Shown here: positions 1-64,000 of the stretch, piece after piece
How the letters are laid out: every line of letters starts with the position of its first letter
How positions within the stretch are numbered: the first letter of the stretch is position 1
NCBI GenBank assembly: GCA_958295915.1
Contig: OY282381.1
Span: forward strand, 3,680,722 to 3,744,721
From: an uncultured Caldilineaceae bacterium
GTDB lineage: Bacteria; Chloroflexota; Anaerolineae; Caldilineales; Caldilineaceae
Direction of reading: 5' to 3'
Length of the DNA stretch: 64,000 nucleotides
Notes under the pieces: model-generated
The model's database searches: none
What the model saw: the letters and a program-made list of their open reading frames with translations, nothing else
Told to the model about the DNA's origin: nothing
Program-made: the position numbers and the translations under genes

Positions 1-508
1 GCTGAAGAGGATACGCATCGATGGCCGTTTCAGCCCGGGGAATACCCACAAGACGAAGCAGTTCGACCGCCATCTGCCGGGCCTCCTGCTTGGAGACCTT
101 CCGGTGCAGCCTGGCGACTTCGATAATCTGATTGCCTATGGTGTGAACCGGGCTGAGCGACGTCATCGGCTCCTGGAAGACCAGAGCGATCTCCGCCCCC
201 CGGATCGAGCGCATCTCTTGACTGTTTTCGCCCAGAGATGTCAAGGCAACCTCGCGCTCATAGCCGTCCTCCGTAAGCCGGCGCAGCAAGATCTCTCCCC
301 CCACGATGCGGCCAGGCCGCGGCACGATGCGGAGTATGGACAGCGCCGTAACACTCTTCCCACAGCCGCTCTCACCGACGACGCCCAGCGTTTGTCCGAG
401 GCGAACGTCAAAGCTGGCGCCGTCAACGGCCCGCACTATCCCCTCGTCCGTAAAAAAGTTCGTTTTCAGGTTGCGCACCGATAGAATCGGCTGCCGGTCG
501 TTTTCCAT
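1..508 (-). CDS. Peptide-type ABC transporter ATP-binding protein (N-terminal part, runs off window)
   Basis: Read on the minus strand from an ATG at 508, this frame stays open to the window edge (169 codons). It begins [19 protein letters not shown] and carries a Walker A motif (GESGCGKS, about residues 48-55) and a Q-loop region ([17 protein letters not shown]). This is the DppD/OppD pattern of dipeptide/oligopeptide importer ATPases, where MTSLNPV is usual. It lies 59 bp downstream of the permease gene at 567-1670 and is the last visible gene of the cassette (binding protein, two permeases, ATPase). The Walker B, signature motif and C-terminus lie outside the window. Cytoplasmic motor subunit by family; substrate unknown. 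Confidence 0.88.
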
Positions 509-566
509 ATCAGGATGATTGGATTCAAAGATCGATCCGAATTACAAATTGGAAATTCATAATTGA

Positions 567-1670
567 CTACACGCCGTACGGGTCGGCCGCGTCTCTCAGC
601 CCATCGCCCATAAAGTTGAAGGCCAGGATAACGACAACTACGGGGAGCGCCGCTACCAGCAGCCACGGCGATAACGCCACGGTCTCGATATTCTGTGCTT
701 GCTGAAGCATGACGCCCCAACTGATGGCCGGCGGGCGCAGACCCAGACCGAGAAAGCTCAACGCCGTCTCCGCCAGGATCATGGCCGGGATGGCCAAGGT
801 GACCGCGGCGATGATGTGGCTCTGAAAGGAGGGTACCATATGACGGAAGATGATGCGCTTGCGGCTACAGCCCGCCAGCTCCGCGGCCGTCACAAAGTCC
901 TCCTCGCGCAGCGACAGAAACCGTCCACGGACCACTCGCGCCAGCCCGGTCCAGCCGCGTAGAGCGATGACAATGGTAATGGCAAAGTAGATCTGCTCGA
1001 CGCTCCATTGTCTGGGGACGGCCGCCGCCAACCCCATCCACAGCGGGATGGTCGGAATAGAGCGCAGAATCTCGATGAGACGCTGAATAGTGTTGTCTAC
1101 AACGCCGCCGTAGAAGCCCGATATCCCGCCCAGCAGAACGCCCAACAGGAGGCTGAGCGCAACGGCCACCAGCCCAATCGTCAGAGAAGTACGGGTAGCA
1201 TACATCAGACGCGACCAAACATCGCGCCCCAAGGAGTCGGTGCCGAGTATGAACAGGGATTCCTCCACCTGGGCGCCCTCGACACCGATCAGATGGCGAT
1301 CAGCGGGAATAAACCCCAGAAACTCGTACTTGAAGCCGCGCACAAAAAAGCGAATCTTCACCTTCTGGCTTGGGTCTGCCTCGTAGACTCGCCTGAATGT
1401 GGTCAGATCACGCTTTCCCACAACCCCATACACGTGGGGACTGAGCTTGCCATCATCAAAAAAACGGATGGGCTGGGGCGGCATCAAGGAGCGGTAGGCT
1501 TCTGTCGTATTCGGATCCGTGTAGGCAAAAAAGTCCGCGCCCAGCACGACGAGGTAGAACGCGACTACGCCAACAGTAGCCACCACCGCCACGCGGTGCT
1601 TACGGAACCGCCACCACATCAGTCGCCATTGGCTGGCGACAAAGATCCGCTCCTCGTTGACCGCGCTCAC
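567..1670 (-). CDS. Peptide-type ABC transporter permease, DppC/OppC family
   Basis: Inner-membrane permease of a binding-protein-dependent importer, 367 aa. It has an N-terminal membrane segment (VAVVATVGVVAFYLVVLGA) and a cluster of five further segments in the C-terminal two thirds. The permease loop EDFVTAAELAGCSRKRIIF (about residues 256-274) contacts the ATPase, and the tail MGDGLRDAADPYGV is typical of DppC. It is longer than the usual ~300 aa because of a ~75-residue extracytoplasmic insert after the first membrane segment (about residues 50-125), seen in some family members. The start is a GTG at 1670. It lies between the DppB-type gene (1777-2775) and the truncated ATPase gene in one minus-strand operon. 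The insert may help dock the large 691-aa binding protein, which is inference. Confidence 0.92.
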   Translation of the reverse strand: MSAVNEERIFVASQWRLMWWRFRKHRVAVVATVGVVAFYLVVLGADFFAYTDPNTTEAYRSLMPPQPIRFFDDGKLSPHVYGVVGKRDLTTFRRVYEADPSQKVKIRFFVRGFKYEFLGFIPADRHLIGVEGAQVEESLFILGTDSLGRDVWSRLMYATRTSLTIGLVAVALSLLLGVLLGGISGFYGGVVDNTIQRLIEILRSIPTIPLWMGLAAAVPRQWSVEQIYFAITIVIALRGWTGLARVVRGRFLSLREEDFVTAAELAGCSRKRIIFRHMVPSFQSHIIAAVTLAIPAMILAETALSFLGLGLRPPAISWGVMLQQAQNIETVALSPWLLVAALPVVVVILAFNFMGDGLRDAADPYGV

Positions 1671-1734
1671 TGATCGTCCCGAATCGCATAAATCACAGTC
1701 GCATGCCTGCCTTGGTCAATTAAAAATTATTGTT

Positions 1735-1760
1735 CAATTACGAATTGGGCAGTTCATTCC
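1735..1760. repeat. Interspersed repeat, AT-rich 26-mer, copy 1
   Basis: The 26 bases here are identical to 5026-5051. The core is CAATTACGAATTGGGCAGTT. Related AATTCGTAATTC-like text occurs at 541-566 and 60762-60779. All copies are intergenic and AT-rich compared with the genes around them, which suggests a dispersed element family rather than regulatory sites of one operon. Confidence 0.7.
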
Positions 1761-1776
1761 AAATCCGTAATTCGCT

Positions 1777-2775
1777 TTATCCTTCCTGGACCATCCCAAA
1801 TCGGATGCGTGGATCGATCCACATCAACAGCAAGTCTGAAATAAACGTGCCGATGACAGTTAAGGAGCCGAGCATCAGGATGATGGTCCCCGCCAGGAAC
1901 ATGTCCTGGGCAATAAGGGACCCTAAGAGGATTGGACCGAGCGTCGGCAAGCTCAATACGAAGGAGACGATAACACTGCCCGACAAGATATAGGGCAACA
2001 GATAGCCAATGGTGCTGACAAAAGGATTGAGGGCCACGCGCACCGGATACTTCAGGATGAGCCGGCGCTCTGACAGTCCCATGGCCCGGGCCGTAATGAC
2101 ATAAGGCTTACGCAGTTCGTCGAGCAGATTGGCCCGCATGATGCGGATCAGTTCCGCGGTACCGCTCAGGGCGATGATTAAAGCGGGTAGCGGGAGATGA
2201 TAGAGCAAGTCCCTCACTTTGCCCCAGCTCCACGGCTCTAATTGGTACTCAGGAGAGAACAGCCCGCCGATGTTGGCATCGTACAGAACGAAGCCCAGAT
2301 ACATCAACAACAGAGCCAGAAGGAAGTTGGGGACCCCCAAGCCGATGAAACCGACAAAGGTAAAGGCGTAATCTCCTATAGAGTACTGTCGCACCGCCGA
2401 ATAGATGCCGATGGGCAGGGCGATCGCCCAAGTCAGCAACACGGCCCCCAATGAGACGACGACGGTCATGGCCAGCCGATCACCGATCACGTCAAGCACC
2501 GACTGCTTCCACAGCATGGAAGTGCCAAAGTTGCCCCGAAACATATTCCCCATCCACCTGAGGTACTGCTCGTGTATAGGCCTGTCTAGCGCGTACTGCC
2601 TGCGCATGGCCTCCATTTGCTGCTCTGAGACGTCGGTTTCCATGACCGCCAATTGGGCCATGTAGGCGTCGACAAAGTCCCCAGGCGGCAACTGGATGAT
2701 GATAAAGGAGAGCACGGTGACCGCCCACAACGTAAAGATGGCCAAAACACCACGACGGGCAAAGTAAGCGAACAT
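1777..2775 (-). CDS. Peptide-type ABC transporter permease, DppB/OppB family
   Basis: Inner-membrane permease, 332 aa. The N-terminal segment LAIFTLWAVTVLSFIIIQLPPGD is the hallmark opening of the DppB family. An extracytoplasmic region to about residue 95 is followed by five membrane segments, with the ATPase-contact loop RKPYVITARAMGLSERR near residues 223-240. The C-terminus LLMWIDPRIRFG matches the family ending (DPRIR). A Shine-Dalgarno-like GGAGG lies just before the ATG at 2775. It forms the heteromeric channel with the product of 567-1670. The 106-bp gap between the two permease genes holds an AT-rich interspersed repeat (1735-1760) that also occurs upstream of the binding-protein gene. 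Confidence 0.93.
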   Translation of the reverse strand: MFAYFARRGVLAIFTLWAVTVLSFIIIQLPPGDFVDAYMAQLAVMETDVSEQQMEAMRRQYALDRPIHEQYLRWMGNMFRGNFGTSMLWKQSVLDVIGDRLAMTVVVSLGAVLLTWAIALPIGIYSAVRQYSIGDYAFTFVGFIGLGVPNFLLALLLMYLGFVLYDANIGGLFSPEYQLEPWSWGKVRDLLYHLPLPALIIALSGTAELIRIMRANLLDELRKPYVITARAMGLSERRLILKYPVRVALNPFVSTIGYLLPYILSGSVIVSFVLSLPTLGPILLGSLIAQDMFLAGTIILMLGSLTVIGTFISDLLLMWIDPRIRFGMVQEG

Positions 2776-2815
2776 TCCACAACCTCCGCCGCAGAAGAGA
2801 GAAAAAAACAGTGGT

Positions 2816-2888
2816 CAGTAGGGGCGCAACCTTTGTAGTCGCCCAAGGCGGGCACAAGGCCCGCCCCTACCAGCCACTGACCACTAGG
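2816..2888. repeat. Composite interspersed repeats between binding-protein and permease genes
   Basis: The gap between the genes ending at 2892 and starting at 2775 (both minus) holds two repeat types. GTAGGGGCG...GCCCGCCCCTAC (about 2818-2870) is a self-complementary element related to text at 12668, 30931 and 61623. It is flanked by CAGTGGTCAGT/CCACTGACCACT motifs seen at many other gaps in the window. The GTAGGGGCG/CGCCCCTAC ends can pair, so the transcript could form an intercistronic stem-loop. Confidence 0.6.
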
Positions 2889-2891
2889 GTT

Positions 2892-4967
2892 TTACTGATC
2901 CGTAAAGTACCATGTTGGTGGATGGCCACTGGCAGGCGTCCTGCAATGCTGAGCCGGACACCCACGCCTGGGAACATTGCCCATGTTGTTTTTGGTGATG
3001 GCGACACCGGCAGACTGCCCGACGGTGCCCATGCTCCATACCTGGTCGACGACGAGTTGCCAGATCTCCTGGCCGATTTTGTTCCGCTCTTCCGCTGATA
3101 CCGTGGCACCCTGCCTGAACAATTCCAGCGCCCGCTCCATCTCTGGATACGGTGGCGCCATGCCTTCCGCGCCGCCGCTCACGTACCACCTGGCGATTTC
3201 CGGCCCCATGTAAGCTTCATTCGTATTCACCGGTAACACGTGCCTCGGGTAGAGCCACAGCTGCGAAGCGCCGCCGTTGCCCCATATACCGATCTGGTGC
3301 TTGTTGGCCCGAGCTTCAGTCTCGAACAGGCTGCGCTCCTGCGCCTTGATATCGGCCCAGATACCGATATCCTTCCAATGGTCCTTCACCATTTCCGCTA
3401 TCGGCTCGTTACCTCCAACGACCATACCAATCTCGATGCGTAGCCGCTCCCCCGATCCGTCCATCCGCAGACGGTAGCCTTCGTCGTCCTTCTCTGTCAG
3501 CCCTATCTCGTCCAGCATCTCGTTCGCTGTGTCAGGATCGTGGGTAGCCCACTTTGTTACGTACTCTTCACCTGCGGTGGACGGCAAGTCTGGTGAACAC
3601 ATCACCGAGCCAGGCACGCCGAGCCCCAGGAAGTAGGCCTCGTTGATCTGGTCGCGCTGAATCCCCATGGACAGAGCACGGCGGAAATCTACGCTCCGTA
3701 TCCACTTCTGTATCTCAGCGTCTCCGTCGTAGCTGTGATTGAAATGAAACCCAGCCGAGTGACAGAAACCTCGACCGATATCGATCCGGTAGTCGCCTGT
3801 TTCCTGGTACTCCAAGAGAACGGGCAGCTTTGAGATTCCTATGTGACGAGCCTGTTGGTCAATCTCGCCAGCGACAGCCCGCAGGGCCAACACCTCTCGG
3901 TCCTCCGCCAGATTGATCACGATCTCATCGATATACGGAAGCTGGTTCCCCGCGGTGTCCACCGCCCAGTAATACGGGTTTCGCACCATAGACCAGATCG
4001 GCTCAATAACGGGGCGCGCCGTCACCCAGGGGCTCATTACCGGTAGGTCCGGGTTCCGTGCAGGATAGGAATGGAAAAGGTACATGTCCAGCCAGCTCTC
4101 GAATCCCTCGTCCTGGGCCCTCTCGGTCACTTCCTCCTCGGAAGAATACTTGGGGAGAAACTGGCTCATGTAGTGCTTGGCCGCATATCCGCCCCCGCCC
4201 GTGCCTAAGCTGCCCTCGGGTGCGGCGGCTACCATATTATGGCCGGCGAGGATGTCCAGAAACAGGGGATAGGACTCCGCGAACGTGTAGGAAATCGTAT
4301 AGTCGTCAATTTTTTCCATCACGCCCACTGCCCCGCCAATCACCAATTCGGGCGGCGGGCTTGGAAAGATATCCTCGTTCAGGGCAACATCCTCGTACCA
4401 GAAGAGAAAGTCGTCGGCCGTAAAGGGTGCCCCGTCAGACCACTTGGCGCCTCTGCGGAGATGGAGGACGTACTTCCGACCATCATCCTGGATCTCCCAG
4501 TCTTTGAGCAGGCTGGGTACAATAAACGCCCCAGTGTAGTCCCAAGCCAAAAGTCTGGTCGAGTTATTGATGCGCATCATATTCTCGCCGTCGGCAGGCC
4601 CGGTGAACGCACGACGCCAGGTGCCCCCGTACTGGCCGATCTCGTTCAAAGGATCGATGACATAGACGTTTTCCGCATCCGGTAGACGCTCCTCCACCGA
4701 CGGCAACGTCCCTGCCGCGACCATCTCCGCCAGCATCGGCGCCTCGCCGAACTCCGTGGGGTACTGCGCCGGATCTAGGATGATCTCTGGCCCTTCTATG
4801 GGGACAATCTGCGGCAGTGCCGGCGGGCCTTCCGCCATCTCCTCGGACGGGCCTTCCGCCATCTCTTCGGCCGGAGTGGCGACCTCTGCTACACCGCCAC
4901 ACGCGGCGAGTGCGAGGGATACCAATATCACGATCCCCAGCAGCCATGATATCTTCATCTGTTTCAT
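2892..4967 (-). CDS. Peptide-type ABC transporter substrate-binding lipoprotein (SBP family 5)
   Basis: Secreted lipoprotein that captures substrate for the permeases at 567-2775; 691 aa. It starts at ATG 4967 after GGAGG. A Sec signal with lipobox (LALAACGG, about residues 17-24) is followed by a low-complexity linker with a repeated EEMAEGP motif. The mature protein has family-5 features: LRRGAKWSDGAPFTADDFLFW (split here as the LRRGAKWSDG and FTADDF motifs, about residues 170-190), FRRALSMGIQRDQINEAYF, and a C-terminal ITKNNMGNVPRR ending that I associate with large Chloroflexota family-5 proteins. At ~690 aa it exceeds the ~530 aa typical of DppA. It is first gene of the operon; the substrate is not readable (peptide or oligosaccharide). 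Confidence 0.93.
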   Translation of the reverse strand: MKQMKISWLLGIVILVSLALAACGGVAEVATPAEEMAEGPSEEMAEGPPALPQIVPIEGPEIILDPAQYPTEFGEAPMLAEMVAAGTLPSVEERLPDAENVYVIDPLNEIGQYGGTWRRAFTGPADGENMMRINNSTRLLAWDYTGAFIVPSLLKDWEIQDDGRKYVLHLRRGAKWSDGAPFTADDFLFWYEDVALNEDIFPSPPPELVIGGAVGVMEKIDDYTISYTFAESYPLFLDILAGHNMVAAAPEGSLGTGGGGYAAKHYMSQFLPKYSSEEEVTERAQDEGFESWLDMYLFHSYPARNPDLPVMSPWVTARPVIEPIWSMVRNPYYWAVDTAGNQLPYIDEIVINLAEDREVLALRAVAGEIDQQARHIGISKLPVLLEYQETGDYRIDIGRGFCHSAGFHFNHSYDGDAEIQKWIRSVDFRRALSMGIQRDQINEAYFLGLGVPGSVMCSPDLPSTAGEEYVTKWATHDPDTANEMLDEIGLTEKDDEGYRLRMDGSGERLRIEIGMVVGGNEPIAEMVKDHWKDIGIWADIKAQERSLFETEARANKHQIGIWGNGGASQLWLYPRHVLPVNTNEAYMGPEIARWYVSGGAEGMAPPYPEMERALELFRQGATVSAEERNKIGQEIWQLVVDQVWSMGTVGQSAGVAITKNNMGNVPRRGCPAQHCRTPASGHPPTWYFTDQ

Positions 4968-5025
4968 TTCTTACTCCTCCTTTGGCAGAAATGCGAATAC
5001 TTCTGTGGGTCGATTAGAAATTGTG

Positions 5026-5051
5026 CAATTACGAATTGGGCAGTTCATTCC
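5026..5051. repeat. Interspersed repeat, AT-rich 26-mer, copy 2
   Basis: Identical over 26 bases to 1735-1760. It lies in the leader region upstream of the binding-protein gene, next to a second AATTC-rich stretch (5052-5072). Confidence 0.7.
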
Positions 5052-5059
5052 GAATTCCT

Positions 5060-5395
5060 GATTCGGAATTCATATGCTGATAGAAAGCGTTCCACCAGTC
5101 TGCTCTTGGCAGTGCCAACTCTTGGGCAATGATGACCTGGTAGCGCTCCTGAACGACTTCAAAGCGCTGCTGCATAGCCTTGTGGGAAATTCAGCAAAGC
5201 TGATCGCATGCGGAACCGCTGCCCAATCTGCCCCGCTCGCCTCGAAGGCGATCTCGCCCATCATGGCGTGGCGCGCCTCATCCCAGAGCTGCTGGGCCAG
5301 ATCTCGATAAAACGCCAGAGCAATAAGCTCCGGCACGTGCATTTCCGTACGACTGCCAGATCTTCCTCGAAGAGCCAGGAGACAAGGCCCTTAGT
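5060..5395 (-). pseudogene. Degraded ferritin-like domain protein fragment
   Basis: On the minus strand three frames carry consecutive pieces that resemble one ferritin-like protein: GLVSWLFEEDLAVVRK, then ELIALAFYRDLAQQLWDEA and RHAMMGEIAFEASGADW, then MQQRFEVVQERYQVIIAQEL. No single frame is open throughout, so at least two frameshifts are needed to join them, and no full-length start or N-terminal half is visible. The best reading is a decayed, 5'-truncated remnant. It lies in the 460-bp gap between the first beta-propeller gene and the binding-protein gene, beside an interspersed repeat. The family name is by eye from the LWDEARHAMMGE motif and could be wrong. Confidence 0.5.
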
Positions 5396-5427
5396 CTGTG
5401 GACAGGCTGAGCTTGTACTGCGCGTTG

Positions 5428-6327
5428 CTAGATCTTGACAAACTTCCGCACATGATTGCCGTGGTCGCCCAGCTCGCCGACAAAGATGTTGCTGTGCGAA
5501 TCGGTCCAGATGCTGTGCGGCATACGCATACCAGATTCTTCACCCCGAAAGCGGCCAACCAGTTCGCCCGCTTCAGTAAAGATTGAGACACCGACCGGCT
5601 CCGGCCCCCTGGCCATCGACCTGCCCTGCTCGGCGACGTAGACCAGTTTGTCCGGGCTGATATACACATCGCCAGGACTATTCACATCTTCCCACATCTC
5701 AATGAATTGTCCCTCCCGGTCAAAGATCTGAATGCGGCTGGACTCCCGATCACAGACCAAAACCCTGCCCTGTGTGTCGATGCCGATATTGTGCACCAAC
5801 GCGAACTGACCCGGCTCCGTGCCAGATGTTCCCCACGAAAGCTCAAGCTCGCCCTCTGGGGAAAAGCGACGGACCTGATGGTTCCCATAGCCATCCGCGA
5901 CAAAGATCGCGCCGTCTTGGGCTATCGCCACCCCTGCCGGCATATTGAATGGACCGTCCAAGCTGGTTCCATACGGCGTCACCGTCATCATGGCCCAGCC
6001 CCGACGCCCCAATTCGAGCAGCTTCTCCCCATGCCGCGTGTGCTTGGTGACTACGTGATCTTGCCGGTCAGTGACCCACACATAGTCATCGGCGTCGATA
6101 TACATGCCGTGTGGTTCCTTAAATGCCCCCTCGCCCCATGAAGTAACGAAGCTGCCGCTGTCCGCCTCAAACACAGCCACCGGATGCTTGTGTCGATTAA
6201 AGATAAAGACCCGATCCCGCGAATCAATCGCCAGATCGGATACCGACCCCAATGACCACCCTTCAGGCACTGTTGGCCAGGATTCGTCCAGTTCATACCG
6301 AAAATCGCCATATCCCACTGTCAGCAT
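5428..6327 (-). CDS. NHL-repeat six-bladed beta-propeller protein, copy 1
   Basis: A 299-aa protein built of repeated ~45-residue blades with the NHL pattern (DSRDRVFIFNR, DADDYVWVTDR, AQDGAIFVADGYGNHQVRRF, DTQGRVLVCDRESSRIQIF). This fold is used by peptidyl-alpha-hydroxyglycine lyase-like proteins and other ligand-binding propellers. No signal peptide is visible, so it is probably cytoplasmic. The start at ATG 6327 is chosen because GGAGGA precedes it and the paralogue begins with the same MLTVGYGDFRYE; the open frame further upstream is only translated palindromic repeat. It is a tandem duplicate of 6667-7545 and differs by a short insert (GRSMARGPEP) in the penultimate blade. Catalysis is unproven. 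Confidence 0.85.
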   Translation of the reverse strand: MLTVGYGDFRYELDESWPTVPEGWSLGSVSDLAIDSRDRVFIFNRHKHPVAVFEADSGSFVTSWGEGAFKEPHGMYIDADDYVWVTDRQDHVVTKHTRHGEKLLELGRRGWAMMTVTPYGTSLDGPFNMPAGVAIAQDGAIFVADGYGNHQVRRFSPEGELELSWGTSGTEPGQFALVHNIGIDTQGRVLVCDRESSRIQIFDREGQFIEMWEDVNSPGDVYISPDKLVYVAEQGRSMARGPEPVGVSIFTEAGELVGRFRGEESGMRMPHSIWTDSHSNIFVGELGDHGNHVRKFVKI

Positions 6328-6342
6328 CAGTTGTCCTCCTGT

Positions 6343-6609
6343 GTCGCGCCCAACAGTGGCACGCATACAACAGTTAAATGTCGCGCCCAACAGTGGCGCG
6401 CAATACAACAGTTAAATATCGCGCCCAACAGTGGCGCGCAATACAACAGTCAAATGTCGCGCCCAACAGTGGCGCGCAATACAACAGTTAAATGTCGCGC
6501 CCAACAGTGGCGCGCATACGACAGTTAAATGTCGCGCCCAACAGTGGCGCGCAATACAACAGTTAAATATCGCGCCCAACAGTGGCGCGCAGCAATACAA
6601 CAGTTAAAT
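6343..6609. repeat. Seven-copy tandem palindromic repeat array
   Basis: Seven head-to-tail units with a 37-38 bp period; the CGCGCC arm begins at 6345, 6382, 6420, 6458, 6496, 6533 and 6571. Each unit holds the hairpin CGCGCC-CAACAGT-GGCGCG (6-bp stem, 7-nt loop; the first copy has one arm mismatch) followed by a spacer close to CAATACAACAGTTAAAT. The spacers are nearly identical, so this is not a CRISPR array. Single copies occur at 7563-7581, 7596-7614 and, inside a gene, 15517-15535. The array sits directly upstream of the first beta-propeller gene. Confidence 0.93.
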
Positions 6610-6666
6610 CAGGAGAATCACAGTTCAGTTTGTGATCCTGTCCGGTTGGGTTTCTACTGCGCGTCG

Positions 6667-7545
6667 CTAGATCCTGACAAACTTCTGCACGCAATGGCCG
6701 TGGTGGCTCAGCTCCGATATAAAGATGTTGCTGTGCGAATCGATCCAGATGCCGTGCACGCCACGCAGACCAGATTCCTTACCCCGGAAGCGGCAAACCA
6801 GTTCGCCCGCTTCACTGAAGATCGAAACAGCCCCCCCGCCCCCCTGCTCGGCGACGTAGACCAGTTTATCGGGGCTGACGTACACATCGCCAGGAGCTTT
6901 TACATCATCCCAGATCGTAATGAATTGCCCCTCACGGTCAAAGATCTGAATGCGGTTGTTCGCCCGATCACAGACCAAAACCCTGCCCTGTGTGTCGATG
7001 CCGATATTGTGCACCAACGCGAACTGACCCGGCTCCGTGCCAGACGTTCCCCACGAAAGCTCCAACTCGCCCTCTGGGGAGAAGCGATGCACCTGACGGT
7101 TCCCATAGCCGTCCGCGACAAAGATCGCGCCGTCTTCCGCTATCGCCACCCCCGCCGGCATGTTGAACGGTGGATCCAAGCTAGTGCCGTGCGGCGTCAC
7201 CGTCATCATGGCCCAGCCCCGACGCCCCAATTCGAGCAGCTTCTCCCCATGCCGCGTGTGCTTGGTGACTACGTGATCTTGCCGGTCAGTGGCCCACACA
7301 TAGTCGTCGGCGTCAATAAAGATGCCGTGCGGTTCCGTAAATTCACCCTCGCCCCACGAGGTAACGAAGCTCCCCGTGTCCGCCTCAAACGCGATCACTG
7401 GATGCTCGTTTCGATTAAAGACAAAGACCCGATCCCGCGAATCAACCGCCAGATCGGACGGATGATCCATCGACCACCCTTCAGGCACTGTTGGCCAGGA
7501 TTCGTCCTGTTCGTAGCGAAAATCGCCATATCCCACTGTCAGCAT
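6667..7545 (-). CDS. NHL-repeat six-bladed beta-propeller protein, copy 2
   Basis: Close paralogue (292 aa) of the gene at 5428-6327. Long stretches are identical (ADDYVWxTDRQDHVVTKHTR, SWGTSGTEPGQFALVHNIGI), with most changes in blade 1 and near the C-terminus. The ATG at 7545 is preceded by GGAGGAC, as in copy 1. The open frame upstream is translated palindromic repeat (RATVGRD twice) and is not part of the protein. The duplication includes the repeat-bearing leader: both genes have the same spacing from start codon to the first CGCGCC palindrome. The gene lies downstream of a uronate-dehydrogenase-like gene and an LplABC-type importer on the same strand, suggesting a role in that pathway, perhaps a lactonase-like or sensing propeller (inference). 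Confidence 0.85.
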   Translation of the reverse strand: MLTVGYGDFRYEQDESWPTVPEGWSMDHPSDLAVDSRDRVFVFNRNEHPVIAFEADTGSFVTSWGEGEFTEPHGIFIDADDYVWATDRQDHVVTKHTRHGEKLLELGRRGWAMMTVTPHGTSLDPPFNMPAGVAIAEDGAIFVADGYGNRQVHRFSPEGELELSWGTSGTEPGQFALVHNIGIDTQGRVLVCDRANNRIQIFDREGQFITIWDDVKAPGDVYVSPDKLVYVAEQGGGGAVSIFSEAGELVCRFRGKESGLRGVHGIWIDSHSNIFISELSHHGHCVQKFVRI

Positions 7546-7562
7546 CAGTTGTCCTCCCGTGT

Positions 7563-7614
7563 CGCGCCCAACAGTGGCGCGCATACAACCTGAGTCGCGC
7601 CCTACAGTGGCGCG
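7563..7614. repeat. Two single copies of the CGCGCC-loop-GGCGCG palindrome
   Basis: Copies at 7563-7581 (loop CAACAGT) and 7596-7614 (loop CTACAGT) lie between the beta-propeller copy 2 start and the stop of the SDR gene at 7622. They are the same element as in the array at 6343-6609, but with a shorter and different spacer. Confidence 0.85.
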
Positions 7615-7621
7615 CAAATAG

Positions 7622-8413
7622 TCAAGTCCTGCGCCAATGATCATCCGCGCTATCGGACGGGACAGTACCCAACAGCTCCCAGGCGTAGGGCGTGTCGTAG
7701 ATCTTCCACCTATTGTTGGACGCGCCGTAAAGGATTTCATAGTTTATATTGGGGCGTTCGACACAAGCCCGAAAAAAGCCGGCCGCATCGCCATGGCTGA
7801 ACCAACTCACCAGCGAGCGATAGTCACGGCCAGGACGATTGTAAGAAGGAAGCGTGCCGAGACGAACACAGATGACCTCCATCGGACGCTGGTCAGGCCG
7901 ATCGATGTTGCCCCCCTCGGTATAGTAGCGCCCCAGAGACTCGCCAAAGATTTTGGTAGCGCCGTATCGACTGTCCGGCCTGGCCGGATCATCGCCCTTG
8001 ACCAGCTCGATAGCGGCCGGATCCAGATCGTCCAGGCGGCCGGATACAATGGACAGGTAAGGCTCGTCGAATTCATAGCCGCCCATAGCGTGCATAGAAC
8101 TGGCGAAGATGACCCGGCGCACGCCGGCATCGTGGGCCGCATCGTACATGTGGGCCGTGGCAATCAGGTTGGGATTCGTCAGCGCATCCCAACCGATTTC
8201 GACCTCATGTCGTGGATCGGCTGCCAGATGGATGACCACCTCCATGTCTTCGAAAACCGGCGGCAGCGCGTCCGCATCACAAAGATCAACCTGGGTTGCA
8301 TTCGCCCATTCTGACGGGCGCAGATCCAAGCCGTACACGTCATGGTCGCGGCCAAGTTCAGGCGCCAAAAAACTGCCGATCGTGCCGGCGATACCGGTAA
8401 TAAGGATTTTCAT
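7622..8413 (-). CDS. NAD-dependent epimerase/dehydratase family protein, uronate-dehydrogenase-like
   Basis: Extended short-chain dehydrogenase, 263 aa, with the nucleotide-binding start MKILITGIAGTIGSFLAPEL and the catalytic pair in SRYGATKIFGESL (YxxxK near residues 143-147). The surroundings (VVIHLAADPR, FASSMHAMGGY, VCVRLGTLP, a C-terminal LYGASNNRWKIYD) resemble the uronate (hexuronate) dehydrogenase branch, which oxidises D-galacturonate or D-glucuronate to an aldarolactone. The start at ATG 8413 is supported by AGGAGAC just upstream. It is downstream of the sugar importer at 8652-12618 and upstream of the propellers, fitting cytoplasmic oxidation of an imported sugar or uronate. Assignment to this branch rather than UDP-sugar epimerases is by eye. 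Confidence 0.82.
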   Translation of the reverse strand: MKILITGIAGTIGSFLAPELGRDHDVYGLDLRPSEWANATQVDLCDADALPPVFEDMEVVIHLAADPRHEVEIGWDALTNPNLIATAHMYDAAHDAGVRRVIFASSMHAMGGYEFDEPYLSIVSGRLDDLDPAAIELVKGDDPARPDSRYGATKIFGESLGRYYTEGGNIDRPDQRPMEVICVRLGTLPSYNRPGRDYRSLVSWFSHGDAAGFFRACVERPNINYEILYGASNNRWKIYDTPYAWELLGTVPSDSADDHWRRT

Positions 8414-8519
8414 ACGTTGTCTCCTGGAGGATTTTTCAGTCAATCATATATCAGAAATTGGTCGATGTCAAACGCCCAAGTCGCGCTGGGTGTGTTCCAG
8501 ATTTTTGGGAAGAGGAACA

Positions 8520-8645
8520 CATTGTCTGAATCAGGATTTTCAGGATATAGATTTTCAACGCCAAGGCGCGAAGGCGCAAGGACGCAAGGAATTCCCTGAT
8601 TTTCCTTTGCGCCCTTTGCATCCTGCGACATTGCGTTGTTTTTTC
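8520..8645. repeat. Interspersed repeat cluster (CTGAATCAGGAT and CGCAAGGACGCAAGG families)
   Basis: The 238-bp gap between the SDR gene and the permease gene contains TGTCTGAATCAGGATTTTCA followed by a CGCAAGGACGCAAGG / CCTTTGCGCC...TTGCGACATTGCGTT element. The same families recur at 33940-34012, 35853-36008, 43460-43506, 44965-45007 and 49975-50045. The CGCAAAG-type half and the TTTGCG-type half are complementary and can fold back, so the transcript of the preceding permease gene would end in a large hairpin. Confidence 0.65.
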
Positions 8646-8651
8646 AAACAG

Positions 8652-9533
8652 TTACCCCTTAACCGCGCCAAGCATAATCCCTTTGGTGAAGTAACGCTGG
8701 AGGAAGGGATATACGATGAGAATAGGCACGATGTTGACAACGATTACAGCCATCTGCGACTGGATCCAGAAGCCCGCTGATTCGTACATAGAAGCATCCC
8801 CTATTTCGCCTTGAGGAAATGTGGCTAACATGACCACGTTCCGCAAGACGATGGTCAGTGGCCAGTATTCCTTGCTCTGCAAATACAGCAGAGGACTGAA
8901 GAAATCGTTCCACGCCCTTACCCCAGCGAAAAGACCAATAGTCGCCAGAATAGGTTTGGATAGCGGTAGGATGATCTTCGTGAAGACTGTCCAGTTGCTT
9001 GCGCCATCTATATAAGCCGACTCCTTCAGCTCCTCAGGCGTCGAGGCAAAGCTGGTGCGCAACAGAATCACATACCAGAAACTGAAGAGCTGGGGGATTA
9101 TGATCGCCCATCTGGTGTCGAGCAGTCCCACCCAGCGCACTACCATATAGGTGGGAATCATACCTGCCCCAAACAGCATGGTCACCAGCAGAAGACCAGT
9201 CAACACACCTTTCCCCCTCAACTTCTTCTCTGAAAGGGCATAGGCCAGAGGCGCCAGAACGGCGAGCGTCAACAGGGCGCGACTACTGGAATACAAAACA
9301 CTGTTGAAGAACGCTCTTACCATAGGCCCCTGAGCGACGATAAATCGGTAGGAGCTGAACTCCAGCCCAACAGGGAGCAATCTCACCTGCCCCTGCTCGA
9401 GAGCCTCCCAGCTACTGATCGAGCTGGAGACTATATATATCAATGGATAAAGCCATACACACAGAGCCGCGACCAGCGCCCCATAGATAAGAACGCTGAC
9501 AGCGACCCCGCCCAATCCCATCTTGTATTTCAT
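8652..9533 (-). CDS. Carbohydrate ABC transporter permease, LplC/MalG type
   Basis: Inner-membrane permease, 293 aa, with six predicted membrane segments starting with VAVSVLIYGALVAALCVWL. The ATPase-contact loop is ELKESAYIDGASNWTVFTKIILP (EAA-type core ESAYIDGAS, about residues 185-195), and the ending FLQRYFTKGIMLGAVKG is typical of LplC/YtcP-type permeases. Such permeases pair with LplB and a large LplA-type binding protein to import oligosaccharides. That trio is here in order 12618-10795, 10596-9628, 9533-8652. No ATPase gene lies in the cluster, so a shared ATPase of the MsmX/UgpC kind is expected elsewhere. ATG start at 9533; the ribosome site is weak. Confidence 0.92.
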   Translation of the reverse strand: MKYKMGLGGVAVSVLIYGALVAALCVWLYPLIYIVSSSISSWEALEQGQVRLLPVGLEFSSYRFIVAQGPMVRAFFNSVLYSSSRALLTLAVLAPLAYALSEKKLRGKGVLTGLLLVTMLFGAGMIPTYMVVRWVGLLDTRWAIIIPQLFSFWYVILLRTSFASTPEELKESAYIDGASNWTVFTKIILPLSKPILATIGLFAGVRAWNDFFSPLLYLQSKEYWPLTIVLRNVVMLATFPQGEIGDASMYESAGFWIQSQMAVIVVNIVPILIVYPFLQRYFTKGIMLGAVKG

Positions 9534-9627
9534 CCGGCTGCGCTTCCGTAGCTTTTAGCAACTGCGCTGTTATTCGAAACTGAAAACCAGAAACTCCACA
9601 GTCGGCCCCCGCCAACGACCGACCATA

Positions 9628-10596
9628 CTACCAAATGGTAGCCGTAGTCTCCCCTTTTCTGCCTATCCTTCTCAAAATGTTGTTCCCCGCCACCACCATT
9701 ATCGTCGCCGCGATAGAATCTATCAGACCCACCGCAGTAGCGTAGCTATAGTTGTAGCCCATTATCCCCCGCCGATACACATAGGTCGGCAAAACGTCGG
9801 CCGTTTCATACGTCGCCGGGCTATACAGCAGAAATACCCTCTCAAACCCAACCGACACGATCCTGCCTAGCGAAAGGATAAGGAGAATTGTGATGGTCGG
9901 AAGAATGCCCGGCAAGGTAATATGCCATATCCTCTGCCAACGATTGGCCCCATCCATAATAGCCGCCTCGTACAAGATAGGATCGATCGCTGTCAGCGCC
10001 GCCAGGTAGATGGTGGCAGAGTAGCCCGTGTACTGCCAGATGTCCGATCCAATGTACATTGTCCTGAACCACCTGGGATCCGTCAGGAAGCCGACGGGCG
10101 CATCGACGATTCCCGCCAACATGCGATTGACGATACCATCCGACCGGAATAACATCCACATGATACTCACAACCGTAATGACCGCTATGAAATACGGTAT
10201 AAAACTGATGCTTTGAACCAACCTCTTGAACCACGTTATTCTGATCTCGTTCAGCAGCAAAGCCAGGACTATCGGCATGGGGAATCCCCATACCAGACTA
10301 TAGGTTCCCAGAAGCACAGTGTTGCGCACCAACCGAAAGAAGTAGGGATCATGGTAGAAGTCACTGAACCACCTGAACCCAACCCAGGGACTGTCCATAA
10401 GACCCTTCACCAGGTTAAAGTCCTTAAATGCAATGACCAGGCCATACATCGGCCCGTACCCGAAGAGTATGAATCCAATCAGCGCTGGCAAGATCATCAA
10501 GTACAGATCGTAGTCGCGCCAGACATCGAATAGAAGTTTTGACAAGCCTTTTCTCTTAGGGACGCCAGCCACTTTGGGGATGTCAGTCACTGCCAC
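9628..10596 (-). CDS. Carbohydrate ABC transporter permease, LplB type
   Basis: Inner-membrane permease of 322 aa. It begins with a cytoplasmic tail, then YDLYLMILPALIGFILFGYGPMYGLVIAFKDFN, the distinctive LplB/YtdP-type opening, and a long extracytoplasmic loop (GLMDSPWVGFRWFSDFYHD). The ATPase-contact loop reads LYEAAIMDGANRWQRIWHITLP (core EAAIMDGAN). The start is GTG at 10596 after GAGGAGG. It heterodimerises with the product of 8652-9533. The ~200-bp gap to the binding-protein gene (10597-10794) shows no clear gene. It may contain a processing or attenuating structure, but I saw no strong stem. Confidence 0.92.
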   Translation of the reverse strand: MAVTDIPKVAGVPKRKGLSKLLFDVWRDYDLYLMILPALIGFILFGYGPMYGLVIAFKDFNLVKGLMDSPWVGFRWFSDFYHDPYFFRLVRNTVLLGTYSLVWGFPMPIVLALLLNEIRITWFKRLVQSISFIPYFIAVITVVSIMWMLFRSDGIVNRMLAGIVDAPVGFLTDPRWFRTMYIGSDIWQYTGYSATIYLAALTAIDPILYEAAIMDGANRWQRIWHITLPGILPTITILLILSLGRIVSVGFERVFLLYSPATYETADVLPTYVYRRGIMGYNYSYATAVGLIDSIAATIMVVAGNNILRRIGRKGETTATIW

Positions 10597-10794
10597 GTCA
10601 GGCCCTCCTCTTTATGATGCGAAACGACACTCTCGCAGTCAACCATCTCGAGCCGCAAACCGCGCAGCCTCCGCCAGCTCCAGCGGGCATCTCTGGGCCG
10701 CTTCCTGAATGGTGACATAGGGGAGACGTTTGTGGAGAGAGATAGCGCCGGGGAACTGAACTCCACAGCCCCCCGGAGCCTTCCCAATCGCTGA

Positions 10795-12618
10795 TTAGCC
10801 CTTCGCCTTGTACCGCTCCAGTGAGATGTTGAATAGCTCGATGATTCTACCTATGTCGAACTTCTCCATCTCCGCTTGGAAGGCATCCCACTCGCTGAAC
10901 GATCTCCTGCCTGTGATGAAAGCGATCGTCTGCTCATCTACGTAGGTCTCGAGAGGCAGCAGCTTCTGTTGCAGCTCCTGGACCTCGGCCCGGGTGAAAC
11001 CCAGGATCGGCGGCGCGGGTTTCAGGCCGCCTTCCGCTTGCGCGCATACATTGTATGTGTCGTAATGGGTCCAACCAAGCTCCAGGTTGTTGGCGTTCGA
11101 GTTGATCACCGGACCGCGAAACTCATCCCAACCCTCCGGGATTTGGGTCCATTCCCCCAGGGACAACAGCTCCCCAGCCTCATTGTGGAAGCCCGCGCCC
11201 GTCAGTGGCTGCCGACCATGCAGGTAGACACCCATGATCTCGTGTTTCATGATTTCCAGGTAGGCGCCTATCCCGCTGTTTGGACGGTTATACTTCTCCA
11301 TGTCGTAGTCACCGCGCCAAACCCCCATATGGCCCCACCAGCCTTCTCCCCAGCCAGGAAAGTCAGCCTCGGGCCAGCGAGTGATCTTGTCCAGCGGGGG
11401 AGAGCCGCGGAACCAATTCACGTTTTCCTGGCCAAAACTCGACTTGAAAGCGCCCTCATCGCTATAACCCCGGTCGATGAGCTGCAAGATCCATTCGTGA
11501 TTCTCAGACTCGGCATTGACGACCCACGACTTCCAGACCGCCTGCACCGGATTGTGAAGCACGTAATAGCCTTGCGTTCCATCAGCATGCTTGGGCGGTG
11601 GAATCGGATGGAACAGCCCCCTTTCGCCATGGGCCATCGTCTCACTGGGGGTGATGGTGGAAATGCCTATCTTCCGCGGACGACTATGGCCCAGTTCAAG
11701 ATACTTCTTTTTGTCCTTACCCATGAGGTACCATTCAGGGTAGAACATGCCATCACTCGACAGCATGGCCAGGTATTCCACCATCCGTTGGTACTCCGGC
11801 ATCGTTGGGCCGAACACGTACTTCTCTTCGTCGTAGTGAAAGAAAGGCCGGTGACTGGTGCGGAAAATCATGCCCCACACCGCGAGCGTGCTGTCGGTTG
11901 GACTGCCCAGGACAGGCTCATTGCTGAAGGACCATTGAGGACAATACACAAACCCGCCCGCGCCCTCCGGCCCATCTTGCCCCAAGGCCTTGACCGCGTA
12001 GAACATCTCGGTATAATCGTCAAGTGTGCGAATCTCTGCCGGGTTTACGCCTATCGCTCGGGCATAGTCATCATCCAGGGTGAAGTACATCCAGGGCGCC
12101 AACCTGCCGGACGGGCTAATGTAGGGAAACATATAGACCCTCCCATCCTCATCGTTTATCATAGCCCGCTTCATGGCCGGGTACTTGGCCATCAGCGCCT
12201 TAACGCTTGGCATCTTCTCCTCGATGTAATCGACCTCAAAGCCCGCAAAGATGCCTTCCGGCCCGTACTGATCGACGATCATCTTGTCCAAGGTCTCCGC
12301 CATGTCAGGCAGGTCGCGCGACATAACCATGGTCGCCAGTTTGGTGTTGTATTCCGGCTTCAGCATAACCGACGGGTTCACCTTGACCCCCGTGCCTTCG
12401 GTCCATGCTTTCAGCCAGGGCGTCTCGGAGTTGTGGTCAGCATCCCACCACATCGAGTAGAGGAAAGAAACTTCCACCGCGCCTTGTCCGGCCGAAACCT
12501 CCGTTTGCGACCCCCTCTCGACCGCCTGCGGGGCACAGGCTGCGGCCACGACCCCCGCAGCGCCTGCTGCCGAAACGCGCAGGAAATCCCGCCGATTCAT
12601 CTGCTGTTTGGTTGCCAT
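10795..12618 (-). CDS. Sugar ABC transporter substrate-binding protein, LplA type, Tat lipoprotein
   Basis: Extracellular solute-binding protein of 607 aa. The start at ATG 12618 is supported by AGGAGGAGAG. The N-terminus carries a twin-arginine motif (NRRDFLRVS) and a lipobox (VAAACAP, near residues 23-29). The mature part begins with VSFLYSMWWDADHN, a family-1-like binding-protein opening, and is ~200 residues longer than MalE-type proteins, as expected for LplA. It is exported folded via Tat and lipid-anchored, delivering an oligosaccharide to the permeases downstream. Neighbouring sialidase-like and uronate-dehydrogenase-like genes hint at a complex glycan-derived substrate, which is inference. 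Confidence 0.92.
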   Translation of the reverse strand: MATKQQMNRRDFLRVSAAGAAGVVAAACAPQAVERGSQTEVSAGQGAVEVSFLYSMWWDADHNSETPWLKAWTEGTGVKVNPSVMLKPEYNTKLATMVMSRDLPDMAETLDKMIVDQYGPEGIFAGFEVDYIEEKMPSVKALMAKYPAMKRAMINDEDGRVYMFPYISPSGRLAPWMYFTLDDDYARAIGVNPAEIRTLDDYTEMFYAVKALGQDGPEGAGGFVYCPQWSFSNEPVLGSPTDSTLAVWGMIFRTSHRPFFHYDEEKYVFGPTMPEYQRMVEYLAMLSSDGMFYPEWYLMGKDKKKYLELGHSRPRKIGISTITPSETMAHGERGLFHPIPPPKHADGTQGYYVLHNPVQAVWKSWVVNAESENHEWILQLIDRGYSDEGAFKSSFGQENVNWFRGSPPLDKITRWPEADFPGWGEGWWGHMGVWRGDYDMEKYNRPNSGIGAYLEIMKHEIMGVYLHGRQPLTGAGFHNEAGELLSLGEWTQIPEGWDEFRGPVINSNANNLELGWTHYDTYNVCAQAEGGLKPAPPILGFTRAEVQELQQKLLPLETYVDEQTIAFITGRRSFSEWDAFQAEMEKFDIGRIIELFNISLERYKAKG

Positions 12619-12728
12619 CACTCTCCTCCTGGGTAAAGTTATGGTTAGTGGGGATGACATAAGCTGGTAGGGGCAACCACAAGGGGTGCCCACTGATCAC
12701 TGAAGTGAGCTTTGCGCCTCCTTTCATG

Positions 12729-13904
12729 TCATGGGGGAATAACAGTCACCGTCCGCACAAGGATGGTCTTGCGCTGCTGTCCTTGCGCGTCAGGATAATT
12801 GAAATCCGAATATGCCAGCAACGCCGTGTGGTCATCCAGCGCCATCAGGTCAGAATAGGAGCAAGTATTTCTGCCGACCTCGACCGGCTCGACCACCACA
12901 ACCCTCGGCTCCCACACGAGACCAGAGGGATCCGCCGTTGCTCTGATATAGAATCCAGGCCGGCCGTATGCCGCCAGCGTCACGCCATTGTTGAGGGTTA
13001 ACGTGCGCGGCCATACACCGCAAGCATCGAATACATTGGGCTGGCTCCACGTCCGGCCATTGTCGGGGGAGCGGGACCAGTACAGGGGACCAACTCCCAA
13101 TCCATCATGAGTCCGCATGAGGCACAGTACGGTCCCATCTGGCATAAAGTTGAACTCCGGTTCCGTAAAGCCATCCCGCTTGTCCGCTTGTGGATCCGCG
13201 CCTTCATCGGGCTGATACGGGATTTCGCTCAGCACATCCCATCTATACCCCTGATCGCTTGACCGCAGAAAGAGAATGTCGCTCTGTTGTTGTACCGTGC
13301 CCTCGACGATGCGTATGATATGCAGCGCAGCCCAAATCGACCCATCCGGCGCAATCCGCAAGCGGCCATGGTGAAACGACGGCCAAAACACAAATACGCC
13401 TTCCCTCACAATCCGTATTTCACCGGGAATCCGTACCGTGGCTGTTTCTGCGCCCCAATTTGTCTGTCCCCGGGATAGGCGAGAAAAACGCCAACCGCTA
13501 AACGCTTGCGGCAAATCGGCAGCGCGGTATATATACGTTGTCTGACCCGACGCCCTCTCGTGCGCCGCAATCGGTTCAGGCAGAGCTACCTCATCACGTT
13601 TGCGGGAGCGCAACTGCACCGGACGCAAACGATCTCCATTCGACAACAGCAGGCCGCCGCTGGCGCCCATATCCCGTGCCGCCTCCCATGTTTTGCCATC
13701 ATCCGAGGACAACGCATGCCCAGAGGGCAACCCATAGGCGGTGACCGAATCCGCTTCGATGTGATACTCAATGTGCAGCCGACCATCCACCAGGCGTTCA
13801 ATATGAGGAAACTGCCAAGGCCCCCATCGTTTTACGTCCGGAGAGGCTTGGTGAACCACAACAGGCTCGCCCAAGGTGATTTTCGGCGCCCCGAGATTCG
13901 ACAT
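12729..13904 (-). CDS. Sialidase-like BNR/Asp-box protein 1
   Basis: A 391-aa beta-propeller of the sialidase superfamily. Three clear Asp boxes (S-x-D-x-G-x-x-W) are seen: SSDDGKTWE (about residue 66), SSDQGYRWD (about residue 230) and SPDNGRTWS (about residue 293). The start at ATG 13904 (MSNLGAPKITLG) has GGAGGAGG immediately upstream. No signal peptide is visible, so it appears cytoplasmic, unlike classical secreted sialidases. It sits between the LplA-type binding-protein gene and an unrecognised protein gene. Whether it cleaves sialic acid is doubtful, since no sialic acid catabolic gene is in the window; it may act on another glycoside or be non-catalytic. Confidence 0.85.
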   Translation of the reverse strand: MSNLGAPKITLGEPVVVHQASPDVKRWGPWQFPHIERLVDGRLHIEYHIEADSVTAYGLPSGHALSSDDGKTWEAARDMGASGGLLLSNGDRLRPVQLRSRKRDEVALPEPIAAHERASGQTTYIYRAADLPQAFSGWRFSRLSRGQTNWGAETATVRIPGEIRIVREGVFVFWPSFHHGRLRIAPDGSIWAALHIIRIVEGTVQQQSDILFLRSSDQGYRWDVLSEIPYQPDEGADPQADKRDGFTEPEFNFMPDGTVLCLMRTHDGLGVGPLYWSRSPDNGRTWSQPNVFDACGVWPRTLTLNNGVTLAAYGRPGFYIRATADPSGLVWEPRVVVVEPVEVGRNTCSYSDLMALDDHTALLAYSDFNYPDAQGQQRKTILVRTVTVIPP

Positions 13905-13939
13905 GATTGCCTCCTCCGACGATAACCACTGGCCACGAA

Positions 13940-15721
13940 TCACAGCAGCCCCAGATCCTTAGCCCGTTCACGCACCGCTTCGGTCAGCCCAGGATAGAAT
14001 TGCAGTCTGGCATCGGCTCCCGTATGCCGCCTCTCGAACAAGGCTGCCGTCTCATATAGGGTGTAGCCGGCCAGCGCGCCGGAGCGATACGCATACTCGA
14101 TCTGGTCGGCCAACTTGCCCCCATCACCACCGCTCAGCCCCAGCGGCTCGCTCAGGTGCGCCGGTACATCCGCAGCCTTCACCTCAGCCAAAACATCCTG
14201 CACGAAGGCATCTGCCAGAACGCGCGCAGGCATCCAGGCTCGGGCAAAAAGCGTAACCTCATCCGCCAGACCCGTCCGCAGCCAGCGACGCCAATGGAAG
14301 GTGATGTTGCCCGGACGGGTACGGACGCGAGACGGCGCGGCATCAGAGCGGAACGACTCGACTTCCACATGGAGCTGCATCCGTATCTCAGCGGCAGAGA
14401 GACGCGCCTTGGCTGCGCCCAGGAACTGATCGAAAAAATCCCCCCGCAGGTCGCCCAATAGCGCCGGATCATAAGACTCCACATCAGGGTCGACCCCGTA
14501 GCGCCGTTTGTACTCCGCCAGGACCGGCTCATTGAAGCCGTAGATCATCGGTGTATCCGTCCATGAACTGTGACACGAAATGCGCACATCCACACCGTCA
14601 ACACCAGCCATGATGCAATCGCTGATCCAGCTCAGCCAGAAACCTTGCACCTCTGTATCGCCCTCACACAAGGAGCCGGACAGGTATGCGTTGCGCCCCT
14701 TGGCAAATGCGATCACGCCATCACGCGCGTCCGAGGAGTGGCCGAGCGCGCTATCGAATTCCGCCGCTTTGTTGGTTACGTCCAGACAGACCACGACGGC
14801 GCCCAGGCCAGTGTCATATTCCAGATCGCCGCTGCGTAGGTCGCGTTGTGGCCGCCAGATGGCTTTGTGGCTAGCGACCACAATGGGCAGCGGTTGATCG
14901 TCCGGGCCAAAAGCCCGCGCCATCTCAACGGCAGTGTTGCAGAACGTGCCGTCCTGGCCTTCGAAGTTGGTCGTGATTGCAATGAAGGGCTCCGACAGGC
15001 TGAGACCAGTTATCTCAAGCGTCCGCACCTGGTCGCCCCGACGTGTGACCAATTCGCCGTCCATATCGACCACATCATGAGGACACGTCTCCACTCCCGC
15101 GCTGAGGCTGAACTGTACCGCGCGCTTCTGGTAGCCGTTATTGTCATCGCTGGTCCAGATCTCCAGGTGTTCCGGTTCGATGCGCACGGGCGTCATGTCC
15201 TTCTGCCGCAGTTGGATGCGCGTGACCGGTACCGTGTCCAGACCCACCGGCACATCCGCCTGGCGGGCTCGCAGGCGCAGTTCCGGGCGCGCCAGTACCC
15301 AAGGATCGACGCGGTACCGCCCGCCGATGCCAGGCAACCCTCTCAGTCCGCTCCTCTCCAGCACCGCCCGGGGCGTGGCGTGACTGACGCCATTTTCGTA
15401 GGGCTTTATTACAGCGTAAAATTCCATGCCGCGCTCATGAGCCAGACGGCAGCCGACCAGCATAGGATCGCCCAGGTTCTCAAGCGTCTGACGCGCGCCT
15501 GAAGTCCCCCCATCGTCGCGCCCAGCAGTGGCGCGCCATTCAACCTTTTCCACGAACCACTTCCATAGGCCGGCGTTGTAGTAGTTCCAATAGACCCGGC
15601 CCACGCCCATCCACCGCAGACGGTCCATCAGTTGCGCCAACAGCTCCTCAGTGAAAGCAATCTGCTGGCAGTCATCGGGAAAATCTACCAGAGCGGAGAG
15701 TAGGAACGAACGATCTTTCAT
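13940..15721 (-). CDS. Unrecognised protein, possibly TIM-barrel glycoside-hydrolase-like, with an in-frame palindromic repeat
   Basis: A 593-aa protein I cannot assign to a named family. The start reads MKDRSFLLSALVDFPDDC followed by MDRLRWMGVGRVYWNYYN, and the middle has ISDCIMAGVDGVDVRISCHS and FNEPVLAEYKRRYGVDP. These strings look like barrel strands of glycosidase-type proteins (an FNEP-like acid, a following linker, then a VDVRISCHS strand). No signal peptide is visible. Residues about 62-69 (WRATAGRD) are encoded by a copy of the CGCGCC-loop-GGCGCG palindrome (15517-15535) that is arrayed at 6343-6609, so a mobile repeat has been tolerated in frame. It lies in the minus-strand operon between a peptide-type importer and sialidase-like protein 1. 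A role in processing an imported glycoside is plausible. Confidence 0.75.
   Translation of the reverse strand: MKDRSFLLSALVDFPDDCQQIAFTEELLAQLMDRLRWMGVGRVYWNYYNAGLWKWFVEKVEWRATAGRDDGGTSGARQTLENLGDPMLVGCRLAHERGMEFYAVIKPYENGVSHATPRAVLERSGLRGLPGIGGRYRVDPWVLARPELRLRARQADVPVGLDTVPVTRIQLRQKDMTPVRIEPEHLEIWTSDDNNGYQKRAVQFSLSAGVETCPHDVVDMDGELVTRRGDQVRTLEITGLSLSEPFIAITTNFEGQDGTFCNTAVEMARAFGPDDQPLPIVVASHKAIWRPQRDLRSGDLEYDTGLGAVVVCLDVTNKAAEFDSALGHSSDARDGVIAFAKGRNAYLSGSLCEGDTEVQGFWLSWISDCIMAGVDGVDVRISCHSSWTDTPMIYGFNEPVLAEYKRRYGVDPDVESYDPALLGDLRGDFFDQFLGAAKARLSAAEIRMQLHVEVESFRSDAAPSRVRTRPGNITFHWRRWLRTGLADEVTLFARAWMPARVLADAFVQDVLAEVKAADVPAHLSEPLGLSGGDGGKLADQIEYAYRSGALAGYTLYETAALFERRHTGADARLQFYPGLTEAVRERAKDLGLL
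15517..15535. repeat. Palindromic repeat inside a coding sequence
   Basis: CGCGCC-CAGCAGT-GGCGCG, one loop base different from the consensus of the array at 6343-6609 and with perfect arms. It lies in frame in the gene at 13940-15721, which remains open through it. Confidence 0.85.
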
Positions 15722-15767
15722 TTTGCGCCACCTTGCTCCAGAGCGATAAATGGGTCTTGAGTGTCTG

Positions 15768-16679
15768 CTAATCGAGGCTCATATGAGGATCAAGGGCATC
15801 GCGCAGACCGTCGCCCACGAAGTTGATGGCCAACACCGTGAGCAGGATGGCCAGACCAGGTGGCAGCCAAATCCACCACATGCGCTCAAGGATGAAAATC
15901 GATTGGGCGCCATTGAGCATGTTGCCCCAGGATGGGGTAGGCGGCAACACGCCCAAGCCCAAAAAGGAAAGACCGGCTTCGGTCAGGATGGCTGAAGCCA
16001 CGCCAAAGGTCGCGGCCACAAGCAGCGGGCCCAGCACGTGAGGCAGGATATGCCGAAACATGATGCGCTGATCCTGCACGCCCAGACAACGCGCCGCCAT
16101 CACAAAATCCCATTCGCGCACCGACAGGATCTGACCGCGTACCAGACGCGCCGAACTGGTCCAGCCGATAAAGCCGATCACCGCCATCACATTGTAGATG
16201 CTCGGCCCCAATACGGCCACGACAGTCATAATCAGAATCAAGCTGGGAAAGACCATCATGATGTCCGTGATGCGCATGATGATCATATCCACCGCGCCGC
16301 CGTAATAGCCCGACAATGACCCCAAGATGAGCGCGATAGCGATGGAAATAGATACCGCCACCAGCCCCACGGAGAGAGAAACGCGGCCGCCATAGACCAC
16401 CCGCGACCAAATATCACGCCCGGCTACGTCCCCACCCAGGATGTGCTCGCGACTAGGCGCGGCTCGTGTCTGGCCAGACTGGATCTTGGTCGGTGGATAC
16501 CGTGTGACCCAGGGCGCGGCCAGCGCGCAGGAGACCACAATCAGCAAAAAGATCAGACCCGCCATTGCCATCCTGTGCCGGCGAAAACGCCGCCAGAAGC
16601 GAGCGCGTGGTGTGGCCGAAGAACGCCGCGCATCCTCGAACATATCCTCAGCAACTGTTGCCGTTTGCTCCGTTGTCAT
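15768..16679 (-). CDS. Peptide-type ABC transporter permease, DppC family (second cassette)
   Basis: Inner-membrane permease, 303 aa from ATG 16679 (MTTEQTATVAEDMFED); a TTG at 16688 in the same frame is an alternative that would overlap the upstream stop. It has an N-terminal membrane segment (MAMAGLIFLLIVVSCALAAPWV), the DppC motif HILGGDVAGRDIWSRVVYGG, a permease loop EWDFVMAARCLGVQDQRIMF and the family ending VGDGLRDALDPHM. It lacks the large insert of the permease at 567-1670, so the two cassettes are not recent duplicates. It is cotranscribed with the DppB-type gene 5 bp upstream and the binding-protein gene. No ATPase gene is adjacent. Confidence 0.93.
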   Translation of the reverse strand: MTTEQTATVAEDMFEDARRSSATPRARFWRRFRRHRMAMAGLIFLLIVVSCALAAPWVTRYPPTKIQSGQTRAAPSREHILGGDVAGRDIWSRVVYGGRVSLSVGLVAVSISIAIALILGSLSGYYGGAVDMIIMRITDIMMVFPSLILIMTVVAVLGPSIYNVMAVIGFIGWTSSARLVRGQILSVREWDFVMAARCLGVQDQRIMFRHILPHVLGPLLVAATFGVASAILTEAGLSFLGLGVLPPTPSWGNMLNGAQSIFILERMWWIWLPPGLAILLTVLAINFVGDGLRDALDPHMSLD

Positions 16680-16684
16680 CGCAT

Positions 16685-17653
16685 TCAACTCTCTTCATAG
16701 CGGATGCGCGGGTCGGCTACAGTATAGGCCATATCCGCCATCAAGTTGCTCAACAACACCAGGATCGCTGTTATCAACACGCCGCCCATCAACAAAGGGT
16801 AATCTCGCATCTCCGTGGCCTGTACCATCGTCAGTCCGATGCCAGGATAGTTGAACACCGTCTCGATGAGCACAGCCCCGCCAAAAAGGCTCGGAAGGCG
16901 CAAACCGAGAATGGTGATGACCGGCAGCAACGCGTTGCGTAAGCCATGTCGCAAGACCACCATATGATTGACCAAACCCTTGGCTCGCGCTGTGGTCATG
17001 TAGTCCTGATGCAATACTTCCAGCAGGCTCGCCCGCGTATAACGTAGCAGACTTCCCGTGGTCTCGTAGGCCAACGCCAGCCCGGGTAAGAGAATATGGG
17101 CCAGCCGGTCCCCGAGAGATGGCGGCGCGCCGGGCGTGGTGACGCCCCCGGTCGGCAGAATGTCCATACGGATCGCCACGGCATAGATGAGGAGCAAGGC
17201 AAAGAAAAAGCCGGGCACAGCCACGCCCGCGAAGGCGAACGTTGTCAACACACTATCAATCAGGGAATAAGGTTTCAATGCCGAAACGATTCCCAAGGTG
17301 ATCCCCGCGACGGTCGATACGATGAGCGCCAGAATCATCACGGGCATGCTATTGCCCAGGGCGCGCAACATCACCTCAAACACGGGTGTGTTAAACCAGA
17401 TAGAATAGCCCAGATTGCCCTGTATGGCTTTCGAAAGCCAGATCAGATAACGAACCGGTATCGGCTTGTTCAGACCCAGCGCCTCGCGCGCAGCCTGCAG
17501 ATCTTCGTCAGTCATGTGGCTCAGCTCATAGGGATCTATCATAGCCGAGACCGGATCCCCTGGCGCCAGTGCATAGATTGCGTAATTGATAATGGTTACG
17601 CCGAGTAACAAAGGAAAAATCAAGAGAATACGGCGCAGGAGGTAACGAGACAT
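16685..17653 (-). CDS. Peptide-type ABC transporter permease, DppB family (second cassette)
   Basis: Inner-membrane permease, 322 aa. It opens with MSRYLLRRILLIFPLLLGVT and YALAPGDPVSAM, the DppB pattern. The ATPase-contact loop is LHQDYMTTARAKGLVNHMVV, and the tail MAYTVADPRIRYEES has the conserved DPRIR. ATG start at 17653. The gene follows the binding-protein gene after a 76-bp gap holding a perfect stem-loop (17677-17701), a common arrangement that lets the binding protein be made in excess over the channel. Confidence 0.93.
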   Translation of the reverse strand: MSRYLLRRILLIFPLLLGVTIINYAIYALAPGDPVSAMIDPYELSHMTDEDLQAAREALGLNKPIPVRYLIWLSKAIQGNLGYSIWFNTPVFEVMLRALGNSMPVMILALIVSTVAGITLGIVSALKPYSLIDSVLTTFAFAGVAVPGFFFALLLIYAVAIRMDILPTGGVTTPGAPPSLGDRLAHILLPGLALAYETTGSLLRYTRASLLEVLHQDYMTTARAKGLVNHMVVLRHGLRNALLPVITILGLRLPSLFGGAVLIETVFNYPGIGLTMVQATEMRDYPLLMGGVLITAILVLLSNLMADMAYTVADPRIRYEES

Positions 17654-17676
17654 ATCTGTTTATCGGATAGCTAATC

Positions 17677-17701
17677 CTCCGAGGCCACAAGGGCCTCGGA
17701 G
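17677..17701 (-). terminator. Intercistronic stem-loop between binding-protein and permease genes
   Basis: A perfect 10-bp inverted repeat (CTCCGAGGCC / GGCCTCGGAG) with a 5-nt loop. In the minus direction it lies 29 bp past the binding-protein stop and 24 bp before the DppB start. No T-run follows, so it is better read as an attenuating or mRNA-stabilising structure than as a full terminator. Confidence 0.55.
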
Positions 17702-17729
17702 AACATAGTGACGAGGGGACAAAACGCTC

Positions 17730-19436
17730 TCAAGCTGACATGTGCACGTTCACCCAGTCGATCCAGTGGGTGCGCGGCCCGTAGACCGGCACGACGTCGC
17801 CGTTCTGCACTCTCTTGTTGACGACATGAATGCCTGGCACCTGAGCAATCACACAATGGCGCTGGAGTTCTGAGGCATACTCCTGCAGCCCCAAAGCGCC
17901 TTCTCTGAGCGCTGCTTCGTCATCCAGGAGGATGAGCTCGTCGATCATGGCTACGCCCTTTTCATCAGCCGGTCCCCAGCGAGGATCGGTGAAGTTATGA
18001 ATGAAGCCACCGGGCGTCAAACCCCACCCATAGCCGCTGAAGAGCGTGTCGAAGTCGTGAGGAGGATTGTTGAGAATGTTGGTGTATTCCGCTGCCATGA
18101 TGTGGAACTCGGTCTTCACGCCGACAGCATCCCACATCTCGCGCAATATGGCGTAAAGAGGCTCATATGTCGGAGACAGCGAAGACATTCCCAAACGGAA
18201 GGTGTAATCGAAATCCCAGCCGCCTTCCTCCAGAAGTTGCCTGGCCCGCTGCGGATTGTACTCAAACCACTGCGCCGCGTCAGGACTGATGCCGTAGTCG
18301 CCATACTCCAGGGATGCCTTGGCGCCCTCGACCGTGCCGAAGAAGAAGTCTTTGGCGATCTGGTCTCGATTCAGCGCCAGGCTCAGACCCTGCCGCACCC
18401 GTACGTCGGCCAGTACGTAGCGGATGTTGTGGTACCAGGCGAAGGCGCTGGGACCGTGGTTCAGTACGATGTCCACGTGGTCCATCGTCTGGAAGCGCTC
18501 GTACTCCGACTGCGGCGTGCGAATCGCGATGTGGCATTCACCCTTCTCCACCGCCGCAGCCATCGCCAATTGATCCGTATAGGGAACGAATACCAGTTTG
18601 TCCAACTGCGGCTTGCCCCCGAAGTAGTCGTCGAACGGCTCGTACTCCACAATCTGATCGGGGATGTAGTTGGTTACCCGGAAAGGACCCGTGCCAATGC
18701 CCTGTTTCTTGGCGTACTCGGTGTTCTTCAGCCCCTGCTGCCCCTGCTCGTCGATTCCCCACTGCTCTTCAGGTATCTGGCCCAGAAGATGTTTGGGCAT
18801 GATCGCAAAATTGAGCAGTTTTTCGAGGAAGGCGGCGCGGTAAGGATTGGTCATCTCGAAGACGAAGGTGTGGTCGTCGGGCGCTGAAAGGCCTATCACC
18901 TCATCGGCCTCGCCTTCAGAAAACTCGGTCATGCCGACGACGATGCCCTTGAAATGACGTACTCCATTCCACTGGCGAACGTTAGGATGGCCAATGAGCC
19001 GGCCGAAGGTGAACAGTACGTCCGCCGACGTGAACGGCTCGCCGTCGTGCCACTTGACGCCCTGGCGCAGGTTGAAGATGGCCCTGTTGCCGTCGAACTC
19101 CCAGCTCTCCGCCAGTTCGGGTATCCACTGGGTATAATCGGTGCTGATGTTCACCAAACAATTGTGCGTCAAGCCAATCAGGTAGTAGCGCCTGTTGCCG
19201 GCGTTGTGCTCCACGGCCAGCAGGTCCTGGTAACTGGTCTTCTGGGGATAGCCAAAGACCAGGGTGCCGCCCATACGGTCCGACGCTGTGGCGGGTTCGG
19301 ATTCGGCCGCAGGCGCGTCCGCAGGAGCCGGCGACGCCGCCGGCGCGCAAGCCGCCAAAAGGCCACCGGCCGCGGCCAGGGCGCCCCCTTTGAGAAACTG
19401 CCGGCGGGAGATCGTGCGAGATGCTAAGCGTTTCAT
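17730..19436 (-). CDS. Peptide-type ABC transporter substrate-binding protein (SBP family 5), Tat lipoprotein
   Basis: Binding protein of 568 aa starting at ATG 19436, with AGGAGG upstream. A twin-arginine signal (SRRQFLKGG) is followed by a lipobox (LLAACAP, about residues 27-33) and an Ala/Pro linker. Family-5 features include TQWIPELAESWEFDG, LRQGVKWHDGEPFTSADVLF (about residues 125-144), VRQGLSLALNRDQIAKDFFF and a C-terminal catalogue of hydrophobic strands. It feeds the DppB/DppC pair downstream. Lengths match DppA/OppA. Sialidase-like proteins encoded directly upstream suggest the importer may take up a glycoside or glycopeptide rather than plain peptides, which is inference. Confidence 0.93.
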   Translation of the reverse strand: MKRLASRTISRRQFLKGGALAAAGGLLAACAPAASPAPADAPAAESEPATASDRMGGTLVFGYPQKTSYQDLLAVEHNAGNRRYYLIGLTHNCLVNISTDYTQWIPELAESWEFDGNRAIFNLRQGVKWHDGEPFTSADVLFTFGRLIGHPNVRQWNGVRHFKGIVVGMTEFSEGEADEVIGLSAPDDHTFVFEMTNPYRAAFLEKLLNFAIMPKHLLGQIPEEQWGIDEQGQQGLKNTEYAKKQGIGTGPFRVTNYIPDQIVEYEPFDDYFGGKPQLDKLVFVPYTDQLAMAAAVEKGECHIAIRTPQSEYERFQTMDHVDIVLNHGPSAFAWYHNIRYVLADVRVRQGLSLALNRDQIAKDFFFGTVEGAKASLEYGDYGISPDAAQWFEYNPQRARQLLEEGGWDFDYTFRLGMSSLSPTYEPLYAILREMWDAVGVKTEFHIMAAEYTNILNNPPHDFDTLFSGYGWGLTPGGFIHNFTDPRWGPADEKGVAMIDELILLDDEAALREGALGLQEYASELQRHCVIAQVPGIHVVNKRVQNGDVVPVYGPRTHWIDWVNVHMSA

Positions 19437-19611
19437 GCGTTTTCCTCCTGAGTACCATAAATCCAGGCTTTCTCACCAAAGGCTGTCACGATGAATCTGA
19501 TATCGAGAGCCAAGTCGTACCGATCTGTGCAATAGTCTCCTCCTGACCGAGGATCGACCTCGAATAAAAGACCGGGCCGGCGCGCAGACGCAATCCGGCC
19601 GAGACAAGATA

Positions 19612-20862
19612 TCACTGGCGTTCTATCTCCAGTTCCAGCACGTAGATCCGCTCACGCTCGCGCGGGATCATGCTGTCTGCCGGCAGTGTGGACGTGGGAT
19701 AGCGCGCCAGGATGCGGCTGCGCACCTCCGCATCGGTCGGCACCGGCATCCAGCCATAGGGGACGCGATCGTAGACCATCAACAGCCGGTTCGGAGCGAC
19801 CTCCAGGATGGATGTGTAGGATGTAGTCTGATCCGGCTCGTCGAAATCATGATGGACAGTGTAATATTGTTCCCTGGTCACCGCTTCCAGCCCGTATTTG
19901 CCGGGGCTGATGTGATGGGCTTTGTCCATCACTGCGTTGTGATGGGCCATGACGTCGAACGGCTGCCAATTCTGGCCGCGCGGGTCGGTCGAGAACCACA
20001 GGAAAAGGCCCGGCCGCCCGGTTGAGATCACCAGCACGCCGTTGCTCAGGCGCACGATATCGGGCAGCACGCTCCAAGCCGGCAGACGGTCGATGGGACC
20101 CCACGTTTTGCCTTCATCACTCGAATAGGCGCGGGCCAGCAACTGATCGCGTCCCCCGCCCATACGACCCACGCACATCAGATCGCCATCCTCCAAGCGG
20201 ACCAGACAAGCTTCACAGAAGCCCTCCCGAGCGTCCGTGCCCGCGTCCGCGCCGGCCACGGTGGAAAGGTAACGCCAGTTGCGGCCTTCATCCTCCGAGA
20301 TCAAAACCACTGTGCTGTAGCGCGCGTCCCCTTCGAAGGTCATATAGGTCGTGGCAAGGTAGCGCCCCGGCTCCAGCTCGATACTGTCGCGAAAGGGGGA
20401 AATCTCAGCCCAGCGTGTTCGGCTCTGCACGGCGCGCGCTTTCACATCGCGCGGCAGGCCCTCGATGCGCGTGCCCCACAGCTCCACCGTGTACTGCTGG
20501 CCGCTCTTTTCGAAACGTCCATAGTGGCCCACGAATGTGCGCCATTGACCAAGGGGCTCCGGCTTGTAGGGCGCGTTGGGGCCGGCCAAAGTGCCATCGG
20601 GTAAAGCGATGTCCAGCCGACCGCTGAGCCCGCTGACATCGCAATGGTGTGCCCACGTAGCCCCTTCATCTTTGGAAAGCGAGATGCCGGTGACGTTCAC
20701 CAGGTTCTCGCCGGAATCGGGGTTCAGGCTGTACGCAGCCATCAGCTCGCCTGTGGAGAACCGACGAATGCCGGGATACCAGCAGAATCCTACTCCTTCA
20801 GCCACAACGCGCGGCGTCTGCGCCACGAAACGCAGCCCCTCTTGCCTCATTTCTTGTGCCAT
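19612..20862 (-). CDS. Sialidase-like BNR/Asp-box protein 2
   Basis: Sialidase-superfamily propeller, 416 aa. The start at ATG 20862 (MAQEMRQEGLRF) has AAGGAGG nine bases upstream. Asp boxes are seen as SKDEGATWA (about residue 65), SEDEGRNWR (about residue 193) and SSDEGKTWG (about residue 242). It lacks a signal peptide. It is more divergent from proteins 1 and 3 than tandem duplication would give. It is the second gene of the long minus-strand block and is followed, after a 175-bp gap, by a peptide-type importer. Active-site arginines cannot be confirmed by eye, so enzyme activity is unproven. Confidence 0.85.
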   Translation of the reverse strand: MAQEMRQEGLRFVAQTPRVVAEGVGFCWYPGIRRFSTGELMAAYSLNPDSGENLVNVTGISLSKDEGATWAHHCDVSGLSGRLDIALPDGTLAGPNAPYKPEPLGQWRTFVGHYGRFEKSGQQYTVELWGTRIEGLPRDVKARAVQSRTRWAEISPFRDSIELEPGRYLATTYMTFEGDARYSTVVLISEDEGRNWRYLSTVAGADAGTDAREGFCEACLVRLEDGDLMCVGRMGGGRDQLLARAYSSDEGKTWGPIDRLPAWSVLPDIVRLSNGVLVISTGRPGLFLWFSTDPRGQNWQPFDVMAHHNAVMDKAHHISPGKYGLEAVTREQYYTVHHDFDEPDQTTSYTSILEVAPNRLLMVYDRVPYGWMPVPTDAEVRSRILARYPTSTLPADSMIPRERERIYVLELEIERQ

Positions 20863-20948
20863 CTCCACCCACCTCCTTGAACGCATCTTCTGTTGACCAT
20901 CTCAGTCTCATCAATTAGAGTCAATAGTGGGATGCAGCCATAAGACCA

Positions 20949-22238
20949 TCATTGTTCCCCTCTGACATGACGCTCGATCCGATCCAAAGTCGGATTCTCG
21001 CTCGCCGGGTCCCGACCGCCGTAGAACCAGGAGAGCGGGAGGACCTTCATCCGATGCCCTCTCGATCGCTGCCCCGCGCTGTCGCAGAGAAAATAGTTAT
21101 AGGAGATCAGCGCCCGATCCTCGGCAACGAACACCGAAGGATAGGACCACATGCCGTATCCCTCCGGGAGAGGCATGACATACTCCTGATCACACACCAC
21201 CCCACCGCCCGGCGCGCCGTAGGCGCCCTCCGGTCGGACCGGATAGAGGGGACCAGGCTCGACATGGGTCTCTTCGTGTAGAGATTCTACATTCTGGAAA
21301 TGTTCCCAGATAGCGCCCTGATTCCGGCTGATGGCAGACGATAGCCGGGTGCGGATAAAGCCCCGCTTGATCTCCCGCTCACTCTGCTGCGTCCATACCG
21401 TCAAGAGATCTCCCGTTTGCGGCAGCTTGCGGATCTGAGCTGGAGCCTGTGTGCCTGCCAGTTGCGTCGGTTCCGGACGAGTCCATGTCTCACCGTTGTC
21501 CTCCGACCGAGACTGATAGAGGCGTCCCAGACGCGTGCGCAGAAGCATAAGCAGTTTGCCAGGCGTGACCTCAACAATGGTCGGTTCGTTGGTCAACTCC
21601 CACCGCCCACCATACTCCATGATGATGAAGAGTTCACCGTCACGGTTCTTTTGCCAACTCCGTCCTTCGTCGTCGCTATACATGACATAACTGGCCGTGA
21701 AGTGAGGATCGAAGAAGTGCGCGCTCGTCGAAACGAAGTTGCCATTGAGGTATGCGCCTGGAAATGGCGCGCCTTCTTGATGAAATCCACCTTGCCCGAT
21801 GCCGAAATAGACCGGTAGAATGAGGCGCCCCGACTCGGTCCGTATCATTGTGTCGCTGAGGGCGTGGGCGCCCAACATCCAGTGGTTCATGAGCGTGAGG
21901 GGAGACCAGCTCTTGCCTCCATCTTCCGATCGCCTGAAGACCATCTGTGACTCATAGATTCTTGAAGAACCCGGCCGGATCCGCCATGTGGCCATGCCAA
22001 TCGCGCCGCCAGACAGGTTCACCAATGACGCGTTGCCGGCCGTGAGGGGTTCGCCCTTCTCATCCATCCCCGGATACGGCTCGCCCCAGGTGATGCCCCC
22101 GTCAGCGCTGATAGAGAAATGGGTCCCGTTACTGAAGAGGATGCCCCCACCCTCAAGGCCAAGGAAGGCATTCCCTCCGAACTGCCCGTCGTGGAACGCC
22201 AACATCTGCTCAGCCCGTGTCATGGGTATATTGTTCAT
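20949..22238 (-). CDS. Sialidase-like BNR/Asp-box protein 3
   Basis: Sialidase-superfamily propeller, 429 aa, the first gene of the minus-strand block. ATG 22238 (MNNIPMTRAEQM) has AAGGAC upstream; the longer open frame to 22412 has no ribosome site and runs through the promoter. Asp boxes or relatives: SADGGITWG, SEDGGKSWS, SDDEGRSWQ, SEDNGETWT and SRNQGAIWE. This is a full set, at or above the usual three to five. No signal peptide is seen. A promoter with consensus-like boxes lies at 22403-22431. It probably acts in the cytoplasm with proteins 1 and 2 on imported glycosides (inference). Confidence 0.86.
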   Translation of the reverse strand: MNNIPMTRAEQMLAFHDGQFGGNAFLGLEGGGILFSNGTHFSISADGGITWGEPYPGMDEKGEPLTAGNASLVNLSGGAIGMATWRIRPGSSRIYESQMVFRRSEDGGKSWSPLTLMNHWMLGAHALSDTMIRTESGRLILPVYFGIGQGGFHQEGAPFPGAYLNGNFVSTSAHFFDPHFTASYVMYSDDEGRSWQKNRDGELFIIMEYGGRWELTNEPTIVEVTPGKLLMLLRTRLGRLYQSRSEDNGETWTRPEPTQLAGTQAPAQIRKLPQTGDLLTVWTQQSEREIKRGFIRTRLSSAISRNQGAIWEHFQNVESLHEETHVEPGPLYPVRPEGAYGAPGGGVVCDQEYVMPLPEGYGMWSYPSVFVAEDRALISYNYFLCDSAGQRSRGHRMKVLPLSWFYGGRDPASENPTLDRIERHVRGEQ

Positions 22239-22402
22239 GTTCGTCCTTTTGCCGCTGACTACGCCGAACTGCTCTAGCCTCTGTGGGCTTTGACAGCGCG
22301 CTCCGCGTGTATAGGGGTCATCAGGGGAATCGGGGCACTGTCGCCTGGAGTGGCCTGACCAGACTTTGCCTTGTCGCAATCGTTGCTTGCCTCTGCCTGT
22401 TA

Positions 22403-22431
22403 TGTATAGCATACTTCTGGATTGCCGTCAA
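22403..22431 (-). promoter_or_regulatory. Predicted sigma70 promoter for the minus-strand sialidase/importer block
   Basis: On the minus strand TTGACG (22431-22426) is separated by 17 bp from TATACA (22408-22403). It lies ~165 bp upstream of the start of sialidase-like protein 3 and faces away from the plus-strand promoter at 22474-22503. Confidence 0.5.
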
Positions 22432-22473
22432 AGGGTGGAAATCTGGCCCCAGATCTGGCCTCTCGCCACAGCA

Positions 22474-22505
22474 TTGACAGGCCAGAACCAAGCATGGTAT
22501 GCTTG
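22474..22505 (+). promoter_or_regulatory. Predicted sigma70 promoter with overlapping palindrome for the plus-strand sugar importer
   Basis: TTGACA (22474-22479) lies 18 bp before TATGCT (22498-22503). The -10 box is covered by an inverted repeat CAAGCAT-GGT-ATGCTTG (22489-22505), the size expected of a dimeric repressor site. This suggests local control of the importer at 22876-26256. The predicted leader is ~365 nt, long enough for other signals, but I found none. The rest of the 637-bp gap (22239-22875) shows no gene. Confidence 0.5.
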
Positions 22506-22875
22506 CGGCAAGATCACAATCCAAGCTCCCAACACCTTTTCCCCCTCGAGAATAGAATCGAAGTGCGCAGTCGTCTCGACGCGCATCTCAGTCCACTGGG
22601 TGGCCCGCCGCGAGGCCCGTGTGAATAAAGCCCAAGATGACCTAGGCGAAATAGGCCCCGCCGCCGCGCCATCTGTATCCTCAAAACCGTTCAGCGATAG
22701 CGCAGTTCTTAGTCAACAGCAACCTATGCAAGTGCAAGGCCCCTGATACGCGCTACAGCTGAGTGCCGATAAAGGAGGTGAAAACCAGAAAACACAGAGC
22801 ATGCCAGTCCGATTTCAATGTTTCGGCAGACAAGCATCTCGTTCCAATCGAGATAAGCACAGGAGAGAAATGCTC

Positions 22876-24297
22876 ATGAAGACGACAGAAAAGCTCAATG
22901 TCTCGCGGCGTGATTTCTTGAAATGGTCGGCTGTGGCCGGCACGGGCGCCCTGCTTGCCAGTTGTGCCTCGGCCCCAACATCCGCACCGGCCCAGGAAGA
23001 GGCTTCCTCAGAGACCCAAGCGGGAGCCCCAGCCGCCGAAGCGACGCCAATCCGGTTTAGCACCTGGTGGGGAACTTTCTGGAACGACTACGCCCCGATC
23101 ATTGAAGAGAAGACCAACACGCAAGCGACCCTCGAAAGCACCCCTTGGAGTGAATACCACGACAAATTGAAGCTGCAGCTGGCCGGCGGTACCGCGGCGG
23201 ACGTTATGATGATCGCCAATGTCTTCATGGGCGACTTCTGGACAGCCAGCCAACTGCGGCCCTTTGACGATCACCTGGTAGTCCGCAATTTCGACGCCAG
23301 CAAATACTATTGGGATCCCGTCGAAGTCGGAGGCTATCAGGGAGAGATTCTGGGCCTCGACCAGTACGTAGCCCACCCCTGCGTCTTTCATGTCAACAAA
23401 ACCCTGACCGACGAATTGGGGCTCACCGATACACTGCCCGAATTCGGCAAAGACAATTTCGACGAATGGCAATGGGATGATCTCGTCGCCTTCTGCCAGG
23501 CCGCAACACAGACCAATGCGGACGGCCAAACGGAAACATGGGCCATTGCCGGCCCCCTGATGAGCGGTTGGAGCTATTGCACCAAGCATTTCGTTTACGG
23601 CAACGACGGTCAGCAGTTCGATACCTGGTGGTACGAAGGAGACGAGGCCGAGTGTCAATTGGACTCGCCAGAAGCGCTCGAGGCGATCACCGAAACGATA
23701 GACCTGACTCTCCAGGGCTATACCTACCTGGAAGCGGTGGCCGGCCCCATCGAAGGCGGTACCTACCGAGCGGGACGGGCCGCGCTGACACTTGCCCCGG
23801 TCGGGCTTACTCTCCATCGTTCAGACCAACTCGATTTCGAAAAAACCTACATCCACGCGCCCTGGTTCAAGCAGCGGGCGATTCACACCACCGGCGATTT
23901 CCTGACGGTAAACAAAGCCTCGAAGGCGCCCGACGCAGCCATGGACTACGCCATCACCCAGATTATCGATGAAGACGTCGGCCGCCAGTTCATCCGTACT
24001 ATGGGGCTGGCGCCAGCCTACAATGGCAAGCTGTATTACGATGAACTGGAAGATGGCACGGAAGTCAAAACCGTGGTCGGGATCCACCTTTCCCGTTGGG
24101 AAGGTTTCTCTGCATACCCTGAACAGGCAAAGGCGTCGATCCATTATCCAGGGCACGATGGTTTCAAGGCAGCGGCCTTCCTGCGCGATACGCTGCGATC
24201 CGCCTTTGAAGCGGCTCTGATCGGTGAGAAGCCGACCGAGCAGGCGGTCACGGAAGCCGTGGCCGACATCAACGCGGAGTTGGCAGCCAAGAGTTAG
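22876..24297 (+). CDS. Sugar ABC transporter substrate-binding protein (SBP family 1), Tat lipoprotein
   Basis: Extracellular binding protein of 473 aa. ATG 22876 is preferred (AGGAGAG eight bases upstream); ATG 22870 in the same frame is possible. It carries a Tat motif (SRRDFLKWS), a lipobox (LLASCAS) and a Ser/Ala/Pro linker. The mature part starts TPIRFSTWWGTFWNDYAP and continues with WSEYHDKLKLQLAGGTAADV, the pattern of UgpB/MalE-type proteins that bind sugars or sugar derivatives. It is first gene of an operon with two permeases and a dioxygenase. A strong inverted repeat follows the gene. The substrate is not readable from sequence. Confidence 0.94.
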   Translation: MKTTEKLNVSRRDFLKWSAVAGTGALLASCASAPTSAPAQEEASSETQAGAPAAEATPIRFSTWWGTFWNDYAPIIEEKTNTQATLESTPWSEYHDKLKLQLAGGTAADVMMIANVFMGDFWTASQLRPFDDHLVVRNFDASKYYWDPVEVGGYQGEILGLDQYVAHPCVFHVNKTLTDELGLTDTLPEFGKDNFDEWQWDDLVAFCQAATQTNADGQTETWAIAGPLMSGWSYCTKHFVYGNDGQQFDTWWYEGDEAECQLDSPEALEAITETIDLTLQGYTYLEAVAGPIEGGTYRAGRAALTLAPVGLTLHRSDQLDFEKTYIHAPWFKQRAIHTTGDFLTVNKASKAPDAAMDYAITQIIDEDVGRQFIRTMGLAPAYNGKLYYDELEDGTEVKTVVGIHLSRWEGFSAYPEQAKASIHYPGHDGFKAAAFLRDTLRSAFEAALIGEKPTEQAVTEAVADINAELAAKS

Positions 24298-24312
24298 TCC
24301 ATGAAAAGAGCT

Positions 24313-24362
24313 GGAGACCAGAGATTGCTTTAACCGAGCCGAATATCGATCTCTGGTCCTCC
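24313..24362 (+). terminator. Stem-loop between binding-protein and permease genes
   Basis: GGAGACCAGAGAT (24313-24325) pairs with ATCTCTGGTCCTCC (24349-24362), a 13-bp stem with one bulged C and a 23-nt loop. No T-run follows. It is placed to protect or attenuate the mRNA so that the binding protein outnumbers the permeases. Confidence 0.6.
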
Positions 24363-24383
24363 AATCTCCTTTGAGAGTAGCTA

Positions 24384-25307
24384 ATGACGACGCAAGCGAC
24401 CACGCAGAAGCGCTATTGGTGGCAGACATTAAAGGGGCGGGAAGCCCTGGCCGGCTATATCGGTATCTCACCCTGGTTGTTAGGTTTTCTGCTCTGGGGC
24501 GTGGGGCCGATGCTGCTCTCCGCCTACTATTCTCTCACGGAATATAATATCCTGTCCCCGCCACAATTCAGAGGGCTGGACAACTACATAAAAATGGCCA
24601 CCCGTGACAAGCTCCTCTTGCAGTCGCTGAGAGTCACAGCCATCTACGCGTTGGTGACCGTGCCGCTGGGCGTCATGGTGGGGTATGGGCTGGCCCTCCT
24701 GCTCAATCAGAAGACCAAAGGCCTCTCCTTCTGGCGCACGGGCTTCTATCTGCCAGCAGTGGTGCCGGGTGTGGCCACGGCCTATCTGTTTGCCTACGTA
24801 TTCGCGCATCAGTACGGGTTGGCCGACAGCATTCTGCAGACCATCGGCGTCAGTCAGCCGCCAAATTGGTTCGGATCGACGAAGTGGGCGCTGCCAACGC
24901 TGATGATATTGAGCCTGTGGGGAGCCGGCGGCGGGCTTATCCTCTACCTGGCTTCGTTGCAAGGGGTGCCGACGGCCCTCTACGACGCGGCCAAGGTGGA
25001 CGGTGCCAGCGCTTGGCAGCAACTCTGGAACGTCACCCTGCCCATGACATCACCGGTGATTCTCTTTACCCTCATCATGGGCATTATCAACTCCTTCCAG
25101 GTCTTCACCAGCGCCTTCATCATCACCGATGGCGGCCCAGTCAATTCCACCTTGTTTTACGTCCTCTATCTCTACCGCAAGGGGTGGCAACAGCTTGAAA
25201 TGGGATACGCGGCCGGCCTTGCCTGGATCCTGTTCATCATCATTCTTGCCCTGACGATCCTGGTGCTGAGGACATCGTCGCGCTATGTCTACTATGAAGG
25301 AGAATAA
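24384..25307 (+). CDS. Sugar ABC transporter permease, MalF/UgpA type
   Basis: Inner-membrane permease of 307 aa with six membrane segments: the first is ISPWLLGFLLWGVGPMLLSA, the family-typical opening, followed by the YSLTEYNIL loop. The ATPase-contact loop is ALYDAAKVDGASAWQQLWNVTLP (core DAAKVDGAS, about residues 202-210). It ends with LAWILFIIILALTILVLRTS. ATG 24384 follows the stem-loop after the binding-protein gene. It pairs with the MalG-type permease 49 bp downstream. No ATPase gene is in the operon. Confidence 0.94.
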   Translation: MTTQATTQKRYWWQTLKGREALAGYIGISPWLLGFLLWGVGPMLLSAYYSLTEYNILSPPQFRGLDNYIKMATRDKLLLQSLRVTAIYALVTVPLGVMVGYGLALLLNQKTKGLSFWRTGFYLPAVVPGVATAYLFAYVFAHQYGLADSILQTIGVSQPPNWFGSTKWALPTLMILSLWGAGGGLILYLASLQGVPTALYDAAKVDGASAWQQLWNVTLPMTSPVILFTLIMGIINSFQVFTSAFIITDGGPVNSTLFYVLYLYRKGWQQLEMGYAAGLAWILFIIILALTILVLRTSSRYVYYEGE

Positions 25308-25356
25308 CCGTTGACAAGCGCCGATTGGGAGTCAGCTACGCTTGAGGACAATTGAG

Positions 25357-26256
25357 ATGACAAACCACGCAGCGGATAAACGAGGTTGGATAGCTGGGCA
25401 GCAGTCGTCAATCACCAATCGTCTGTTGTGGCGTGGTCTTCTCTATCTGCTATTGACGTTGGGTTTGGCCCTTTTCCTGTTGCCGATGGTGTGGTTGGTG
25501 AGCGGTTCGCTCAAGCCGGACGGGCAGGTCTTCACCATCCCGCCCACGTTTATTCCCCGCCCCATTGTGTGGAGCAACTACCCGCAAGCGCTCAACAAAT
25601 TCCCTTTCTGGGTATCGTTGAAGAACACAATGACGATCGTCATAGGCGTCCTCCTGGGACGCGTACTGACCGCCTCCCTGGTCGCCTACAGCTTCGCCCG
25701 CTTACGCTTTCCCGGGCGCAGCGTCCTGTTCGTGATCGTGTTGAGCACGATGATGATCCCGTACCACGTGGTGTTGATCCCCCAGTACCTTATCTTTCGC
25801 AATTTGAACTGGTTGAACACAGCGCTACCGATCATCGTGCCCAACTGGTTTGGCGGGGGCGCCTTTTTCATCTTTATGATGCGCCAGTTCTTCATGAGCC
25901 TCAACCAGGAAATCGACGAGGCCGCGCGCATCGATGGGTGCGGTTTCTTCAGCGTCTTCTGGCGGGTTATCCTGCCGCAATCACTGCCCGCCTTGGGCGC
26001 GTTGTCCATCTTCACCTTTATGGGGGAGTGGAACGACTTCTTCGCCCCCCTCATCTATCTCAACACCGAGGACAAGATGACGCTGGCAGTCGCGATTCGC
26101 ACCTGGCAGTTTGATACCAATACAACCTACCAGGCCGCCACCTGGCCGGAACTGATGGTGATGTCCACCATTCTGACCATCCCGCCGGTGCTCGTCTTCT
26201 TTTTCTTGCAGCGTTACTTTATCCAAGGCGTGGTTGTCACTGGCGTGAAGGGCTGA
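25357..26256 (+). CDS. Sugar ABC transporter permease, MalG/UgpE type
   Basis: Inner-membrane permease of 299 aa. ATG 25357 (MTNHAADKRGW) has GAGG upstream; an in-frame TTG at 25342 is unlikely. The first membrane segment LLTLGLALFLLPMVWLVSGS leads to the SLKPDGQVFTIPPTFIP periplasmic loop typical of MalG. The ATPase-contact loop is EIDEAARIDGCGFFSVFWRVILP (core EAARIDGCG), and it ends FLQRYFIQGVVVTGVKG, as usual for the family. It completes the importer started at 22876. Confidence 0.94.
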   Translation: MTNHAADKRGWIAGQQSSITNRLLWRGLLYLLLTLGLALFLLPMVWLVSGSLKPDGQVFTIPPTFIPRPIVWSNYPQALNKFPFWVSLKNTMTIVIGVLLGRVLTASLVAYSFARLRFPGRSVLFVIVLSTMMIPYHVVLIPQYLIFRNLNWLNTALPIIVPNWFGGGAFFIFMMRQFFMSLNQEIDEAARIDGCGFFSVFWRVILPQSLPALGALSIFTFMGEWNDFFAPLIYLNTEDKMTLAVAIRTWQFDTNTTYQAATWPELMVMSTILTIPPVLVFFFLQRYFIQGVVVTGVKG

Positions 26257-26288
26257 TCAGCCCCCCGACGCTTATCAGGAGGTGAGAT

Positions 26289-27074
26289 ATGAACCATCAG
26301 ACATCCATCGTGACCGATACGCAACGCCAACATTTCCGCACCTACGGATTTGTCGTCTTCCGGCGACTTTTCACAGCGGACGAGATCGAGCGCTACGGCC
26401 AGGCGCTCGAGCGCGCTCTGCGGCGTGTCCGCGGCGACGCCGATTTCGACGGCCAGACGCGCCAGGAGGTGATGCCGATCATCGAGGAGGATCCACAGGT
26501 CTTCTACCCACTGCTCGACGACGCGCGTCTGCTGGATGTCGTTGACGGTCTGCTCGGCGAGGGCAGCCTCTATACCGGCGGCAATGATGGCAACCTCTAT
26601 GTGGGGGACACCCGATGGCATGCCGACGGCGGCGGTCTGCACGCCTATGCGACGATGAAGACCGCCTTCTACTGCGATCCCGTCGTTGAAGGAAAGGGCT
26701 GCTTGAGTGTGATCCCCGGCAGCCACCATCCAGAATACTCGCGGCAGCTCCATCAGGCAGTCCAGGATAGCATCTTCGATATCCACTCTGCCGACGTGCC
26801 CGGTCGCACGCCGTTGGAATCGACGCCAGGCGACGTCGTCGCCTTCGACCACCGCCTATGGCATTCGTCGTGGGGCGGCCGCGTCGGTCGTCGCATGTTC
26901 ACCTTTAACTGGGCCGCCTATCCGAAGCTGGCGTGGGAAGAGACCTGGCTCTACGGGTACTTGATGCGCGTCAACCAACGCTACGGCAAGCGCACATTTA
27001 CCGATCGGCTGATGGAGACGGCCGGGCCACGACGAAAGCAGAAGATAGCCAAGCTATACGAGATGGGACTGTAA
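26289..27074 (+). CDS. Phytanoyl-CoA dioxygenase (PhyH) family Fe(II)/2-oxoglutarate oxygenase
   Basis: 261-aa predicted non-haem iron oxygenase that couples 2-oxoglutarate decarboxylation to substrate hydroxylation. The iron-binding HxD is His111/Asp113 (RWHADGGG), and the distal histidine is in AFDHRLWHSSWGGR (His188 or His192). A following arginine (GRVGRRMF) is placed to bind 2-oxoglutarate. Length fits the family (250-300 aa). AGGAGGTGAGAT directly precedes the ATG, and the gene is 32 bp after the permease gene, so it is probably cotranscribed. Its substrate may be the imported compound or a derivative; PhyH proteins are common beside importers in Chloroflexota-like genomes. Confidence 0.9.
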   Translation: MNHQTSIVTDTQRQHFRTYGFVVFRRLFTADEIERYGQALERALRRVRGDADFDGQTRQEVMPIIEEDPQVFYPLLDDARLLDVVDGLLGEGSLYTGGNDGNLYVGDTRWHADGGGLHAYATMKTAFYCDPVVEGKGCLSVIPGSHHPEYSRQLHQAVQDSIFDIHSADVPGRTPLESTPGDVVAFDHRLWHSSWGGRVGRRMFTFNWAAYPKLAWEETWLYGYLMRVNQRYGKRTFTDRLMETAGPRRKQKIAKLYEMGL

Positions 27075-27117
27075 CTCCGACAACGCGTACGCGGACCGCT
27101 GCCAACCGTTCATGTCA

Positions 27118-27303
27118 TCAGGCCCAGCTGGCGATGAACTCCTCCACATCGAAATCGGCCGGCATCTCGTAGACGCAGTACTTCGTCGGCTTCGCCTGGC
27201 TCCCGACCACCATCCGATCCGCATCCGCCTGCAGTTTGGCATCCAGCGTGGCGAATCGCCGCCATAGTCGCTCCACTTCAGCGAGCGTAAAGCGCCGGGC
27301 CAC
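27118..27303 (-). CDS. Small hypothetical protein, possibly truncated
   Basis: 61 codons from a GTG at 27303, reading MARRFTLAEVERLWRRF and ending YEMPADFDVEEFIASWA. I do not recognise it. The amphipathic, acidic-ending composition looks coding, but there is no ribosome site. The frame continues only six codons upstream (PIYEDV) to a stop, so the N-terminus may be missing. It is convergent with the dioxygenase gene 43 bp away and 98 bp from hicB. Confidence 0.35.
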   Translation of the reverse strand: MARRFTLAEVERLWRRFATLDAKLQADADRMVVGSQAKPTKYCVYEMPADFDVEEFIASWA

Positions 27304-27401
27304 GTCTTCGTATATCGGTTAGCCGTCAACAGCTGCAAGGCATGTGGATATCGCCCTATGTGCCGCTGATGCCACCCGCTGTCTGCATGGAACAGGCGCG
27401 T

Positions 27402-27809
27402 TCAGTCGGCTGTCTGTCGTCCTACATAGTGGAGTACTGCATGCGTGAGCAATGCCGAGCGCGATTGTCCCTCCCGAATCGCCGCTTCGTCAGCGATAGC
27501 CAATACGCGAGCGGGAATTGTGATATTGACTCGCACTGTCTTGCCAGAGAGTTTCGAGATATCGACATCAACGAGCGCCCAGATGCCGCCAGCATACTCC
27601 AGGTTGGCCTGGTGCAGGGCAAGGGGCTTTTTACTGGGGATGGGTTCGCCATCCATCAGCATCCCCTCGATATGACATATGATTGCTTCGGCAGCGGCGG
27701 CAAAGACATCGTCAAGGGTTTCACTGCCAGAAAAACAGCCAGGCAGGTCGGGAACGGAAACCCCATAAGAGCTTGCTTCGTCTTTATGGATCACTATCGG
27801 AAATTGCAT
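27402..27809 (-). CDS. hicB: HicB family antitoxin with C-terminal ribbon-helix-helix domain
   Basis: 135 aa. The N-terminal half has the HicB partial-RNase-H fold signature (MQFPIVIHKDEASSYGVSVP then DLPGCFSGSETLDDVF, with AAAEAIICHIEGM following). Residues about 92-130 (VRVNITIPARVLAIADEAA then IREGQSRSALLTHAVLHYV) form a CopG/ribbon-helix-helix DNA-binding domain. Known HicB proteins neutralise the HicA mRNA interferase and repress their own operon. The ATG at 27809 abuts the stop of the hicA reading frame (TAGATG). A perfect 23-bp palindrome over the predicted promoter upstream is the likely operator. The toxin gene is frameshifted while this gene is intact. Confidence 0.9.
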   Translation of the reverse strand: MQFPIVIHKDEASSYGVSVPDLPGCFSGSETLDDVFAAAAEAIICHIEGMLMDGEPIPSKKPLALHQANLEYAGGIWALVDVDISKLSGKTVRVNITIPARVLAIADEAAIREGQSRSALLTHAVLHYVGRQTAD

Positions 27810-28002
27810 CTATCGAGACCTCCAATCCCAGCCCGCTTGGCGGAATATGTTTCGCAGCGTGCCAACGGGTATGTCCTTCAGTGGATGCGAGACTGTGACG
27901 CGTCCAGGCTTTTGGGGATGGGTGAACGTGGTGGCTTCCCCTGACATTTCTGAGTGTCCAGCCATCCCATCTCAGTCGTCGTATCACTGTTCCGCTGTCC
28001 AT
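27810..28002 (-). pseudogene. hicA: hicA mRNA-interferase toxin, frameshifted
   Basis: Reading from ATG 28002 gives MDSGTVIRRLRWDGWTLRN then VRGSHH, the HicA dsRBD-like start with the catalytic His region. After GSHH the frame must shift to continue as FTHPQKPGRVTVSHPLKDI then PVGTLRNIFRQAGWDWRSR and a stop directly before hicB. The 193-bp span is not a multiple of three, fitting loss of two bases (or gain of one) around 27925-27932. Without the shift the frame would run through the hicB start. So the toxin is probably inactive, unless the shift is an assembly error or is bypassed during translation. Confidence 0.8.
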
Positions 28003-28038
28003 GTGTGTATCATACACACATGTGAATATAGATGCCAA
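28000..28038 (-). promoter_or_regulatory. hicAB promoter with palindromic operator
   Basis: Minus-strand boxes TTGGCA (28038-28033) and TATGAT (28014-28009) are 18 bp apart. A perfect inverted repeat with 11-bp arms (CATGTGTGTAT, centre C, ATACACACATG; 28000-28022) covers the -10 box and reaches the hicA start codon. The hicA message would then be leaderless or nearly so. This is the expected position for autorepression by the ribbon-helix-helix domain of HicB. Confidence 0.6.
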
Positions 28039-28166
28039 GCGCACGGAGCAGAAGGCCGTACAAGGTGCATCTCAGTTTGGGGACATCATCCCGGGAAACG
28101 CAGGTGTCTGGCCTGCAGCTCGTATAGCTGAGGTAGCCAGAAACGCGCCCCCCGCACAAAAGCGTG

Positions 28167-28199
28167 TTGACGCGATCTGGCCATCCTTATATAATAAGG
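28167..28199 (+). promoter_or_regulatory. Near-consensus sigma70 promoter with overlapping palindrome
   Basis: TTGACG (28167-28172), 17-bp spacer, TATAAT (28190-28195). A palindrome CCTTAT-ATA-ATAAGG (28185-28199) overlaps the -10 box and could be a repressor site. It lies ~105 bp before the first gene (28302) of the plus-strand operon. The rest of the 28023-28301 gap holds an interspersed-repeat-like stretch (GGAAACGCAGGTG, 28100-28112) and no gene. Confidence 0.65.
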
Positions 28200-28301
28200 T
28201 CTGCAAGCGGCAGATAGGATAAGGTAGGCTGATGTGGTCAAGTGGGAACTATCCAATTCCTACTTCCTAATCCCGAAGCCGCCGCAGAAAGGAGCGACCC
28301 A

Positions 28302-29159
28302 ATGAGACTTGGCGCCACAATCGGTGATTATCTCGGCGCCGCGGACCCCGATGCCCATGTGGCCGAGTGTCGCCGCCAGGGCTACCGGGCCGCCCCCTGC
28401 CCGGACGTCTCGATTGACGAGACCGAGAGCATTCGCCACATCAAACAGGCCTTTGCCCGCGCCGACATCGTGATTGCAGAGGTGGCCGCCTGGGTCAATC
28501 CCCTTCACCCCGACCCAGACCAACGACGCAAAAATCTGAATACCATCGCCGAGACGCTCGCTCTCGCTGACGAACTGGAGGCCGTCTGCTGCGCCACGGT
28601 CGTCGGCTCCTTCGACGGCAGCGACAACTGGGATTCGCATGTCGGGCAGCATCCGCGCAACTTTACCAACGACGGCTTCGATGCCGTCGTCGAGTGGGTG
28701 AAGCGCATCCTTGATGAAGTCAAGCCGCGTCGCACCAAACTGACCCTGGAGATGTCGCCCTGGACCCTGCTGGACGGGCCTGAAATTTATCTTGCGCTCC
28801 TCAAAGCCATCGATCACCCCGGGTTGGCCGTCCATCTCGACCCAGCCAACGCAGTGCGCGATCCACGCACCTATTATGCGACGACCGAACTGTTGAACCG
28901 TTGCTTCGACCTCCTAGGCCCCTGGATCCGCTCTTGTCACGCTAAGGATGTCCACTATGCATTGGACGCGCGCACCGTAGCCATCGAAGAGGTGCTGCCG
29001 GGCAGAGGCGTTCTGGACTATCGCACCTATCTGTCTCGCATCGAGCGACTGTCGCCGGATACCCCGCTGATCATCGAACACCTGGCGACCGAGCCGGAAT
29101 ACGCGGAAGTGGCTGGCTTTATTCGCGGCGTTGCCGGCCAGGTGGGCGCGACCATATAA
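28302..29159 (+). CDS. Sugar phosphate isomerase/epimerase-like TIM-barrel protein
   Basis: 285 aa, of the xylose-isomerase-like (AP endonuclease 2) superfamily that includes inosose dehydratase, tagatose epimerase and hydroxypyruvate isomerase. Visible elements: LTLEMSPWTLLD (metal-site Glu on a strand, about residue 148), AVHLDPANAV (about residue 176), SCHAKDVHY (His/Lys/Asp strand) and IIEHLATEPEY near the end. AAAGGAGCGACCC precedes ATG 28302. It is first gene of an operon with an SDR, a second isomerase-like protein, two hydroxyacid dehydrogenases and an aldolase, pointing to sugar-acid or polyol catabolism in the cytoplasm. The exact reaction is unknown. Confidence 0.88.
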   Translation: MRLGATIGDYLGAADPDAHVAECRRQGYRAAPCPDVSIDETESIRHIKQAFARADIVIAEVAAWVNPLHPDPDQRRKNLNTIAETLALADELEAVCCATVVGSFDGSDNWDSHVGQHPRNFTNDGFDAVVEWVKRILDEVKPRRTKLTLEMSPWTLLDGPEIYLALLKAIDHPGLAVHLDPANAVRDPRTYYATTELLNRCFDLLGPWIRSCHAKDVHYALDARTVAIEEVLPGRGVLDYRTYLSRIERLSPDTPLIIEHLATEPEYAEVAGFIRGVAGQVGATI

Positions 29160-29224
29160 GGCAATGCGCCGACGCAACAGCGACGGGCCAACAAACCAGT
29201 CAAACCCTATACCACTCGCGAGAT

Positions 29225-30034
29225 ATGCGCATGCAAGAGAAACTTTCTGGAAAAGTGGCGCTGGTAACAGGCGCCAGCAAGGGGATTGGCCAAGGCCTGG
29301 CAGTCGGTCTGGCCGCCGCCGGCGCGCAGGTTGCCGTCAACTATAAGACGGATGCTGAGGGAGCTGAACGTACCTGTGAGCGGATTCAGCAAGCCGGCGG
29401 GGAAGCCACGGCATTTCAGGCCGATATCGGTTCCAAGACAGCCTTCGAGCAGCTGATCGACGCTGTCTGCGCACGCTTCGGACACCTGGATGTGCTGGTG
29501 AACAATGCGGCCCGCACCCGCTTTGGCCACGTCTTCGAGATAACCGAAGAAGATTTCGACGATGTTGTCAATACCAACCTGCGCGGCCCCTTTTTTGGCT
29601 CTGCCGCCGCCGCCCGCAAGATGCTGAAACAGGGCGGCGGCTCGATCATTAACATCAGTTCCATCGCCGCCAGGCTCATGATCCCAGCGCATTCCAGCTA
29701 CACCATGGCCAAAGGCGGCCTGGAAGCTCTGACCCGGCAACTGGCCCTCGAACTGGCCCCGGAAATCCGCGTGAACGCCATCGCCCCCACAGCCACCAGC
29801 ACCGACCGCAATCGCGGCTACGACCCCGACTACGAACGGAAATGGCGCGCGATCACGCCCGCCGGCCGCGTCGCCTACGTGGAGGACTACGTGGGGCCGT
29901 GTGTGTTCCTGGCGAGCGACGATGCCGCGCTTGTCACAGGTCAGATTCTGTACGTCGATGGCGGCTGGACCCTGCAAGGCTACACGCCAGATATGTCCGG
30001 CTATGATTTCTCCCAGGATCGTCAACGTGGATAA
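29225..30034 (+). CDS. Short-chain dehydrogenase/reductase (classical SDR)
   Basis: 269 aa. The cofactor motif is TGASKGIG (residues 15-22); LVNNAARTRFG is the NNAG-type strand (second Ala for Gly); the catalytic site is INISSIAARLMIPAHSSYTM with YTMAK (Tyr and Lys four apart). The C-terminus VTGQILYVDGGWTLQGYTPD is the usual substrate-loop ending. Typical for 3-ketoacyl reductase-like sugar or polyol dehydrogenases. Start ATG 29225 (ATG 29231 is also possible; no strong ribosome site for either). Its place between two sugar-isomerase-like genes favours oxidation or reduction of a sugar hydroxyl over fatty-acid synthesis. Confidence 0.9.
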   Translation: MRMQEKLSGKVALVTGASKGIGQGLAVGLAAAGAQVAVNYKTDAEGAERTCERIQQAGGEATAFQADIGSKTAFEQLIDAVCARFGHLDVLVNNAARTRFGHVFEITEEDFDDVVNTNLRGPFFGSAAAARKMLKQGGGSIINISSIAARLMIPAHSSYTMAKGGLEALTRQLALELAPEIRVNAIAPTATSTDRNRGYDPDYERKWRAITPAGRVAYVEDYVGPCVFLASDDAALVTGQILYVDGGWTLQGYTPDMSGYDFSQDRQRG

Positions 30035-30048
30035 GCGAGGATAGGGAT

Positions 30049-30933
30049 ATGGCGGGCCGCATTACAATGACGGATTACAACGCCGATTGGGCTTTGCGGG
30101 AGCGCTACGTCCACCCCAAGACCAAACCTGGCTTCTTTAGCCGTGAGGAGGTCATCGCCTTTTGTGGCGCATTGGATATCGATGGGCTTGAACTGATGCA
30201 CCAATATTGGGAGGACTGCTCGCCCGCATACGTCAGAGGATTGGCAGAGGACGCCGGTTTGCCGATCGTCTCCTATATTTTCTTCGCCGATGTGGCCCTG
30301 CCGCCAGACGCCCGCCACTCCGCTATCGACCACGTTTTCGCCCAACTCGACCGCATCGCAGAAATGGGCGGCTCGCTGGCGATGATCGTGCCGGCCATCG
30401 TCAAAGACGACTGGCCTCTGGCGCGACAGCGTGCCTGGCTCGTTGAAGGGCTGCGGCCATGTGCCGAGCGCGCCCAATCGGTCGGCGTGACCCTGATCGC
30501 CGAGAACGTAGACTACCCCCCGAGTCGGCCCCTGATGGGCCGCGGAGCCGATTGCCGCGACATCTGCGCTGAAGTCGGTTCACCAGGGTTCCGGCTGATT
30601 TACGACACTGCCGCATCGCTGTTCGTCAATGAAGATCCGCTAGCGACGCTGCATGATATGACGCCCTATATCGCCCACGTGCACATCAAAAACAGCCGCC
30701 CGCTCGCGGCCGACGAGCAACGGGAGCGCTACCTGGACACAGACCGGGGGCAGCCTTATACCGGTACCGATCTCGATGGCGGTGTGATAGACCTGCCGCC
30801 CATCCTGGCCGAACTCGATCGCCTCGGCTATGACGGAGACATGTTACTCGAGTATCAGGGAGAAGAGGATCCGCGCGTTGCCCTACCGCGTAATGTCGCC
30901 CGTTTGCGCCAGCTCCTGTCACGCGTGGAGTAG
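30049..30933 (+). CDS. Sugar phosphate isomerase/epimerase-like TIM-barrel protein (second in operon)
   Basis: 294 aa, xylose-isomerase-like barrel. Strand-end residues expected to bind metal appear in VTLIAENVDYPPSRP (Glu, about residue 150), FRLIYDTAASLF (Asp), YIAHVHIKNSRPLA (His/Lys) and DGDMLLEYQGEEDP (C-terminal Glu). It starts at ATG 30049, 14 bp after the SDR stop, with GAGGATAGGG upstream. It shares the superfamily but little direct identity with the product of 28302-29159, so the two probably act on different intermediates of one pathway. Confidence 0.88.
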   Translation: MAGRITMTDYNADWALRERYVHPKTKPGFFSREEVIAFCGALDIDGLELMHQYWEDCSPAYVRGLAEDAGLPIVSYIFFADVALPPDARHSAIDHVFAQLDRIAEMGGSLAMIVPAIVKDDWPLARQRAWLVEGLRPCAERAQSVGVTLIAENVDYPPSRPLMGRGADCRDICAEVGSPGFRLIYDTAASLFVNEDPLATLHDMTPYIAHVHIKNSRPLAADEQRERYLDTDRGQPYTGTDLDGGVIDLPPILAELDRLGYDGDMLLEYQGEEDPRVALPRNVARLRQLLSRVE

Positions 30934-30957
30934 GGGCAACCACAAGGGGCGCCCGCC
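30931..30957. repeat. Interspersed GTAGGGGCAACCACAAGGG repeat
   Basis: GTAGGGGCAACCACAAGGGG follows directly on the stop of the isomerase-like gene. Nearly the same text occurs at 12668-12690, and related GTAGGGGCG elements occur at 2818, 37868 and 61623. The family prefers positions just after or before genes. Confidence 0.6.
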
Positions 30958-30993
30958 GATGAAACCGTTTACAGCAGAGATTCGGAGGCAATT

Positions 30994-31059
30994 GTGATAA
31001 CAGACGAACAGATCGCTTTCTTCCAGCCCTACTATACAGGAGTACGATACAGCCGATGA
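30994..31059 (+). pseudogene. Possible N-terminal remnant of a phytanoyl-CoA dioxygenase gene
   Basis: A 21-codon frame starting GTG reads MITDEQIAFFQPYYTGVRYSR and stops inside the next gene's start (CGATGA). LTDEQIAFF is a common opening of PhyH-family proteins, so this may be a deletion remnant fused to foreign sequence. It could instead be a short upstream frame coupling translation to the dehydrogenase gene. Confidence 0.3.
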
Positions 31060-32021
31060 AAGTCCTCTATTTGCGCGCGCCGAGCGGCCTCGATCGCGCC
31101 TATCCGGATTTTGTCAAGGCCATCAGCGGACGATACCCTATCGAACTGTACGACCCCGCCAGACCGATGGCCGAACAGTTCAAAGGCGTCGCCGTCGTGA
31201 TCGACCCAGGCGGCGCCGTAGGCACGCGCGCGCTGATTGACGCCGCCCTGTCAGCGGATGTAAAATTGTGGCAGGTCACCACCAACGGCACAGATCACGT
31301 GGATGTGGCCTACTTTCTGGATCAGGAGCTGCCGCTTGCCAATTCGCCTGGTCCGTTAAGCGCTGTCCCGCTCGCCGAACACGTGCTCATGCTGATCCTC
31401 TGCTTTGCCAAAAATCTCAACCACAATCGCGCGGCCGGCTGGCAGCGCGCCGTCAACGAAGAACTGGCCGGCAAAGTCTTGGGCCTGATCGGCTTTGGCG
31501 CCAGCGCGCGTGAACTGGCCCGGCGCGCCGGGCCGTTGGGCATGCGTCTCATGGCCATCGACGTGGTGGATTTCCCCCAAGCGGAGTTAGACGAGTTCCA
31601 CATCGAGTTTTTGGGCAGCCCGTCGCAGCTGGACCATGTGCTGGCAGAAGCGGATTATCTGTCGTTGCACGTCCATCTCAATGCGACAACGCGGCGCATG
31701 ATCGACCGGCGCGCCTTCGAGTTGATGAAACCAACCGCGGTCCTGCTCAACATCGCGCGCGGCGAGCTGATCGATGAGGACGCCTTGCTCGAAGCCCTGC
31801 AGCAGGGACAGATCAAAGGCGCCGGGCTGGATGTGTTCGCCCAGGAGCCGCTGGAATCCGACCATCCGCTCTTGCAACTGGACAACGTAATTCTCACGCC
31901 CCATATTTCGGGGTACACCCCAGACACCTCCCGCCGGCGGATGGAGGCCGCAGCCGAGAACGTGGACCGCATCGCCAGAGGCCTGCCGCCGATCCATCTG
32001 GTCACATCTCGAGTCCGCTGA
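31056..32021 (+). CDS. D-isomer-specific 2-hydroxyacid dehydrogenase 1
   Basis: 321 aa, NAD-dependent. The Rossmann motif is LGLIGFGASARELARRA (GxGxxx, about residues 145-161). The catalytic Arg is in LLNIARGELID, Glu in FAQEPLE and His in LTPHISGYTP, so the full D-2-hydroxyacid dehydrogenase triad is present. Such enzymes interconvert 2-oxoacids and D-2-hydroxyacids (glyoxylate/hydroxypyruvate reductases, phosphoglycerate dehydrogenases). AGGAG lies 13 bases upstream of ATG 31056. It is followed by a second family member (32150-33151) and an aldolase, consistent with handling a 2-oxo sugar acid and its cleavage products. Confidence 0.92.
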   Translation: MKVLYLRAPSGLDRAYPDFVKAISGRYPIELYDPARPMAEQFKGVAVVIDPGGAVGTRALIDAALSADVKLWQVTTNGTDHVDVAYFLDQELPLANSPGPLSAVPLAEHVLMLILCFAKNLNHNRAAGWQRAVNEELAGKVLGLIGFGASARELARRAGPLGMRLMAIDVVDFPQAELDEFHIEFLGSPSQLDHVLAEADYLSLHVHLNATTRRMIDRRAFELMKPTAVLLNIARGELIDEDALLEALQQGQIKGAGLDVFAQEPLESDHPLLQLDNVILTPHISGYTPDTSRRRMEAAAENVDRIARGLPPIHLVTSRVR

Positions 32022-32149
32022 CAGGGACATTCAGGACGATAGATTTATGTGATGATGCAGGAGCGACCCTGATTTCATCCTGCCCATCATCTGAATCAAG
32101 GGAATCACAGTCCGAATCACAGGTCAAGCGCATTGACAGGAGAAGAGAA

Positions 32150-33151
32150 ATGACATCCTTCAAAGTGGCCCTGGTCGCCATGGACGCGGACACGCTGCCC
32201 GCTTGGGTATCCGAAACCATGACGGCCAATGACATAGAGTTCGTCACCCAGGAATGTGAGACGCGCGCGCAATTGATAGCCTGCGCCGGCGATGCCGACC
32301 TCGTGTGGGTGTTCGGTGGCAGCCGCGTCGTGACCGCTGAGCGCCTGGCCGATCTGCCGCGCTGCGGCGCGCTGATCCGAACAGGCAGCGGCGTCGACAA
32401 TATGCCGATTGACGCCGCCACCAAGTTGGGCATTGTCGTAGCCAACACGCCGCAGGCCTACAATGATGGCGTGTCGGACCATGCCATCGGGTTGCTACTG
32501 GCGGTAGTGCGTCAAATTGCCGTTCAGGATCGGATCGTGCGCGCTGGCATCTGGAATCGGGATGTCGCCTACCCAAATTGGCATGTGCGTGGCCAGACCT
32601 TGGGCCTGATCGGTTTCGGCCATATCGCGCAGTTGGTGGCCCGCAAGTTGAGTGGATTTGAGATGACGATTCTGGCGCATGACCCGTACGTGCGCGCCGA
32701 CGTGATGGCGAATCACAACGCCCAACCCGCCGCCTTGGACCAACTGTTGGCGCGCTCCGATTTCGTCTCGCTCCACTGCCCCTTGCTGGACGAAACATAT
32801 CACCTGATCGGGGAACGCGAGTTGCGCCTGATGAAGCCAGACGCAATTCTGATCAACACCGCCCGCGGGCCAGTCGTGGATGAGACAGCCTTGACCAAAG
32901 CCCTGACCGAGCGTTGGATCGCCGCCGCCGGCCTGGACGTGCTGGAGCAAGAGCCGCCCTCTCTACAAAACCCCCTATTCAGCCTGGACAATGTCGTGAT
33001 CACACCCCACATCGCCGGCTACACCGATCAATCCCTGGATGACAGCTGGCGACTATCAGTAGAAACTGTGCTGGCGTTTGCCCAAGGGCGCTGGCCACGT
33101 TCCTACGTCAACCACAACGTCAAACCACGTTGGAATTTGCAGAGGAGTTGA
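32150..33151 (+). CDS. D-isomer-specific 2-hydroxyacid dehydrogenase 2
   Basis: 333 aa, same family as the preceding gene but with only moderate similarity. Rossmann motif LGLIGFGHIAQLVARKL; catalytic Arg in LINTARGPVVDE, Glu in DVLEQEPPS and His in VITPHIAGYTD. The N-terminal domain has LIRTGSGVDNMPIDAA and ANTPQAYNDGVSDHAIGLLL, as in phosphoglycerate-dehydrogenase-like proteins. AGGAGAAGAGAA precedes ATG 32150. The 128-bp gap before it carries an ATCATCTGAATCA-type interspersed repeat. It ends 4 bp before the aldolase gene, so the two are translationally close. Confidence 0.92.
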   Translation: MTSFKVALVAMDADTLPAWVSETMTANDIEFVTQECETRAQLIACAGDADLVWVFGGSRVVTAERLADLPRCGALIRTGSGVDNMPIDAATKLGIVVANTPQAYNDGVSDHAIGLLLAVVRQIAVQDRIVRAGIWNRDVAYPNWHVRGQTLGLIGFGHIAQLVARKLSGFEMTILAHDPYVRADVMANHNAQPAALDQLLARSDFVSLHCPLLDETYHLIGERELRLMKPDAILINTARGPVVDETALTKALTERWIAAAGLDVLEQEPPSLQNPLFSLDNVVITPHIAGYTDQSLDDSWRLSVETVLAFAQGRWPRSYVNHNVKPRWNLQRS

Positions 33152-33155
33152 ACGC

Positions 33156-33929
33156 ATGAAAGGTTCGGATTTGAAACATCGTTTGCATGGAGGACAGGCC
33201 GTCTACGGAACATGGTCGGTGTCGACCGACCCGCTGGTCGCCGCCACCGTGGCCCGCGCCGGCTTCGACTGGATGAGCGTCGATATGGAGCACTCGCCGC
33301 GCAATGTCGAATCGCTGCGCTACATCCTCTGGATGTTGCGGGATTCCCCCACGGTGGCGCTGGTAAGAGTGAAGGACAACCGCCCCGACGAGTTGAAACA
33401 GGCCCTCGATCAGGGCGCTGATGGCGTCGTGATCCCGCTGATCGCATCCGTCGAGGATGCCCGCCGCGCGGTGGCGGGCTGCAAATATCCGCCGGACGGC
33501 ATTCGGGGCTATGGACCCTTCATGCCGGCCTTCGGGGGAGATGATCGCGCCTACCAGAAGACTGCCAACGACGAGACCGTGGTCTTCATTCAGATCGAAG
33601 ACGCGCGCGCCGTCGAGGCAATCGAAGACATCGCGGCCATAGAAGGTATCGATGGCTTCATCATCGGCCCCAATGACCTGACGCTTTCAATGGACATCTT
33701 TGGCGACTGGGAAAGCGAGCGATTCATCAGCGCGATCCAACGGATCGTCCGCGCCGGCGAAGCCCATGGCATCGCGGTCGGCTTCCCCGTGGATGTGCTG
33801 GGCGGGCCGGCCGCAGGGCTTGCCTGGGTCAGACAGTATACGCCCGCGATGCGCCTGCTGACGATCGGCGGCGATCTGGGCTTCGTTTCCGCCGGCGCAG
33901 AGGCCGCGCTGCAACAGATCAAAGGGTGA
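33156..33929 (+). CDS. HpcH/HpaI family class II aldolase
   Basis: 257 aa. This family cleaves 4-hydroxy-2-oxo acids to pyruvate and an aldehyde, using a divalent metal. Visible: FDWMSVDMEHSPRNVESLRY (catalytic region with DxEH), FIQIEDARAVEAIEDIA (metal-binding Glu, about residue 149), and IDGFIIGPNDLTLSM (GPxDL with metal-binding Asp, about residue 175). Start ATG 33156 with AGAGGAG upstream. It is last gene of the operon starting at 28302 and would provide the retro-aldol step of a sugar-acid pathway. Family members include 2-keto-3-deoxy-L-rhamnonate aldolase; a rhamnonate-like substrate is possible but not shown. Confidence 0.92.
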   Translation: MKGSDLKHRLHGGQAVYGTWSVSTDPLVAATVARAGFDWMSVDMEHSPRNVESLRYILWMLRDSPTVALVRVKDNRPDELKQALDQGADGVVIPLIASVEDARRAVAGCKYPPDGIRGYGPFMPAFGGDDRAYQKTANDETVVFIQIEDARAVEAIEDIAAIEGIDGFIIGPNDLTLSMDIFGDWESERFISAIQRIVRAGEAHGIAVGFPVDVLGGPAAGLAWVRQYTPAMRLLTIGGDLGFVSAGAEAALQQIKG

Positions 33930-33947
33930 CCGACTGAACAACGCAAA

Positions 33948-33996
33948 GGCGCGGAGCCGCAAAGTTTTGTCATGCTATTCCTCGCGGCCTCGCGCC
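33948..33996. terminator. Inverted repeat between convergent genes
   Basis: GGCGCGGAGCCGC (33948-33960) and GCGGCCTCGCGCC (33984-33996) pair over 13 bp with two mismatches around a 23-nt loop. It sits between the aldolase (plus) and amidohydrolase (minus) stops, so it could end transcription from both sides. It also contains the GCAAAGGCGCGGAGCCGCAA interspersed-repeat type seen elsewhere. Confidence 0.45.
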
Positions 33997-34030
33997 CTAG
34001 CGACATCGCCTTAAAACAAAATAAAATCCT

Positions 34031-35182
34031 TCATTGAAGCCTGAACATACGCGCCAGATTCCCACCGAGGATGAGATTCTTTTCCGCCGGCGACAGAAAA
34101 GCGCAGTGCAAGCGAATGTAGTCCACGGCCTGCTTATATGTGCACCAGTAGCCGCCGCTGAAAGGCATATCCGAGCCCCACATCAACTTCCCGACACCCA
34201 CCTCTTCACATAACCACTTGAGCATCTCTTGCCCCTCGAAGAAGGGATACTCCGGCCACTTGGCCTGCATCAACACCTCGGCATACATGTTGGGGCGTTT
34301 GAGCAGCGCGACCACCTCGTCAGGAATGCCAATCTCGTGGATGATCGCCGCCGGCACGAGACCGTGGGTAATCACCGACGGAATATCCGCATGCGCCTGT
34401 GCCCAACGGCTTAGCTCCGCGACGCGTCCCATGAAGCCGGCGACCCGATCCCGCTGGCGGGCGTCGATATACCAGAAGACGGGGATCTCGAGTTTCCGTA
34501 CCAACGTCCACAGCGGCTCGAACCTGGCATCGTCGATGTGATCCGCATAGCCCTGCAAGGCGAAAAGCTCCACGCTGAAGTACAGACCCTGGCATCCCAA
34601 TTCCGTGACCGCGCGCTCAAGCCGCTCTAACTCGGCCGGCTGCTGCGCCTGCGTTTCCCGAATCTGCGCCAGCGCGATGAACCGTCCTGGGAATCGACGC
34701 CTGGCCTCGGCGTAATACTCGTTGATGTTCGCGCCATAGACATGGTCGCTCTGGAGCACGCCCCTGTCCACGCCGGCCACCTCCATCTCGGCGATCATCC
34801 GTTCCGGCGTTGCTTCCAGATTTTCGAGGTTGGGCGGATAGAGCTGCATGTAGTAATCGACGCCGGCGATGGTGAACTCCGCCTGGCCGTACTTGCCCAT
34901 GTGAAAGTTCACATCGGGCATCTCCTCGATATCGTCGGAGGGAAAATCCAGCAACGGCTCTTTCACCCGCGCGCCATCGCTCTTTCTCCAGAAGTCGGTG
35001 AAGTCGCGCACATGATACTGCCATAACTTCAAAGTGAGTTTGGCGCTGGCTGGCCCCGACCCGGTGGCAAAGCGGCGAAAGATATGAAAGTGGGCGTCAA
35101 TGATCGGGCTTCGTTCTTCTTCTGAAGACGCTACCGGCCTCCACCCCCCGCCGAAAAACTCCATCTGTCTTTCCGTGCTCAT
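34031..35182 (-). CDS. Amidohydrolase family protein (COG2159-like)
   Basis: 383 aa, metal-dependent TIM-barrel hydrolase or decarboxylase-like protein. The N-terminal metal motif is PIIDAHFHIFR (HxH, about residues 27-34). GVITHGLVPAAIIHEI-like strands follow (here SVITHGLVPAAI), with the conserved KLMWGSDMPFSGGYW (Asp, about residue 343). The ending NLILGGNLARMFRL is typical (GNxxRxF). Start ATG 35182 has GGAGAAAAT upstream. It is convergent with the aldolase operon and is followed upstream by a small DUF4926-like gene. The substrate is unknown; relatives hydrolyse lactones or decarboxylate aromatic acids. Confidence 0.88.
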   Translation of the reverse strand: MSTERQMEFFGGGWRPVASSEEERSPIIDAHFHIFRRFATGSGPASAKLTLKLWQYHVRDFTDFWRKSDGARVKEPLLDFPSDDIEEMPDVNFHMGKYGQAEFTIAGVDYYMQLYPPNLENLEATPERMIAEMEVAGVDRGVLQSDHVYGANINEYYAEARRRFPGRFIALAQIRETQAQQPAELERLERAVTELGCQGLYFSVELFALQGYADHIDDARFEPLWTLVRKLEIPVFWYIDARQRDRVAGFMGRVAELSRWAQAHADIPSVITHGLVPAAIIHEIGIPDEVVALLKRPNMYAEVLMQAKWPEYPFFEGQEMLKWLCEEVGVGKLMWGSDMPFSGGYWCTYKQAVDYIRLHCAFLSPAEKNLILGGNLARMFRLQ

Positions 35183-35260
35183 ATTTTCTCCATCCAGGGA
35201 TGAATGCAACGCAAACTGGCGACATCGCATAAAAACGTAAGGAAAAGGAACTCATTTCCC

Positions 35261-35494
35261 TCATGCATCTATCTTCATCGTGCGCGCCTGCATGAGGTCA
35301 CTGTCTGAGACAGCGCGGATCTGGGATAGCAAGACATCGCTGACAGCAACCGTGTTACCGTCCAGAGTCAGAAATTCCACTATGAAGGCGCTCCCTCCAG
35401 GGTAGGCATGTACGATTGTTCCAACATCGGCCTTCTTGAGTCCGTCCATTGGAAGGTCTGTTGTGAGCACGATGCAATCGAGTTCCTTAAACAT
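35261..35494 (-). CDS. Small DUF4926-like protein
   Basis: 77 aa starting at ATG 35494 with AAGGAGAC upstream. It reads MFKELDCIVLTTDLPMDGL then KKADVGTIVHAYPGGSAFIV, and FLTLDGNTVAVSDVLLSQIR. This is the pattern of DUF4926 proteins: a short beta-barrel-like fold with a GTVVxVY core, then EFxxxxG, then VxxxQxR. These are often found beside toxin-antitoxin or restriction-like genes. Function unknown. It is a stand-alone gene between an amidohydrolase gene and an Uma2 fragment. Confidence 0.8.
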   Translation of the reverse strand: MFKELDCIVLTTDLPMDGLKKADVGTIVHAYPGGSAFIVEFLTLDGNTVAVSDVLLSQIRAVSDSDLMQARTMKIDA

Positions 35495-35691
35495 CACGTC
35501 TCCTTAGATAACCTGTCACTTTCACTGGATCTATATGAGCCTGTTCTGAGTGCGGTAGTTTCAAAGTCTGCAAGGTTATGAATCCGCTGCCACTTCACTC
35601 CCTCTAGTGCCACGTCCTCTTATCCACGACGTTGTTCAGCGGCTCGCTGGCCAGGAACCACCCGCGTTTTCGATGATCACCAGTGTACTCT

Positions 35692-35825
35692 GTACTCTCT
35701 GATGCGCTTCATTGGGCGCGGCCGCCATAATCAACTCTCCATCCAGCAACTCATAGCGCCTGTCTTCAGGCGTTGTGCGGTACTCCTCAATAAGTGAGCT
35801 GTATCCTCGGCTTCTGGCCAATCAT
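35692..35825 (-). pseudogene. Uma2 (DUF820) endonuclease-like gene fragment
   Basis: From ATG 35825 the minus strand reads MIG-KPRIQLTY, nearly the same as the intact gene at 41648-42202, then has one extra T (TTATTGAGG for TTATGAGG) that shifts the frame. The rest, EEYRTTPEDRRYELLDGEL then IMAAAPNEAHQRVQ, matches in the next frame, and homology stops abruptly at 35692. About 70% of the gene is missing. DNA identity to 42062-42202 is very high, so the duplication is recent. Confidence 0.85.
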
Positions 35826-35852
35826 GTTTTTGCCTCTCAGACTGTTTCAACC

Positions 35853-36008
35853 CAAAGCCGCGGGGGCGCGAAGTCATCATACAACAGCTTGGTTTTTTCT
35901 TTGCGTCCTTGCGACATTGCGACATTGCGTTAAAACAAAGCCGCGAAATCACCATAAAACAGCTGTTTTTCCTTGCGTCTCTGCGTCCTTGCGACATTGC
36001 GTTAAAAA
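35853..36008. repeat. Tandem pair of interspersed repeats (AAAGCCGCG...TTGCGACATTGCGTT)
   Basis: Two head-to-tail units, 35853-35936 and 35937-36008. Each starts AAAGCCGCG, passes CATCATACAACAGCTT or CACCATAAAACAGCTG, and ends CTTGCGACATTGCGTTAAAA. Relatives lie at 8560-8645, 33940-34012 and 49975-50045. The 35495-36041 gap has no intact gene. Confidence 0.75.
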
Positions 36009-36041
36009 GAGTAAGCCCTGCGGCAATTCGCTCCGTTTCAA

Positions 36042-36893
36042 CTATCCCTTGACCGCTCCACCGGTCAGCCCAGCGACCACGAAGCGCTGGCCCAGGAAGT
36101 ACAACACGACCGCTGGAATCGCCATGAGCAGGGCGCCGGCGCTCAGTTCCCCCCAGCGGTAGACATCCAGTTGGATGAAACTTGCCAGACCGATGGGCAT
36201 GGTTTGCGCGTTGGCTGTCTCGGTCAGAACGTAGGCGTAGAGGAACTCATTCCAGGCCAGCGTGAAAGCAAAGATGCCAGCGGCGGCGATACCGGGCGAA
36301 GCCAGTGGCAATACAATCCGTACCCACGCCCCAAGCCGCGTGCACCCATCGATCATCGCGCATTCTTCCAGCTCAACCGGAATGTTATGGAAGTACCCCC
36401 GCAGCATCCAAACACAGAAGGGAACTGTGAAGCTGGAATAGACCAGAATCAATCCCAGTTTGCTGTCCGTCAGCCTGAATGTGGCCATCACAACATACAG
36501 AGGGATAAACAGCAGGACGGGCGGCGCCAGATAGGCAAAAAATACGGCCATGCCCAAGCGTTGCCGGCCCGGGAAGCGGAGCCGGGCCAGTGCCAGCCCT
36601 GCGAAAACAGCAAGCGCGACGGACAAAAATGTGGTGCTCAAAGAGATCGTCAGGCTGTTGAGCGTGAGCTTTTCGAATTGGAGAAAGGGTTGCGTAAACA
36701 ACCCCTTGTAGCTTATGAGTGTAGGCTCCGATGTCCAGAACAAAGGGATCCGGACCGCCAGGTCTTTGGGATGTTTGAAGGATGCCAAGGCGATCCAATA
36801 GGTTGGGAACAACACACAGATCAGAATAAAGGCCATCCAGAGCGTGCCGGCAATCACTTTGAATCTGCGCTCCCATTTCAATCCAAGCGTCAT
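36042..36893 (-). CDS. Sugar ABC transporter permease, MalG type
   Basis: 283 aa inner-membrane permease. The start at ATG 36893 overlaps the stop of the upstream permease gene (ATGA), which decides it over the longer frame to 37085. First segment TLWMAFILICVLFPTYWIAL; FKHPKDLAVRIPLFW loop; ATPase-contact loop ELEECAMIDGCTRLGAWVRI (core ECAMIDGCT); end FLGQRFVVAGLTGGAVKG. Part of a three-gene minus-strand operon with 36890-37849 and 37930-39336. No ATPase gene nearby. A short piece of a similar gene is found at about 39488-39520. Confidence 0.94.
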   Translation of the reverse strand: MTLGLKWERRFKVIAGTLWMAFILICVLFPTYWIALASFKHPKDLAVRIPLFWTSEPTLISYKGLFTQPFLQFEKLTLNSLTISLSTTFLSVALAVFAGLALARLRFPGRQRLGMAVFFAYLAPPVLLFIPLYVVMATFRLTDSKLGLILVYSSFTVPFCVWMLRGYFHNIPVELEECAMIDGCTRLGAWVRIVLPLASPGIAAAGIFAFTLAWNEFLYAYVLTETANAQTMPIGLASFIQLDVYRWGELSAGALLMAIPAVVLYFLGQRFVVAGLTGGAVKG

Positions 36894-37849
36894 GACGCGG
36901 TCTCCTCCCTGGAAACGATAAAATGGTTCAATATCAACACCAATGCGACCAGCACGGGGAAGGTGAGCACAGCATAGACAGCGCCCATGCTCAGGTTCCT
37001 GGAGCCGGCCACGAAGGCTTGTTGGTAAGCGGCAATGGGCAGGGTCGTGGTCGCCTCCCCAGGCCCGCCCTGCGTCAGCAACCAAATGACGACGAATTGA
37101 TTGAAAGTCCAGATAGTGGACAACGTTAAGGCAACCATCAGGACGGGAAAGACGCCAGGCAGCGTCACGTACCGAAAACGTTGGAAGATGCCAGCGCCAT
37201 CCACTTTGGCGGCATCAAAGAGATCATTGGGGATGGGCGACAGACCGGCCAGCAATGTGATAGCAAAAAATGGAAAGCCTTGCCATACACTGACGATGAT
37301 GACCGATGGCATGGCATATTCCGCTTTGGCCAGCCACAATATTGGCTTCTCAATCAGATGCGCTTTGATCAGAATGTAGTTGAGGACATTGGTTGTGTCA
37401 TTGAATAGAAAGCGCCAGGTGACGACAGCCGTCAGCGGTGGTAAAGCCCAGGGCAACAGAACGGCCGCACGCGCCAATCCCCGCCCTGGCCAGGACTCAT
37501 TCAGCGCCAGCGCAGTTGCCATGCCAATACATACCTTGAGGGCGACTGAGACGACTGTGAAGTATACGGTCCGACCCAAAGCTGGCCAGAAACTGCCCTG
37601 GGTCAAGACCGTAATATAGTTTTCTATACCCACGAAGGGCATGTTCTTTACAGCCAATAGCTTGGTGTGGAGACTGATCCAAATGGCATACAATGTCGGG
37701 TAGCCTACCAGGCCAATGATGACCGCCAGCGCGGGAACCATCAGGGCAAAGCCCAGTACTGTATCCTTGGGCAGTCGTTCACCCGATTTGAGGCCGGCCA
37801 GACCTCGCATGCCGCCAGTATCAGCGCGATCCACGCCTCTTCGCTCCAT
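36890..37849 (-). CDS. Sugar ABC transporter permease, MalF type
   Basis: 319 aa inner-membrane permease from ATG 37849. The first membrane segment is VLGFALMVPALAVIIGLVGY; a periplasmic loop with FVGIENYITVLTQGSFW follows. ATPase-contact loop DLFDAAKVDGAGIFQRFRYV (core DAAKVDGAG). It ends with VLTFPVLVALVLILNHFIVS. Coupled by a 4-bp overlap to the MalG-type gene. The binding-protein gene lies 80 bp upstream. Confidence 0.94.
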   Translation of the reverse strand: MERRGVDRADTGGMRGLAGLKSGERLPKDTVLGFALMVPALAVIIGLVGYPTLYAIWISLHTKLLAVKNMPFVGIENYITVLTQGSFWPALGRTVYFTVVSVALKVCIGMATALALNESWPGRGLARAAVLLPWALPPLTAVVTWRFLFNDTTNVLNYILIKAHLIEKPILWLAKAEYAMPSVIIVSVWQGFPFFAITLLAGLSPIPNDLFDAAKVDGAGIFQRFRYVTLPGVFPVLMVALTLSTIWTFNQFVVIWLLTQGGPGEATTTLPIAAYQQAFVAGSRNLSMGAVYAVLTFPVLVALVLILNHFIVSREETAS

Positions 37850-37929
37850 AACATTGCCCTAGTGTATGTAGGGGCGTTGAGAGGGGAAGACGAGTCCGCT
37901 CCTCTCAACCTGGTTCCCACCGCCTCAAA

Positions 37930-39336
37930 TCAGGTGCTCAGGAAATCCTCCCTGGCTTGCGCTACGATCTGCTGCGCTTCCTGCATAGCTTCCTGCGCTG
38001 TCAAGCCATCCAGGATAACGCGTGAAGTGGCCTTGCCGGCCCAGGTGCTCCACATACCGGTCCACGGGGCCGGGGTGGCCGGCCAGGACTCGTCGCGCAT
38101 GATGGGTACCACATTCTCCACGATCTGCTTGTTCCAGCGATCCTCCGAGAAGTACGGGTCATCGTAAGCGCCCATCAACGCCGGGAAGAGATAGCTCTGA
38201 CCCATCTGCATCATCTTGATGTAGATGTCTGGCGACCACAGGTGGCGCAAAACATCTTGGGCCGCATCAGGGAATTTGGTTTCCCTGTTAATGCCGAATG
38301 CCTGTCCGGCCTCCGTCTGGGCCTGAGGACCGACCTCCGGTGTATGCTGTGGCCAGGGGGCCAGGTACGTTTTGTCCAGCAGATCTTCGATGGGTGTTTC
38401 CTCACGCCGCACTGCGGCCAGGATACTGCCCGGGTTCATGGCCATGGCGATCTGCCCGGTGAGGTAGCCCTGATTGTTGCCGCCACCTTCCCAGTTGACC
38501 GCAGCCGGCGGAACCACTTCATGCACGCTGTACAAATCGGTGTACCACTGCAGCGCCGCCACGTTTTCCGGCGAGTCGATCGTGACATTGCCGTCCTCAT
38601 CGAAAGCCGCGCCACCGAAAGCCCACATCAGAGGCTGGAGATGCATCAGATCATCGGGAAGACCGTAGGCGAACCCCAGACCATACAGATTCTCATCCGC
38701 GTTGGTGAAAGCCTTGCCAAACGCCAACATGTCGTCCAGGTCGCTGAAAGGCAATGAGAAGCCGACCTCCTCGACCAGATCCTGGCGGATGTGCATGTAG
38801 GCCGGCGCGAAGCCGATGTCCAGGGCATAGCCCACGCCGTCGAGCATGAAGTTCCTCTCAGCTGTGGGATGCCAACCACCGAGATCGTTGCCGACTTGAT
38901 CCCAGACATCCTGAATCGGAAGCAGACGATCATCTCGCATGAATGATTGGGTAGCGATCTGCGGGGAAAAGATATCGGGCAATGTGCCGGCCTCGGCCGC
39001 GGCCGATAGCTTGGCGGCAAACTCCTGAAAGCTGCCGGGGATCGCCTGGACATCTACAGCGAAGCCGATATCGCGCCCCGCGTTCTGCGCTTCCTCGTTG
39101 AGATGCAAGTTGATGTTCGGATTGAAGAAGCGGGTGGTCCACATCCGCAACACCTGCTGTTCGGCTGGAACTTCTACTGTGACCTCAACGGTCTGGGCCG
39201 GCTGTTGAACGCATGCGGCAACCAGCAGTCCGGTGCTGACAGTGGCGGCTGTGCGCAGAAACTGGCGTCGACTCAGGCGCCTTGGATCGCTACTCTGATA
39301 ACTGTTCATCTCATCGAAAGAAACTTTCTCAGACAT
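37930..39336 (-). CDS. Sugar ABC transporter substrate-binding protein (SBP family 1), Tat lipoprotein
   Basis: 468 aa. ATG 39336 (MSEKVSFDEMNSY) has GAGGAGGAGG just upstream. A twin-arginine motif sits after an unusually long n-region (LSRRQFLRTA, about residues 21-30), with lipobox LLVAACVQ (about residues 38-45). The mature part contains VLRMWTTRFFNPNINLH, a variant of the MWTF-type opening, and DLPDIFSPQ-like strings (TLPDIFSPQIA). It captures a sugar-type substrate for the permeases downstream. The gene is flanked upstream by fragments of other genes (39423-39520). Confidence 0.93.
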   Translation of the reverse strand: MSEKVSFDEMNSYQSSDPRRLSRRQFLRTAATVSTGLLVAACVQQPAQTVEVTVEVPAEQQVLRMWTTRFFNPNINLHLNEEAQNAGRDIGFAVDVQAIPGSFQEFAAKLSAAAEAGTLPDIFSPQIATQSFMRDDRLLPIQDVWDQVGNDLGGWHPTAERNFMLDGVGYALDIGFAPAYMHIRQDLVEEVGFSLPFSDLDDMLAFGKAFTNADENLYGLGFAYGLPDDLMHLQPLMWAFGGAAFDEDGNVTIDSPENVAALQWYTDLYSVHEVVPPAAVNWEGGGNNQGYLTGQIAMAMNPGSILAAVRREETPIEDLLDKTYLAPWPQHTPEVGPQAQTEAGQAFGINRETKFPDAAQDVLRHLWSPDIYIKMMQMGQSYLFPALMGAYDDPYFSEDRWNKQIVENVVPIMRDESWPATPAPWTGMWSTWAGKATSRVILDGLTAQEAMQEAQQIVAQAREDFLST

Positions 39337-39422
39337 TTTGCCTCCTCCTCGGTTTTGGCGAGTGTCACTCTGCATAGGGATGTGCGTTGGTCAAAACATC
39401 ACTCTGCTTGCATTGTCTTCAT

Positions 39423-39520
39423 CCGTCCTCCTTTGTCTCTTTCCAAAGTTCATGCGCCTCGGCGACCTGCCACCACGCCGGCCCTACCGCACGACCGCTG
39501 GAATCGCCGCGGTGGATGCG
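39423..39520 (-). pseudogene. Chimeric gene debris: sugar-isomerase 3' end joined to permease fragment
   Basis: 39423-39490 matches 42225-42292, the last 20 codons of the intact isomerase gene (42215-43228), with about three mismatches (AWWQVAEVHELWKETKEDG in translation). It joins directly to text matching the MalG-type permease gene around 36105-36125 (17-19 identical bases, AIPAVV in translation). Neither piece is functional. The rest of the 39337-39545 gap shows no gene. Confidence 0.7.
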
Positions 39521-39545
39521 GGGATGGCGGTAACGGTGGTGATTT

Positions 39546-41447
39546 TCATGGAGATGATCCCTGTATGGGCCTTCCGTCGGCAGCCTCATCGTGAGCTATG
39601 TCGCCGAACGAATCATACTCTTCTGCGCCGTCGTCGTATTCGTCATGGTAGCCAGCCGAGTTGAGCGCATTCCAGAAGACCTCGCGTCCACTGGTGACCT
39701 GCTTGCCCATTGCGTTACCGATCAGTGTCAGCATCGCTTCGCCACGTTCAACGAAGCAGTTGGCGAACTGATCCGCTCGGAGGTGATCGGGGTTTATCCA
39801 ATGCGACTTTAGCCCTTGATTCAACGCCTCTAAGCTAATGCTATCTTGCTCCAGCCTGGCCAGGTAGTGAGATGGACTTTGACCACCTATTTTGCGATGC
39901 GTAGCCGCATCAAGGGGGGCCTTGTTGATCACGGAGTTGTATAGCTTAGACGGTATCCGTGGGTCCGCTTCATTATCGCACCAGGCTCGCGGGAAGATGT
40001 GGTGAATGTCAATGTCGCGTGAGGTCCATGTCGCGATTGTCAGTGCCTCGCCAGTGAGCCAGTCCGCAGCGCCGTTTTTCATCTGTAGAGCATAGAGTCC
40101 CTTGTAAGCAGCGCTGTTACGCGTGCGCAATGACAGTAGCCGTTCGGGGATGAAACTGGCCTCGTTAACCAACGCAGGCTCGGTACCAGTACGGACATAG
40201 TCAGCGCCTTGAACGAGATCAAGGGCGAACTGCGTCTCAATGGTACCCCCGTAGGATTCACTAAACACACCCGACCAGTACCATCGCTCTAGCCTACTCT
40301 TGGCATCGGCGGTGTTCAATTCATTGCCCAATTCAACGTGTAGGGCAGCCAACGGAACCAACTGTGTGCCGTAAGGTACATCGCGGCTCCGAAACACGAA
40401 CTGTTCTAGTAGAAACCTGGCGGCGTCCTTGAACCCGACCTCAACCTTGTCAGCCCAGTGCCGGTACTCTTGCAGCGTTAGGTCTAAGATGTCCCGCCGT
40501 TTACAGCCGACGCCGGGAATCTGCCTCCTCGTGGCGCCTTGTTGTATTGCTATCCTGCGCCTTTCTAGGGTTGCTAATAATGCAACGGCCTGCAGGAACT
40601 GGTCGGGACTAACACCCTGCAAGGGGCCAGAGTACTCGTACAGACTGGCTCTCCGGCTATCCCAATCAGCTCGGAGCGAAAAGTTGTCTGCGGCAAGAGA
40701 GGCAGTGAGTAGTTCAAATACGTTCAAGACCACGCCGCCTGTGTTGACCTTCTCAAATACAGTGCATACCGCCTCTTTTGGAGTCTCCTTAGTAAGGTTG
40801 ATAACGGGCAACTGATAATTTCCGAATGTATTCAGTACTAAATCGTTGAAGCGTTCAAAGAAGGCTGTAGCGTTGGATTCTGGATGCTCAGCGCTAGGTT
40901 CATTCCAGTAATTAAGATATCCCAGCATCCAGGAGATGCTGTTGAGCAGTCTCTCGGTCGGAATCATGTGGTTTTTGTACTCGAATTCGGGCTTGGACAG
41001 ATCGACCACAGGAGTGATCTTTCGATCCGGAACACTTACTATCGCGTCTTCGCGATCACTGTCTGGACCCATCGCCTTTATCATGTCTATGTAGTACCAG
41101 AGTTTGACCTCTTTCCTTCGATTGTCACGAGTATCTACGGGTCCGTCATGCAACATGGCCTGGTACAGCGATGTGAGCCGCTGCTGACCGTCCAGAAGGA
41201 AGGTGGTTGGCTGAATATCACTACTAATGCACACTCCCTCGATCGGTCGGGTCTTGAACCTGATTTCGGAGGCCGCGTCAAGCGTCATCACTGCGCCGAC
41301 AGGAAACCCTCTCGATATGCTGGCCAGTAGACCCTGTATACGGGCATTGTCCCAAACCCAGCCTCGTTGGAAGTCGGGAAGTTGGATTTTGCCGTTAGCT
41401 ACATCAGCGAGCAGGTTTTTCAATAAAATTGGATTGGTTTTGAACAC
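39546..41447 (-). CDS. DUF262 and DUF1524 (HNH-type) protein, GmrSD-like candidate nuclease
   Basis: 633 aa. The N-terminal DUF262 domain shows KIQLPDFQRGWVWDNARIQG (about residues 19-38) and the ParB-like motif FLLDGQQRLTSLYQ (about residue 88). A C-terminal DUF1524 domain has the His-Me/HNH motif DIDIHHIFPRAWC (about residue 485) followed by NSVINKAPLDAATHRKIGG. The fusion is the arrangement of GmrSD-type type IV restriction enzymes, which hydrolyse NTP and cut modified DNA. The start is taken at GTG 41447 because AAGGAC lies upstream; a TTG at 41471 is possible. It stands alone, flanked by gene fragments and an Uma2 gene, as expected for a mobile defence gene. Confidence 0.88.
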   Translation of the reverse strand: MFKTNPILLKNLLADVANGKIQLPDFQRGWVWDNARIQGLLASISRGFPVGAVMTLDAASEIRFKTRPIEGVCISSDIQPTTFLLDGQQRLTSLYQAMLHDGPVDTRDNRRKEVKLWYYIDMIKAMGPDSDREDAIVSVPDRKITPVVDLSKPEFEYKNHMIPTERLLNSISWMLGYLNYWNEPSAEHPESNATAFFERFNDLVLNTFGNYQLPVINLTKETPKEAVCTVFEKVNTGGVVLNVFELLTASLAADNFSLRADWDSRRASLYEYSGPLQGVSPDQFLQAVALLATLERRRIAIQQGATRRQIPGVGCKRRDILDLTLQEYRHWADKVEVGFKDAARFLLEQFVFRSRDVPYGTQLVPLAALHVELGNELNTADAKSRLERWYWSGVFSESYGGTIETQFALDLVQGADYVRTGTEPALVNEASFIPERLLSLRTRNSAAYKGLYALQMKNGAADWLTGEALTIATWTSRDIDIHHIFPRAWCDNEADPRIPSKLYNSVINKAPLDAATHRKIGGQSPSHYLARLEQDSISLEALNQGLKSHWINPDHLRADQFANCFVERGEAMLTLIGNAMGKQVTSGREVFWNALNSAGYHDEYDDGAEEYDSFGDIAHDEAADGRPIQGSSP

Positions 41448-41647
41448 GCTTCTTTGTCCTTTCGATAACAAGATTTAACGTAAACGGGAGATTAACGGAA
41501 TCATCACTCAATACATTGGATGGTGGTATTTCACATCAGCGCCGAGATTTTCTTCTGAAATTCTAATACATTCGCCGGATCCTCATCCACTACACTACGC
41601 AGCGACACCGCCGTTCGTGAACACCCGCTCATCTGAACAGGCTCCAA

Positions 41648-42202
41648 CTACGCCCCGAATATCTCATCCACCTGTACGCTGAAGCCTTCGAGTGTAGGCG
41701 ATGTCAGCGTGTCGCCTTCACCGTAGGTGTCCACGACCTCGAAGCCGCTGTCCCCCAGGATCAGAACAGTTATAGTCCCAGGCTCCGTTCCCACCAGCCA
41801 GTACTCCTTGACGCCGTGCTGGGCGTACAGCGCGCGCTTATATCCCTTATCCCGCTCGGCAGTGGCGGGTGAGAGTATCTCTACCACCAGATCAGGAGCG
41901 CCCTGTATATTGGCGGGCGTGATGATATGCCGCCGCTCGCTGGAGACGAACAGCAGGTCGGGCTGTGCAACGTCGATGCCCGAAAGCGCCACATCCGTAG
42001 GCGCGAAATAGATGCGCCCCAGGCTTTTTGCCTTCACGAAGGTCATCAGGCGAAATCCCAGTTCTGCCTGTACTCTCTGATGCGCTTCATTGGGCGCGGC
42101 CGCCATAATCAACTCCCCATCCAGCAACTCATAGCGCTTGTCTTCAGGCGTTGTGCGGTACTCCTCATAAGTGAGCTGGATCCTCGGCTTCCAACCAATC
42201 AT
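41648..42202 (-). CDS. Uma2 family (DUF820) putative restriction-endonuclease-fold protein
   Basis: 184 aa, PD-(D/E)XK-fold family. Motifs: LTYEEYRTTPEDKRYELLDG then ELIMAAAPNEAHQRVQAELG, and the core DLVVEILSPATAERDKGYKR (Asp, Glu) with YAQHGVKEYWLV. ATG 42202 with GAGGTGAAAAT upstream. Length is usual for Uma2 (180-200 aa). The role of these proteins, common in cyanobacteria and Chloroflexota, is not established. It ends next to 200 bp without a gene (41448-41647). A partial, frameshifted copy lies at 35692-35825. Confidence 0.9.
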   Translation of the reverse strand: MIGWKPRIQLTYEEYRTTPEDKRYELLDGELIMAAAPNEAHQRVQAELGFRLMTFVKAKSLGRIYFAPTDVALSGIDVAQPDLLFVSSERRHIITPANIQGAPDLVVEILSPATAERDKGYKRALYAQHGVKEYWLVGTEPGTITVLILGDSGFEVVDTYGEGDTLTSPTLEGFSVQVDEIFGA

Positions 42203-42214
42203 ATTTTCACCTCA

Positions 42215-43228
42215 TCAGGCTGTGCCGTCCTCCTTTGTCTCTTTCCAAAGTTCATGCACCTCAGCGACCTGCCACCACGCCGGCCCCACCGCCTTCTCCA
42301 GGATCATCGGCCTGATGAAGGCGGCAGCCTTCTCCAATCCCTCCTGAATCTCGATATACTCGCTCTCCATTTCCAGCGTGAGAATGCCGCTGTAACCGAT
42401 GAAGCGCAACGTCGAGATGACCTCGCGCCAGGTTCGCTCATCATGACCCCAACCGGGAATCGTGAACGTCCAGGAACGCTGCTGATACTCCTTTAACCCA
42501 GTGGAGTCGAACAGCCCGCGCAACCGAACATTCGGCCCATGGATCAGCGTATCCTTGAGATGAACCGCCTGAATGAGATCGCGCAACTCGTGAATGGCTG
42601 CGAACGGATCGATCCCCTGCACCCACATGTGCGAAATGTCGAAATTGCAGGCCACCACCGGACCGATCTCATCGCGTAAGCGCCGCAGCTTGACCGGATT
42701 GTGGACCATGTCGTTGATCTGCATCTCGAAGCACAGCGTCACCCCGTGATCGGCGGCAATCTGGCCATGCTCTTTCCAGTAGGGAATCAGCCGCCGCTCC
42801 CACTGCCACGCCAGCGCATCGCGCAGAAACGGCAAATCGGTATTGATAATCCAGGCCGGCAAACTGTCCCCTTCTGCGCCCTCCGGCAAACCCGCCACCA
42901 GCGCCAACCGCGTGCAGCCGACCCGCTCCATAAGCTCGCACGTCTTGCGAAACTGGCGCGAGTACTCCTCGGCAATCCGTCTGTCGGGCATCAGAGGCGT
43001 GCCGTGACCGGCGAACGAATAGATCTCGAGACCGTGATCGGCGTAAACGTCCAGCCAGCGCTCCAGTTCGCCTCGATCTGCCAGGAGTGTATCCACATCA
43101 CAATACTTCCTGGCCCCGGGTCCCGTCGCCGCCACCTCAACGGCCTGCACCCCCTGCTCCTGGCAGAATTTCAGACCCTCTTCAAAATCGAACATAGCGA
43201 TGAAATACGTGTTCATACCGAGCTTCAT
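42215..43228 (-). CDS. Sugar phosphate isomerase/epimerase-like TIM-barrel protein
   Basis: 337 aa, xylose-isomerase-like barrel. It starts MKLGMNTYFIAMFDFEEGL and shows the metal-site strands GVTLCFEMQINDM (Glu, about residue 172), VACNFDISHMWVQG (Asp-x-x-His), IQAVHLKDTLI and GILTLEMESEYIE (C-terminal Glu). A consensus promoter lies at 43328-43356. It stands 12 bp from the Uma2 gene downstream, probably by chance. Its last ~20 codons are duplicated at 39423-39490, so this end of the gene was a recombination point. Confidence 0.9.
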   Translation of the reverse strand: MKLGMNTYFIAMFDFEEGLKFCQEQGVQAVEVAATGPGARKYCDVDTLLADRGELERWLDVYADHGLEIYSFAGHGTPLMPDRRIAEEYSRQFRKTCELMERVGCTRLALVAGLPEGAEGDSLPAWIINTDLPFLRDALAWQWERRLIPYWKEHGQIAADHGVTLCFEMQINDMVHNPVKLRRLRDEIGPVVACNFDISHMWVQGIDPFAAIHELRDLIQAVHLKDTLIHGPNVRLRGLFDSTGLKEYQQRSWTFTIPGWGHDERTWREVISTLRFIGYSGILTLEMESEYIEIQEGLEKAAAFIRPMILEKAVGPAWWQVAEVHELWKETKEDGTA

Positions 43229-43327
43229 GTCAATCGCCTTTCGTGTGGAAATCGGAGATCATATAGAGGCTGCGCAACTCCTCTGAACGTTCGACTACCG
43301 GCCCGCCTGACCACTAACCACTGCCCC

Positions 43328-43356
43328 ATGATAGTAAAGTCTGTAGAGTATGTCAA
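43328..43356 (-). promoter_or_regulatory. Predicted sigma70 promoter for the isomerase-like gene
   Basis: Minus strand TTGACA (43356-43351), 17-bp spacer, TATCAT (43333-43328), about 100 bp before ATG 43228. A CCACTAACCACTG interspersed repeat (43308-43325) lies in the leader. Confidence 0.6.
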
Positions 43357-43425
43357 CAGATATCGGCAGCGCGGGCGCATCCCAAAATAGGGGTGAGCTG
43401 TTTCAGTGGCGAATGCTCCCTGCGG

Positions 43426-43506
43426 ATCGCGGGCGTCTCGCCCGCCTAAAGGGTCGTTTATCATCCTGTCTATCCTTTCATCCTGATAATCCTGATTCAG
43501 ACAACG
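43426..43506. repeat. Interspersed repeats (GGCGTCTCGCCCGCC and TCCTGATTCAGACA types)
   Basis: A GATCGCGGGCGTCTCGCCCG element (43430-43449), related to 49845-49865, is followed by TTTATCATCCTGTCTATCCT...GATTCAGACA (43458-43502). The latter is nearly identical to 44960-45005. The 43229-43768 gap otherwise holds two promoters and a gene fragment. Confidence 0.7.
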
Positions 43507-43518
43507 TGTTCCTCGCCC

Positions 43519-43548
43519 TTGGCAGCCCCGATAGGGCGTGCATAATAC
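43519..43548 (+). promoter_or_regulatory. Possible sigma70 promoter for the amidohydrolase gene
   Basis: TTGGCA (43519-43524), 18-bp spacer, TAATAC (43543-43548). It would give a ~215-nt leader containing the isomerase-like fragment at 43556-43660. Confidence 0.35.
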
Positions 43549-43555
43549 ACACTGT

Positions 43556-43660
43556 ATGCCTCCCATCTTAAAAGCGCTGCCGCTGGCGAACGACGGCTAC
43601 GTGATCATCGAATCATTCGACCATCAGCGTTGGTTAGGACCGCTCGCCCACGTTTGGCGC
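43556..43660 (+). pseudogene. Possible C-terminal fragment of a sugar isomerase/epimerase gene
   Basis: The frame open from 43538 reads LPLANDGYVIIESFDHQRWL then GPLAHVWRPFYD. DGYVxIESF followed by xxxVWRP is the usual last strand and helix of xylose-isomerase-like epimerases. The upstream two hundred or more residues are missing. It continues in frame into the amidohydrolase gene, but the ribosome site at 43757-43765 marks the real start there. Confidence 0.45.
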
Positions 43661-43768
43661 CCGTTTTACGACGGGACAACGCAACGCCACATGCGAGTGA
43701 CCACGGCAGATGTTGAGATGGGTGGTCAGCGAACTGAATTCTCTAGCCTGGATATAGGGAGGGAAAAT

Positions 43769-44656
43769 ATGAATCAGCAGAGCCTTGCCGAACTGGGCAT
43801 TGTGGATACGCATGTGCATTTCTGGCGGCTCGAATTGCTCCGCCGGGCGTGGCAGCCGCCGCCAGTCATCTTCCGGACGTTTGAACCCAAAAACCTGATC
43901 GAGGTAGCGGCTCCGATCGGCGTCAACCGCTGCGTGTTGGTCGAGTCCGGGACGACGAACGCGGACAACAGAGCGCTGGCAGAATTCGCCGCATCCTCCA
44001 CCTTCGTTGACGCTATCATCTCCTATGCCGATTTGGAAAGCCCGACACTTGAGCGGGAACTGGACCACTGGGCGCAAAATCAGAAGTTCAGAGGCATCCG
44101 CATGCGCTTTGAAGGCCACCCCGATCCCAACATCCTGACCCGCCCCAGTGTTATTGAAGGCCTCAGGAAAGTGGCTCAGAGAGGACTCGTCTTTGAGTTC
44201 CTCGTCGTCACCAGCCACTTACAGGATATCCTGAAAGTCTATGAGCGCGTTCCTGATCTCAAGGGGAATATCGAGCACATGGGCAAGCCCGATCTACGGC
44301 GCGGCGCCGATCGCGAAGAGTGGTCTCAATATATGCAGGCGCTGGCTGAAAACACCCCCGCGACCTGTAAACTGTCCATCGGACCTCGTGCAGCGGACTT
44401 GGAGGAAATCTACGCCAACCAGGGACAAGGCTGGCCCTTGGAACATATCAAACCGCCCATTCAGTTCTTGCTAGAGCAGTTTGGGCCAGATCGCCTGATG
44501 TGGGGCAGTGATTGGCCGCTCGTGCTCTTGGAATCCGACTATGCCGGTGGATATCAGGCAACGCGCGAGGCGCTGGGACAACTGAATCCCAACGATGAAC
44601 TGCGCTTGTTTCGAACAACAGCCCTGCAGTTCTATTCGCTGCCGCTTGCAGATTGA
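43769..44656 (+). CDS. Amidohydrolase, L-fuconolactonase-like (COG3618)
   Basis: 295 aa. ATG 43769 (MNQQSLAELGIVDTHVHFW) has GGGAGGGAAAAT upstream, which rules out the longer frame from 43538. The metal motif VDTHVHFWRLE (HxH, about residues 13-17), the region FRGIRMRFEGHPDP, the conserved NIEHMGKPDLRRG, and RLMWGSDWPLVLLE (Asp, about residue 248) fit the COG3618 family. Characterised members are L-fuconolactonase and L-rhamnono-lactonase. A fragment of an L-rhamnose-mutarotase-like gene directly downstream (44719-44880) supports a deoxy-sugar context. No signal peptide; cytoplasmic. Confidence 0.88.
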   Translation: MNQQSLAELGIVDTHVHFWRLELLRRAWQPPPVIFRTFEPKNLIEVAAPIGVNRCVLVESGTTNADNRALAEFAASSTFVDAIISYADLESPTLERELDHWAQNQKFRGIRMRFEGHPDPNILTRPSVIEGLRKVAQRGLVFEFLVVTSHLQDILKVYERVPDLKGNIEHMGKPDLRRGADREEWSQYMQALAENTPATCKLSIGPRAADLEEIYANQGQGWPLEHIKPPIQFLLEQFGPDRLMWGSDWPLVLLESDYAGGYQATREALGQLNPNDELRLFRTTALQFYSLPLAD

Positions 44657-44718
44657 GCGCGAATCCGGCGCATAACGTGCGAGAAGGACATACCATAGTC
44701 TATCTGTAATCAAGCTGT

Positions 44719-44880
44719 GACGAATACAAACAATACCACGAAAACGTGTGGCCCGAGATCATCGAACTGGGACGTAAGTACAACATGCGCAACCAGACCC
44801 TCTTCCATAGAGATGGCCTGCTTTTCCGCTATTCGGCTGGCTACGCAATACGCAACCGGATGCCCTCGTTGGGTCGATAG
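44719..44880 (+). pseudogene. L-rhamnose mutarotase-like (DUF718) gene fragment
   Basis: The plus frame reads DEYKQYHENVWPEIIELGRK then YNMRNQTLFHRDGLLFRYSAGY and ends at a stop at 44878. YxxxHxxxWPE is the signature of the RhaM/DUF718 family, which interconverts anomers of L-rhamnose. The N-terminal ~15 residues and the C-terminal half (normally ~105 aa in total) are absent, and there is no start codon. So it is a remnant, perhaps of the deoxy-sugar pathway suggested by the lactonase-like gene upstream. Confidence 0.7.
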
Positions 44881-44959
44881 GCGCTCTACGGGTCTGTCAA
44901 AGTATGATATAATCCCCCAGACTTTCATACAGATGCCTCATGCGCATCTCTGAACGTCG

Positions 44960-45007
44960 TTTATCATCCTGTCTATCCTTTCATCCTGATAATTCTGATT
45001 CAGATAA
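44960..45007. repeat. Interspersed repeat, TCCTGATTCAGATAA type
   Basis: TTTATCATCCTGTCTATCCT and CATCCTGATAATTCTGATTC continue from 44960 to 45005, nearly identical to 43458-43502. It lies just upstream of the AAA ATPase gene. Related text is at 8520-8545, 32070-32125, 52995-53040 and 56460-56515. Confidence 0.75.
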
Positions 45008-45043
45008 GCGGATACGTCCTCTTTCTCACGGGGAGAATGCCCG

Positions 45044-46405
45044 GTGTTGACCCGGCTACATCTTGAGAATTTCAAACCCTGGAAAGACGCGCAGTCCATC
45101 GCTCTCAGACCCATTACCGGCCTCTTTGGCGCAAACAGTTCAGGCAAGTCCAGCCTGATACAAGCTCTGCTGCTTCTGAAGCAGACTGCCGAGTCGGCGG
45201 ACCGCCGGCTCGTCTTCCACTTCGGCGGGATGGGAACCTATGTGGATCTCGGCGACTTCGCAAGCATCGTGCATAAACATGAAACAGGTAGCGCGCTGGG
45301 GATTTCGCTCGACTGGAAAGCGGAAAGGCCCTTTGAAGTAAAGGACACGAACCAGAATCGGAAAGTCGCCCGCAGTGAAGATATCGGATTCCGGGTTGTC
45401 TCACGGATGAACGCGCACGGCCCGCGTGAACAGCTGACCGTAGACCGCATGTCCTATCGCGTCGGCGATGCCGTGTTTGGAATGCGCCGAGCGCCTGGAA
45501 ACAGATATACGCCCTTCACCGAGGGGGTGGATTTCCAGTTCACCCGTAGCAGAGGGAGGCCCTGGGACATCTCCTCTCTGGTTAAGTGCTACGGCTTTCC
45601 AGATACGCTGCGCGCCAACTATCAAAATGCCGGATTCCTCACCGATCTCGAGTTCGCCCTGGAACAGCGTCTGGAGCGCGTCTACTATCTCGGCCCCCTG
45701 CGCGCCCATCCGAAACGGACCTATACCTGGGCCGGTGCCCAACCCATCGACATGGGTGAGGCCGGAGAGTCCGTAATCGACGCGCTACTGGCGGCGCGCC
45801 AACGGAACGAGAAAATTAGCCTCGGCAAAGGCATACGTCGCCCCACCCTGGAGCAGTATGTCGCCCAGTGGTTACAGAAGCTCGAGTTGATTCACGATTT
45901 TCGCGTCGCCCCCGTTGCCGAAGGCAGCCGCCTGTTCGAGGTCAAGGTGCGTAAATCCCCGCAGGCAGCCGAAGTGCTCATTCCCGACGTTGGCTTTGGC
46001 GTCTCTCAAATACTGCCAGCGCTCGTCCTCTGCTTCTACGTGCCCGAAGGCTCTACAGTGATTCTGGAGCAACCCGAGATCCACCTGCATCCGACCGCGC
46101 AGGCCGGCCTTGCCGACGTCTTCATCGACGCCTGGCGGAAGCGCAAGGTGCAGATACTGCTCGAGAGCCACAGCGAGCATCTGCTGCGCCGGCTTCAGCG
46201 TCGTATCGCCGAAAAGGATATCTCGCAGGAGGAGGTCGGCCTCTTCTTCTGTTCTCCGGGTGATGGCGCCTCCAGGCTCGATGCGCTCACAGTGGACCTG
46301 TTCGGCAACATTGCCAACTGGCCCCAGGATTTCTTTGGAGACCAGTTCGGCGAGATAGCCGCCATGAGCGAGGCCGCGTTGCAGCGACGACAGGATGGCC
46401 AGTGA
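45044..46405 (+). CDS. AAA family ATPase (AAA_15/DUF3696-like)
   Basis: 453 aa, of the OLD/RecF-like ABC-ATPase group. LTRLHLENFKPWKDAQSIAL opens the protein, then Walker A GLFGANSSGKSSLIQALLLL (residues about 27-46). A long middle region follows (possible coiled or lid segment), then a signature region DVGFGVSQILPALVLCFYVP. Walker B is VILEQPEIHLHPTAQAGLAD (about residue 355), with the switch His in ILLESHSEHLLRRLQRRI. The start is GTG 45044 with GGGGAGA upstream. Its stop overlaps the start of the PIN-like gene (GTGA), so the two are translationally coupled. Such ATPase-nuclease pairs are common in phage-defence loci; the DUF1156 methylase genes follow. Confidence 0.92.
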   Translation: MLTRLHLENFKPWKDAQSIALRPITGLFGANSSGKSSLIQALLLLKQTAESADRRLVFHFGGMGTYVDLGDFASIVHKHETGSALGISLDWKAERPFEVKDTNQNRKVARSEDIGFRVVSRMNAHGPREQLTVDRMSYRVGDAVFGMRRAPGNRYTPFTEGVDFQFTRSRGRPWDISSLVKCYGFPDTLRANYQNAGFLTDLEFALEQRLERVYYLGPLRAHPKRTYTWAGAQPIDMGEAGESVIDALLAARQRNEKISLGKGIRRPTLEQYVAQWLQKLELIHDFRVAPVAEGSRLFEVKVRKSPQAAEVLIPDVGFGVSQILPALVLCFYVPEGSTVILEQPEIHLHPTAQAGLADVFIDAWRKRKVQILLESHSEHLLRRLQRRIAEKDISQEEVGLFFCSPGDGASRLDALTVDLFGNIANWPQDFFGDQFGEIAAMSEAALQRRQDGQ

Positions 46406-46920
46406 ACATGGCGAAGACTGAGGTTGTGATAGACACCAACGTCCCCGTCGTAGCCAATGGTAAAGCCGAACAGGCCGCGGCGGGGTGCGAGGCTACCTGT
46501 ATCAAGACGCTACGGCAGATACGGACGGACCGCCGACTGCTGTTGGACGACAAGGGCCTGATCATCCAAGAGTACCGGAAACGCCTCAGCCCCTCCGGTC
46601 AGCCTGGGCCCGGCGACGCATTCTTCAAGTGGCTCTGGGAGAATCAGGCAAATGAACAGCATTGCCGATTCGTTACCGTTACCTGCCATGCCGATCGTGG
46701 CTTCGAGGAATTTCCAGAGGACCCGAGTCTCGGTTCGTTTGACCTGGACGACCGCAAATTTGTCGCCGTAGTGCTGGCCAGCGGGACTAGCCCAAACGTG
46801 CTGAATGCCTCGGATACCGACTGGTGGCATCACCGTCAAGCCCTGGAGCGGCACGGAATCGTCGTCGTCTTCCTTTGTCCAGAACTCATGGGGACGCGCA
46901 ACTTTGACAGGAGCGAATAA
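46402..46920 (+). CDS. PIN-like domain protein coupled to the AAA ATPase
   Basis: 172 aa. The first strand [20 protein letters not shown] carries the first PIN-domain Asp (about residue 11). Other acidic candidates lie in [18 protein letters not shown] (about residues 110-127) and [10 protein letters not shown] near residues 133-142, in PIN order. PIN domains are metal-dependent ribonucleases. The start is GTG 46402, overlapping the ATPase stop; ATG 46408 ([11 protein letters not shown]) is also possible. The next gene starts 2 bp after its stop. In this coupled position it is the likely effector nuclease and the ATPase the sensor or regulator, which is inference. Confidence 0.82.
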
Positions 46921-46921
46921 C

Positions 46922-49789
46922 ATGGCGGTGACACGCAAAAAACTGATCGAAGTCGCCCTGCCCCTGGACGCCATCAACGTCGCCTCCGCGCGCGAGAAAT
47001 CGATCCGCCACGGCCACCCCAGCACCCTGCACCTGTGGTGGGCGCGTCGTCCCCTGGCCGCGGCGCGCGCCGTCATCTTCGCCAGCCTGGTGGACGACCC
47101 CTCTGCATGGCCGCAGCTGTTCCCCGGCGAGGAGGCCCAGTCCGAGGAGCGCCAGCGGCTCTTCGACCTCATCGAGCAGCTGGTCAAGTGGGAGAACACC
47201 ACCGACGAGAGAGTCCTGGAAGAGGCTAGGGATGAAATCCGCAAGAGCTGGCGTGGCGCCTGCGCCGACAACCGCGACCACCCGCGCGCGGCCGACCTAT
47301 TCGACCCGGACAGACTGCCGGCCTTCCACGACCCCTTCGCCGGCGGCGGCTCCATCCCCCTGGAGGCGCAGCGGCTAGGGCTGGAGAGCTTCGCCAGCGA
47401 CCTCAACCCGGTGGCAGTGCTGATCAACAAAGCCATGATCGAGATACCGCCCAAGTTCAGTGGTCGGTCTCCAGTGGCTGGAGACCAGGCAGGCCAGCAA
47501 GCGCTGACCACCGGTCACTGGCCACAGGCCACGGGCCTGGCCGAGGATGTGCGCTACTACGGCCAGTGGATGCGCGCCGCGGCCGAGAAACGCATCGGCC
47601 ACCTCTACCCCAAAGTGGAAGTCACGCCGGAGATGGCCCAGGCGCGGCCCGATCTCGAGCGGTACGTAGGCCGCAAGCTGACGGTCATCGCCTGGCTGTG
47701 GGCGCGCACGGTCAAGAGTCCCAACCCGGCCTTCGCCGCTATAGAGACGCCGCTGGCGTCTACCTTCATCCTATCGAAGAAAAAGGACAGGGAAGCCTAC
47801 GTCGAGCCGCTGATCGAGGACGACGGCTACCGCTTCACCGTCAAGGCGGGGCCACCGCCGGAGAGGGCCAGGAAGGGCGCCAAGCTGGCGCGCGGGGCAC
47901 ACTTCCAGTGTGTGATGTCCGGAGCGCCGATGACTCCTGATTACATCAAGGCCGAAGGGATGGCTGGGCGCATGGGGGCCAGGATGATGGCAATCGTCGC
48001 CGAGGGGGACCGGGAACGGGTCTATCTGCCGCCGACACCGGAGCATGAAAGCGTTGCTCAGAACGCAGAACCAGAATGGATGCCCGATGTGGAAATCCCC
48101 CCGGATCGGCGCGCAATGTTTACGCCACTATATGGGCTTACACATTTCAAGCACCTGTTCACCGATCGTCAGTTGGTGGCGCTGACCACCTTCAGCGACC
48201 TGGTGGGTGAGGCGCGCGAACGCATCCGACTCGACGCCGTGGCCGCTGGCCTGGCGGACGACGGCATCCCCCTGCGCGACGGCGGAACCGGGGCCACTGC
48301 CTACGCCGAGGCGGTGGCTGTGTACTTGGCGTTTGCTGTTGACAAAGGGGCGAACTACTGGTCGTCTATCTGCGCATGGCATCAGACTCGCTACGGAATT
48401 GTCTCGACATTCAGTAGGCAGGCTCTGCCTATGGTGTGGGACTTTGCCGAAGCCAATCCGATAAGCGATTCGTCAGGTAACATGCTATTGGGTGTGAACC
48501 AGGCCGCAAAGATGTTGGAGATGCTCGGGACAGGGTCACGTGGTTCAACGACACAGGCGGACGCAGCGTCGCAATCGGATAGTGATAGCAAGATCGTGTC
48601 CACGGATCCTCCGTACTACGACAACATAGGCTATGCCGATCTGTCGGATTTCTTCTACGTCTGGCTACGTCGCTCGCTTCGACAGACTTTTCCCGACATC
48701 TTTGCTACGCTGGCCGTACCCAAGGTTGAGGAGCTGGTCGCCACGCCCTACCGCCATGATGGGAGCAAAGAGAAGGCGGAATCATTTTTCATGGCTGGCA
48801 TGACCCAGGCAATGCAACGTCTTGCGGAGCAGGCGCATCCGGCCTTTCCGGTCACCATCTACTACGCCTTCAAACAGTCGGAGACAAAAGGAAAAGATGT
48901 CGCCAGTACTGGATGGGAGACCTTCCTGGATGCCGTGATTCGCGCCGGCTTCGTCATTACCGGCACATGGCCCATGCGCACGGAATACACGGGCAATCTC
49001 AAGACCAACGTGAACGCTCTCGCCTCCAGCATTGTGATTGTCTGCCGCTCGCGTCCCGCCGACGCGTCCCTGGCCACGCGCAGCGAGTTCGTCGACGCGC
49101 TCAAGGATGAACTGCCCCCGGCTGTGGCCAAGATGCAGACCAGCAACATCGCGCCCGTGGACCTGGCCCAGACCGCCATCGGCCCCGGCATGGCCATCTT
49201 CACCCGCTACGCGCGCGTGTTGCACATCAGCGGAGAGACCGTATCGGTGCGCGAGGCCCTGGCCCTCATCAACCAGACCCTGGACGAGACACTGAGCGCG
49301 CAGGAGGGCGACTTCGATACCGACACGCGCTGGGCCCTGGCCTGGTTCGATCAGGTGGGCTTTGCCGAAGGCGCGTTCGGGGTGGCCGAGACGCTCTCCA
49401 AGGCCAAGAACACCAGCGTCGACGGTCTGGTCGCGGCCGGCATCCTGCAGGCCGGGGCCGGCAAAGTGCGCCTGTTGCGTCCCCTGGAACTGCCAGACGA
49501 CTGGGACCCGCAGACAGACACGCGGCTCACTGTCTGGGAGGTAGTGCACCACCTTGTGCGCGTCCACTATCAGCAGGGCGAGGAGGCGGCCGGCGTCCTG
49601 TTGGCGCGCTTGAGAGGCAACACCAGGGACGCGCGCGAGCTGGCCTACCGTCTCTACCACATCTGCGAGCGCAAGAACCGCGCCCAGGAAGCGCACGACT
49701 ACAACGCCCTGGTCCGCAGCTGGCCGGAGATCGCGCGTCTGGCCGTGCGGGCGACATGGGCCGCGCAAGCGACGCTGCTGGATGCATAG
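46922..49789 (+). CDS. DUF1156 domain adenine-specific-type DNA methylase, copy 1
   Basis: 955 aa, a very large amino-methyltransferase-like protein. ATG 46922 has AGGAGCGAATAAC upstream and lies 2 bp after the PIN-like stop. The N-terminal DUF1156 region is [20 protein letters not shown] to [20 protein letters not shown]. The S-adenosylmethionine motif is [19 protein letters not shown] (about residues 137-155), and the catalytic motif [19 protein letters not shown] has Asp562. A stretch near residues 180-204 ([20 protein letters not shown]) is encoded by an interspersed repeat. Relatives are annotated as anti-phage associated and usually occur with DUF499/DUF3780 genes, absent here. Substrate base and sequence are unknown. 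Confidence 0.92.
47458..47536. repeat. Interspersed repeat inside DUF1156 copy 1, in frame
   Basis: The DNA from about 47458 to 47536 (CAGTGGTCGGTCTCCAGTGG ... GCGCTGACCACCGGTCACTG) is the same element, reverse-complemented, as the intergenic 54498-54596. Both share AGGCAGG, then GCGCTGACCACCGGTCACTGG. It keeps the frame and adds about 24 residues. The same insert is in copy 2. Confidence 0.8.
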
Positions 49790-49844
49790 ATGGGGAACTG
49801 CAGATGCCAGTTTCCAGTGGCAAGTGGTAGAAATATCCCTCTGG

Positions 49845-50045
49845 GATCGCTGGCGTCTCGCCCGCATAATGAGTTACGAATCAGAAATTGGATGCGTCCT
49901 TCGCAAACAGCTTCTTAGCCATCTTTTTGCCGTCGTCGCAGAAAAGCGGCAAACTCATCCTGGTTTAGCGCACCGGAACGCAAAGCCGCGATGCTGCAAA
50001 GAATCTTCTGGTTTTTCCTTGCGTCCTTGCGTTTTTTTCTTTCAA
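49845..50045. repeat. Interspersed repeats between the two DUF1156 genes
   Basis: The 292-bp gap holds a GATCGCTGGCGTCTCGCCCG element (49845-49864, cf. 43430) and a CGCAAAGCCGCGATGCTGCA ... CCTTGCGTCCTTGCG element (49979-50030). No gene is visible. No promoter for copy 2 stands out, so it may depend on read-through. Confidence 0.65.
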
Positions 50046-50081
50046 CATTTTCCCCGGCCGAGTTGGAGCTGAGATCAGCCC

Positions 50082-52967
50082 ATGGCACGCGCTGTCACCC
50101 GCAAGAAACTGATCGAAGTCGCCCTGCCCCTGGATGCCATCAACGCCGCCTCCGCGCGCGAGAAATCGATCCGTCACGGCCACCCCAGCACATTGCACCT
50201 GTGGTGGGCGCGTCGTCCCCTGGCCGCGGCGCGCGCCGTCATCTTCGCCAGCTTAGTGGACGACCCCTCTGCATGGCCGCAGCTGTTCCCCAGCGAGGAG
50301 GCCCAGTCCGAGGAGCGCCAGCGGCTCTTCGATATCATCAAGCAGCTGGTCAGGTGGGAGAACACCACCGACGAGAGAGTCCTGGAAGAGGCTAGGGATG
50401 AAATCCGCAAGAGCTGGCGTGGCGCCTGCGCCGACAACCGCGCCCACCCGCGCGCGGCCGAGCTGTTCGACCCCGACAGACTGCCAGCCTTCCACGACCC
50501 CTTCGCCGGCGGCGGCTCCATCCCCCTGGAAGCGCAGCGGCTAGGGCTGGAGAGCTTCGCCAGCGACCTCAACCCGGTGGCAGTGCTGATCAACAAAGCC
50601 ATGATCGAAATACCGCCCAAGTTCAGTGGTCGGTCTCCAGTGGCTGGTGACCAGGCAGGCCAGCAAGCGCTGACCACCGGTCACTGGCCACAGGCCACGG
50701 GCCTGGCCGAGGATGTGCGCTACTACGGCCAGTGGATGCGCGCCGCGGCCGAGAAACGCATCGGCCACCTCTACCCCAAAGTGGAAGTCACGCCGGAGAT
50801 GGCGCGGGCGCGGCCTGACCTTGAGCGGTACGTGGGCCGCAAGCTGACGGTCATCGCCTGGCTGTGGGCGCGCACGGTCAAGAGTCCCAATCCGGCCTTC
50901 GCCGCTATAGAGGCGCCGCTGGCGTCCACCTTCATTCTGTCGAAGAAAAAGGGCAGGGAAGCCTACGTCCAGCCGGTTATCGAGGACGACGGCTACCACT
51001 TCATCGTTAAAGCGGGGCCACCACCGGATAGGGCCAGGAAGGGCGCCAAGCTGGCGCGCGGGGCACACTTCCAGTGTGTGATGTCCGGGGCGCCGATGAC
51101 TCCTGATTACATCAAGGCCGAAGGGATAGCTGGACGCATGGGCGCGCGCCTCATGGCAATCGTCGCCGAGGGGGACCGGGAACGGGTCTATCTGCCGCCG
51201 ACACCGGAGCATGAAAGCGTTGCTCAGAACGCAGAACCAGAATGGATGCCCGATGTGGAAATCCCCCCGGATCGGCGCGCAATGTTTACGCCACTATATG
51301 GGCTTACACATTTCAAGCACCTGTTCACCGATCGTCAGTTGGTGGCGCTGACCACCTTCTGCGACCTGGTGGGTGAGGCGCGCGAACGCATCCGACAGGA
51401 CGCCGTGGCCGCCGGCCTGCCGGATGACGGCATCCCCCTGCGCGACGGCGGAACCGGGGCCACTGCCTACGTCGAGGCGGTGGCTGTGTACTTGGCGTTT
51501 GGCGCCAGTAAGACAGCGAACCGTGCAAGCGCCCTTTGCACCTTCAAAATCTCTGTCGAGTGTCCCGGGGACACTTTTGGACGTCAAGCGATTCCCATGT
51601 CGTGGGACTATGCTGAAGCCAATACAGTCAGCGGCCCCAGTGGATCTTTCGAAAGTATGATCAAGAACACGGTGGCTGGGCTTCTTTCTAACGGAGCAAT
51701 ACCAGACGCTATCGGCTATGGGCATCTGGTTGACGCTGCTACACAGTCCATTACCCTAAGCAAGATCGCCTCTACTGATCCGCCCTACTACGATAACATC
51801 GGTTACGCTGACCTGTCCGATTTTTTCTACGTCTGGCTGCGCCGTTCTTTGAGATCAACTTTTCCCGACATCTTCGCTACGCTCGCCGTCCCCAAGGCTG
51901 AGGAGTTGGTCGCTACGCCCTACCGCCATGATGGGAGCAAAGAGAAGGCGGAATCATTTTTCATGGCTGGCATGACATTGGCGATGCAACGTCTTGCGGA
52001 GCAGTCGCACCCGGCCTTTCCCACTACCATCTACTACGCCTTCAAGCAGTCGGAGAAGAAAGGCGATTCCGGTACTTTGAGCACGGGCTGGGAGACGTTT
52101 CTCGAGGCAGTAATGCGAGCCGGGTTTGCCATCAGCGGCACATGGCCTGTGCGCACGGAACGCGAGAACCGAAAGCGGAATCAGGGTACCAACGCCCTCG
52201 CCTCCAGCATCGTCCTCGTCTGCCGACCGCGCCCCGCCGACGCGCCTCTGGCCACGCGCAGCGAGTTCGTCGACGCGCTCAAAATGGAACTGCCGCCGGC
52301 TGTGGCCAAGATGCAGAGCGGCAACATCGCGCCCGTGGACCTGGCCCAGGCCGCCATCGGCCCCGGCATGGCCATCTTCAGCCGCTACGCGCGCGTGTTG
52401 CACATCAGCGGAGAGACCGTATCGGTGCGCGAGGCCCTGGCCCTCATCAACCAGACCCTGGACGAGACGCTGAGCGCGCAGGAGGGCGACTTCGATACCG
52501 ACACGCGCTGGGCTTTGGCCTGGTTCGAGCAGGTAGGCTTTGCCGAAGGCGAGTTCGGGGTGGCCGAGACCCTCTCCAAGGCCAAGAACACCAGCGTCGA
52601 CGGCCTGGTCGCGGCCGGCATCCTGCAGGCCGGGGCCGGCAAAGTGCGCCTGTTGCGTCCCCTGGAACTGCCAGACGACTGGGAGCCGCAGACAGACACG
52701 CGGCTCACTGTCTGGGAGGTAGTGCACCACCTTGTGCGCGTCCACTATCAGCAGGGCGAGGAGGCGGCCGGCGTCCTGTTGGCGCGCTTGAGAGGCAACG
52801 CGAGGGACGCGCGCGAGCTGGCCTATCGTCTCTACCACATCTGCGAGCGCAAGAACCGCGCCCAGGAAGCGCACGACTACAACGCCCTGGTCCGCAGCTG
52901 GCCGGAGATCGCGCGCCTGGCCGTGCGGGCGACATGGGCCGCGCAAGCGCCGCTCCTGAACCCATAA
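50082..52967 (+). CDS. DUF1156 domain adenine-specific-type DNA methylase, copy 2
   Basis: 961 aa paralogue of 46922-49789, sharing nearly all of residues 1-470 and the last ~270 residues, at DNA level too. The SAM motif [19 protein letters not shown] and catalytic [19 protein letters not shown] (Asp566) are intact. The segment just before the catalytic motif (about residues 474-560) is quite different from copy 1, and there is a second patch around [18 protein letters not shown] / [13 protein letters not shown]. This looks like a duplicated enzyme with an exchanged central module. ATG 50082 has only a distant GGAG (16 bases). The in-frame interspersed repeat (50624-50702) is present as in copy 1, so it predates the duplication or spread by conversion. 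Confidence 0.92.
50624..50702. repeat. Interspersed repeat inside DUF1156 copy 2, in frame
   Basis: Almost identical to 47458-47536 and, reverse-complemented, related to 54498-54596. It encodes [20 protein letters not shown] between the IPPKF and [10 protein letters not shown] segments. Confidence 0.8.
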
Positions 52968-53186
52968 ACACCATAATTCCTATACGTATCGCCCATGCCT
53001 TTATCCTGTCCATCATCCGAATCACAGTTCAGACATCGACCATCTCCGAAAAGAGAGAGTGGAAATGAGGAGACCCCATTCCTGATTCCCACAAGCTGGG
53101 AAGTTGCGCACCGTCCACTGGGCAGCTACACTGGACTCGGCAAGCTGGTTACGCAATACAACTCATTCATCCGCAGGAGGAAAGAA

Positions 53187-54497
53187 GTGAACGCAAAAAG
53201 ACTGTTCGTTTGGAGCATAATGATCAGTGTCGTGTTGGGCCTGGCCGCCTGTGCCCCGGCGCAGGAATCTGCCCCCGCGGCCGCGGGGGCATCGACAGAT
53301 GAAGTTGTCGAGCTGAACTGGGTCGAATGGTGGGACGGCGAGTATTCTGAAGAATCGCTGGATGGCCTGATCGCCCTATTTGAGGAGAAAAACCCCGGCA
53401 TCACAGTCAAACGCACCCCTCTGGGCTGGGGATCTATGTATGACTCCATTGTGGCCAGCGCCCAGGCCGAAACAGCCGAATACGATGTCCTGGGAATGGA
53501 GCCGTGCTGCTGGATGAGCGCGCTGGTCAAACTGGATGCCCTCGAGCCCCTGGGATCTTATATCGACGGAACGCCCGGCTTCCGCGAGCGCCTGGTGAGC
53601 GACCTGGCAATCACAGAATGGGCCGGCGATGAGTACAGCATCTGCTGGTACATGATGCCCTACACCTATGCCTACGACGTGGCTGTCTTTGAAGAAGCAG
53701 GGCTCGAGCCCCCCACAAATTGGGCTGAAATGGTCGAAGTGACCCAGACGCTCAACGAATCGGATGTGGTGGAATTCGGGCTTGGCGCCGGCTTGAACGC
53801 CAGCTTCTACACCATGTACTACCATTGGGGCGCCCGTCTGGCCCAACTTGGCGGGCAACTCTACGACGACAACAACTGCGCCATCTTCAACTCCCCTGAA
53901 GGTGTGCAGTCTATGTTGGATTGGAAAGAGCTCTACACCAACAATATGCTGGTAGACGGCGCCATCGGCATGGGCCAGAATGACCTGCATGATCTGATGA
54001 CCGCCCAGCGCATCGCCGCCTATTTCACCGGGCCCTGGGTGCAGTCCGCAGTGCAACTCAACCGCGAAGACGCCCGCATCGCCTTTGCGCCGGCCTGGAC
54101 AGACGCTGAAACCGGCTCCGGCGGCTACCAGTGGGCATGCAGTGGACTGGCCATCTCCTCCAACTCGCCGCACAAAGAGGAGGCCTGGAAGTTCATCGAC
54201 TTTCTGCTGAGCGATGAAGGCTCGATCTATATGTCTGAGCAGACCAGCGTCACCTATGCCACAAAAGCCAATTTCGCGCGCTTCGCAGAAATGGACGATC
54301 CGATCCTCAAGGAAGTTCCGCCTATGCTGAACCAGGACCCGGCGCATAACCTCTTCTTCGCGCCGACAGCCGACTTTAGTGTGCATGATGAATGGGTAGC
54401 GGAATTTCAGGAAGTGTTGGACGGAAATCGCGACCCGCAGGAAGCCTTGAACGCCATGGTAGAACTCTGGAACCAGGACCTGCCCCAATGCCAGTAG
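53187..54497 (+). CDS. Sugar ABC transporter substrate-binding lipoprotein (SBP family 1)
   Basis: 436 aa. GTG 53187 (MNAKRLFVWSIMISVVLGLA) has AGGAGGAAAGAA upstream; the longer frame from 52995 is translated interspersed repeat. A Sec signal ends in lipobox LGLAACAP (about residues 17-24), followed by an Ala-rich linker. The mature start VELNWVEWWDGEYSEES and the ALFEEKNPGITVKRTPLGWG region are typical of family-1 sugar-binding proteins. It is first gene of an importer operon with 54602-56417. Unlike three other binding proteins here it uses Sec rather than Tat export. The substrate is unknown; peptidase-like and aminotransferase genes downstream suggest a nitrogen-containing compound. Confidence 0.93.
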   Translation: MNAKRLFVWSIMISVVLGLAACAPAQESAPAAAGASTDEVVELNWVEWWDGEYSEESLDGLIALFEEKNPGITVKRTPLGWGSMYDSIVASAQAETAEYDVLGMEPCCWMSALVKLDALEPLGSYIDGTPGFRERLVSDLAITEWAGDEYSICWYMMPYTYAYDVAVFEEAGLEPPTNWAEMVEVTQTLNESDVVEFGLGAGLNASFYTMYYHWGARLAQLGGQLYDDNNCAIFNSPEGVQSMLDWKELYTNNMLVDGAIGMGQNDLHDLMTAQRIAAYFTGPWVQSAVQLNREDARIAFAPAWTDAETGSGGYQWACSGLAISSNSPHKEEAWKFIDFLLSDEGSIYMSEQTSVTYATKANFARFAEMDDPILKEVPPMLNQDPAHNLFFAPTADFSVHDEWVAEFQEVLDGNRDPQEALNAMVELWNQDLPQCQ

Positions 54498-54596
54498 GTC
54501 AATGACCCGTGGCCAGTGACCGGTGGTCAGCGCGTGCCGACCTGCCTGGCCACTAGCCACTAGCCACTGATCACTGACCACTGACCACCGAGAAGA
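54498..54596. repeat. Intergenic interspersed repeat (CCACTGACCACTG family), full-length copy
   Basis: CAGTGACCGGTGGTCAGCGC and CCACTAGCCACTGATCACTG-type text fills the gap between binding-protein and permease genes. Its reverse complement matches the in-frame inserts at 47458-47536 and 50624-50702. Shorter pieces lie at 2806-2821, 2873-2886, 12688-12701, 43308-43325, 59415-59433 and 60751-60764. Confidence 0.8.
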
Positions 54597-54601
54597 TTGC
54601 G

Positions 54602-55552
54602 ATGACGGAGCAATACCGTACAGACATTCAGGATACGCCACGGCCAAGGAGACATCTCTCTCCGAAAGGAAAGTGGCCGCGCCAAGCCACCGGCTACCTG
54701 ATGATTGCCCCAGCCATCATCTTTCTCCTCTTAGTGATCATCTACCCCCTGTTCGAAGTATTTCGCTTAAGTTTCTTCGAATTCACCGGCCTGCGCGACC
54801 AGACGGCCACCTTCGTAGGCCTGAAGAATTTCGTCAGTTTGATGGACGATCGCATCTATTGGATCAGCATGAAGAATACGCTCATCTTTGTGATCGCAAC
54901 CGTGATTCTTCACGCCCTGATCGGCCTCGTATTTGCCCTCGCCTTGCACCAACGCTGGCCCAGCAACCGGCTGCGCGATCTGGTGCGTGGGCTGCTGATC
55001 TTGCCCTGGCTGTTCTCAATGGCCGCCGCCGGCCTGGTGTGGGCCTTGCTCCTCAATGCCCTGGGGCCTATAAACTACCTGCTGGTAGCCAGCGGCATTC
55101 TGGAGCGGGCCATCGATTTCCTGGGAGACCGCGATACCGCCCTGTGGGCCCTGATCGCGGTCAACGTCTGGAAATCCTATCCCTTCTATATGATCATGCT
55201 TCTGGGGGGCTTGCAGACGATCCCCCCCGATCTCTACGCGGCAGCCAAAGTGGATGGCGCCGACCGCTGGCAACGATTCGCCTTCATCACCTTGCCGCTG
55301 ATGCGCTCCATCCTGGTGGCGACCACGGCCATTGACTTTATCACCACGTTCGGCGTTTTCGATCTGGTCAGAACCCTGACCAACGGAGGCCCGGCGCGCT
55401 CCACCATCACCCTAGGCTATTACACCTGGCTGGTTGGCTTTCGCGATGTCGACTTCGGCTACGGAGCCGCCATTAGCGTCTCGATGTTGATCATCATGAG
55501 TGTGGCCATGTGGTTCTATCTGCGCCTGGGTAGGGAGATGATCTATGGTTAG
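54602..55552 (+). CDS. Sugar ABC transporter permease, MalF type
   Basis: 316 aa inner-membrane permease. The first membrane segment is GYLMIAPAIIFLLLVIIYPL; the LSFFEFTGLRDQTATFVGLK loop follows. ATPase-contact loop DLYAAAKVDGADRWQRFAFI (core AAAKVDGAD). It ends VSMLIIMSVAMWFYLRLG. ATG 54602 directly follows an interspersed repeat that fills the preceding gap. Its stop overlaps the next permease start by 8 bp. Confidence 0.94.
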   Translation: MTEQYRTDIQDTPRPRRHLSPKGKWPRQATGYLMIAPAIIFLLLVIIYPLFEVFRLSFFEFTGLRDQTATFVGLKNFVSLMDDRIYWISMKNTLIFVIATVILHALIGLVFALALHQRWPSNRLRDLVRGLLILPWLFSMAAAGLVWALLLNALGPINYLLVASGILERAIDFLGDRDTALWALIAVNVWKSYPFYMIMLLGGLQTIPPDLYAAAKVDGADRWQRFAFITLPLMRSILVATTAIDFITTFGVFDLVRTLTNGGPARSTITLGYYTWLVGFRDVDFGYGAAISVSMLIIMSVAMWFYLRLGREMIYG

Positions 55553-56417
55553 CGCGTTGGGCCACTTGGGCCGCAGGCTCAGAATGCCGCGCTATCTGAC
55601 AATATATGGCGTCATAACAGCCATATTGTTAGCCATCGGTCTGATCGTCGTGTTATTCCCGATCGCCTGGATGGTCTTTGCCTCGATGCGTCCCCTGTCA
55701 GAAACCTTTGGCAGCCCGCCAGCCTGGTTTCCCAGAGAAGTCACCTCGACAGCATACACCAAGATATTCTCCGATCCCAGGCAACTTCGCTACCAATTCA
55801 ATACCTATATAATCTCCCTGTCGACAGCCATCCTGAGTGTTGGGCTGGGCGCGCTGGCCGCATATGGCTTTTCTCGCTTCAAAATCTGGGGCGCTGAGTT
55901 CATCCTGCTCAGCATCATGGCGCTGCAGATGTTGCCCGGCGTCTCCATCATCATCCCATTTTACAATCTGGCCCGCCGGGCGGGCGTCTGGAATACCTAC
56001 CTGGCCATGATCATGGCCGATACGGTCTTCGCCTTGGCGATTTCGATCTGGCTGCTGAAGAGCTATATCGACAGCATCCCCACCGACCTGGAAGAAGCCG
56101 CTATGGTAGATGGTTGTAACCGCTTTCAGTCCCTATACAGGATCGTGTTGCCCCTGCTGGCGCCGGGCCTGGTGGGAACCGCCACCTTCGCCTTTCTCTA
56201 TGCCTGGAATGACTTTGTCTTTGCCACCATCTTACGAGATGGGCATGATCTGATGCCCATGACCGTGGCCATTGGCAACTTCTTTACCCAGGCAAATCGG
56301 GATTGGAATGCCATCATGGCCCTGAACACAATGGCCACCTTGCCATTAATCGCCATATTTGTCTTCCTGCAGCGCTGGGTCATCCAGGGCATGACCGCGG
56401 GCGCGCTGAAAGAATAG
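55545..56417 (+). CDS. Sugar ABC transporter permease, MalG type
   Basis: 290 aa inner-membrane permease starting at ATG 55545 within the end of the preceding gene. First segment LAIGLIVVLFPIAWMVFAS; loop RPLSETFGSPPAWFP; ATPase-contact loop DLEEAAMVDGCNRFQSLYRI (core EAAMVDGCN); ends FLQRWVIQGMTAGALKE. It completes the importer begun at 53187; again no ATPase gene is adjacent. A decayed copy of the C-terminus of a similar gene follows at 56536-56751. Confidence 0.94.
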   Translation: MVSALGHLGRRLRMPRYLTIYGVITAILLAIGLIVVLFPIAWMVFASMRPLSETFGSPPAWFPREVTSTAYTKIFSDPRQLRYQFNTYIISLSTAILSVGLGALAAYGFSRFKIWGAEFILLSIMALQMLPGVSIIIPFYNLARRAGVWNTYLAMIMADTVFALAISIWLLKSYIDSIPTDLEEAAMVDGCNRFQSLYRIVLPLLAPGLVGTATFAFLYAWNDFVFATILRDGHDLMPMTVAIGNFFTQANRDWNAIMALNTMATLPLIAIFVFLQRWVIQGMTAGALKE

Positions 56418-56535
56418 GCTGAAAGAATAGACAGAGACCCTCTCCCATGGCGTATCGACCATGCCTTCATCCTGTCCATCATCCAAATCACACGAATCAC
56501 AGTTCAGACATCGACCATCTCCATTCCTAATTCCT

Positions 56536-56751
56536 ATGCCAGATATAGAGAACCACTCTTCGACCATCCTGACCGATACGCCGGCCACGCAACCCCTCAC
56601 CATCGCCTTGGCAAAATTCTTCGGCTATGTGGCCAGAGATTGGAATTCAATCATGGCTTTGTCGACGGTCGCCAGCCTGCCCCTGGTCCTCATTTTCATC
56701 CTCTTCCAGCGCTATGTGGTGCAGGGGATGACCAGTGGCGCAGTCAAATAG
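56536..56751 (+). pseudogene. MalG-type permease C-terminal fragment
   Basis: The frame reads SSTILTDTPATQPLTIALAK, then FFGYVARDWNSIMALSTVAS and FQRYVVQGMTSGAVK with a stop. This aligns with the last ~65 residues of the adjacent permease (FATILRDGHDLMPMTVAIGN, RDWNAIMALNTMATLP, LQRWVIQGMTAGALKE) but with many substitutions. So it derives from a different, related permease gene whose front part has been replaced by interspersed repeat sequence (56455-56535). Confidence 0.8.
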
Positions 56752-56833
56752 CGCCGCGCAAGAGGGTGCATCCCAGAGAAGCGAGCCAGAAACTCGCCCC
56801 CATCCTGAGACGCGCCCTGCGAAAGGAGAAAGC

Positions 56834-58024
56834 ATGGCCCCGGAGCCTGTCGATGTCAATCTGATTCACCGCCTCAAACGCGCCCTGAAAGGCTGGCTCC
56901 CTGATTTCCAGACGGATTTGGCTTGGCTGGTGGCGCACGATCGGGGTTCGGAATACAAAGCCGGCGTTGACGCCGCCGGCACATGGATGCTTGCCAAGCT
57001 GCGGGATTTAGGCTGCGACACAGCGGTCTACCCGAGCGACGAATACGGCTCGGCAATAGCCGGCACATTGAAAGGCCAAGGGCAGGGGCGGGCCTTATTG
57101 GTCGCGCACCTGGACACCGTCTGGCCACAAGGCGCCGCGGCCGCATGGCCGTTGCGGATTGAAGGTACGCGGGCGATGGGCCCGGGGGTGGTTGACAATG
57201 CCAGTGGTAGCCTGACCGGCTACTACGTCCTCAAGGCCTTGCGCCAGGTAGGGTACGACGATTTCGATGCGATCACCTTGCTATGTAACGCTGATGAAGA
57301 GTTGGGCTCCCCTTTCTCGAAGGAGATCATTCAATCCCTGGCCCAGAGCAGAGATGCAGCCTTTATCCTCGAATCCCCGTCCAATCCAGACGAGATCATC
57401 AGCCAACGCGCCGGGCTGATGTATTACGATCTGCGCGTGACCGGCAAGAATGCCCATGCCGGCGTTGAGCCGGAAAAAGGCCATAACGCCATCCAGGAAC
57501 TGTGTTGCAAGCTGAACGAGTGTCAACAGCTCGCCAGGGAGGGCGATGTGCTGACCGTCAGTGTGTCTACCATCAAGGGAGGACAACGGCCCAACATCGT
57601 GCCCGACTACGCGCGCGCCCAGATCGACGTCCGGGTTGAGACATTGGCCGAAGCTGAACGGGTAGACGCCCATTTCCGTGAGATCGCAGACCGGGTCTGG
57701 GTGCCCGGCACGTCCGCCACACTCGATGGAGGCATCTCGCATCCGCCCATGCAGCGCGGCCCGCAGTCGCCGTGGTTGGTGGAATCGGCCCAGGCCATCG
57801 GCCAGGAGCTTGGTATCAGCCTGAAAGACACCTTCTGCGGCGGTACCTCCGATGGGTGCTACACCGCCGTCGTCGGGACGCCCACGCTCTGTGGGCTGGC
57901 CCCCTTTGGCGCCCTCTACCACACCCGTGGCGAATATCTTGACCTGAGCACCGTCGTGCCACGGTCTACGCTGGTCGCGGGTCTGGTGGTTGCCTGCGCA
58001 AAGGAGAAATCACATGGCGTCTGA
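56834..58024 (+). CDS. M20 family metallopeptidase (CPG2/ArgE-like)
   Basis: 396 aa di-zinc amidohydrolase. Metal ligands appear in VAHLDTVWP (His92), GPGVVDNASGS (Asp121), CNADEELGSP (Glu155/156, one the general base) and LYHTRGEYLD (C-terminal His). The dimerisation domain runs through GKNAHAGVEPEKGHNAIQEL. This is close to the glutamate carboxypeptidase branch (GPGxxDMKGG; here GPGVVDNASG). ATG 56834 has AAAGGAGAAAGC upstream. No signal peptide, so it is cytoplasmic. It overlaps by 11 bp the M24-like gene and probably removes an amino acid or acyl group from an imported compound. Confidence 0.92.
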   Translation: MAPEPVDVNLIHRLKRALKGWLPDFQTDLAWLVAHDRGSEYKAGVDAAGTWMLAKLRDLGCDTAVYPSDEYGSAIAGTLKGQGQGRALLVAHLDTVWPQGAAAAWPLRIEGTRAMGPGVVDNASGSLTGYYVLKALRQVGYDDFDAITLLCNADEELGSPFSKEIIQSLAQSRDAAFILESPSNPDEIISQRAGLMYYDLRVTGKNAHAGVEPEKGHNAIQELCCKLNECQQLAREGDVLTVSVSTIKGGQRPNIVPDYARAQIDVRVETLAEAERVDAHFREIADRVWVPGTSATLDGGISHPPMQRGPQSPWLVESAQAIGQELGISLKDTFCGGTSDGCYTAVVGTPTLCGLAPFGALYHTRGEYLDLSTVVPRSTLVAGLVVACAKEKSHGV

Positions 58025-59420
58025 TGGCGTAAAACTGGTCTCAACTCCCTTACCCGATTTCGGTCTTCCACCCAGCCAGCCGCCCATCAGCCAGACCGAG
58101 TACGAGAACAGGATCGAGCTGGCCCGCGCCCGCGCCTCGCGCGCAGAGCTCGACTTCTTGTTGGTCTACGCTGATCGAGAGCATTTTGCCAACCTGGCCT
58201 ATCTCACAGACCACGACCCCCGTTTCGAAGAAGCCTTGTTGGTGATACCTGGCGCGGGGGGCAAGCCAATCCTCATCCTGGGCAATGAAGGGCTGACCTA
58301 CGCGGAGTTGATCCCGGTCGATGTGGAACGCCGGCTGTACCAGGGGTTCAGCTTGCCAGGGCAGAAGCGCAGTGATAGCCCTCGGCTGGAACCCGTCCTG
58401 CGGGATTGTGGTATCGGGCGAGGCCATCGCCTGGGCCTGGTGGGATGGAAATACGCCACCCGCGCCGAAAGTGACGATCCCGACCATTGGTTGGACGTGC
58501 CAGCCTTCATCGTGGACACAGCGCGCAGGCTCACCGCTGACGCGCAGCGGGTGACCAATGCCACCGCCATTTTCATGAACCCAGTGGATGGTTTGCGCAG
58601 CGACAACAGCGCCGACCAACTGGCAGCCTTCGAGTTTGCGGCAACGCATTGCTCGCAGGCTGTGCGCAATCTGATCGCGCGCCTGCAGCCGGGGATGTCC
58701 GAACTGGAAGCCGTGCGCGCTATGCAGTTGAACGGTCTGCCGCTCTCCGCGCACCTCATGTTTTCCTCCGGCCCGCGTGCCCGCTTGGGCCTGCCCAGCC
58801 CATCCGGCCGCCTGATCCGGCAGGGAGACCCCTTCTTCGTAGGGCTGGGCCTGCGCGGCGGCCTGACAGCGCGCGGCGGATTCGTAGCCGCCAATCCGTC
58901 GCAGTTGCCGCTGGAAAGCGCCGCCTACGTCGAACGTCTGGTGAAGCCCTATTTTGCGGCCGCCGTCGCCTGGTACGAGCATGTGGGCATCGGGGTGAAA
59001 GGCGCTGAAATCCAGTCCGTAGTCGAAGATGCCCTTGCAGGACACGACATTGGGATTGCGCTCAACCCAGGACACCTGATCCACCTGGATGAATGGGTGC
59101 ACTCGCCCATATACGCCGGCTCCGAGCTGCCATTGCGCTCCGGCATGCTGATGCAGTGCGACATCATCCCCGTGGTTGAACCGCAATACCACACGACAAA
59201 TCTGGAGGACACGATCGCCCTCGCGGATCGACCGCTCCGCCAGCAATTGGCCGCCTCCTATCCGGATGTCTGGCAGCGAGTGCAGGCCAGGCGCGCGTTC
59301 ATGCAAAACATCCTGGGCATTCGAATCAAGCCCGAACTATTGCCTTTTTCCAATATGGCCGCCATGTTGCAGCCCTTTGCGCTCGACCCCAATCAGGTGA
59401 TGGTAGCCATTAACCACTGA
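58014..59420 (+). CDS. M24 (creatinase/aminopeptidase P)-fold protein with missing metal ligands
   Basis: 468 aa. The creatinase-type N-terminal domain (ARASRAELDFLLVYADREHF, NLAYLTDHDPRF) is followed by a pita-bread domain with GMSELEAVRAMQLNGLP. The strand that normally carries the two metal-binding Asp reads GDPFFVGLGLRGGLTARGGF, with no Asp where DxG...D is expected. The His loop is NPGHLIHLDEWVHSPI and the late part GMLMQCDIIPVVEP / NLEDTIALAD keeps one Glu-Asp. It may be a non-peptidase or inactive homologue. ATG 58014 has AAGGAGAAATCAC upstream inside the M20 gene. Contrast the intact M24 protein at 61690. Confidence 0.82.
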   Translation: MASDGVKLVSTPLPDFGLPPSQPPISQTEYENRIELARARASRAELDFLLVYADREHFANLAYLTDHDPRFEEALLVIPGAGGKPILILGNEGLTYAELIPVDVERRLYQGFSLPGQKRSDSPRLEPVLRDCGIGRGHRLGLVGWKYATRAESDDPDHWLDVPAFIVDTARRLTADAQRVTNATAIFMNPVDGLRSDNSADQLAAFEFAATHCSQAVRNLIARLQPGMSELEAVRAMQLNGLPLSAHLMFSSGPRARLGLPSPSGRLIRQGDPFFVGLGLRGGLTARGGFVAANPSQLPLESAAYVERLVKPYFAAAVAWYEHVGIGVKGAEIQSVVEDALAGHDIGIALNPGHLIHLDEWVHSPIYAGSELPLRSGMLMQCDIIPVVEPQYHTTNLEDTIALADRPLRQQLAASYPDVWQRVQARRAFMQNILGIRIKPELLPFSNMAAMLQPFALDPNQVMVAINH

Positions 59421-59454
59421 CCACTAACCACCGCAGTTAGGAGGTGACGCCACA

Positions 59455-60747
59455 ATGAAAGGCAAATTAGCCATCAATGGCGGGCCGCGTACGGTACCGG
59501 AAGGGCTGAAGAAGCAATGGCCCAATATCACCCAGGCAGACAAAGATGCCGTCATGGCCGTTTTGGAGCGCAATGTTCTCACCGGACCAGACCACGGCCC
59601 CGAGACCGCCGCGCTGCAGAAAGCATGGGCTGAATTCACAGGCAGCAAACATGCTCTGGCTTTCAACAGCGGTACAGCCGCGCTGCACACCGCCCTGTTC
59701 GCCGCCGGCGTGCAACCCGGGGATGAAGTGATCACCACAGCCTTCTCCTTCTCGGGCACCTGCCTGCCCATTTTGCAGCAGCACGCAATCCCCATCTTCG
59801 TCGACATCGACCCGCGCACCTACAATATCGACGCCAGCCAGATCGAGGCCAGAATCACGGATCGAACCAAGGTGTTGTTGCCGGTCCACATGCACGGGTT
59901 GCCGGCAGACATGGACGACATCCTGGCCCTGGCCGAGAAGTATGACCTCGTCGTCGTAGAGGATGCATGTCAGGCCCATGGCAGCGCCTACAAAGGACGG
60001 ATGGCGGGGACGATCGGCGACCTGGCCGGCTTCAGCCTCAATGCGACCAAGAACTTCTCCGCTGGCGAGGGCGGATTTCTCCTGACCGATAACGATGCAT
60101 ACGCCGAACGGGCCAGGATGCTGCGCACCTTTGGCGAGAAGCTCACTGAGCAGAAGGAGCGATTCCGCTCCTATGCCTGCTACACCATCGGCTGGAACTA
60201 CCGCCTCCAGGAACTCCCGGCAGCCTTTGCCCGCAGCCAGTTGAAGCGGCTACCGCAGTACAACGCCATCGCGCAGCGCAACGGCGAGTTCCTCTCCCAG
60301 GAGCTGAGCAAAATCGCGGGGCTGATCCCGCCCTATGTGCCAGCCGACCGCACCACCATATATCACAAGTACCGCCTCCGCTTCGACCCCGATGCGCTGG
60401 AGTTGAAGATGCCGGCGGTCGAGTTTCGAGACAAGCTATTGGACGCGCTGGAAGCCGAGGGCGTGACCGTGAGCCTCTGGCATTATACGCCCATGCCCGC
60501 CTTCCCAATCTTCCAGAACCTCGACATCGGCTATGGCAACGGCTACCCCTGGCGATCTCCCTTCTACGACAAAGAGATCACCTACAGACCAGAGGAATAT
60601 CCGCAGGCGCTGCGCATGTTCGCAACCTCTCTCGTCGTCCATAATGAGCAATATTCGATCACAATCCAGGACATGGCGTTGATGGAATGCTACGTGGAAG
60701 CCTTCCATAAGGTTTTCGACAACCTTGATGAGCTGTTGACCACGTGA
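59455..60747 (+). CDS. DegT/DnrJ/EryC1/StrS family aminotransferase
   Basis: 430 aa PLP-dependent sugar aminotransferase family. The start KLAINGGPRTVPEGLKKQW is standard. NSGTAALHTAL (about residues 71-81) contacts PLP phosphate; VVVEDACQAHGSAYKG has Asp170; the Schiff-base Lys199 is in FSLNATKNFSAGEGGF. TIGWNYRLQELPAAF and HKYRLRF follow as usual. GGAGGTGACGCCACA precedes the ATG. Family members transfer an amino group to or from a keto sugar, or act as dehydratases when Lys is replaced by His (not so here). Neighbouring SDR and importer genes suggest amino-sugar-like metabolism. Confidence 0.93.
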   Translation: MKGKLAINGGPRTVPEGLKKQWPNITQADKDAVMAVLERNVLTGPDHGPETAALQKAWAEFTGSKHALAFNSGTAALHTALFAAGVQPGDEVITTAFSFSGTCLPILQQHAIPIFVDIDPRTYNIDASQIEARITDRTKVLLPVHMHGLPADMDDILALAEKYDLVVVEDACQAHGSAYKGRMAGTIGDLAGFSLNATKNFSAGEGGFLLTDNDAYAERARMLRTFGEKLTEQKERFRSYACYTIGWNYRLQELPAAFARSQLKRLPQYNAIAQRNGEFLSQELSKIAGLIPPYVPADRTTIYHKYRLRFDPDALELKMPAVEFRDKLLDALEAEGVTVSLWHYTPMPAFPIFQNLDIGYGNGYPWRSPFYDKEITYRPEEYPQALRMFATSLVVHNEQYSITIQDMALMECYVEAFHKVFDNLDELLTT

Positions 60748-60792
60748 CTCCCTGACCACTGTTCAATTCGTAATTCATAAGGAGAGTAGAAG

Positions 60793-61626
60793 ATGACGCA
60801 TACGCGGAAGATGGAAGGGAAGCGCGCGCTTGTGACCGGTTCAGGCACCGGTATCGGGCGGGGCGTTGCGCTGGAATTCGCCAGGGAAGGCGCTGCCGTT
60901 GTGCTGCATTACGCCCACAGCGAGGCCGGCGCGCGCACAGCGGTCGATGAAATCAGACGCGCGGGCGGCAAAGCCGAGGTGTTCCAGGCAGACCTGGCCG
61001 ATATCGACCAAGTCCGGGAGCTGGCCGCGCAGTCCATAGATTTCCTGGGCGGGATCGATGTGCTGGTGAACAACGCCGGCATCACCATGAACAAACCCTT
61101 CGCGCAAGTGACGCCCGAACAGTTCGACACGCTCTTCAATGTGAATATTCGGGGCATGTTCTTTCTGACCCAAGCCGCCGTGCCCGGCATGATCGAGCAG
61201 GAGCAGGGCGCAGTCATTAACCTGACCTCGGTGCATGCCTTTGCCGGCATGACGGAGCACACCGTCTACGCCGGCACCAAAGCCGCCATCGTCGGCTTCA
61301 CGCGTGTCCTGGCCCTGGAGTTAGCGCCCAAAGGGGTACGCGTGAACGCGATCGCGCCGGGCTGGATTTTGGTGGAAAATCATCTCAAAGTGCTCGGCGA
61401 GGATTTCGATGGCCAAAAGGCCGCTGGCGCGATCCCAGCAGGCATCTTGGGCGCGCCCAATGATATCGGCCAACTCGCCATCTTTCTGGCGTCCCCAGAG
61501 AGCCGCTATATCATCGGACAAACACTCGTGATAGATGGCGGCCAGCTGGCGATTATGCCTCTGTCCGGTGATTTCCGCCAGCCGCGCCAGGAACAATGGG
61601 GGCAAGGATACGTGCCTGGTCTGTAG
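60793..61626 (+). CDS. Short-chain dehydrogenase/reductase (classical SDR)
   Basis: 277 aa. The cofactor motif is VTGSGTGIGRGVALEFA (residues about 14-30), VLVNNAGITMNKPF is the NNAG strand, the active-site Ser region is VINLTSVHAFAGMTEHTVYA, and YAGTK supplies Tyr and Lys. The C-terminus YIIGQTLVIDGGQLAIMP is standard. AAGGAGAGTAGAAG precedes the ATG. The segment VRVNAIAPGWILVENHL and glucose-dehydrogenase-like LASPESRYI are typical of sugar dehydrogenases. It sits between the aminotransferase and M24 genes in the same operon. Confidence 0.92.
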   Translation: MTHTRKMEGKRALVTGSGTGIGRGVALEFAREGAAVVLHYAHSEAGARTAVDEIRRAGGKAEVFQADLADIDQVRELAAQSIDFLGGIDVLVNNAGITMNKPFAQVTPEQFDTLFNVNIRGMFFLTQAAVPGMIEQEQGAVINLTSVHAFAGMTEHTVYAGTKAAIVGFTRVLALELAPKGVRVNAIAPGWILVENHLKVLGEDFDGQKAAGAIPAGILGAPNDIGQLAIFLASPESRYIIGQTLVIDGGQLAIMPLSGDFRQPRQEQWGQGYVPGL

Positions 61627-61689
61627 GGTCGGCGCCTTGCGCCCGCCCTCTCACCGCTTTATTCCACAACCCACAAATCGAGGGACAAA

Positions 61690-62934
61690 ATGCTTTTCAA
61701 CAAATCGCGGGCAATCGACTACATGCGGCAGTACGAGTTGGATGTCCTGGTAGCGACGTCACCGCCTGATATCACCTATTTCTCGGATTACTTCTGCTGG
61801 CTCGATCCGATATTCAAAGAGTATATGATGGCGCCGGGCGCATCCAGCAACCTGATGCAAGCCTATGCGGTCTTTCCCCTCGAGGGTGAACCGGCGCTCG
61901 TTGTCAATCCACCGTTCGCAGTCAACGCGACCGACCTGTGGGTGCGCGACCTGCATATCTTCGGCAGCCCCGGCCTGGACGACTCGCTGTCCCATACCGA
62001 ACCGCCGCACGCGCTCCGGCGCTTCCATGACCTGCTGCACGCCCCCCAACGCAACGCCACCCCGACCGATGCGCTGCTGAGTATCCTGAATCAGCGCGGC
62101 CTGACCGACGCGCGCATCGGCTTGGCGATGGAAAACCTGCCGGCCGAAACAAACGATGCGATCGCGCGGGCGCTGCCCCGGGCCGCGCTCAAAAATTGCG
62201 CCAACCTCATCCGCCTGATTCGGATGGTCAAGAGCGCAGAAGAACTCCGCCGCTTAACCCGTTCGGCCGAGATCAACGAACAGGTTGCCATGGAATGCCT
62301 CGCCCTGGCCCAGCCAGGCCGGCCGCTCTCCGACCTGATCCGACACTATCGGGCGCGGACCGGCGAATTGGGCGCAGATTTCGATCATTTTGCCTTTGGT
62401 GTGCGCGGCCTGGGCATGGCTACCGAACCGAACTACCGACTGGCGGATGATGACGTGCTCTACGTGGACTTTGGCTGTATCTATCAGCGCTATTTCTCCG
62501 ACAGTGGTACAACATTGGCGATGCAGGAACCGTCACCGACCCTGCGCGCGCGCCATACAGCGCTGCGCGCCTGCATGGCGGCGGGTGTGCAGGCGCTCCG
62601 CCCCGGCGCAAAAGCCTCGGCCGTACAGACCGCCATGTGGCAAACGCTGAACGACCACGGCATCACAGCCTCTTTTCCACACGGCCATGGTCTGGGCCTG
62701 GAAGTCCGCGACTACCCGATTCTTGTCGCAGACAACGGGCTGCGCATCAGCGACGATTGTGTGGATACGCCCTCGGACCTGCCCCTGGAGGCCGACATGG
62801 TTCTCAACCTTGAAGCCGCAATTTTTATGCCCGGCGCCGGCTCGCTGCACATCGAGCGATCCTTTGTGGTGACGCCAGACGGAAACCGGCCGCTTGTGCC
62901 ACAAGATCGAAGCCAGCCAGTGCAACCCCAGTGA
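61690..62934 (+). CDS. M24 family metallopeptidase (Xaa-Pro aminopeptidase-like)
   Basis: 414 aa. The N-terminal creatinase domain (MLFNKSRAIDYMRQYELDVL, ITYFSDYFCW) is followed by a complete set of metal ligands: DVLYVDFGCIYQRYFSDSGT (two Asp, about residues 262 and 272), FPHGHGLGLEVRDYP (His), NLEAAIF and SLHIERSFVVT (Glu, Glu). These predict a di-metal Xaa-Pro peptidase or creatinase-like amidinohydrolase. ATG 61690 has GAGGGACAAA upstream. It differs from the product of 58014-59420, which lacks several of these ligands. End of the operon. Confidence 0.92.
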   Translation: MLFNKSRAIDYMRQYELDVLVATSPPDITYFSDYFCWLDPIFKEYMMAPGASSNLMQAYAVFPLEGEPALVVNPPFAVNATDLWVRDLHIFGSPGLDDSLSHTEPPHALRRFHDLLHAPQRNATPTDALLSILNQRGLTDARIGLAMENLPAETNDAIARALPRAALKNCANLIRLIRMVKSAEELRRLTRSAEINEQVAMECLALAQPGRPLSDLIRHYRARTGELGADFDHFAFGVRGLGMATEPNYRLADDDVLYVDFGCIYQRYFSDSGTTLAMQEPSPTLRARHTALRACMAAGVQALRPGAKASAVQTAMWQTLNDHGITASFPHGHGLGLEVRDYPILVADNGLRISDDCVDTPSDLPLEADMVLNLEAAIFMPGAGSLHIERSFVVTPDGNRPLVPQDRSQPVQPQ

Positions 62935-62972
62935 ACAGTGATAAATGGAGAGAAGTTCGTCTTTCTAGCCTG

Positions 62973-62988
62973 GGAACGCAGGCGTTCC
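62973..62988. terminator. Short palindrome after the operon end
   Basis: GGAACGC-AG-GCGTTCC, followed by a pyrimidine-rich run (CTCTTCCTTCTTT) in the plus direction. It may be a weak terminator for the operon ending at 62934, or part of a dispersed GGAACGCAGGCGT-type element (cf. 28100-28112). Confidence 0.35.
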
Positions 62989-63001
62989 GTCTCTTCCTTC
63001 T

Positions 63002-63030
63002 TTGACATCGTCATAGAAATCGAGTATCGT
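63002..63030 (+). promoter_or_regulatory. Predicted sigma70 promoter for the right-edge permease gene
   Basis: TTGACA (63002-63007), 17-bp spacer, TATCGT (63025-63030), giving a ~125-nt leader to GTG 63161. The rest of the 62935-63160 gap shows no gene. Confidence 0.45.
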
Positions 63031-63160
63031 TTGTAAGCATGACCAGGAACGCAGCCCCCTCCCAGTCCCATTTGAGCGTAGACACCTTACCGTTATCGCC
63101 CTTCTGGACTCTTTTTCCAAATAGCAACAGAACCTAGCCACTGGTGTGAGGAATTGACAC

Positions 63161-64000
63161 GTGGATCTGTTGGGCCTGACGCTGCGACGCAATCTGAGCA
63201 AGTGGCAGCCCATGTCCTTTGTCATGATCGGATTGGTGATCGCGATTGCCCTGATCGCCACGGTTCCACTCTTTGCCAATGCCGCATTAGACAGATTTCT
63301 GCGTAACGAACTGCTCGCGCCAAACACTGATCTGCCCCTGTCCAGCCTGCTTCTGGCGCATCGCGTGCCCTTCTCGACCCCGACCTCGCTCGAACAATAC
63401 CAACGCGCAGACAGCTTTATGCGTCAGAGCGCCGCCTCGCTGATGGGCCTGCCGCTCATACGGATGACACAGTACGGCGCTACCCGTGTAACCAAGATCG
63501 TGGCCGCGCAGGATAAAGACCTGCCCGGAGATCTGCGCCCATACCAATCAGCTGGGCTGGCCTTTCTGACCGGCTTGGAAGACCATGTGGAAATCGTGCT
63601 GGGCGCAGGTCTCATGACCGATCGGGAGCGCCGCAATGGAGACCCCGCGTCTGTCTCCAACACACCCATTGAGGTGCTGGTCAGTGAACGCTTCTATTAT
63701 GACCATGATATCCAGGTTGGCGACCGCTTCCTCTTCGGCCTGGATGATCCCCAGATCGTCGCTCCAGTCGAAGTGGTGGTCAAGGGTGTGTGGCGTCCAG
63801 CCGACGCGGACCGCGGCTTTTGGTTTGAGGAGCCGGACGCTTTCGCCTTCTACTTTATCGTCCCCAAGCCAGCCTTCCTGACACAGGTCGCGCCCATCCT
63901 GGCCGACCAGGTCCGGATGTACGCCTGGTATCTGCTCTTCGACGCCGAACAGATCAAAATCGACAAAGTGACGCGTATACTCGAGGCCATCACGCGCATT
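63161..64000 (+). CDS. Large membrane protein, FtsX/MacB-type ABC permease-like, N-terminal part (runs off window)
   Basis: The plus frame is open from GTG 63161 to the edge (280 codons). It starts MDLLGLTLRRNLSKWQPMSF with one membrane segment (FVMIGLVIAIALIATVPLFA, about residues 19-38), then a large extracytoplasmic domain with no further membrane segment (e.g. IEVLVSERFYYDHDIQVGDR then FLFGLDDPQIV). A single segment followed by a big domain containing VSERxxxxxxIxVGDxF is the layout of MacB/FtsX-type permeases of efflux or lipoprotein-release systems. GAGG lies 10 bases upstream. It has its own predicted promoter and is separate from the preceding operon. The C-terminal part and any partner ATPase are outside the window. 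Confidence 0.8.
   Translation, partial: MDLLGLTLRRNLSKWQPMSFVMIGLVIAIALIATVPLFANAALDRFLRNELLAPNTDLPLSSLLLAHRVPFSTPTSLEQYQRADSFMRQSAASLMGLPLIRMTQYGATRVTKIVAAQDKDLPGDLRPYQSAGLAFLTGLEDHVEIVLGAGLMTDRERRNGDPASVSNTPIEVLVSERFYYDHDIQVGDRFLFGLDDPQIVAPVEVVVKGVWRPADADRGFWFEEPDAFAFYFIVPKPAFLTQVAPILADQVRMYAWYLLFDAEQIKIDKVTRILEAITRI

Follow-up and report, generated by a model that had tools for sequence, protein, structure and literature searches.

A 30-bp REP-like palindrome in frame within a protein gene of a Caldilineaceae bacterium, and its probable recent spread through one chromosome

The DNA analyzed here, referred to as the window, is a stretch of 64,000 nucleotides from the chromosome of an uncultured Caldilineaceae bacterium. 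It contains a gene for a 593-aa protein whose neighbors encode ABC permeases, a solute-binding protein and a BNR-repeat protein, and whose coding sequence includes a short GC-rich palindrome. The AlphaFold model of this protein is poor (pLDDT 44). The features concerned are as follows.

13940-15721, minus strand: host gene of 593 aa with an intact frame; the protein has no match in Pfam or NCBIfam.
15512-15544, minus strand: net insertion of 33 bp (codons 60-70, VEWRATAGRDD), missing in homologues by alignment.
15515-15544, plus strand: 30-bp element of family 1, GTCGCGCCCAGCAGTGGCGCGCCATTCAAC, a hairpin with a CATTCAAC tail, assigned from a 173-copy consensus and profile score.
15517-15535, plus strand: palindromic core with 6-bp arms and a 7-nt loop, from the sequence, the arm-pattern count and the fold.
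15545-15551, plus strand: CTTTTCC tract adjoining the tail; by flank composition it fits the pyrimidine-rich flank beside many copies.
6343-6609, plus strand: seven-copy tandem array of family 1 with a 37-38 bp period, upstream of an NHL-repeat gene (5428-6327, minus strand).
7561-7623, plus strand: two-copy array of family 1 with a 33 bp period, upstream of an NHL-repeat gene (6667-7545, minus strand).

The two NHL-repeat genes are similar neighbors (5428-7545, minus strand), and a palindrome array lies just 5' of the start of each. An imperfect 72-bp tandem repeat of about 1.9 copies at 35867-36007, apparently intergenic, is unrelated to the palindrome.

The sequence CGCGCCCAGCAGTGGCGCG at 15517-15535 reads CGCGCC-CAGCAGT-GGCGCG, and its perfect 6-bp arms and single loop change relative to CAACAGT are present as the initial annotation had claimed. 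The arm pattern occurs nine times in the window against 0.03 expected, a count that none of 100 shuffles reached; the remaining eight occurrences belong to the seven-copy array, in which one arm is altered, and to the pair, all between 6343 and 7623. The unit, as a refinement of that description, is a 30-mer rather than the 19-bp palindrome, which forms the core of a longer sequence at 15515-15544. Its consensus, GTCGCGCCCNACAGTGGCGCGCAATACAAC, comes from an alignment of 173 copies found in an 864-kb sample of the genome. A profile search of this sample returned 218 matches, with none in reversed sequence, and the copy at 15515-15544 scored 40.3 of a maximum of 51. Folded as single-stranded DNA, the unit gives a 6-bp stem and a 7-nt loop (z about -2.5), and single copies have a pyrimidine-rich flank past the tail (C T T T T C, 41-65% per position). 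Each element thus consists of a GC-rich hairpin, its loop 7 nt long, and a tail rich in A (AATACAAC/ATTCAAC); in most cases the pyrimidine-rich flank adjoins.

Copies are numerous in this genome, which is assembled as one contig of 5.06 Mb. The pattern TCGCGCCNNNNNNTGGCGCG, allowing at most one mismatch, matched 459 times, compared with 4 for a reversed control, and the longer consensus matched 383 times, so family 1 amounts to about 380-460 copies. In 16 congeners, Caldilineaceae MAGs that we take to be sponge symbionts, the loose pattern gave 5-24 matches each, near or somewhat above reversed controls, and the longer consensus gave none in the congeners searched. The longer consensus had a single match, in one other genome, in a search of 396 genomes of the class, and viral contigs yielded no exact match.

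The initial annotation described the palindrome as a frame-preserving repeat copy inside the 593-aa gene, and alignment of homologues bears this out. Homologues from all 16 congeners, at 68-74% identity, are without the segment, as are those from two genomes of a different genus; conservation of the segment in homologues that lack the repeat elsewhere was not seen. Seven intact congener homologues (L054-L060) are 582 aa long, and the sole alignment gap is 11 residues exactly over the element. This single gap, corresponding to 33 bp or the 30-mer plus GAT, indicates a lineage-specific, frame-preserving insertion. The translation RATAGRD, previously placed near codons 62-68, is indeed in frame; its exact position is codons 63-69, one further on.

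We then asked of the wider sample, 40 stretches plus the window (864 kb), how often copies lie in genes; several stretches had been picked for high copy density, and sample frequencies therefore differ from genome averages. Of 135 clusters, 50 fell within called genes, against a coding share of 84% of the sequence, as judged with a home-made gene caller that favors open frames and from which a frame-breaking intragenic copy could escape except through the split-gene check described below. Intragenic copies are thus depleted yet common. All six phases and both strands are in use, so the frame is kept through element length rather than through a favored phase.

Twenty loci were compared with three congeners, and homologues were found for 19, in most of which the segment is missing. 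Six loci carry a net insert of about 10 aa: an RpoD-like sigma factor, an FtsX-type permease (aa 73), a hydantoinase-type protein (aa 68), an amidohydrolase, an ABC protein (gene 16) and gene 9. In the sigma-70 factor (L073 892-2196), classed as RpoD-like by NCBIfam, the insert is the sole internal insertion of that size. Larger or less tidy cases include gyrase A (11 aa), an aminotransferase (about 12 aa), an OppD-like ATPase with three 30-bp units, ThyX and an acetolactate synthase-like protein; net inserts can differ from 30 bp, as with the 33 bp in the 593-aa gene. Three copies are accompanied by little net length difference, namely those in DNA ligase LigA (2 aa), a radical SAM protein (5 aa) and the hydantoinase-type protein at aa 295 (0-6 aa). 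With a net change of only 2 aa, the LigA copy is no case of clean insertion, and these three, as opposed to the clean insertions, may lie in variable loops or replace sequence. In-frame repeats of 15-bp subunits (GGCGCGCAATACAGT), each half a palindrome unit, occur in genes at L074 8649-8708 and L095 6299-6373.

A second family, GTTGAATGCGCCTCTGCTCGAAAGAGGCGC, is also 30 nt long, with an 8-bp stem, a 7-nt loop, an ATTCAAC tail in the same relative position as that of family 1, and a pyrimidine-rich flank. The sample holds 59 copies, 20 of them in called genes. Genome-wide there are 263 forward and 271 reverse pattern matches, two sets that overlap since the pattern is near-palindromic, compared with 0-11 matches in congeners, where some copies show a compensatory stem change (GCGCCCCT/AGGGGCGC). 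The window has no second-family copy; one lies at L077 12306-12335, with others at many sites in the genome. The two families stand back to back, with one copy each, in the FtsX-type permease, giving 21 extra residues. The earlier suggestion that tolerance of repeats inside genes is general in this genome thus agrees with the 50 intragenic clusters, with the insertions confirmed in most aligned genes and with the second family. The common length, loop size, tail and flank suggest that both families are moved by one machinery. Other dispersed repeats, built around TGAGGTATGAGCGCAATCATA / TTCGGTATTCCCGCC and GGGAATTATATACTTAACTGCACAAG, are mostly outside called genes; their sites include L084 15841, L097 2527, L077 869 and L093 11822.

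On these observations, the likely explanation is a mobile palindrome of REP-like kind and very small size, recently spread through the chromosome of one species, with frame-preserving copies in genes. Being 30 bp (10 codons) long and stop-free in nearly all frames, the unit would, on landing in a gene, in many cases add about 10 residues without a frameshift. Insertions would persist where the protein tolerates the extra residues, and damaging ones would be lost; some copies would then duplicate in tandem, with only repeat lengths divisible by 3 persisting within genes. Movement may proceed as single-stranded hairpin DNA or RNA through an enzyme supplied in trans, and the element presumably gives its host no benefit. 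A bolder form of this reading, which we offer tentatively and would not bet on, is that several families of 30-nt mobile hairpins with a common tail, loop size and flank preference use one enzyme of a type other than RAYT or reverse transcriptase, and that their ten-codon length has let them colonize genes, including those for the RpoD-like sigma factor and gyrase A.

The closest competitor is a variant of the mobile-palindrome reading itself, in which a RAYT-type HUH transposase mobilizes the element and has recently been lost or is missing from the assembly. The hairpin, conserved tail and flank preference resemble those of REP substrates, and the genome is about 99% complete, so that a gene could be missing. 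However, a search of this genome and of 11 congeners for Y1_Tnp (PF01797, RAYT family) came back empty, with control genomes positive, and the GTAG or CGTC tag is lacking; we regard this variant as possible and somewhat doubtful. RVT_1 likewise had no match in the genome, with positive controls; a reverse-transcription function could possibly be supplied in trans by another route. As regards MITE criteria, no target-site duplication was found around single copies, and copies have no larger flanks in common, except where gene units are duplicated and in a few other repeats. Points that count against the mobile-palindrome reading as a whole are the lack of a Y1_Tnp or RVT_1 match in this genome, the lack of target-site duplication, the net inserts that depart from 30 bp, the three aligned copies with little net length difference, and the use of a home-made gene caller.

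The repeats might instead be host-beneficial sites, for protein binding, chromosome organization or mRNA stability, kept under selection even in genes. Regionally uniform orientation and the dense arrays 5' of genes would be in keeping with this. All exact copies listed between 1.94 and 2.82 Mb are on the minus strand, and sampled copies between 3.0 and 3.7 Mb are mostly on the plus strand; GC skew is too flat to decide whether replication strand explains the orientation. Against such a role, the repeats are missing from congeners and, within genes, occupy all six phases and both strands. Furthermore, at nine duplicated intergenic sites between 1.80 and 1.82 Mb, the same position holds 0, 1, 2, 3 or 4 units. 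Units have been gained or lost there since the duplication, although this by itself does not prove transposition. Roughly 2-kb units in tandem duplication surround these nine sites (L073 3527 to L074 2622, about 1.803-1.823 Mb). Selection for a host function is therefore improbable as the main explanation. Because the units of one array have near-identical linkers in common, arrays are taken to grow by tandem duplication. A CRISPR array was considered and rejected, since most copies are single and the linkers are near-identical in place of unique spacers.

Another alternative is that intragenic copies are not translated, being removed at the RNA level or bypassed by the ribosome, as with mitochondrial bypass elements and intervening sequences. 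The copies are indeed hairpins within conserved genes. Removal or bypass would, however, need no lengths divisible by 3, and yet tandem-copy spacing inside genes is divisible by 3 in 11 of 11 cases (15, 18, 30, 33), compared with 20 of 58 elsewhere, where 29, 31, 37 and 38 are common (Fisher p = 5e-5 on pairs, with pairs within one array non-independent). In-frame stops are missing from the copies: in the phase where a loop T would give TAG, T is found in none of six, though it is the commonest base overall. Stop-free frames as such are unexceptional for the element, since 23% of 30-mers drawn at random from the genome have no stop in any of the six frames, and 64% have none in five or more. 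Finally, in 12 candidate split-gene arrangements a copy lies between genes that are close together on one strand; in every case these have the look of two separate genes, and no gene split by a frameshifting copy was seen among them. On the strength of the spacings, the stop-free copies and the lack of split genes we rejected the intervening-sequence reading, and consider removal or bypass in any form very improbable; the spacings indicate that intragenic copies are probably translated. That the segment in the 593-aa gene is ancestral, has a function in the protein and resembles the repeat by chance is hardly credible: it is in frame in an intact gene, but it is missing from all 16 congeners and both genomes of the other genus, the intact 582-aa homologues show one gap only, and many unrelated proteins are interrupted by the same 30-mer.

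A mobile 30-nt unit would be near the lower size limit for a mobile element, and dozens of its insertions in conserved enzymes amount to a natural insertion-tolerance scan. It also raises the question of how a hairpin of 30 nt is moved, given that searches of the genome turned up no RAYT and no reverse transcriptase.

Among known systems, the small dispersed repeats of Nostoc described by Elhai et al. in 2008 are reportedly 21-27 nt hairpins with a recent spread within one lineage. The present element is likewise a very small, recently spread hairpin, with differing sequence and host. Rickettsia palindromic elements are 100-150 bp long, lie in frame in many unrelated protein genes, form several families per genome and also have intergenic copies (Ogata et al. 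2000, 2002, summarized in PMC10969869 and PMC3767692). They share with the element described here a palindrome in frame within protein genes whose homologues lack it; they differ in size (here 30 bp), in host (an obligate intracellular alphaproteobacterium, here a 5-Mb Chloroflexota genome) and in copy number, several hundred per family here. GTAG/CGTC-tagged intragenic REPs are stem-loops of 20-40 bp in high copy number, a fraction of which lies in genes including those for DNA ligase and repair; they are known in several bacteria, and the CGTC families lack a dedicated transposase (PMC3733652). The present element, with 30 bp, a 6-bp stem, a 7-nt loop and 459 copies, falls within the REP range of size and copy number. 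Unlike REPs, it has no consistent GTAG/CGTC: family 1 ends in NGTC, the first position being C in just 26%, and family 2 has GTTGAAT. It further differs in its fixed 30-nt unit with a AATACAAC/ATTCAAC tail, its head-to-tail arrays, the lack of any RAYT found, and the intragenic share, roughly one third of the clusters sampled. Mitochondrial GC clusters, double-hairpin elements and sponge RHEs are short hairpins that also occur in genes and are kept in transcripts (PMC2800124), in organelle genomes as opposed to the bacterial chromosome here. Judged by the open-access literature, and allowing that an earlier description may exist elsewhere, the principle is already known; this case departs from it in its host, in a unit of 30 nt, in having a pair of sister families and in a genome where searches for RAYT and reverse transcriptase gave nothing. 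It thereby extends protein-coding selfish palindromes past the Rickettsiales and the hosts known for REPs, into a Chloroflexota genome of 5 Mb.

Follow-up and report, generated by a model that had tools for sequence, protein, structure and literature searches.

A widespread pita-bread protein family without the metal-binding aspartates of M24 peptidases, encoded near a sugar importer in a Caldilineaceae bacterium

What role can be assigned to a protein that has the fold of M24 peptidases but lacks the two aspartates that bind their metal pair? This question is raised by a gene at positions 58014..59420 of the window, i.e., the whole analyzed stretch of 64,000 nucleotides from an uncultured Caldilineaceae bacterium; this gene and the genes of its run described below lie on the + strand. 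The gene, referred to here, like its family, as M24x, encodes a two-domain pita-bread protein of 468 amino acids. Its ATG start follows an AGGAG and lies within the end of the upstream M20 gene, the two genes sharing 11 bases. As no signal peptide is evident in the sequence, the protein is probably cytosolic. The host genome, a single contig of 5.06 Mb, contains five M24 genes besides M24x. The Pfam M24 model matches residues 208-401 of the window protein with 24.8 bits, just above the cut-off of 23. The Creatinase_N domain exceeds its threshold in 35 of 48 family members, the window protein itself being below it. A search of PDB sequences with the single M24x sequence gave no matches up to an E value of 1.

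An earlier note, made from the sequence alone, had proposed that the protein has an M24 fold and lacks the canonical aspartate ligands, and structural modeling and alignment bear out both parts of this proposal. The AlphaFold model, for which 48 sequences (the window protein and fetched loci) served as input, has a mean pLDDT of 93.1 and a pTM of 0.92. In Foldseek, it matches prolidases, creatinases, and the ectoine hydrolase EutD. VIA-align superimposes it on prolidase 1wy2 (Z 30.6, 2.6 Å over 336 residues), creatinase 1chm (Z 29.5, 2.3 Å over 356 residues), and EutD 6twk (Z 28.6, 2.6 Å over 357 residues), which are close to tied when Z differences below 1 are counted as ties; the value for the DMSP lyase DddP is Z 24.0. 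With hhalign and small template profiles, matches were confined to the N-terminal part: EutD was matched with an E value of 3e-10, and creatinase and canonical M24 proteins were not matched significantly.

In M24 enzymes, both aspartate ligands reside on one hairpin, which corresponds to codons 271-292 (58824..58889) of M24x. In the AlphaFold model, its strands comprise residues 273-280 and 283-290, and the sequence quoted in the earlier note, FFVGLGLRGGLTARGGF, covers residues 274-290. Conservation was assessed in an alignment of 99 sequences (the window protein, 80 members from a pattern scan, 13 plasmid members, and five from the class), which are 31-77% identical to the window protein. Residues 273-292 are free of Asp and Glu in all 99. 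The possibility that a better alignment would reveal the ligands shifted but present is thus ruled out for the hairpin, as is local decay or sequencing error, since the pattern is family-wide. The first Asp position falls on residue 277 (the G-D motif plus five), which is Ala in 81 sequences, Thr in 7, Asn in 4, Gly and Cys in 3 each, and Ser in 1. The second falls on L284, A286, or R287, varying by alignment, and Asp or Glu occurs in none of these columns: residue 284 is Leu in 92 and Asn in 7 of the 99 sequences, residue 286 is Ala, Ser, or Cys, and residue 287 (58872..58874) is Arg throughout. The invariant Arg287 occupies the second Asp position in a MAFFT alignment with an Anaerolineae M24 group (L021-L023, see below), and it aligns with the Arg of the M24 D-x-T-R-T motif in the HMMER alignment to 1wy2 and in MAFFT alignments with creatinase, EutD, and canonical M24 proteins. 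The latter alignments imply that the M24x hairpin is four residues shorter; the strands of the AlphaFold model would suit residue 286 as the second Asp position.

Two of the five metal ligands are gone, and the positions of the remaining three still hold polar residues, with one Glu-to-Asp change. In particular, HMMER alignment to 1wy2 assigns His354 (59073..59075), Asp383 (59160..59162), and Glu398 (59205..59207) to the metal-His, first Glu-ligand, and second Glu-ligand positions, respectively, and each of the three is invariant (99/99). The other two active-site histidines of M24 are also lost. Where the P-H motif has its His (His232 in creatinase), M24x has L260, which is Leu in 86 of the 99 sequences, and the later active-site His is replaced by residue 359 (Asp in 91, Glu in 8), the first residue of a D-E-W motif (codons 359-361, 59088..59096).

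The N-terminal domain contains two strongly conserved motifs: D-R-E-H (codons 54-57, 58173..58184), in which D, E, and H are present in 99/99 and R in 93/99 sequences (Arg55 being Lys or Leu in the other six), and P-R-F-E-E (codons 69-73, 58218..58232), which is invariant (99/99) and aligns near the place of creatinase Arg64. Both motifs were part of the scan patterns by which 80 of the 99 sequences were found, so their conservation among these 80 is partly built in; the 18 sequences obtained by other routes also keep both motifs, apart from changes at Arg55. Further invariant residues are Y52, E92, E207, W320, E360, W361, Q381, P386, R422, and R426, and K146 is found in 98/99 sequences. In this alignment, M24x is thus marked by invariant residues of its own, a large share of which lie in the N-terminal domain. 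Pita-bread proteins are known to form head-to-tail dimers, and creatinase Arg64 reaches creatine from the N-terminal domain of the partner chain. The paper on DddP (PMC4108388) describes the N-terminal domain of one chain as fitting the pita bread of its partner and shaping the active site. The charged invariant N-terminal domain of M24x suggests a partner-chain arrangement as in DddP and creatinase.

How, then, does M24x relate to known members of the fold? Prolidase and aminopeptidase P (M24B) have the fold, the domain order, and the positions of the metal His and the second Glu in common with M24x, which differs from them by the absence of both Asp and two active-site His and by Asp in place of the first Glu. 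Two enzymes of the fold, creatinase and ectoine hydrolase (EutD/DoeA), are metal-free. Creatinase (1chm, 7yto), whose catalytic residues are His232, Glu262, and Glu358, has the same two-domain fold with the lowest rmsd of the rows listed and, like M24x, is devoid of both Asp, which are replaced by N249 and A260. At approx. 15% identity, however, the counterpart of its His232 is L260, its Glu262 has no acidic counterpart among residues 273-292, and Glu358 and His376 correspond to Asp383 and Glu398. EutD/DoeA (6twk, 6yo9) shares the fold, the N-terminal profile match, and the lack of the second Asp, and it has a D-W pair where M24x has E360-W361. In EutD, a Glu at the first Asp position acts covalently. 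This Glu, together with Tyr at the metal-His position, is found in all ten aligned EutD-type sequences (six of them above the family cut-off), whereas M24x column 277 is without Glu. Moreover, the best-scoring ectoine-hydrolase model, NF038259, gives the window protein 16 bits (cut-off 575), and TIGR02993 is absent from the curated-model matches listed for it. By its residues, M24x belongs to neither the creatinase nor the ectoine hydrolase family and represents an additional case within this fold. DddP is another M24-fold protein with non-peptidase chemistry; unlike M24x, it has the full set of dinuclear ligands, with an additional, third Asp (PMC4108388).

M24x is found far beyond the Caldilineaceae. 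A pattern scan covering one genome per species in 84,980 species confirmed at least 556 relatives among the 596 matches listed, of which 80 were kept. According to record titles, they come from Chloroflexota, Mesorhizobium and other Rhizobiales, Rhodospirillales/Acetobacteraceae, Saprospiraceae and other Bacteroidota, an Acidobacteria MAG, and a Bathyarchaeota MAG. M24x also occurs in 64 plasmid records (Enterococcus 21, Agrobacterium 20, Rahnella 11, Rhizobium 5, Pantoea 2, Shinella 2, and one each in Halomontanus, Microvirga, and Niallia). Records that name the product call it M24 family metallopeptidase, Xaa-Pro aminopeptidase, or aminopeptidase P family protein and, in one case, hypothetical protein. 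Among 150 related genomes, 18 including its own contain M24x (14 full-length, 4 weak), and a survey of the phylum detected it at E 1e-40 in 19 of 400 genomes, again including its own; thus, M24x is a patchy accessory gene. E. coli genomes searched in a distant mode with the DNA of the Pantoea At-9b member gave no match. Judging from this distribution, M24x is not a decayed copy, because it has hundreds of relatives in Chloroflexota, Alphaproteobacteria, Bacteroidota, Bacillota, Enterobacterales, and Archaea. The database family name (M24 metallopeptidase or Xaa-Pro aminopeptidase) is probably wrong for M24x. The literature searched, available in part, offered no description of a bacterial M24 family lacking metal ligands in this way.

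In the window, M24x is part of a gene run that begins with a CUT1-type sugar importer, composed of a substrate-binding protein (52995..54497; the start may lie further in) and two permeases (54602..56417, i.e., 54602-55552 and 55545-56417). These are followed by a glutamate-carboxypeptidase-like M20 metallohydrolase (56735..58024), M24x, a DegT/DnrJ aminotransferase (59455..60747), a short-chain dehydrogenase/reductase (SDR; 60793..61626), and a canonical M24 protein (61690..62934). In the latter, the ligands D, D, H, E, and E are all aligned, as expected from the claim of the earlier note that the operon also encodes a catalytically intact M24 protein. Just upstream of the importer, an ORF of 961 amino acids (50082-52967) has, by eye, the look of a DNA methyltransferase. 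In two sister genomes (L025 and L026), the M24x operon contains an amidohydrolase gene and two CUT1 importers; it is followed, at the place of the canonical M24 gene of the window, by what appears by eye to be a dipeptide-type ABC system.

Similar neighborhoods recur in other members of the family. Besides the window, loci of Agrobacterium, Pantoea vagans, and Microvirga and a Chloroflexota locus (L027) combine M24x with a CUT1 importer and M20 and/or M81. In particular, the Agrobacterium pAt locus comprises a CUT1 importer, ROK, M24x, UgpC, a TIM barrel, and M20; that of P. vagans CUT1, ROK, M81, M24x, and UgpC; that of Microvirga M81, CUT1, ROK, M24x, and M20; that of Rhizobium CUT1, ROK, and M24x; and L027 M81, CUT1, LacI, and M24x. 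In Shinella, M24x is accompanied by an ABC importer and an arginine-deiminase-family gene. As a side observation, M81 (MlrC/microcystinase-like) genes and CUT1 sugar importers recur beside M24x in L108, L107, and L027, a combination that spans Alphaproteobacteria, Pantoea, and Chloroflexota. In sponge/marine-type Chloroflexota loci, the gene order is FAH hydrolase, M24x, MR/MLE sugar-acid dehydratase, and sugar importer, and locus L041 encodes a YjhG/YagF D-xylonate dehydratase (1079.9 bits; cut-off 808). The YjhG/YagF, SDR, Gfo/Idh, FAH, and MR/MLE genes at L041:1655-9386 and similar loci resemble an oxidative pentose pathway. Three loci, from Rhodospirillales (L042), Acidobacteria (L072), and Chloroflexota (L076), have a xylose isomerase above the cut-off next to M24x or in its vicinity; in L072, it lies 12 bases downstream of M24x.

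Other lineages present a plainer picture. In Enterococcus and Rahnella, M24x adjoins a regulator, and a sugar operon is not evident. The regulators next to M24x are Crp-like in Rahnella and E. faecium, DeoR in E. faecalis, LacI in Pantoea At-9b, and ROK in Rhizobium. Nearly all Mesorhizobium loci, most Rhodospirillales, and Bacteroidota have none of the sugar genes tested; of all features tested, Mesorhizobium and many others have either none or an SDR alone. Since most loci are without these genes, gene context does not fix the pathway.

The same genomes also supplied 32 canonical M24 loci as controls for the neighborhoods of 14 M24x loci. A substrate-binding protein is near M24x in 5/14 loci versus 0/32 controls (Fisher 0.0015), M20 in 3/14 versus 0/32 (0.024), and a CUT1 permease in 5/14 versus 3/32 (0.044); these P values are uncorrected for the 17 features tested, the search seeds came from M24x loci, the window among them, which biases towards this result, and the 14 loci include three congeneric genomes (window, L025, and L026) and are therefore non-independent. 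The other 14 features were not significant at 0.05 in the same 14 and 32 loci. ORF calling kept one ORF per place, by which M24x itself was lost in 15 of 80 loci. The Pfam tally of neighbors covers 119 of 131 near ORFs, 12 having been dropped by eye as long, short, cut, or antisense-looking, and it leaves out 35 loci judged by eye to be near-duplicates.

We propose, with a rough probability of 0.4, that M24x is a pita-bread family without a dinuclear center that likely hydrolyzes a small imported compound and is located in sugar operons of many genomes. M24x would have given up the dinuclear metal center and, by analogy with creatinase and EutD, would hydrolyze a C-N or C-O bond of its substrate without a metal pair. 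The pocket would be formed by His354, Asp383, Glu398, Glu360, and Arg287 of the catalytic domain. Three charged motifs of the N-terminal domain (D54-R-E-H57, P69-R-F-E-E73, and N91-E92), probably contributed by the partner subunit, would close it. In many genomes, M24x would thereby serve operons that import and degrade sugars or sugar conjugates. Among the three roles offered by the earlier note (inactive partner, binding protein, or enzyme with new chemistry), the last is favored, given that the active-site region has invariant His, Asp, Glu, and Arg residues across several phyla; the binding protein retains some probability, and the inactive partner finds little support. Indeed, it is highly improbable that M24x is an inactive subunit pairing with the downstream intact M24 protein. 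The intact gene lies 2.3 kb downstream of M24x in the window, and of 14 M24x genomes, three have a canonical M24 gene no more than 8 kb away and two more have one at 12-13 kb, which exceeds the chance level of approx. 2% per genome (our own estimate). However, this linkage is above chance in the phylum and not general: 11 of the 14 genomes have no canonical M24 within 8 kb, in other lineages, a second M24 within 10 kb is listed for none of 11 annotated plasmid loci (in an incomplete gene table), and M24x of Bacillota, Archaea, and Enterobacterales stands without an intact M24.

It is also rather unlikely that M24x is a mononuclear metalloenzyme whose His354, Asp383, and Glu398 hold a single Fe, Mn, or Zn. 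The triad stands at ligand positions and is invariant in 99/99 sequences, yet creatinase retains His324 and Glu358 at such positions and binds no metal. A single site would be consistent with E. coli PepQ, in which the His-chelated site has more metal density than the other (PMC4213023), but M24x lacks the second Asp, a residue that contacts both metals in prolidase (PMC2814137). A non-catalytic ligand-binding or sensor protein, comparable to the M24-fold histone chaperone SPT16 and to EBP1/PA2G4 (PA2G4 is described as an M24 pseudoenzyme in PMC3888471), is not very probable either. Such a role would agree with the absence of both Asp and of two catalytic histidines and with the frequent adjacency of a transcription regulator, and invariance would also suit a ligand-binding protein; nevertheless, ionizable residues are kept at the His and Glu ligand positions with no drift, and M24x sits between enzymes inside catabolic gene runs. 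Finally, M24x might act in a sugar pathway beyond C-N hydrolysis, e.g., as an aldonolactonase opening a lactone between dehydrogenase and dehydratase, which we regard as improbable. At L041, M24x is surrounded by YjhG/YagF, a Gfo/Idh dehydrogenase, SDRs, FAH, an MR/MLE dehydratase, and a sugar importer, and no lactonase family was detected among the neighbors scanned (six of the 13 called). Against such a role, loci with xylose isomerase need no lactonase, and the M20/M81 partners in other lineages indicate amide bonds.

If hydrolysis without a metal pair is correct, M24x would be a third, broad, and separately built case of metal loss and would show that the scaffold readily adopts other chemistry. 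Gene context suggests pentose-derived lactones and amide-linked sugar conjugates as candidate substrates. It is possible, although doubtful, that M24x constitutes a new pita-bread branch of bacteria and archaea that acts on sugar-derived lactones or amides without a dinuclear center, using an active site built largely from the N-terminal domain; to our knowledge, this substrate class is not known for the fold. In practical terms, M24x is present in hundreds of genomes in which its annotated names are very probably wrong.

The nearest relatives found outside the M24x family are the Anaerolineae M24 proteins L021-L023, with 26-30% identity. As in M24x, the metal His and the Asp-for-Glu change are present; the two Asp positions of L021-L023 are occupied by Asn and Ser. 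These proteins differ from M24x by the absence of the D-R-E-H and P-R-F-E-E motifs, a Cys before the His, and shorter open frames (390-423 amino acids), and they may represent a sister branch. All three, from genomes G108, G060, and G123, respectively, have GPCHGIGL at the metal His and are probably not dinuclear either.
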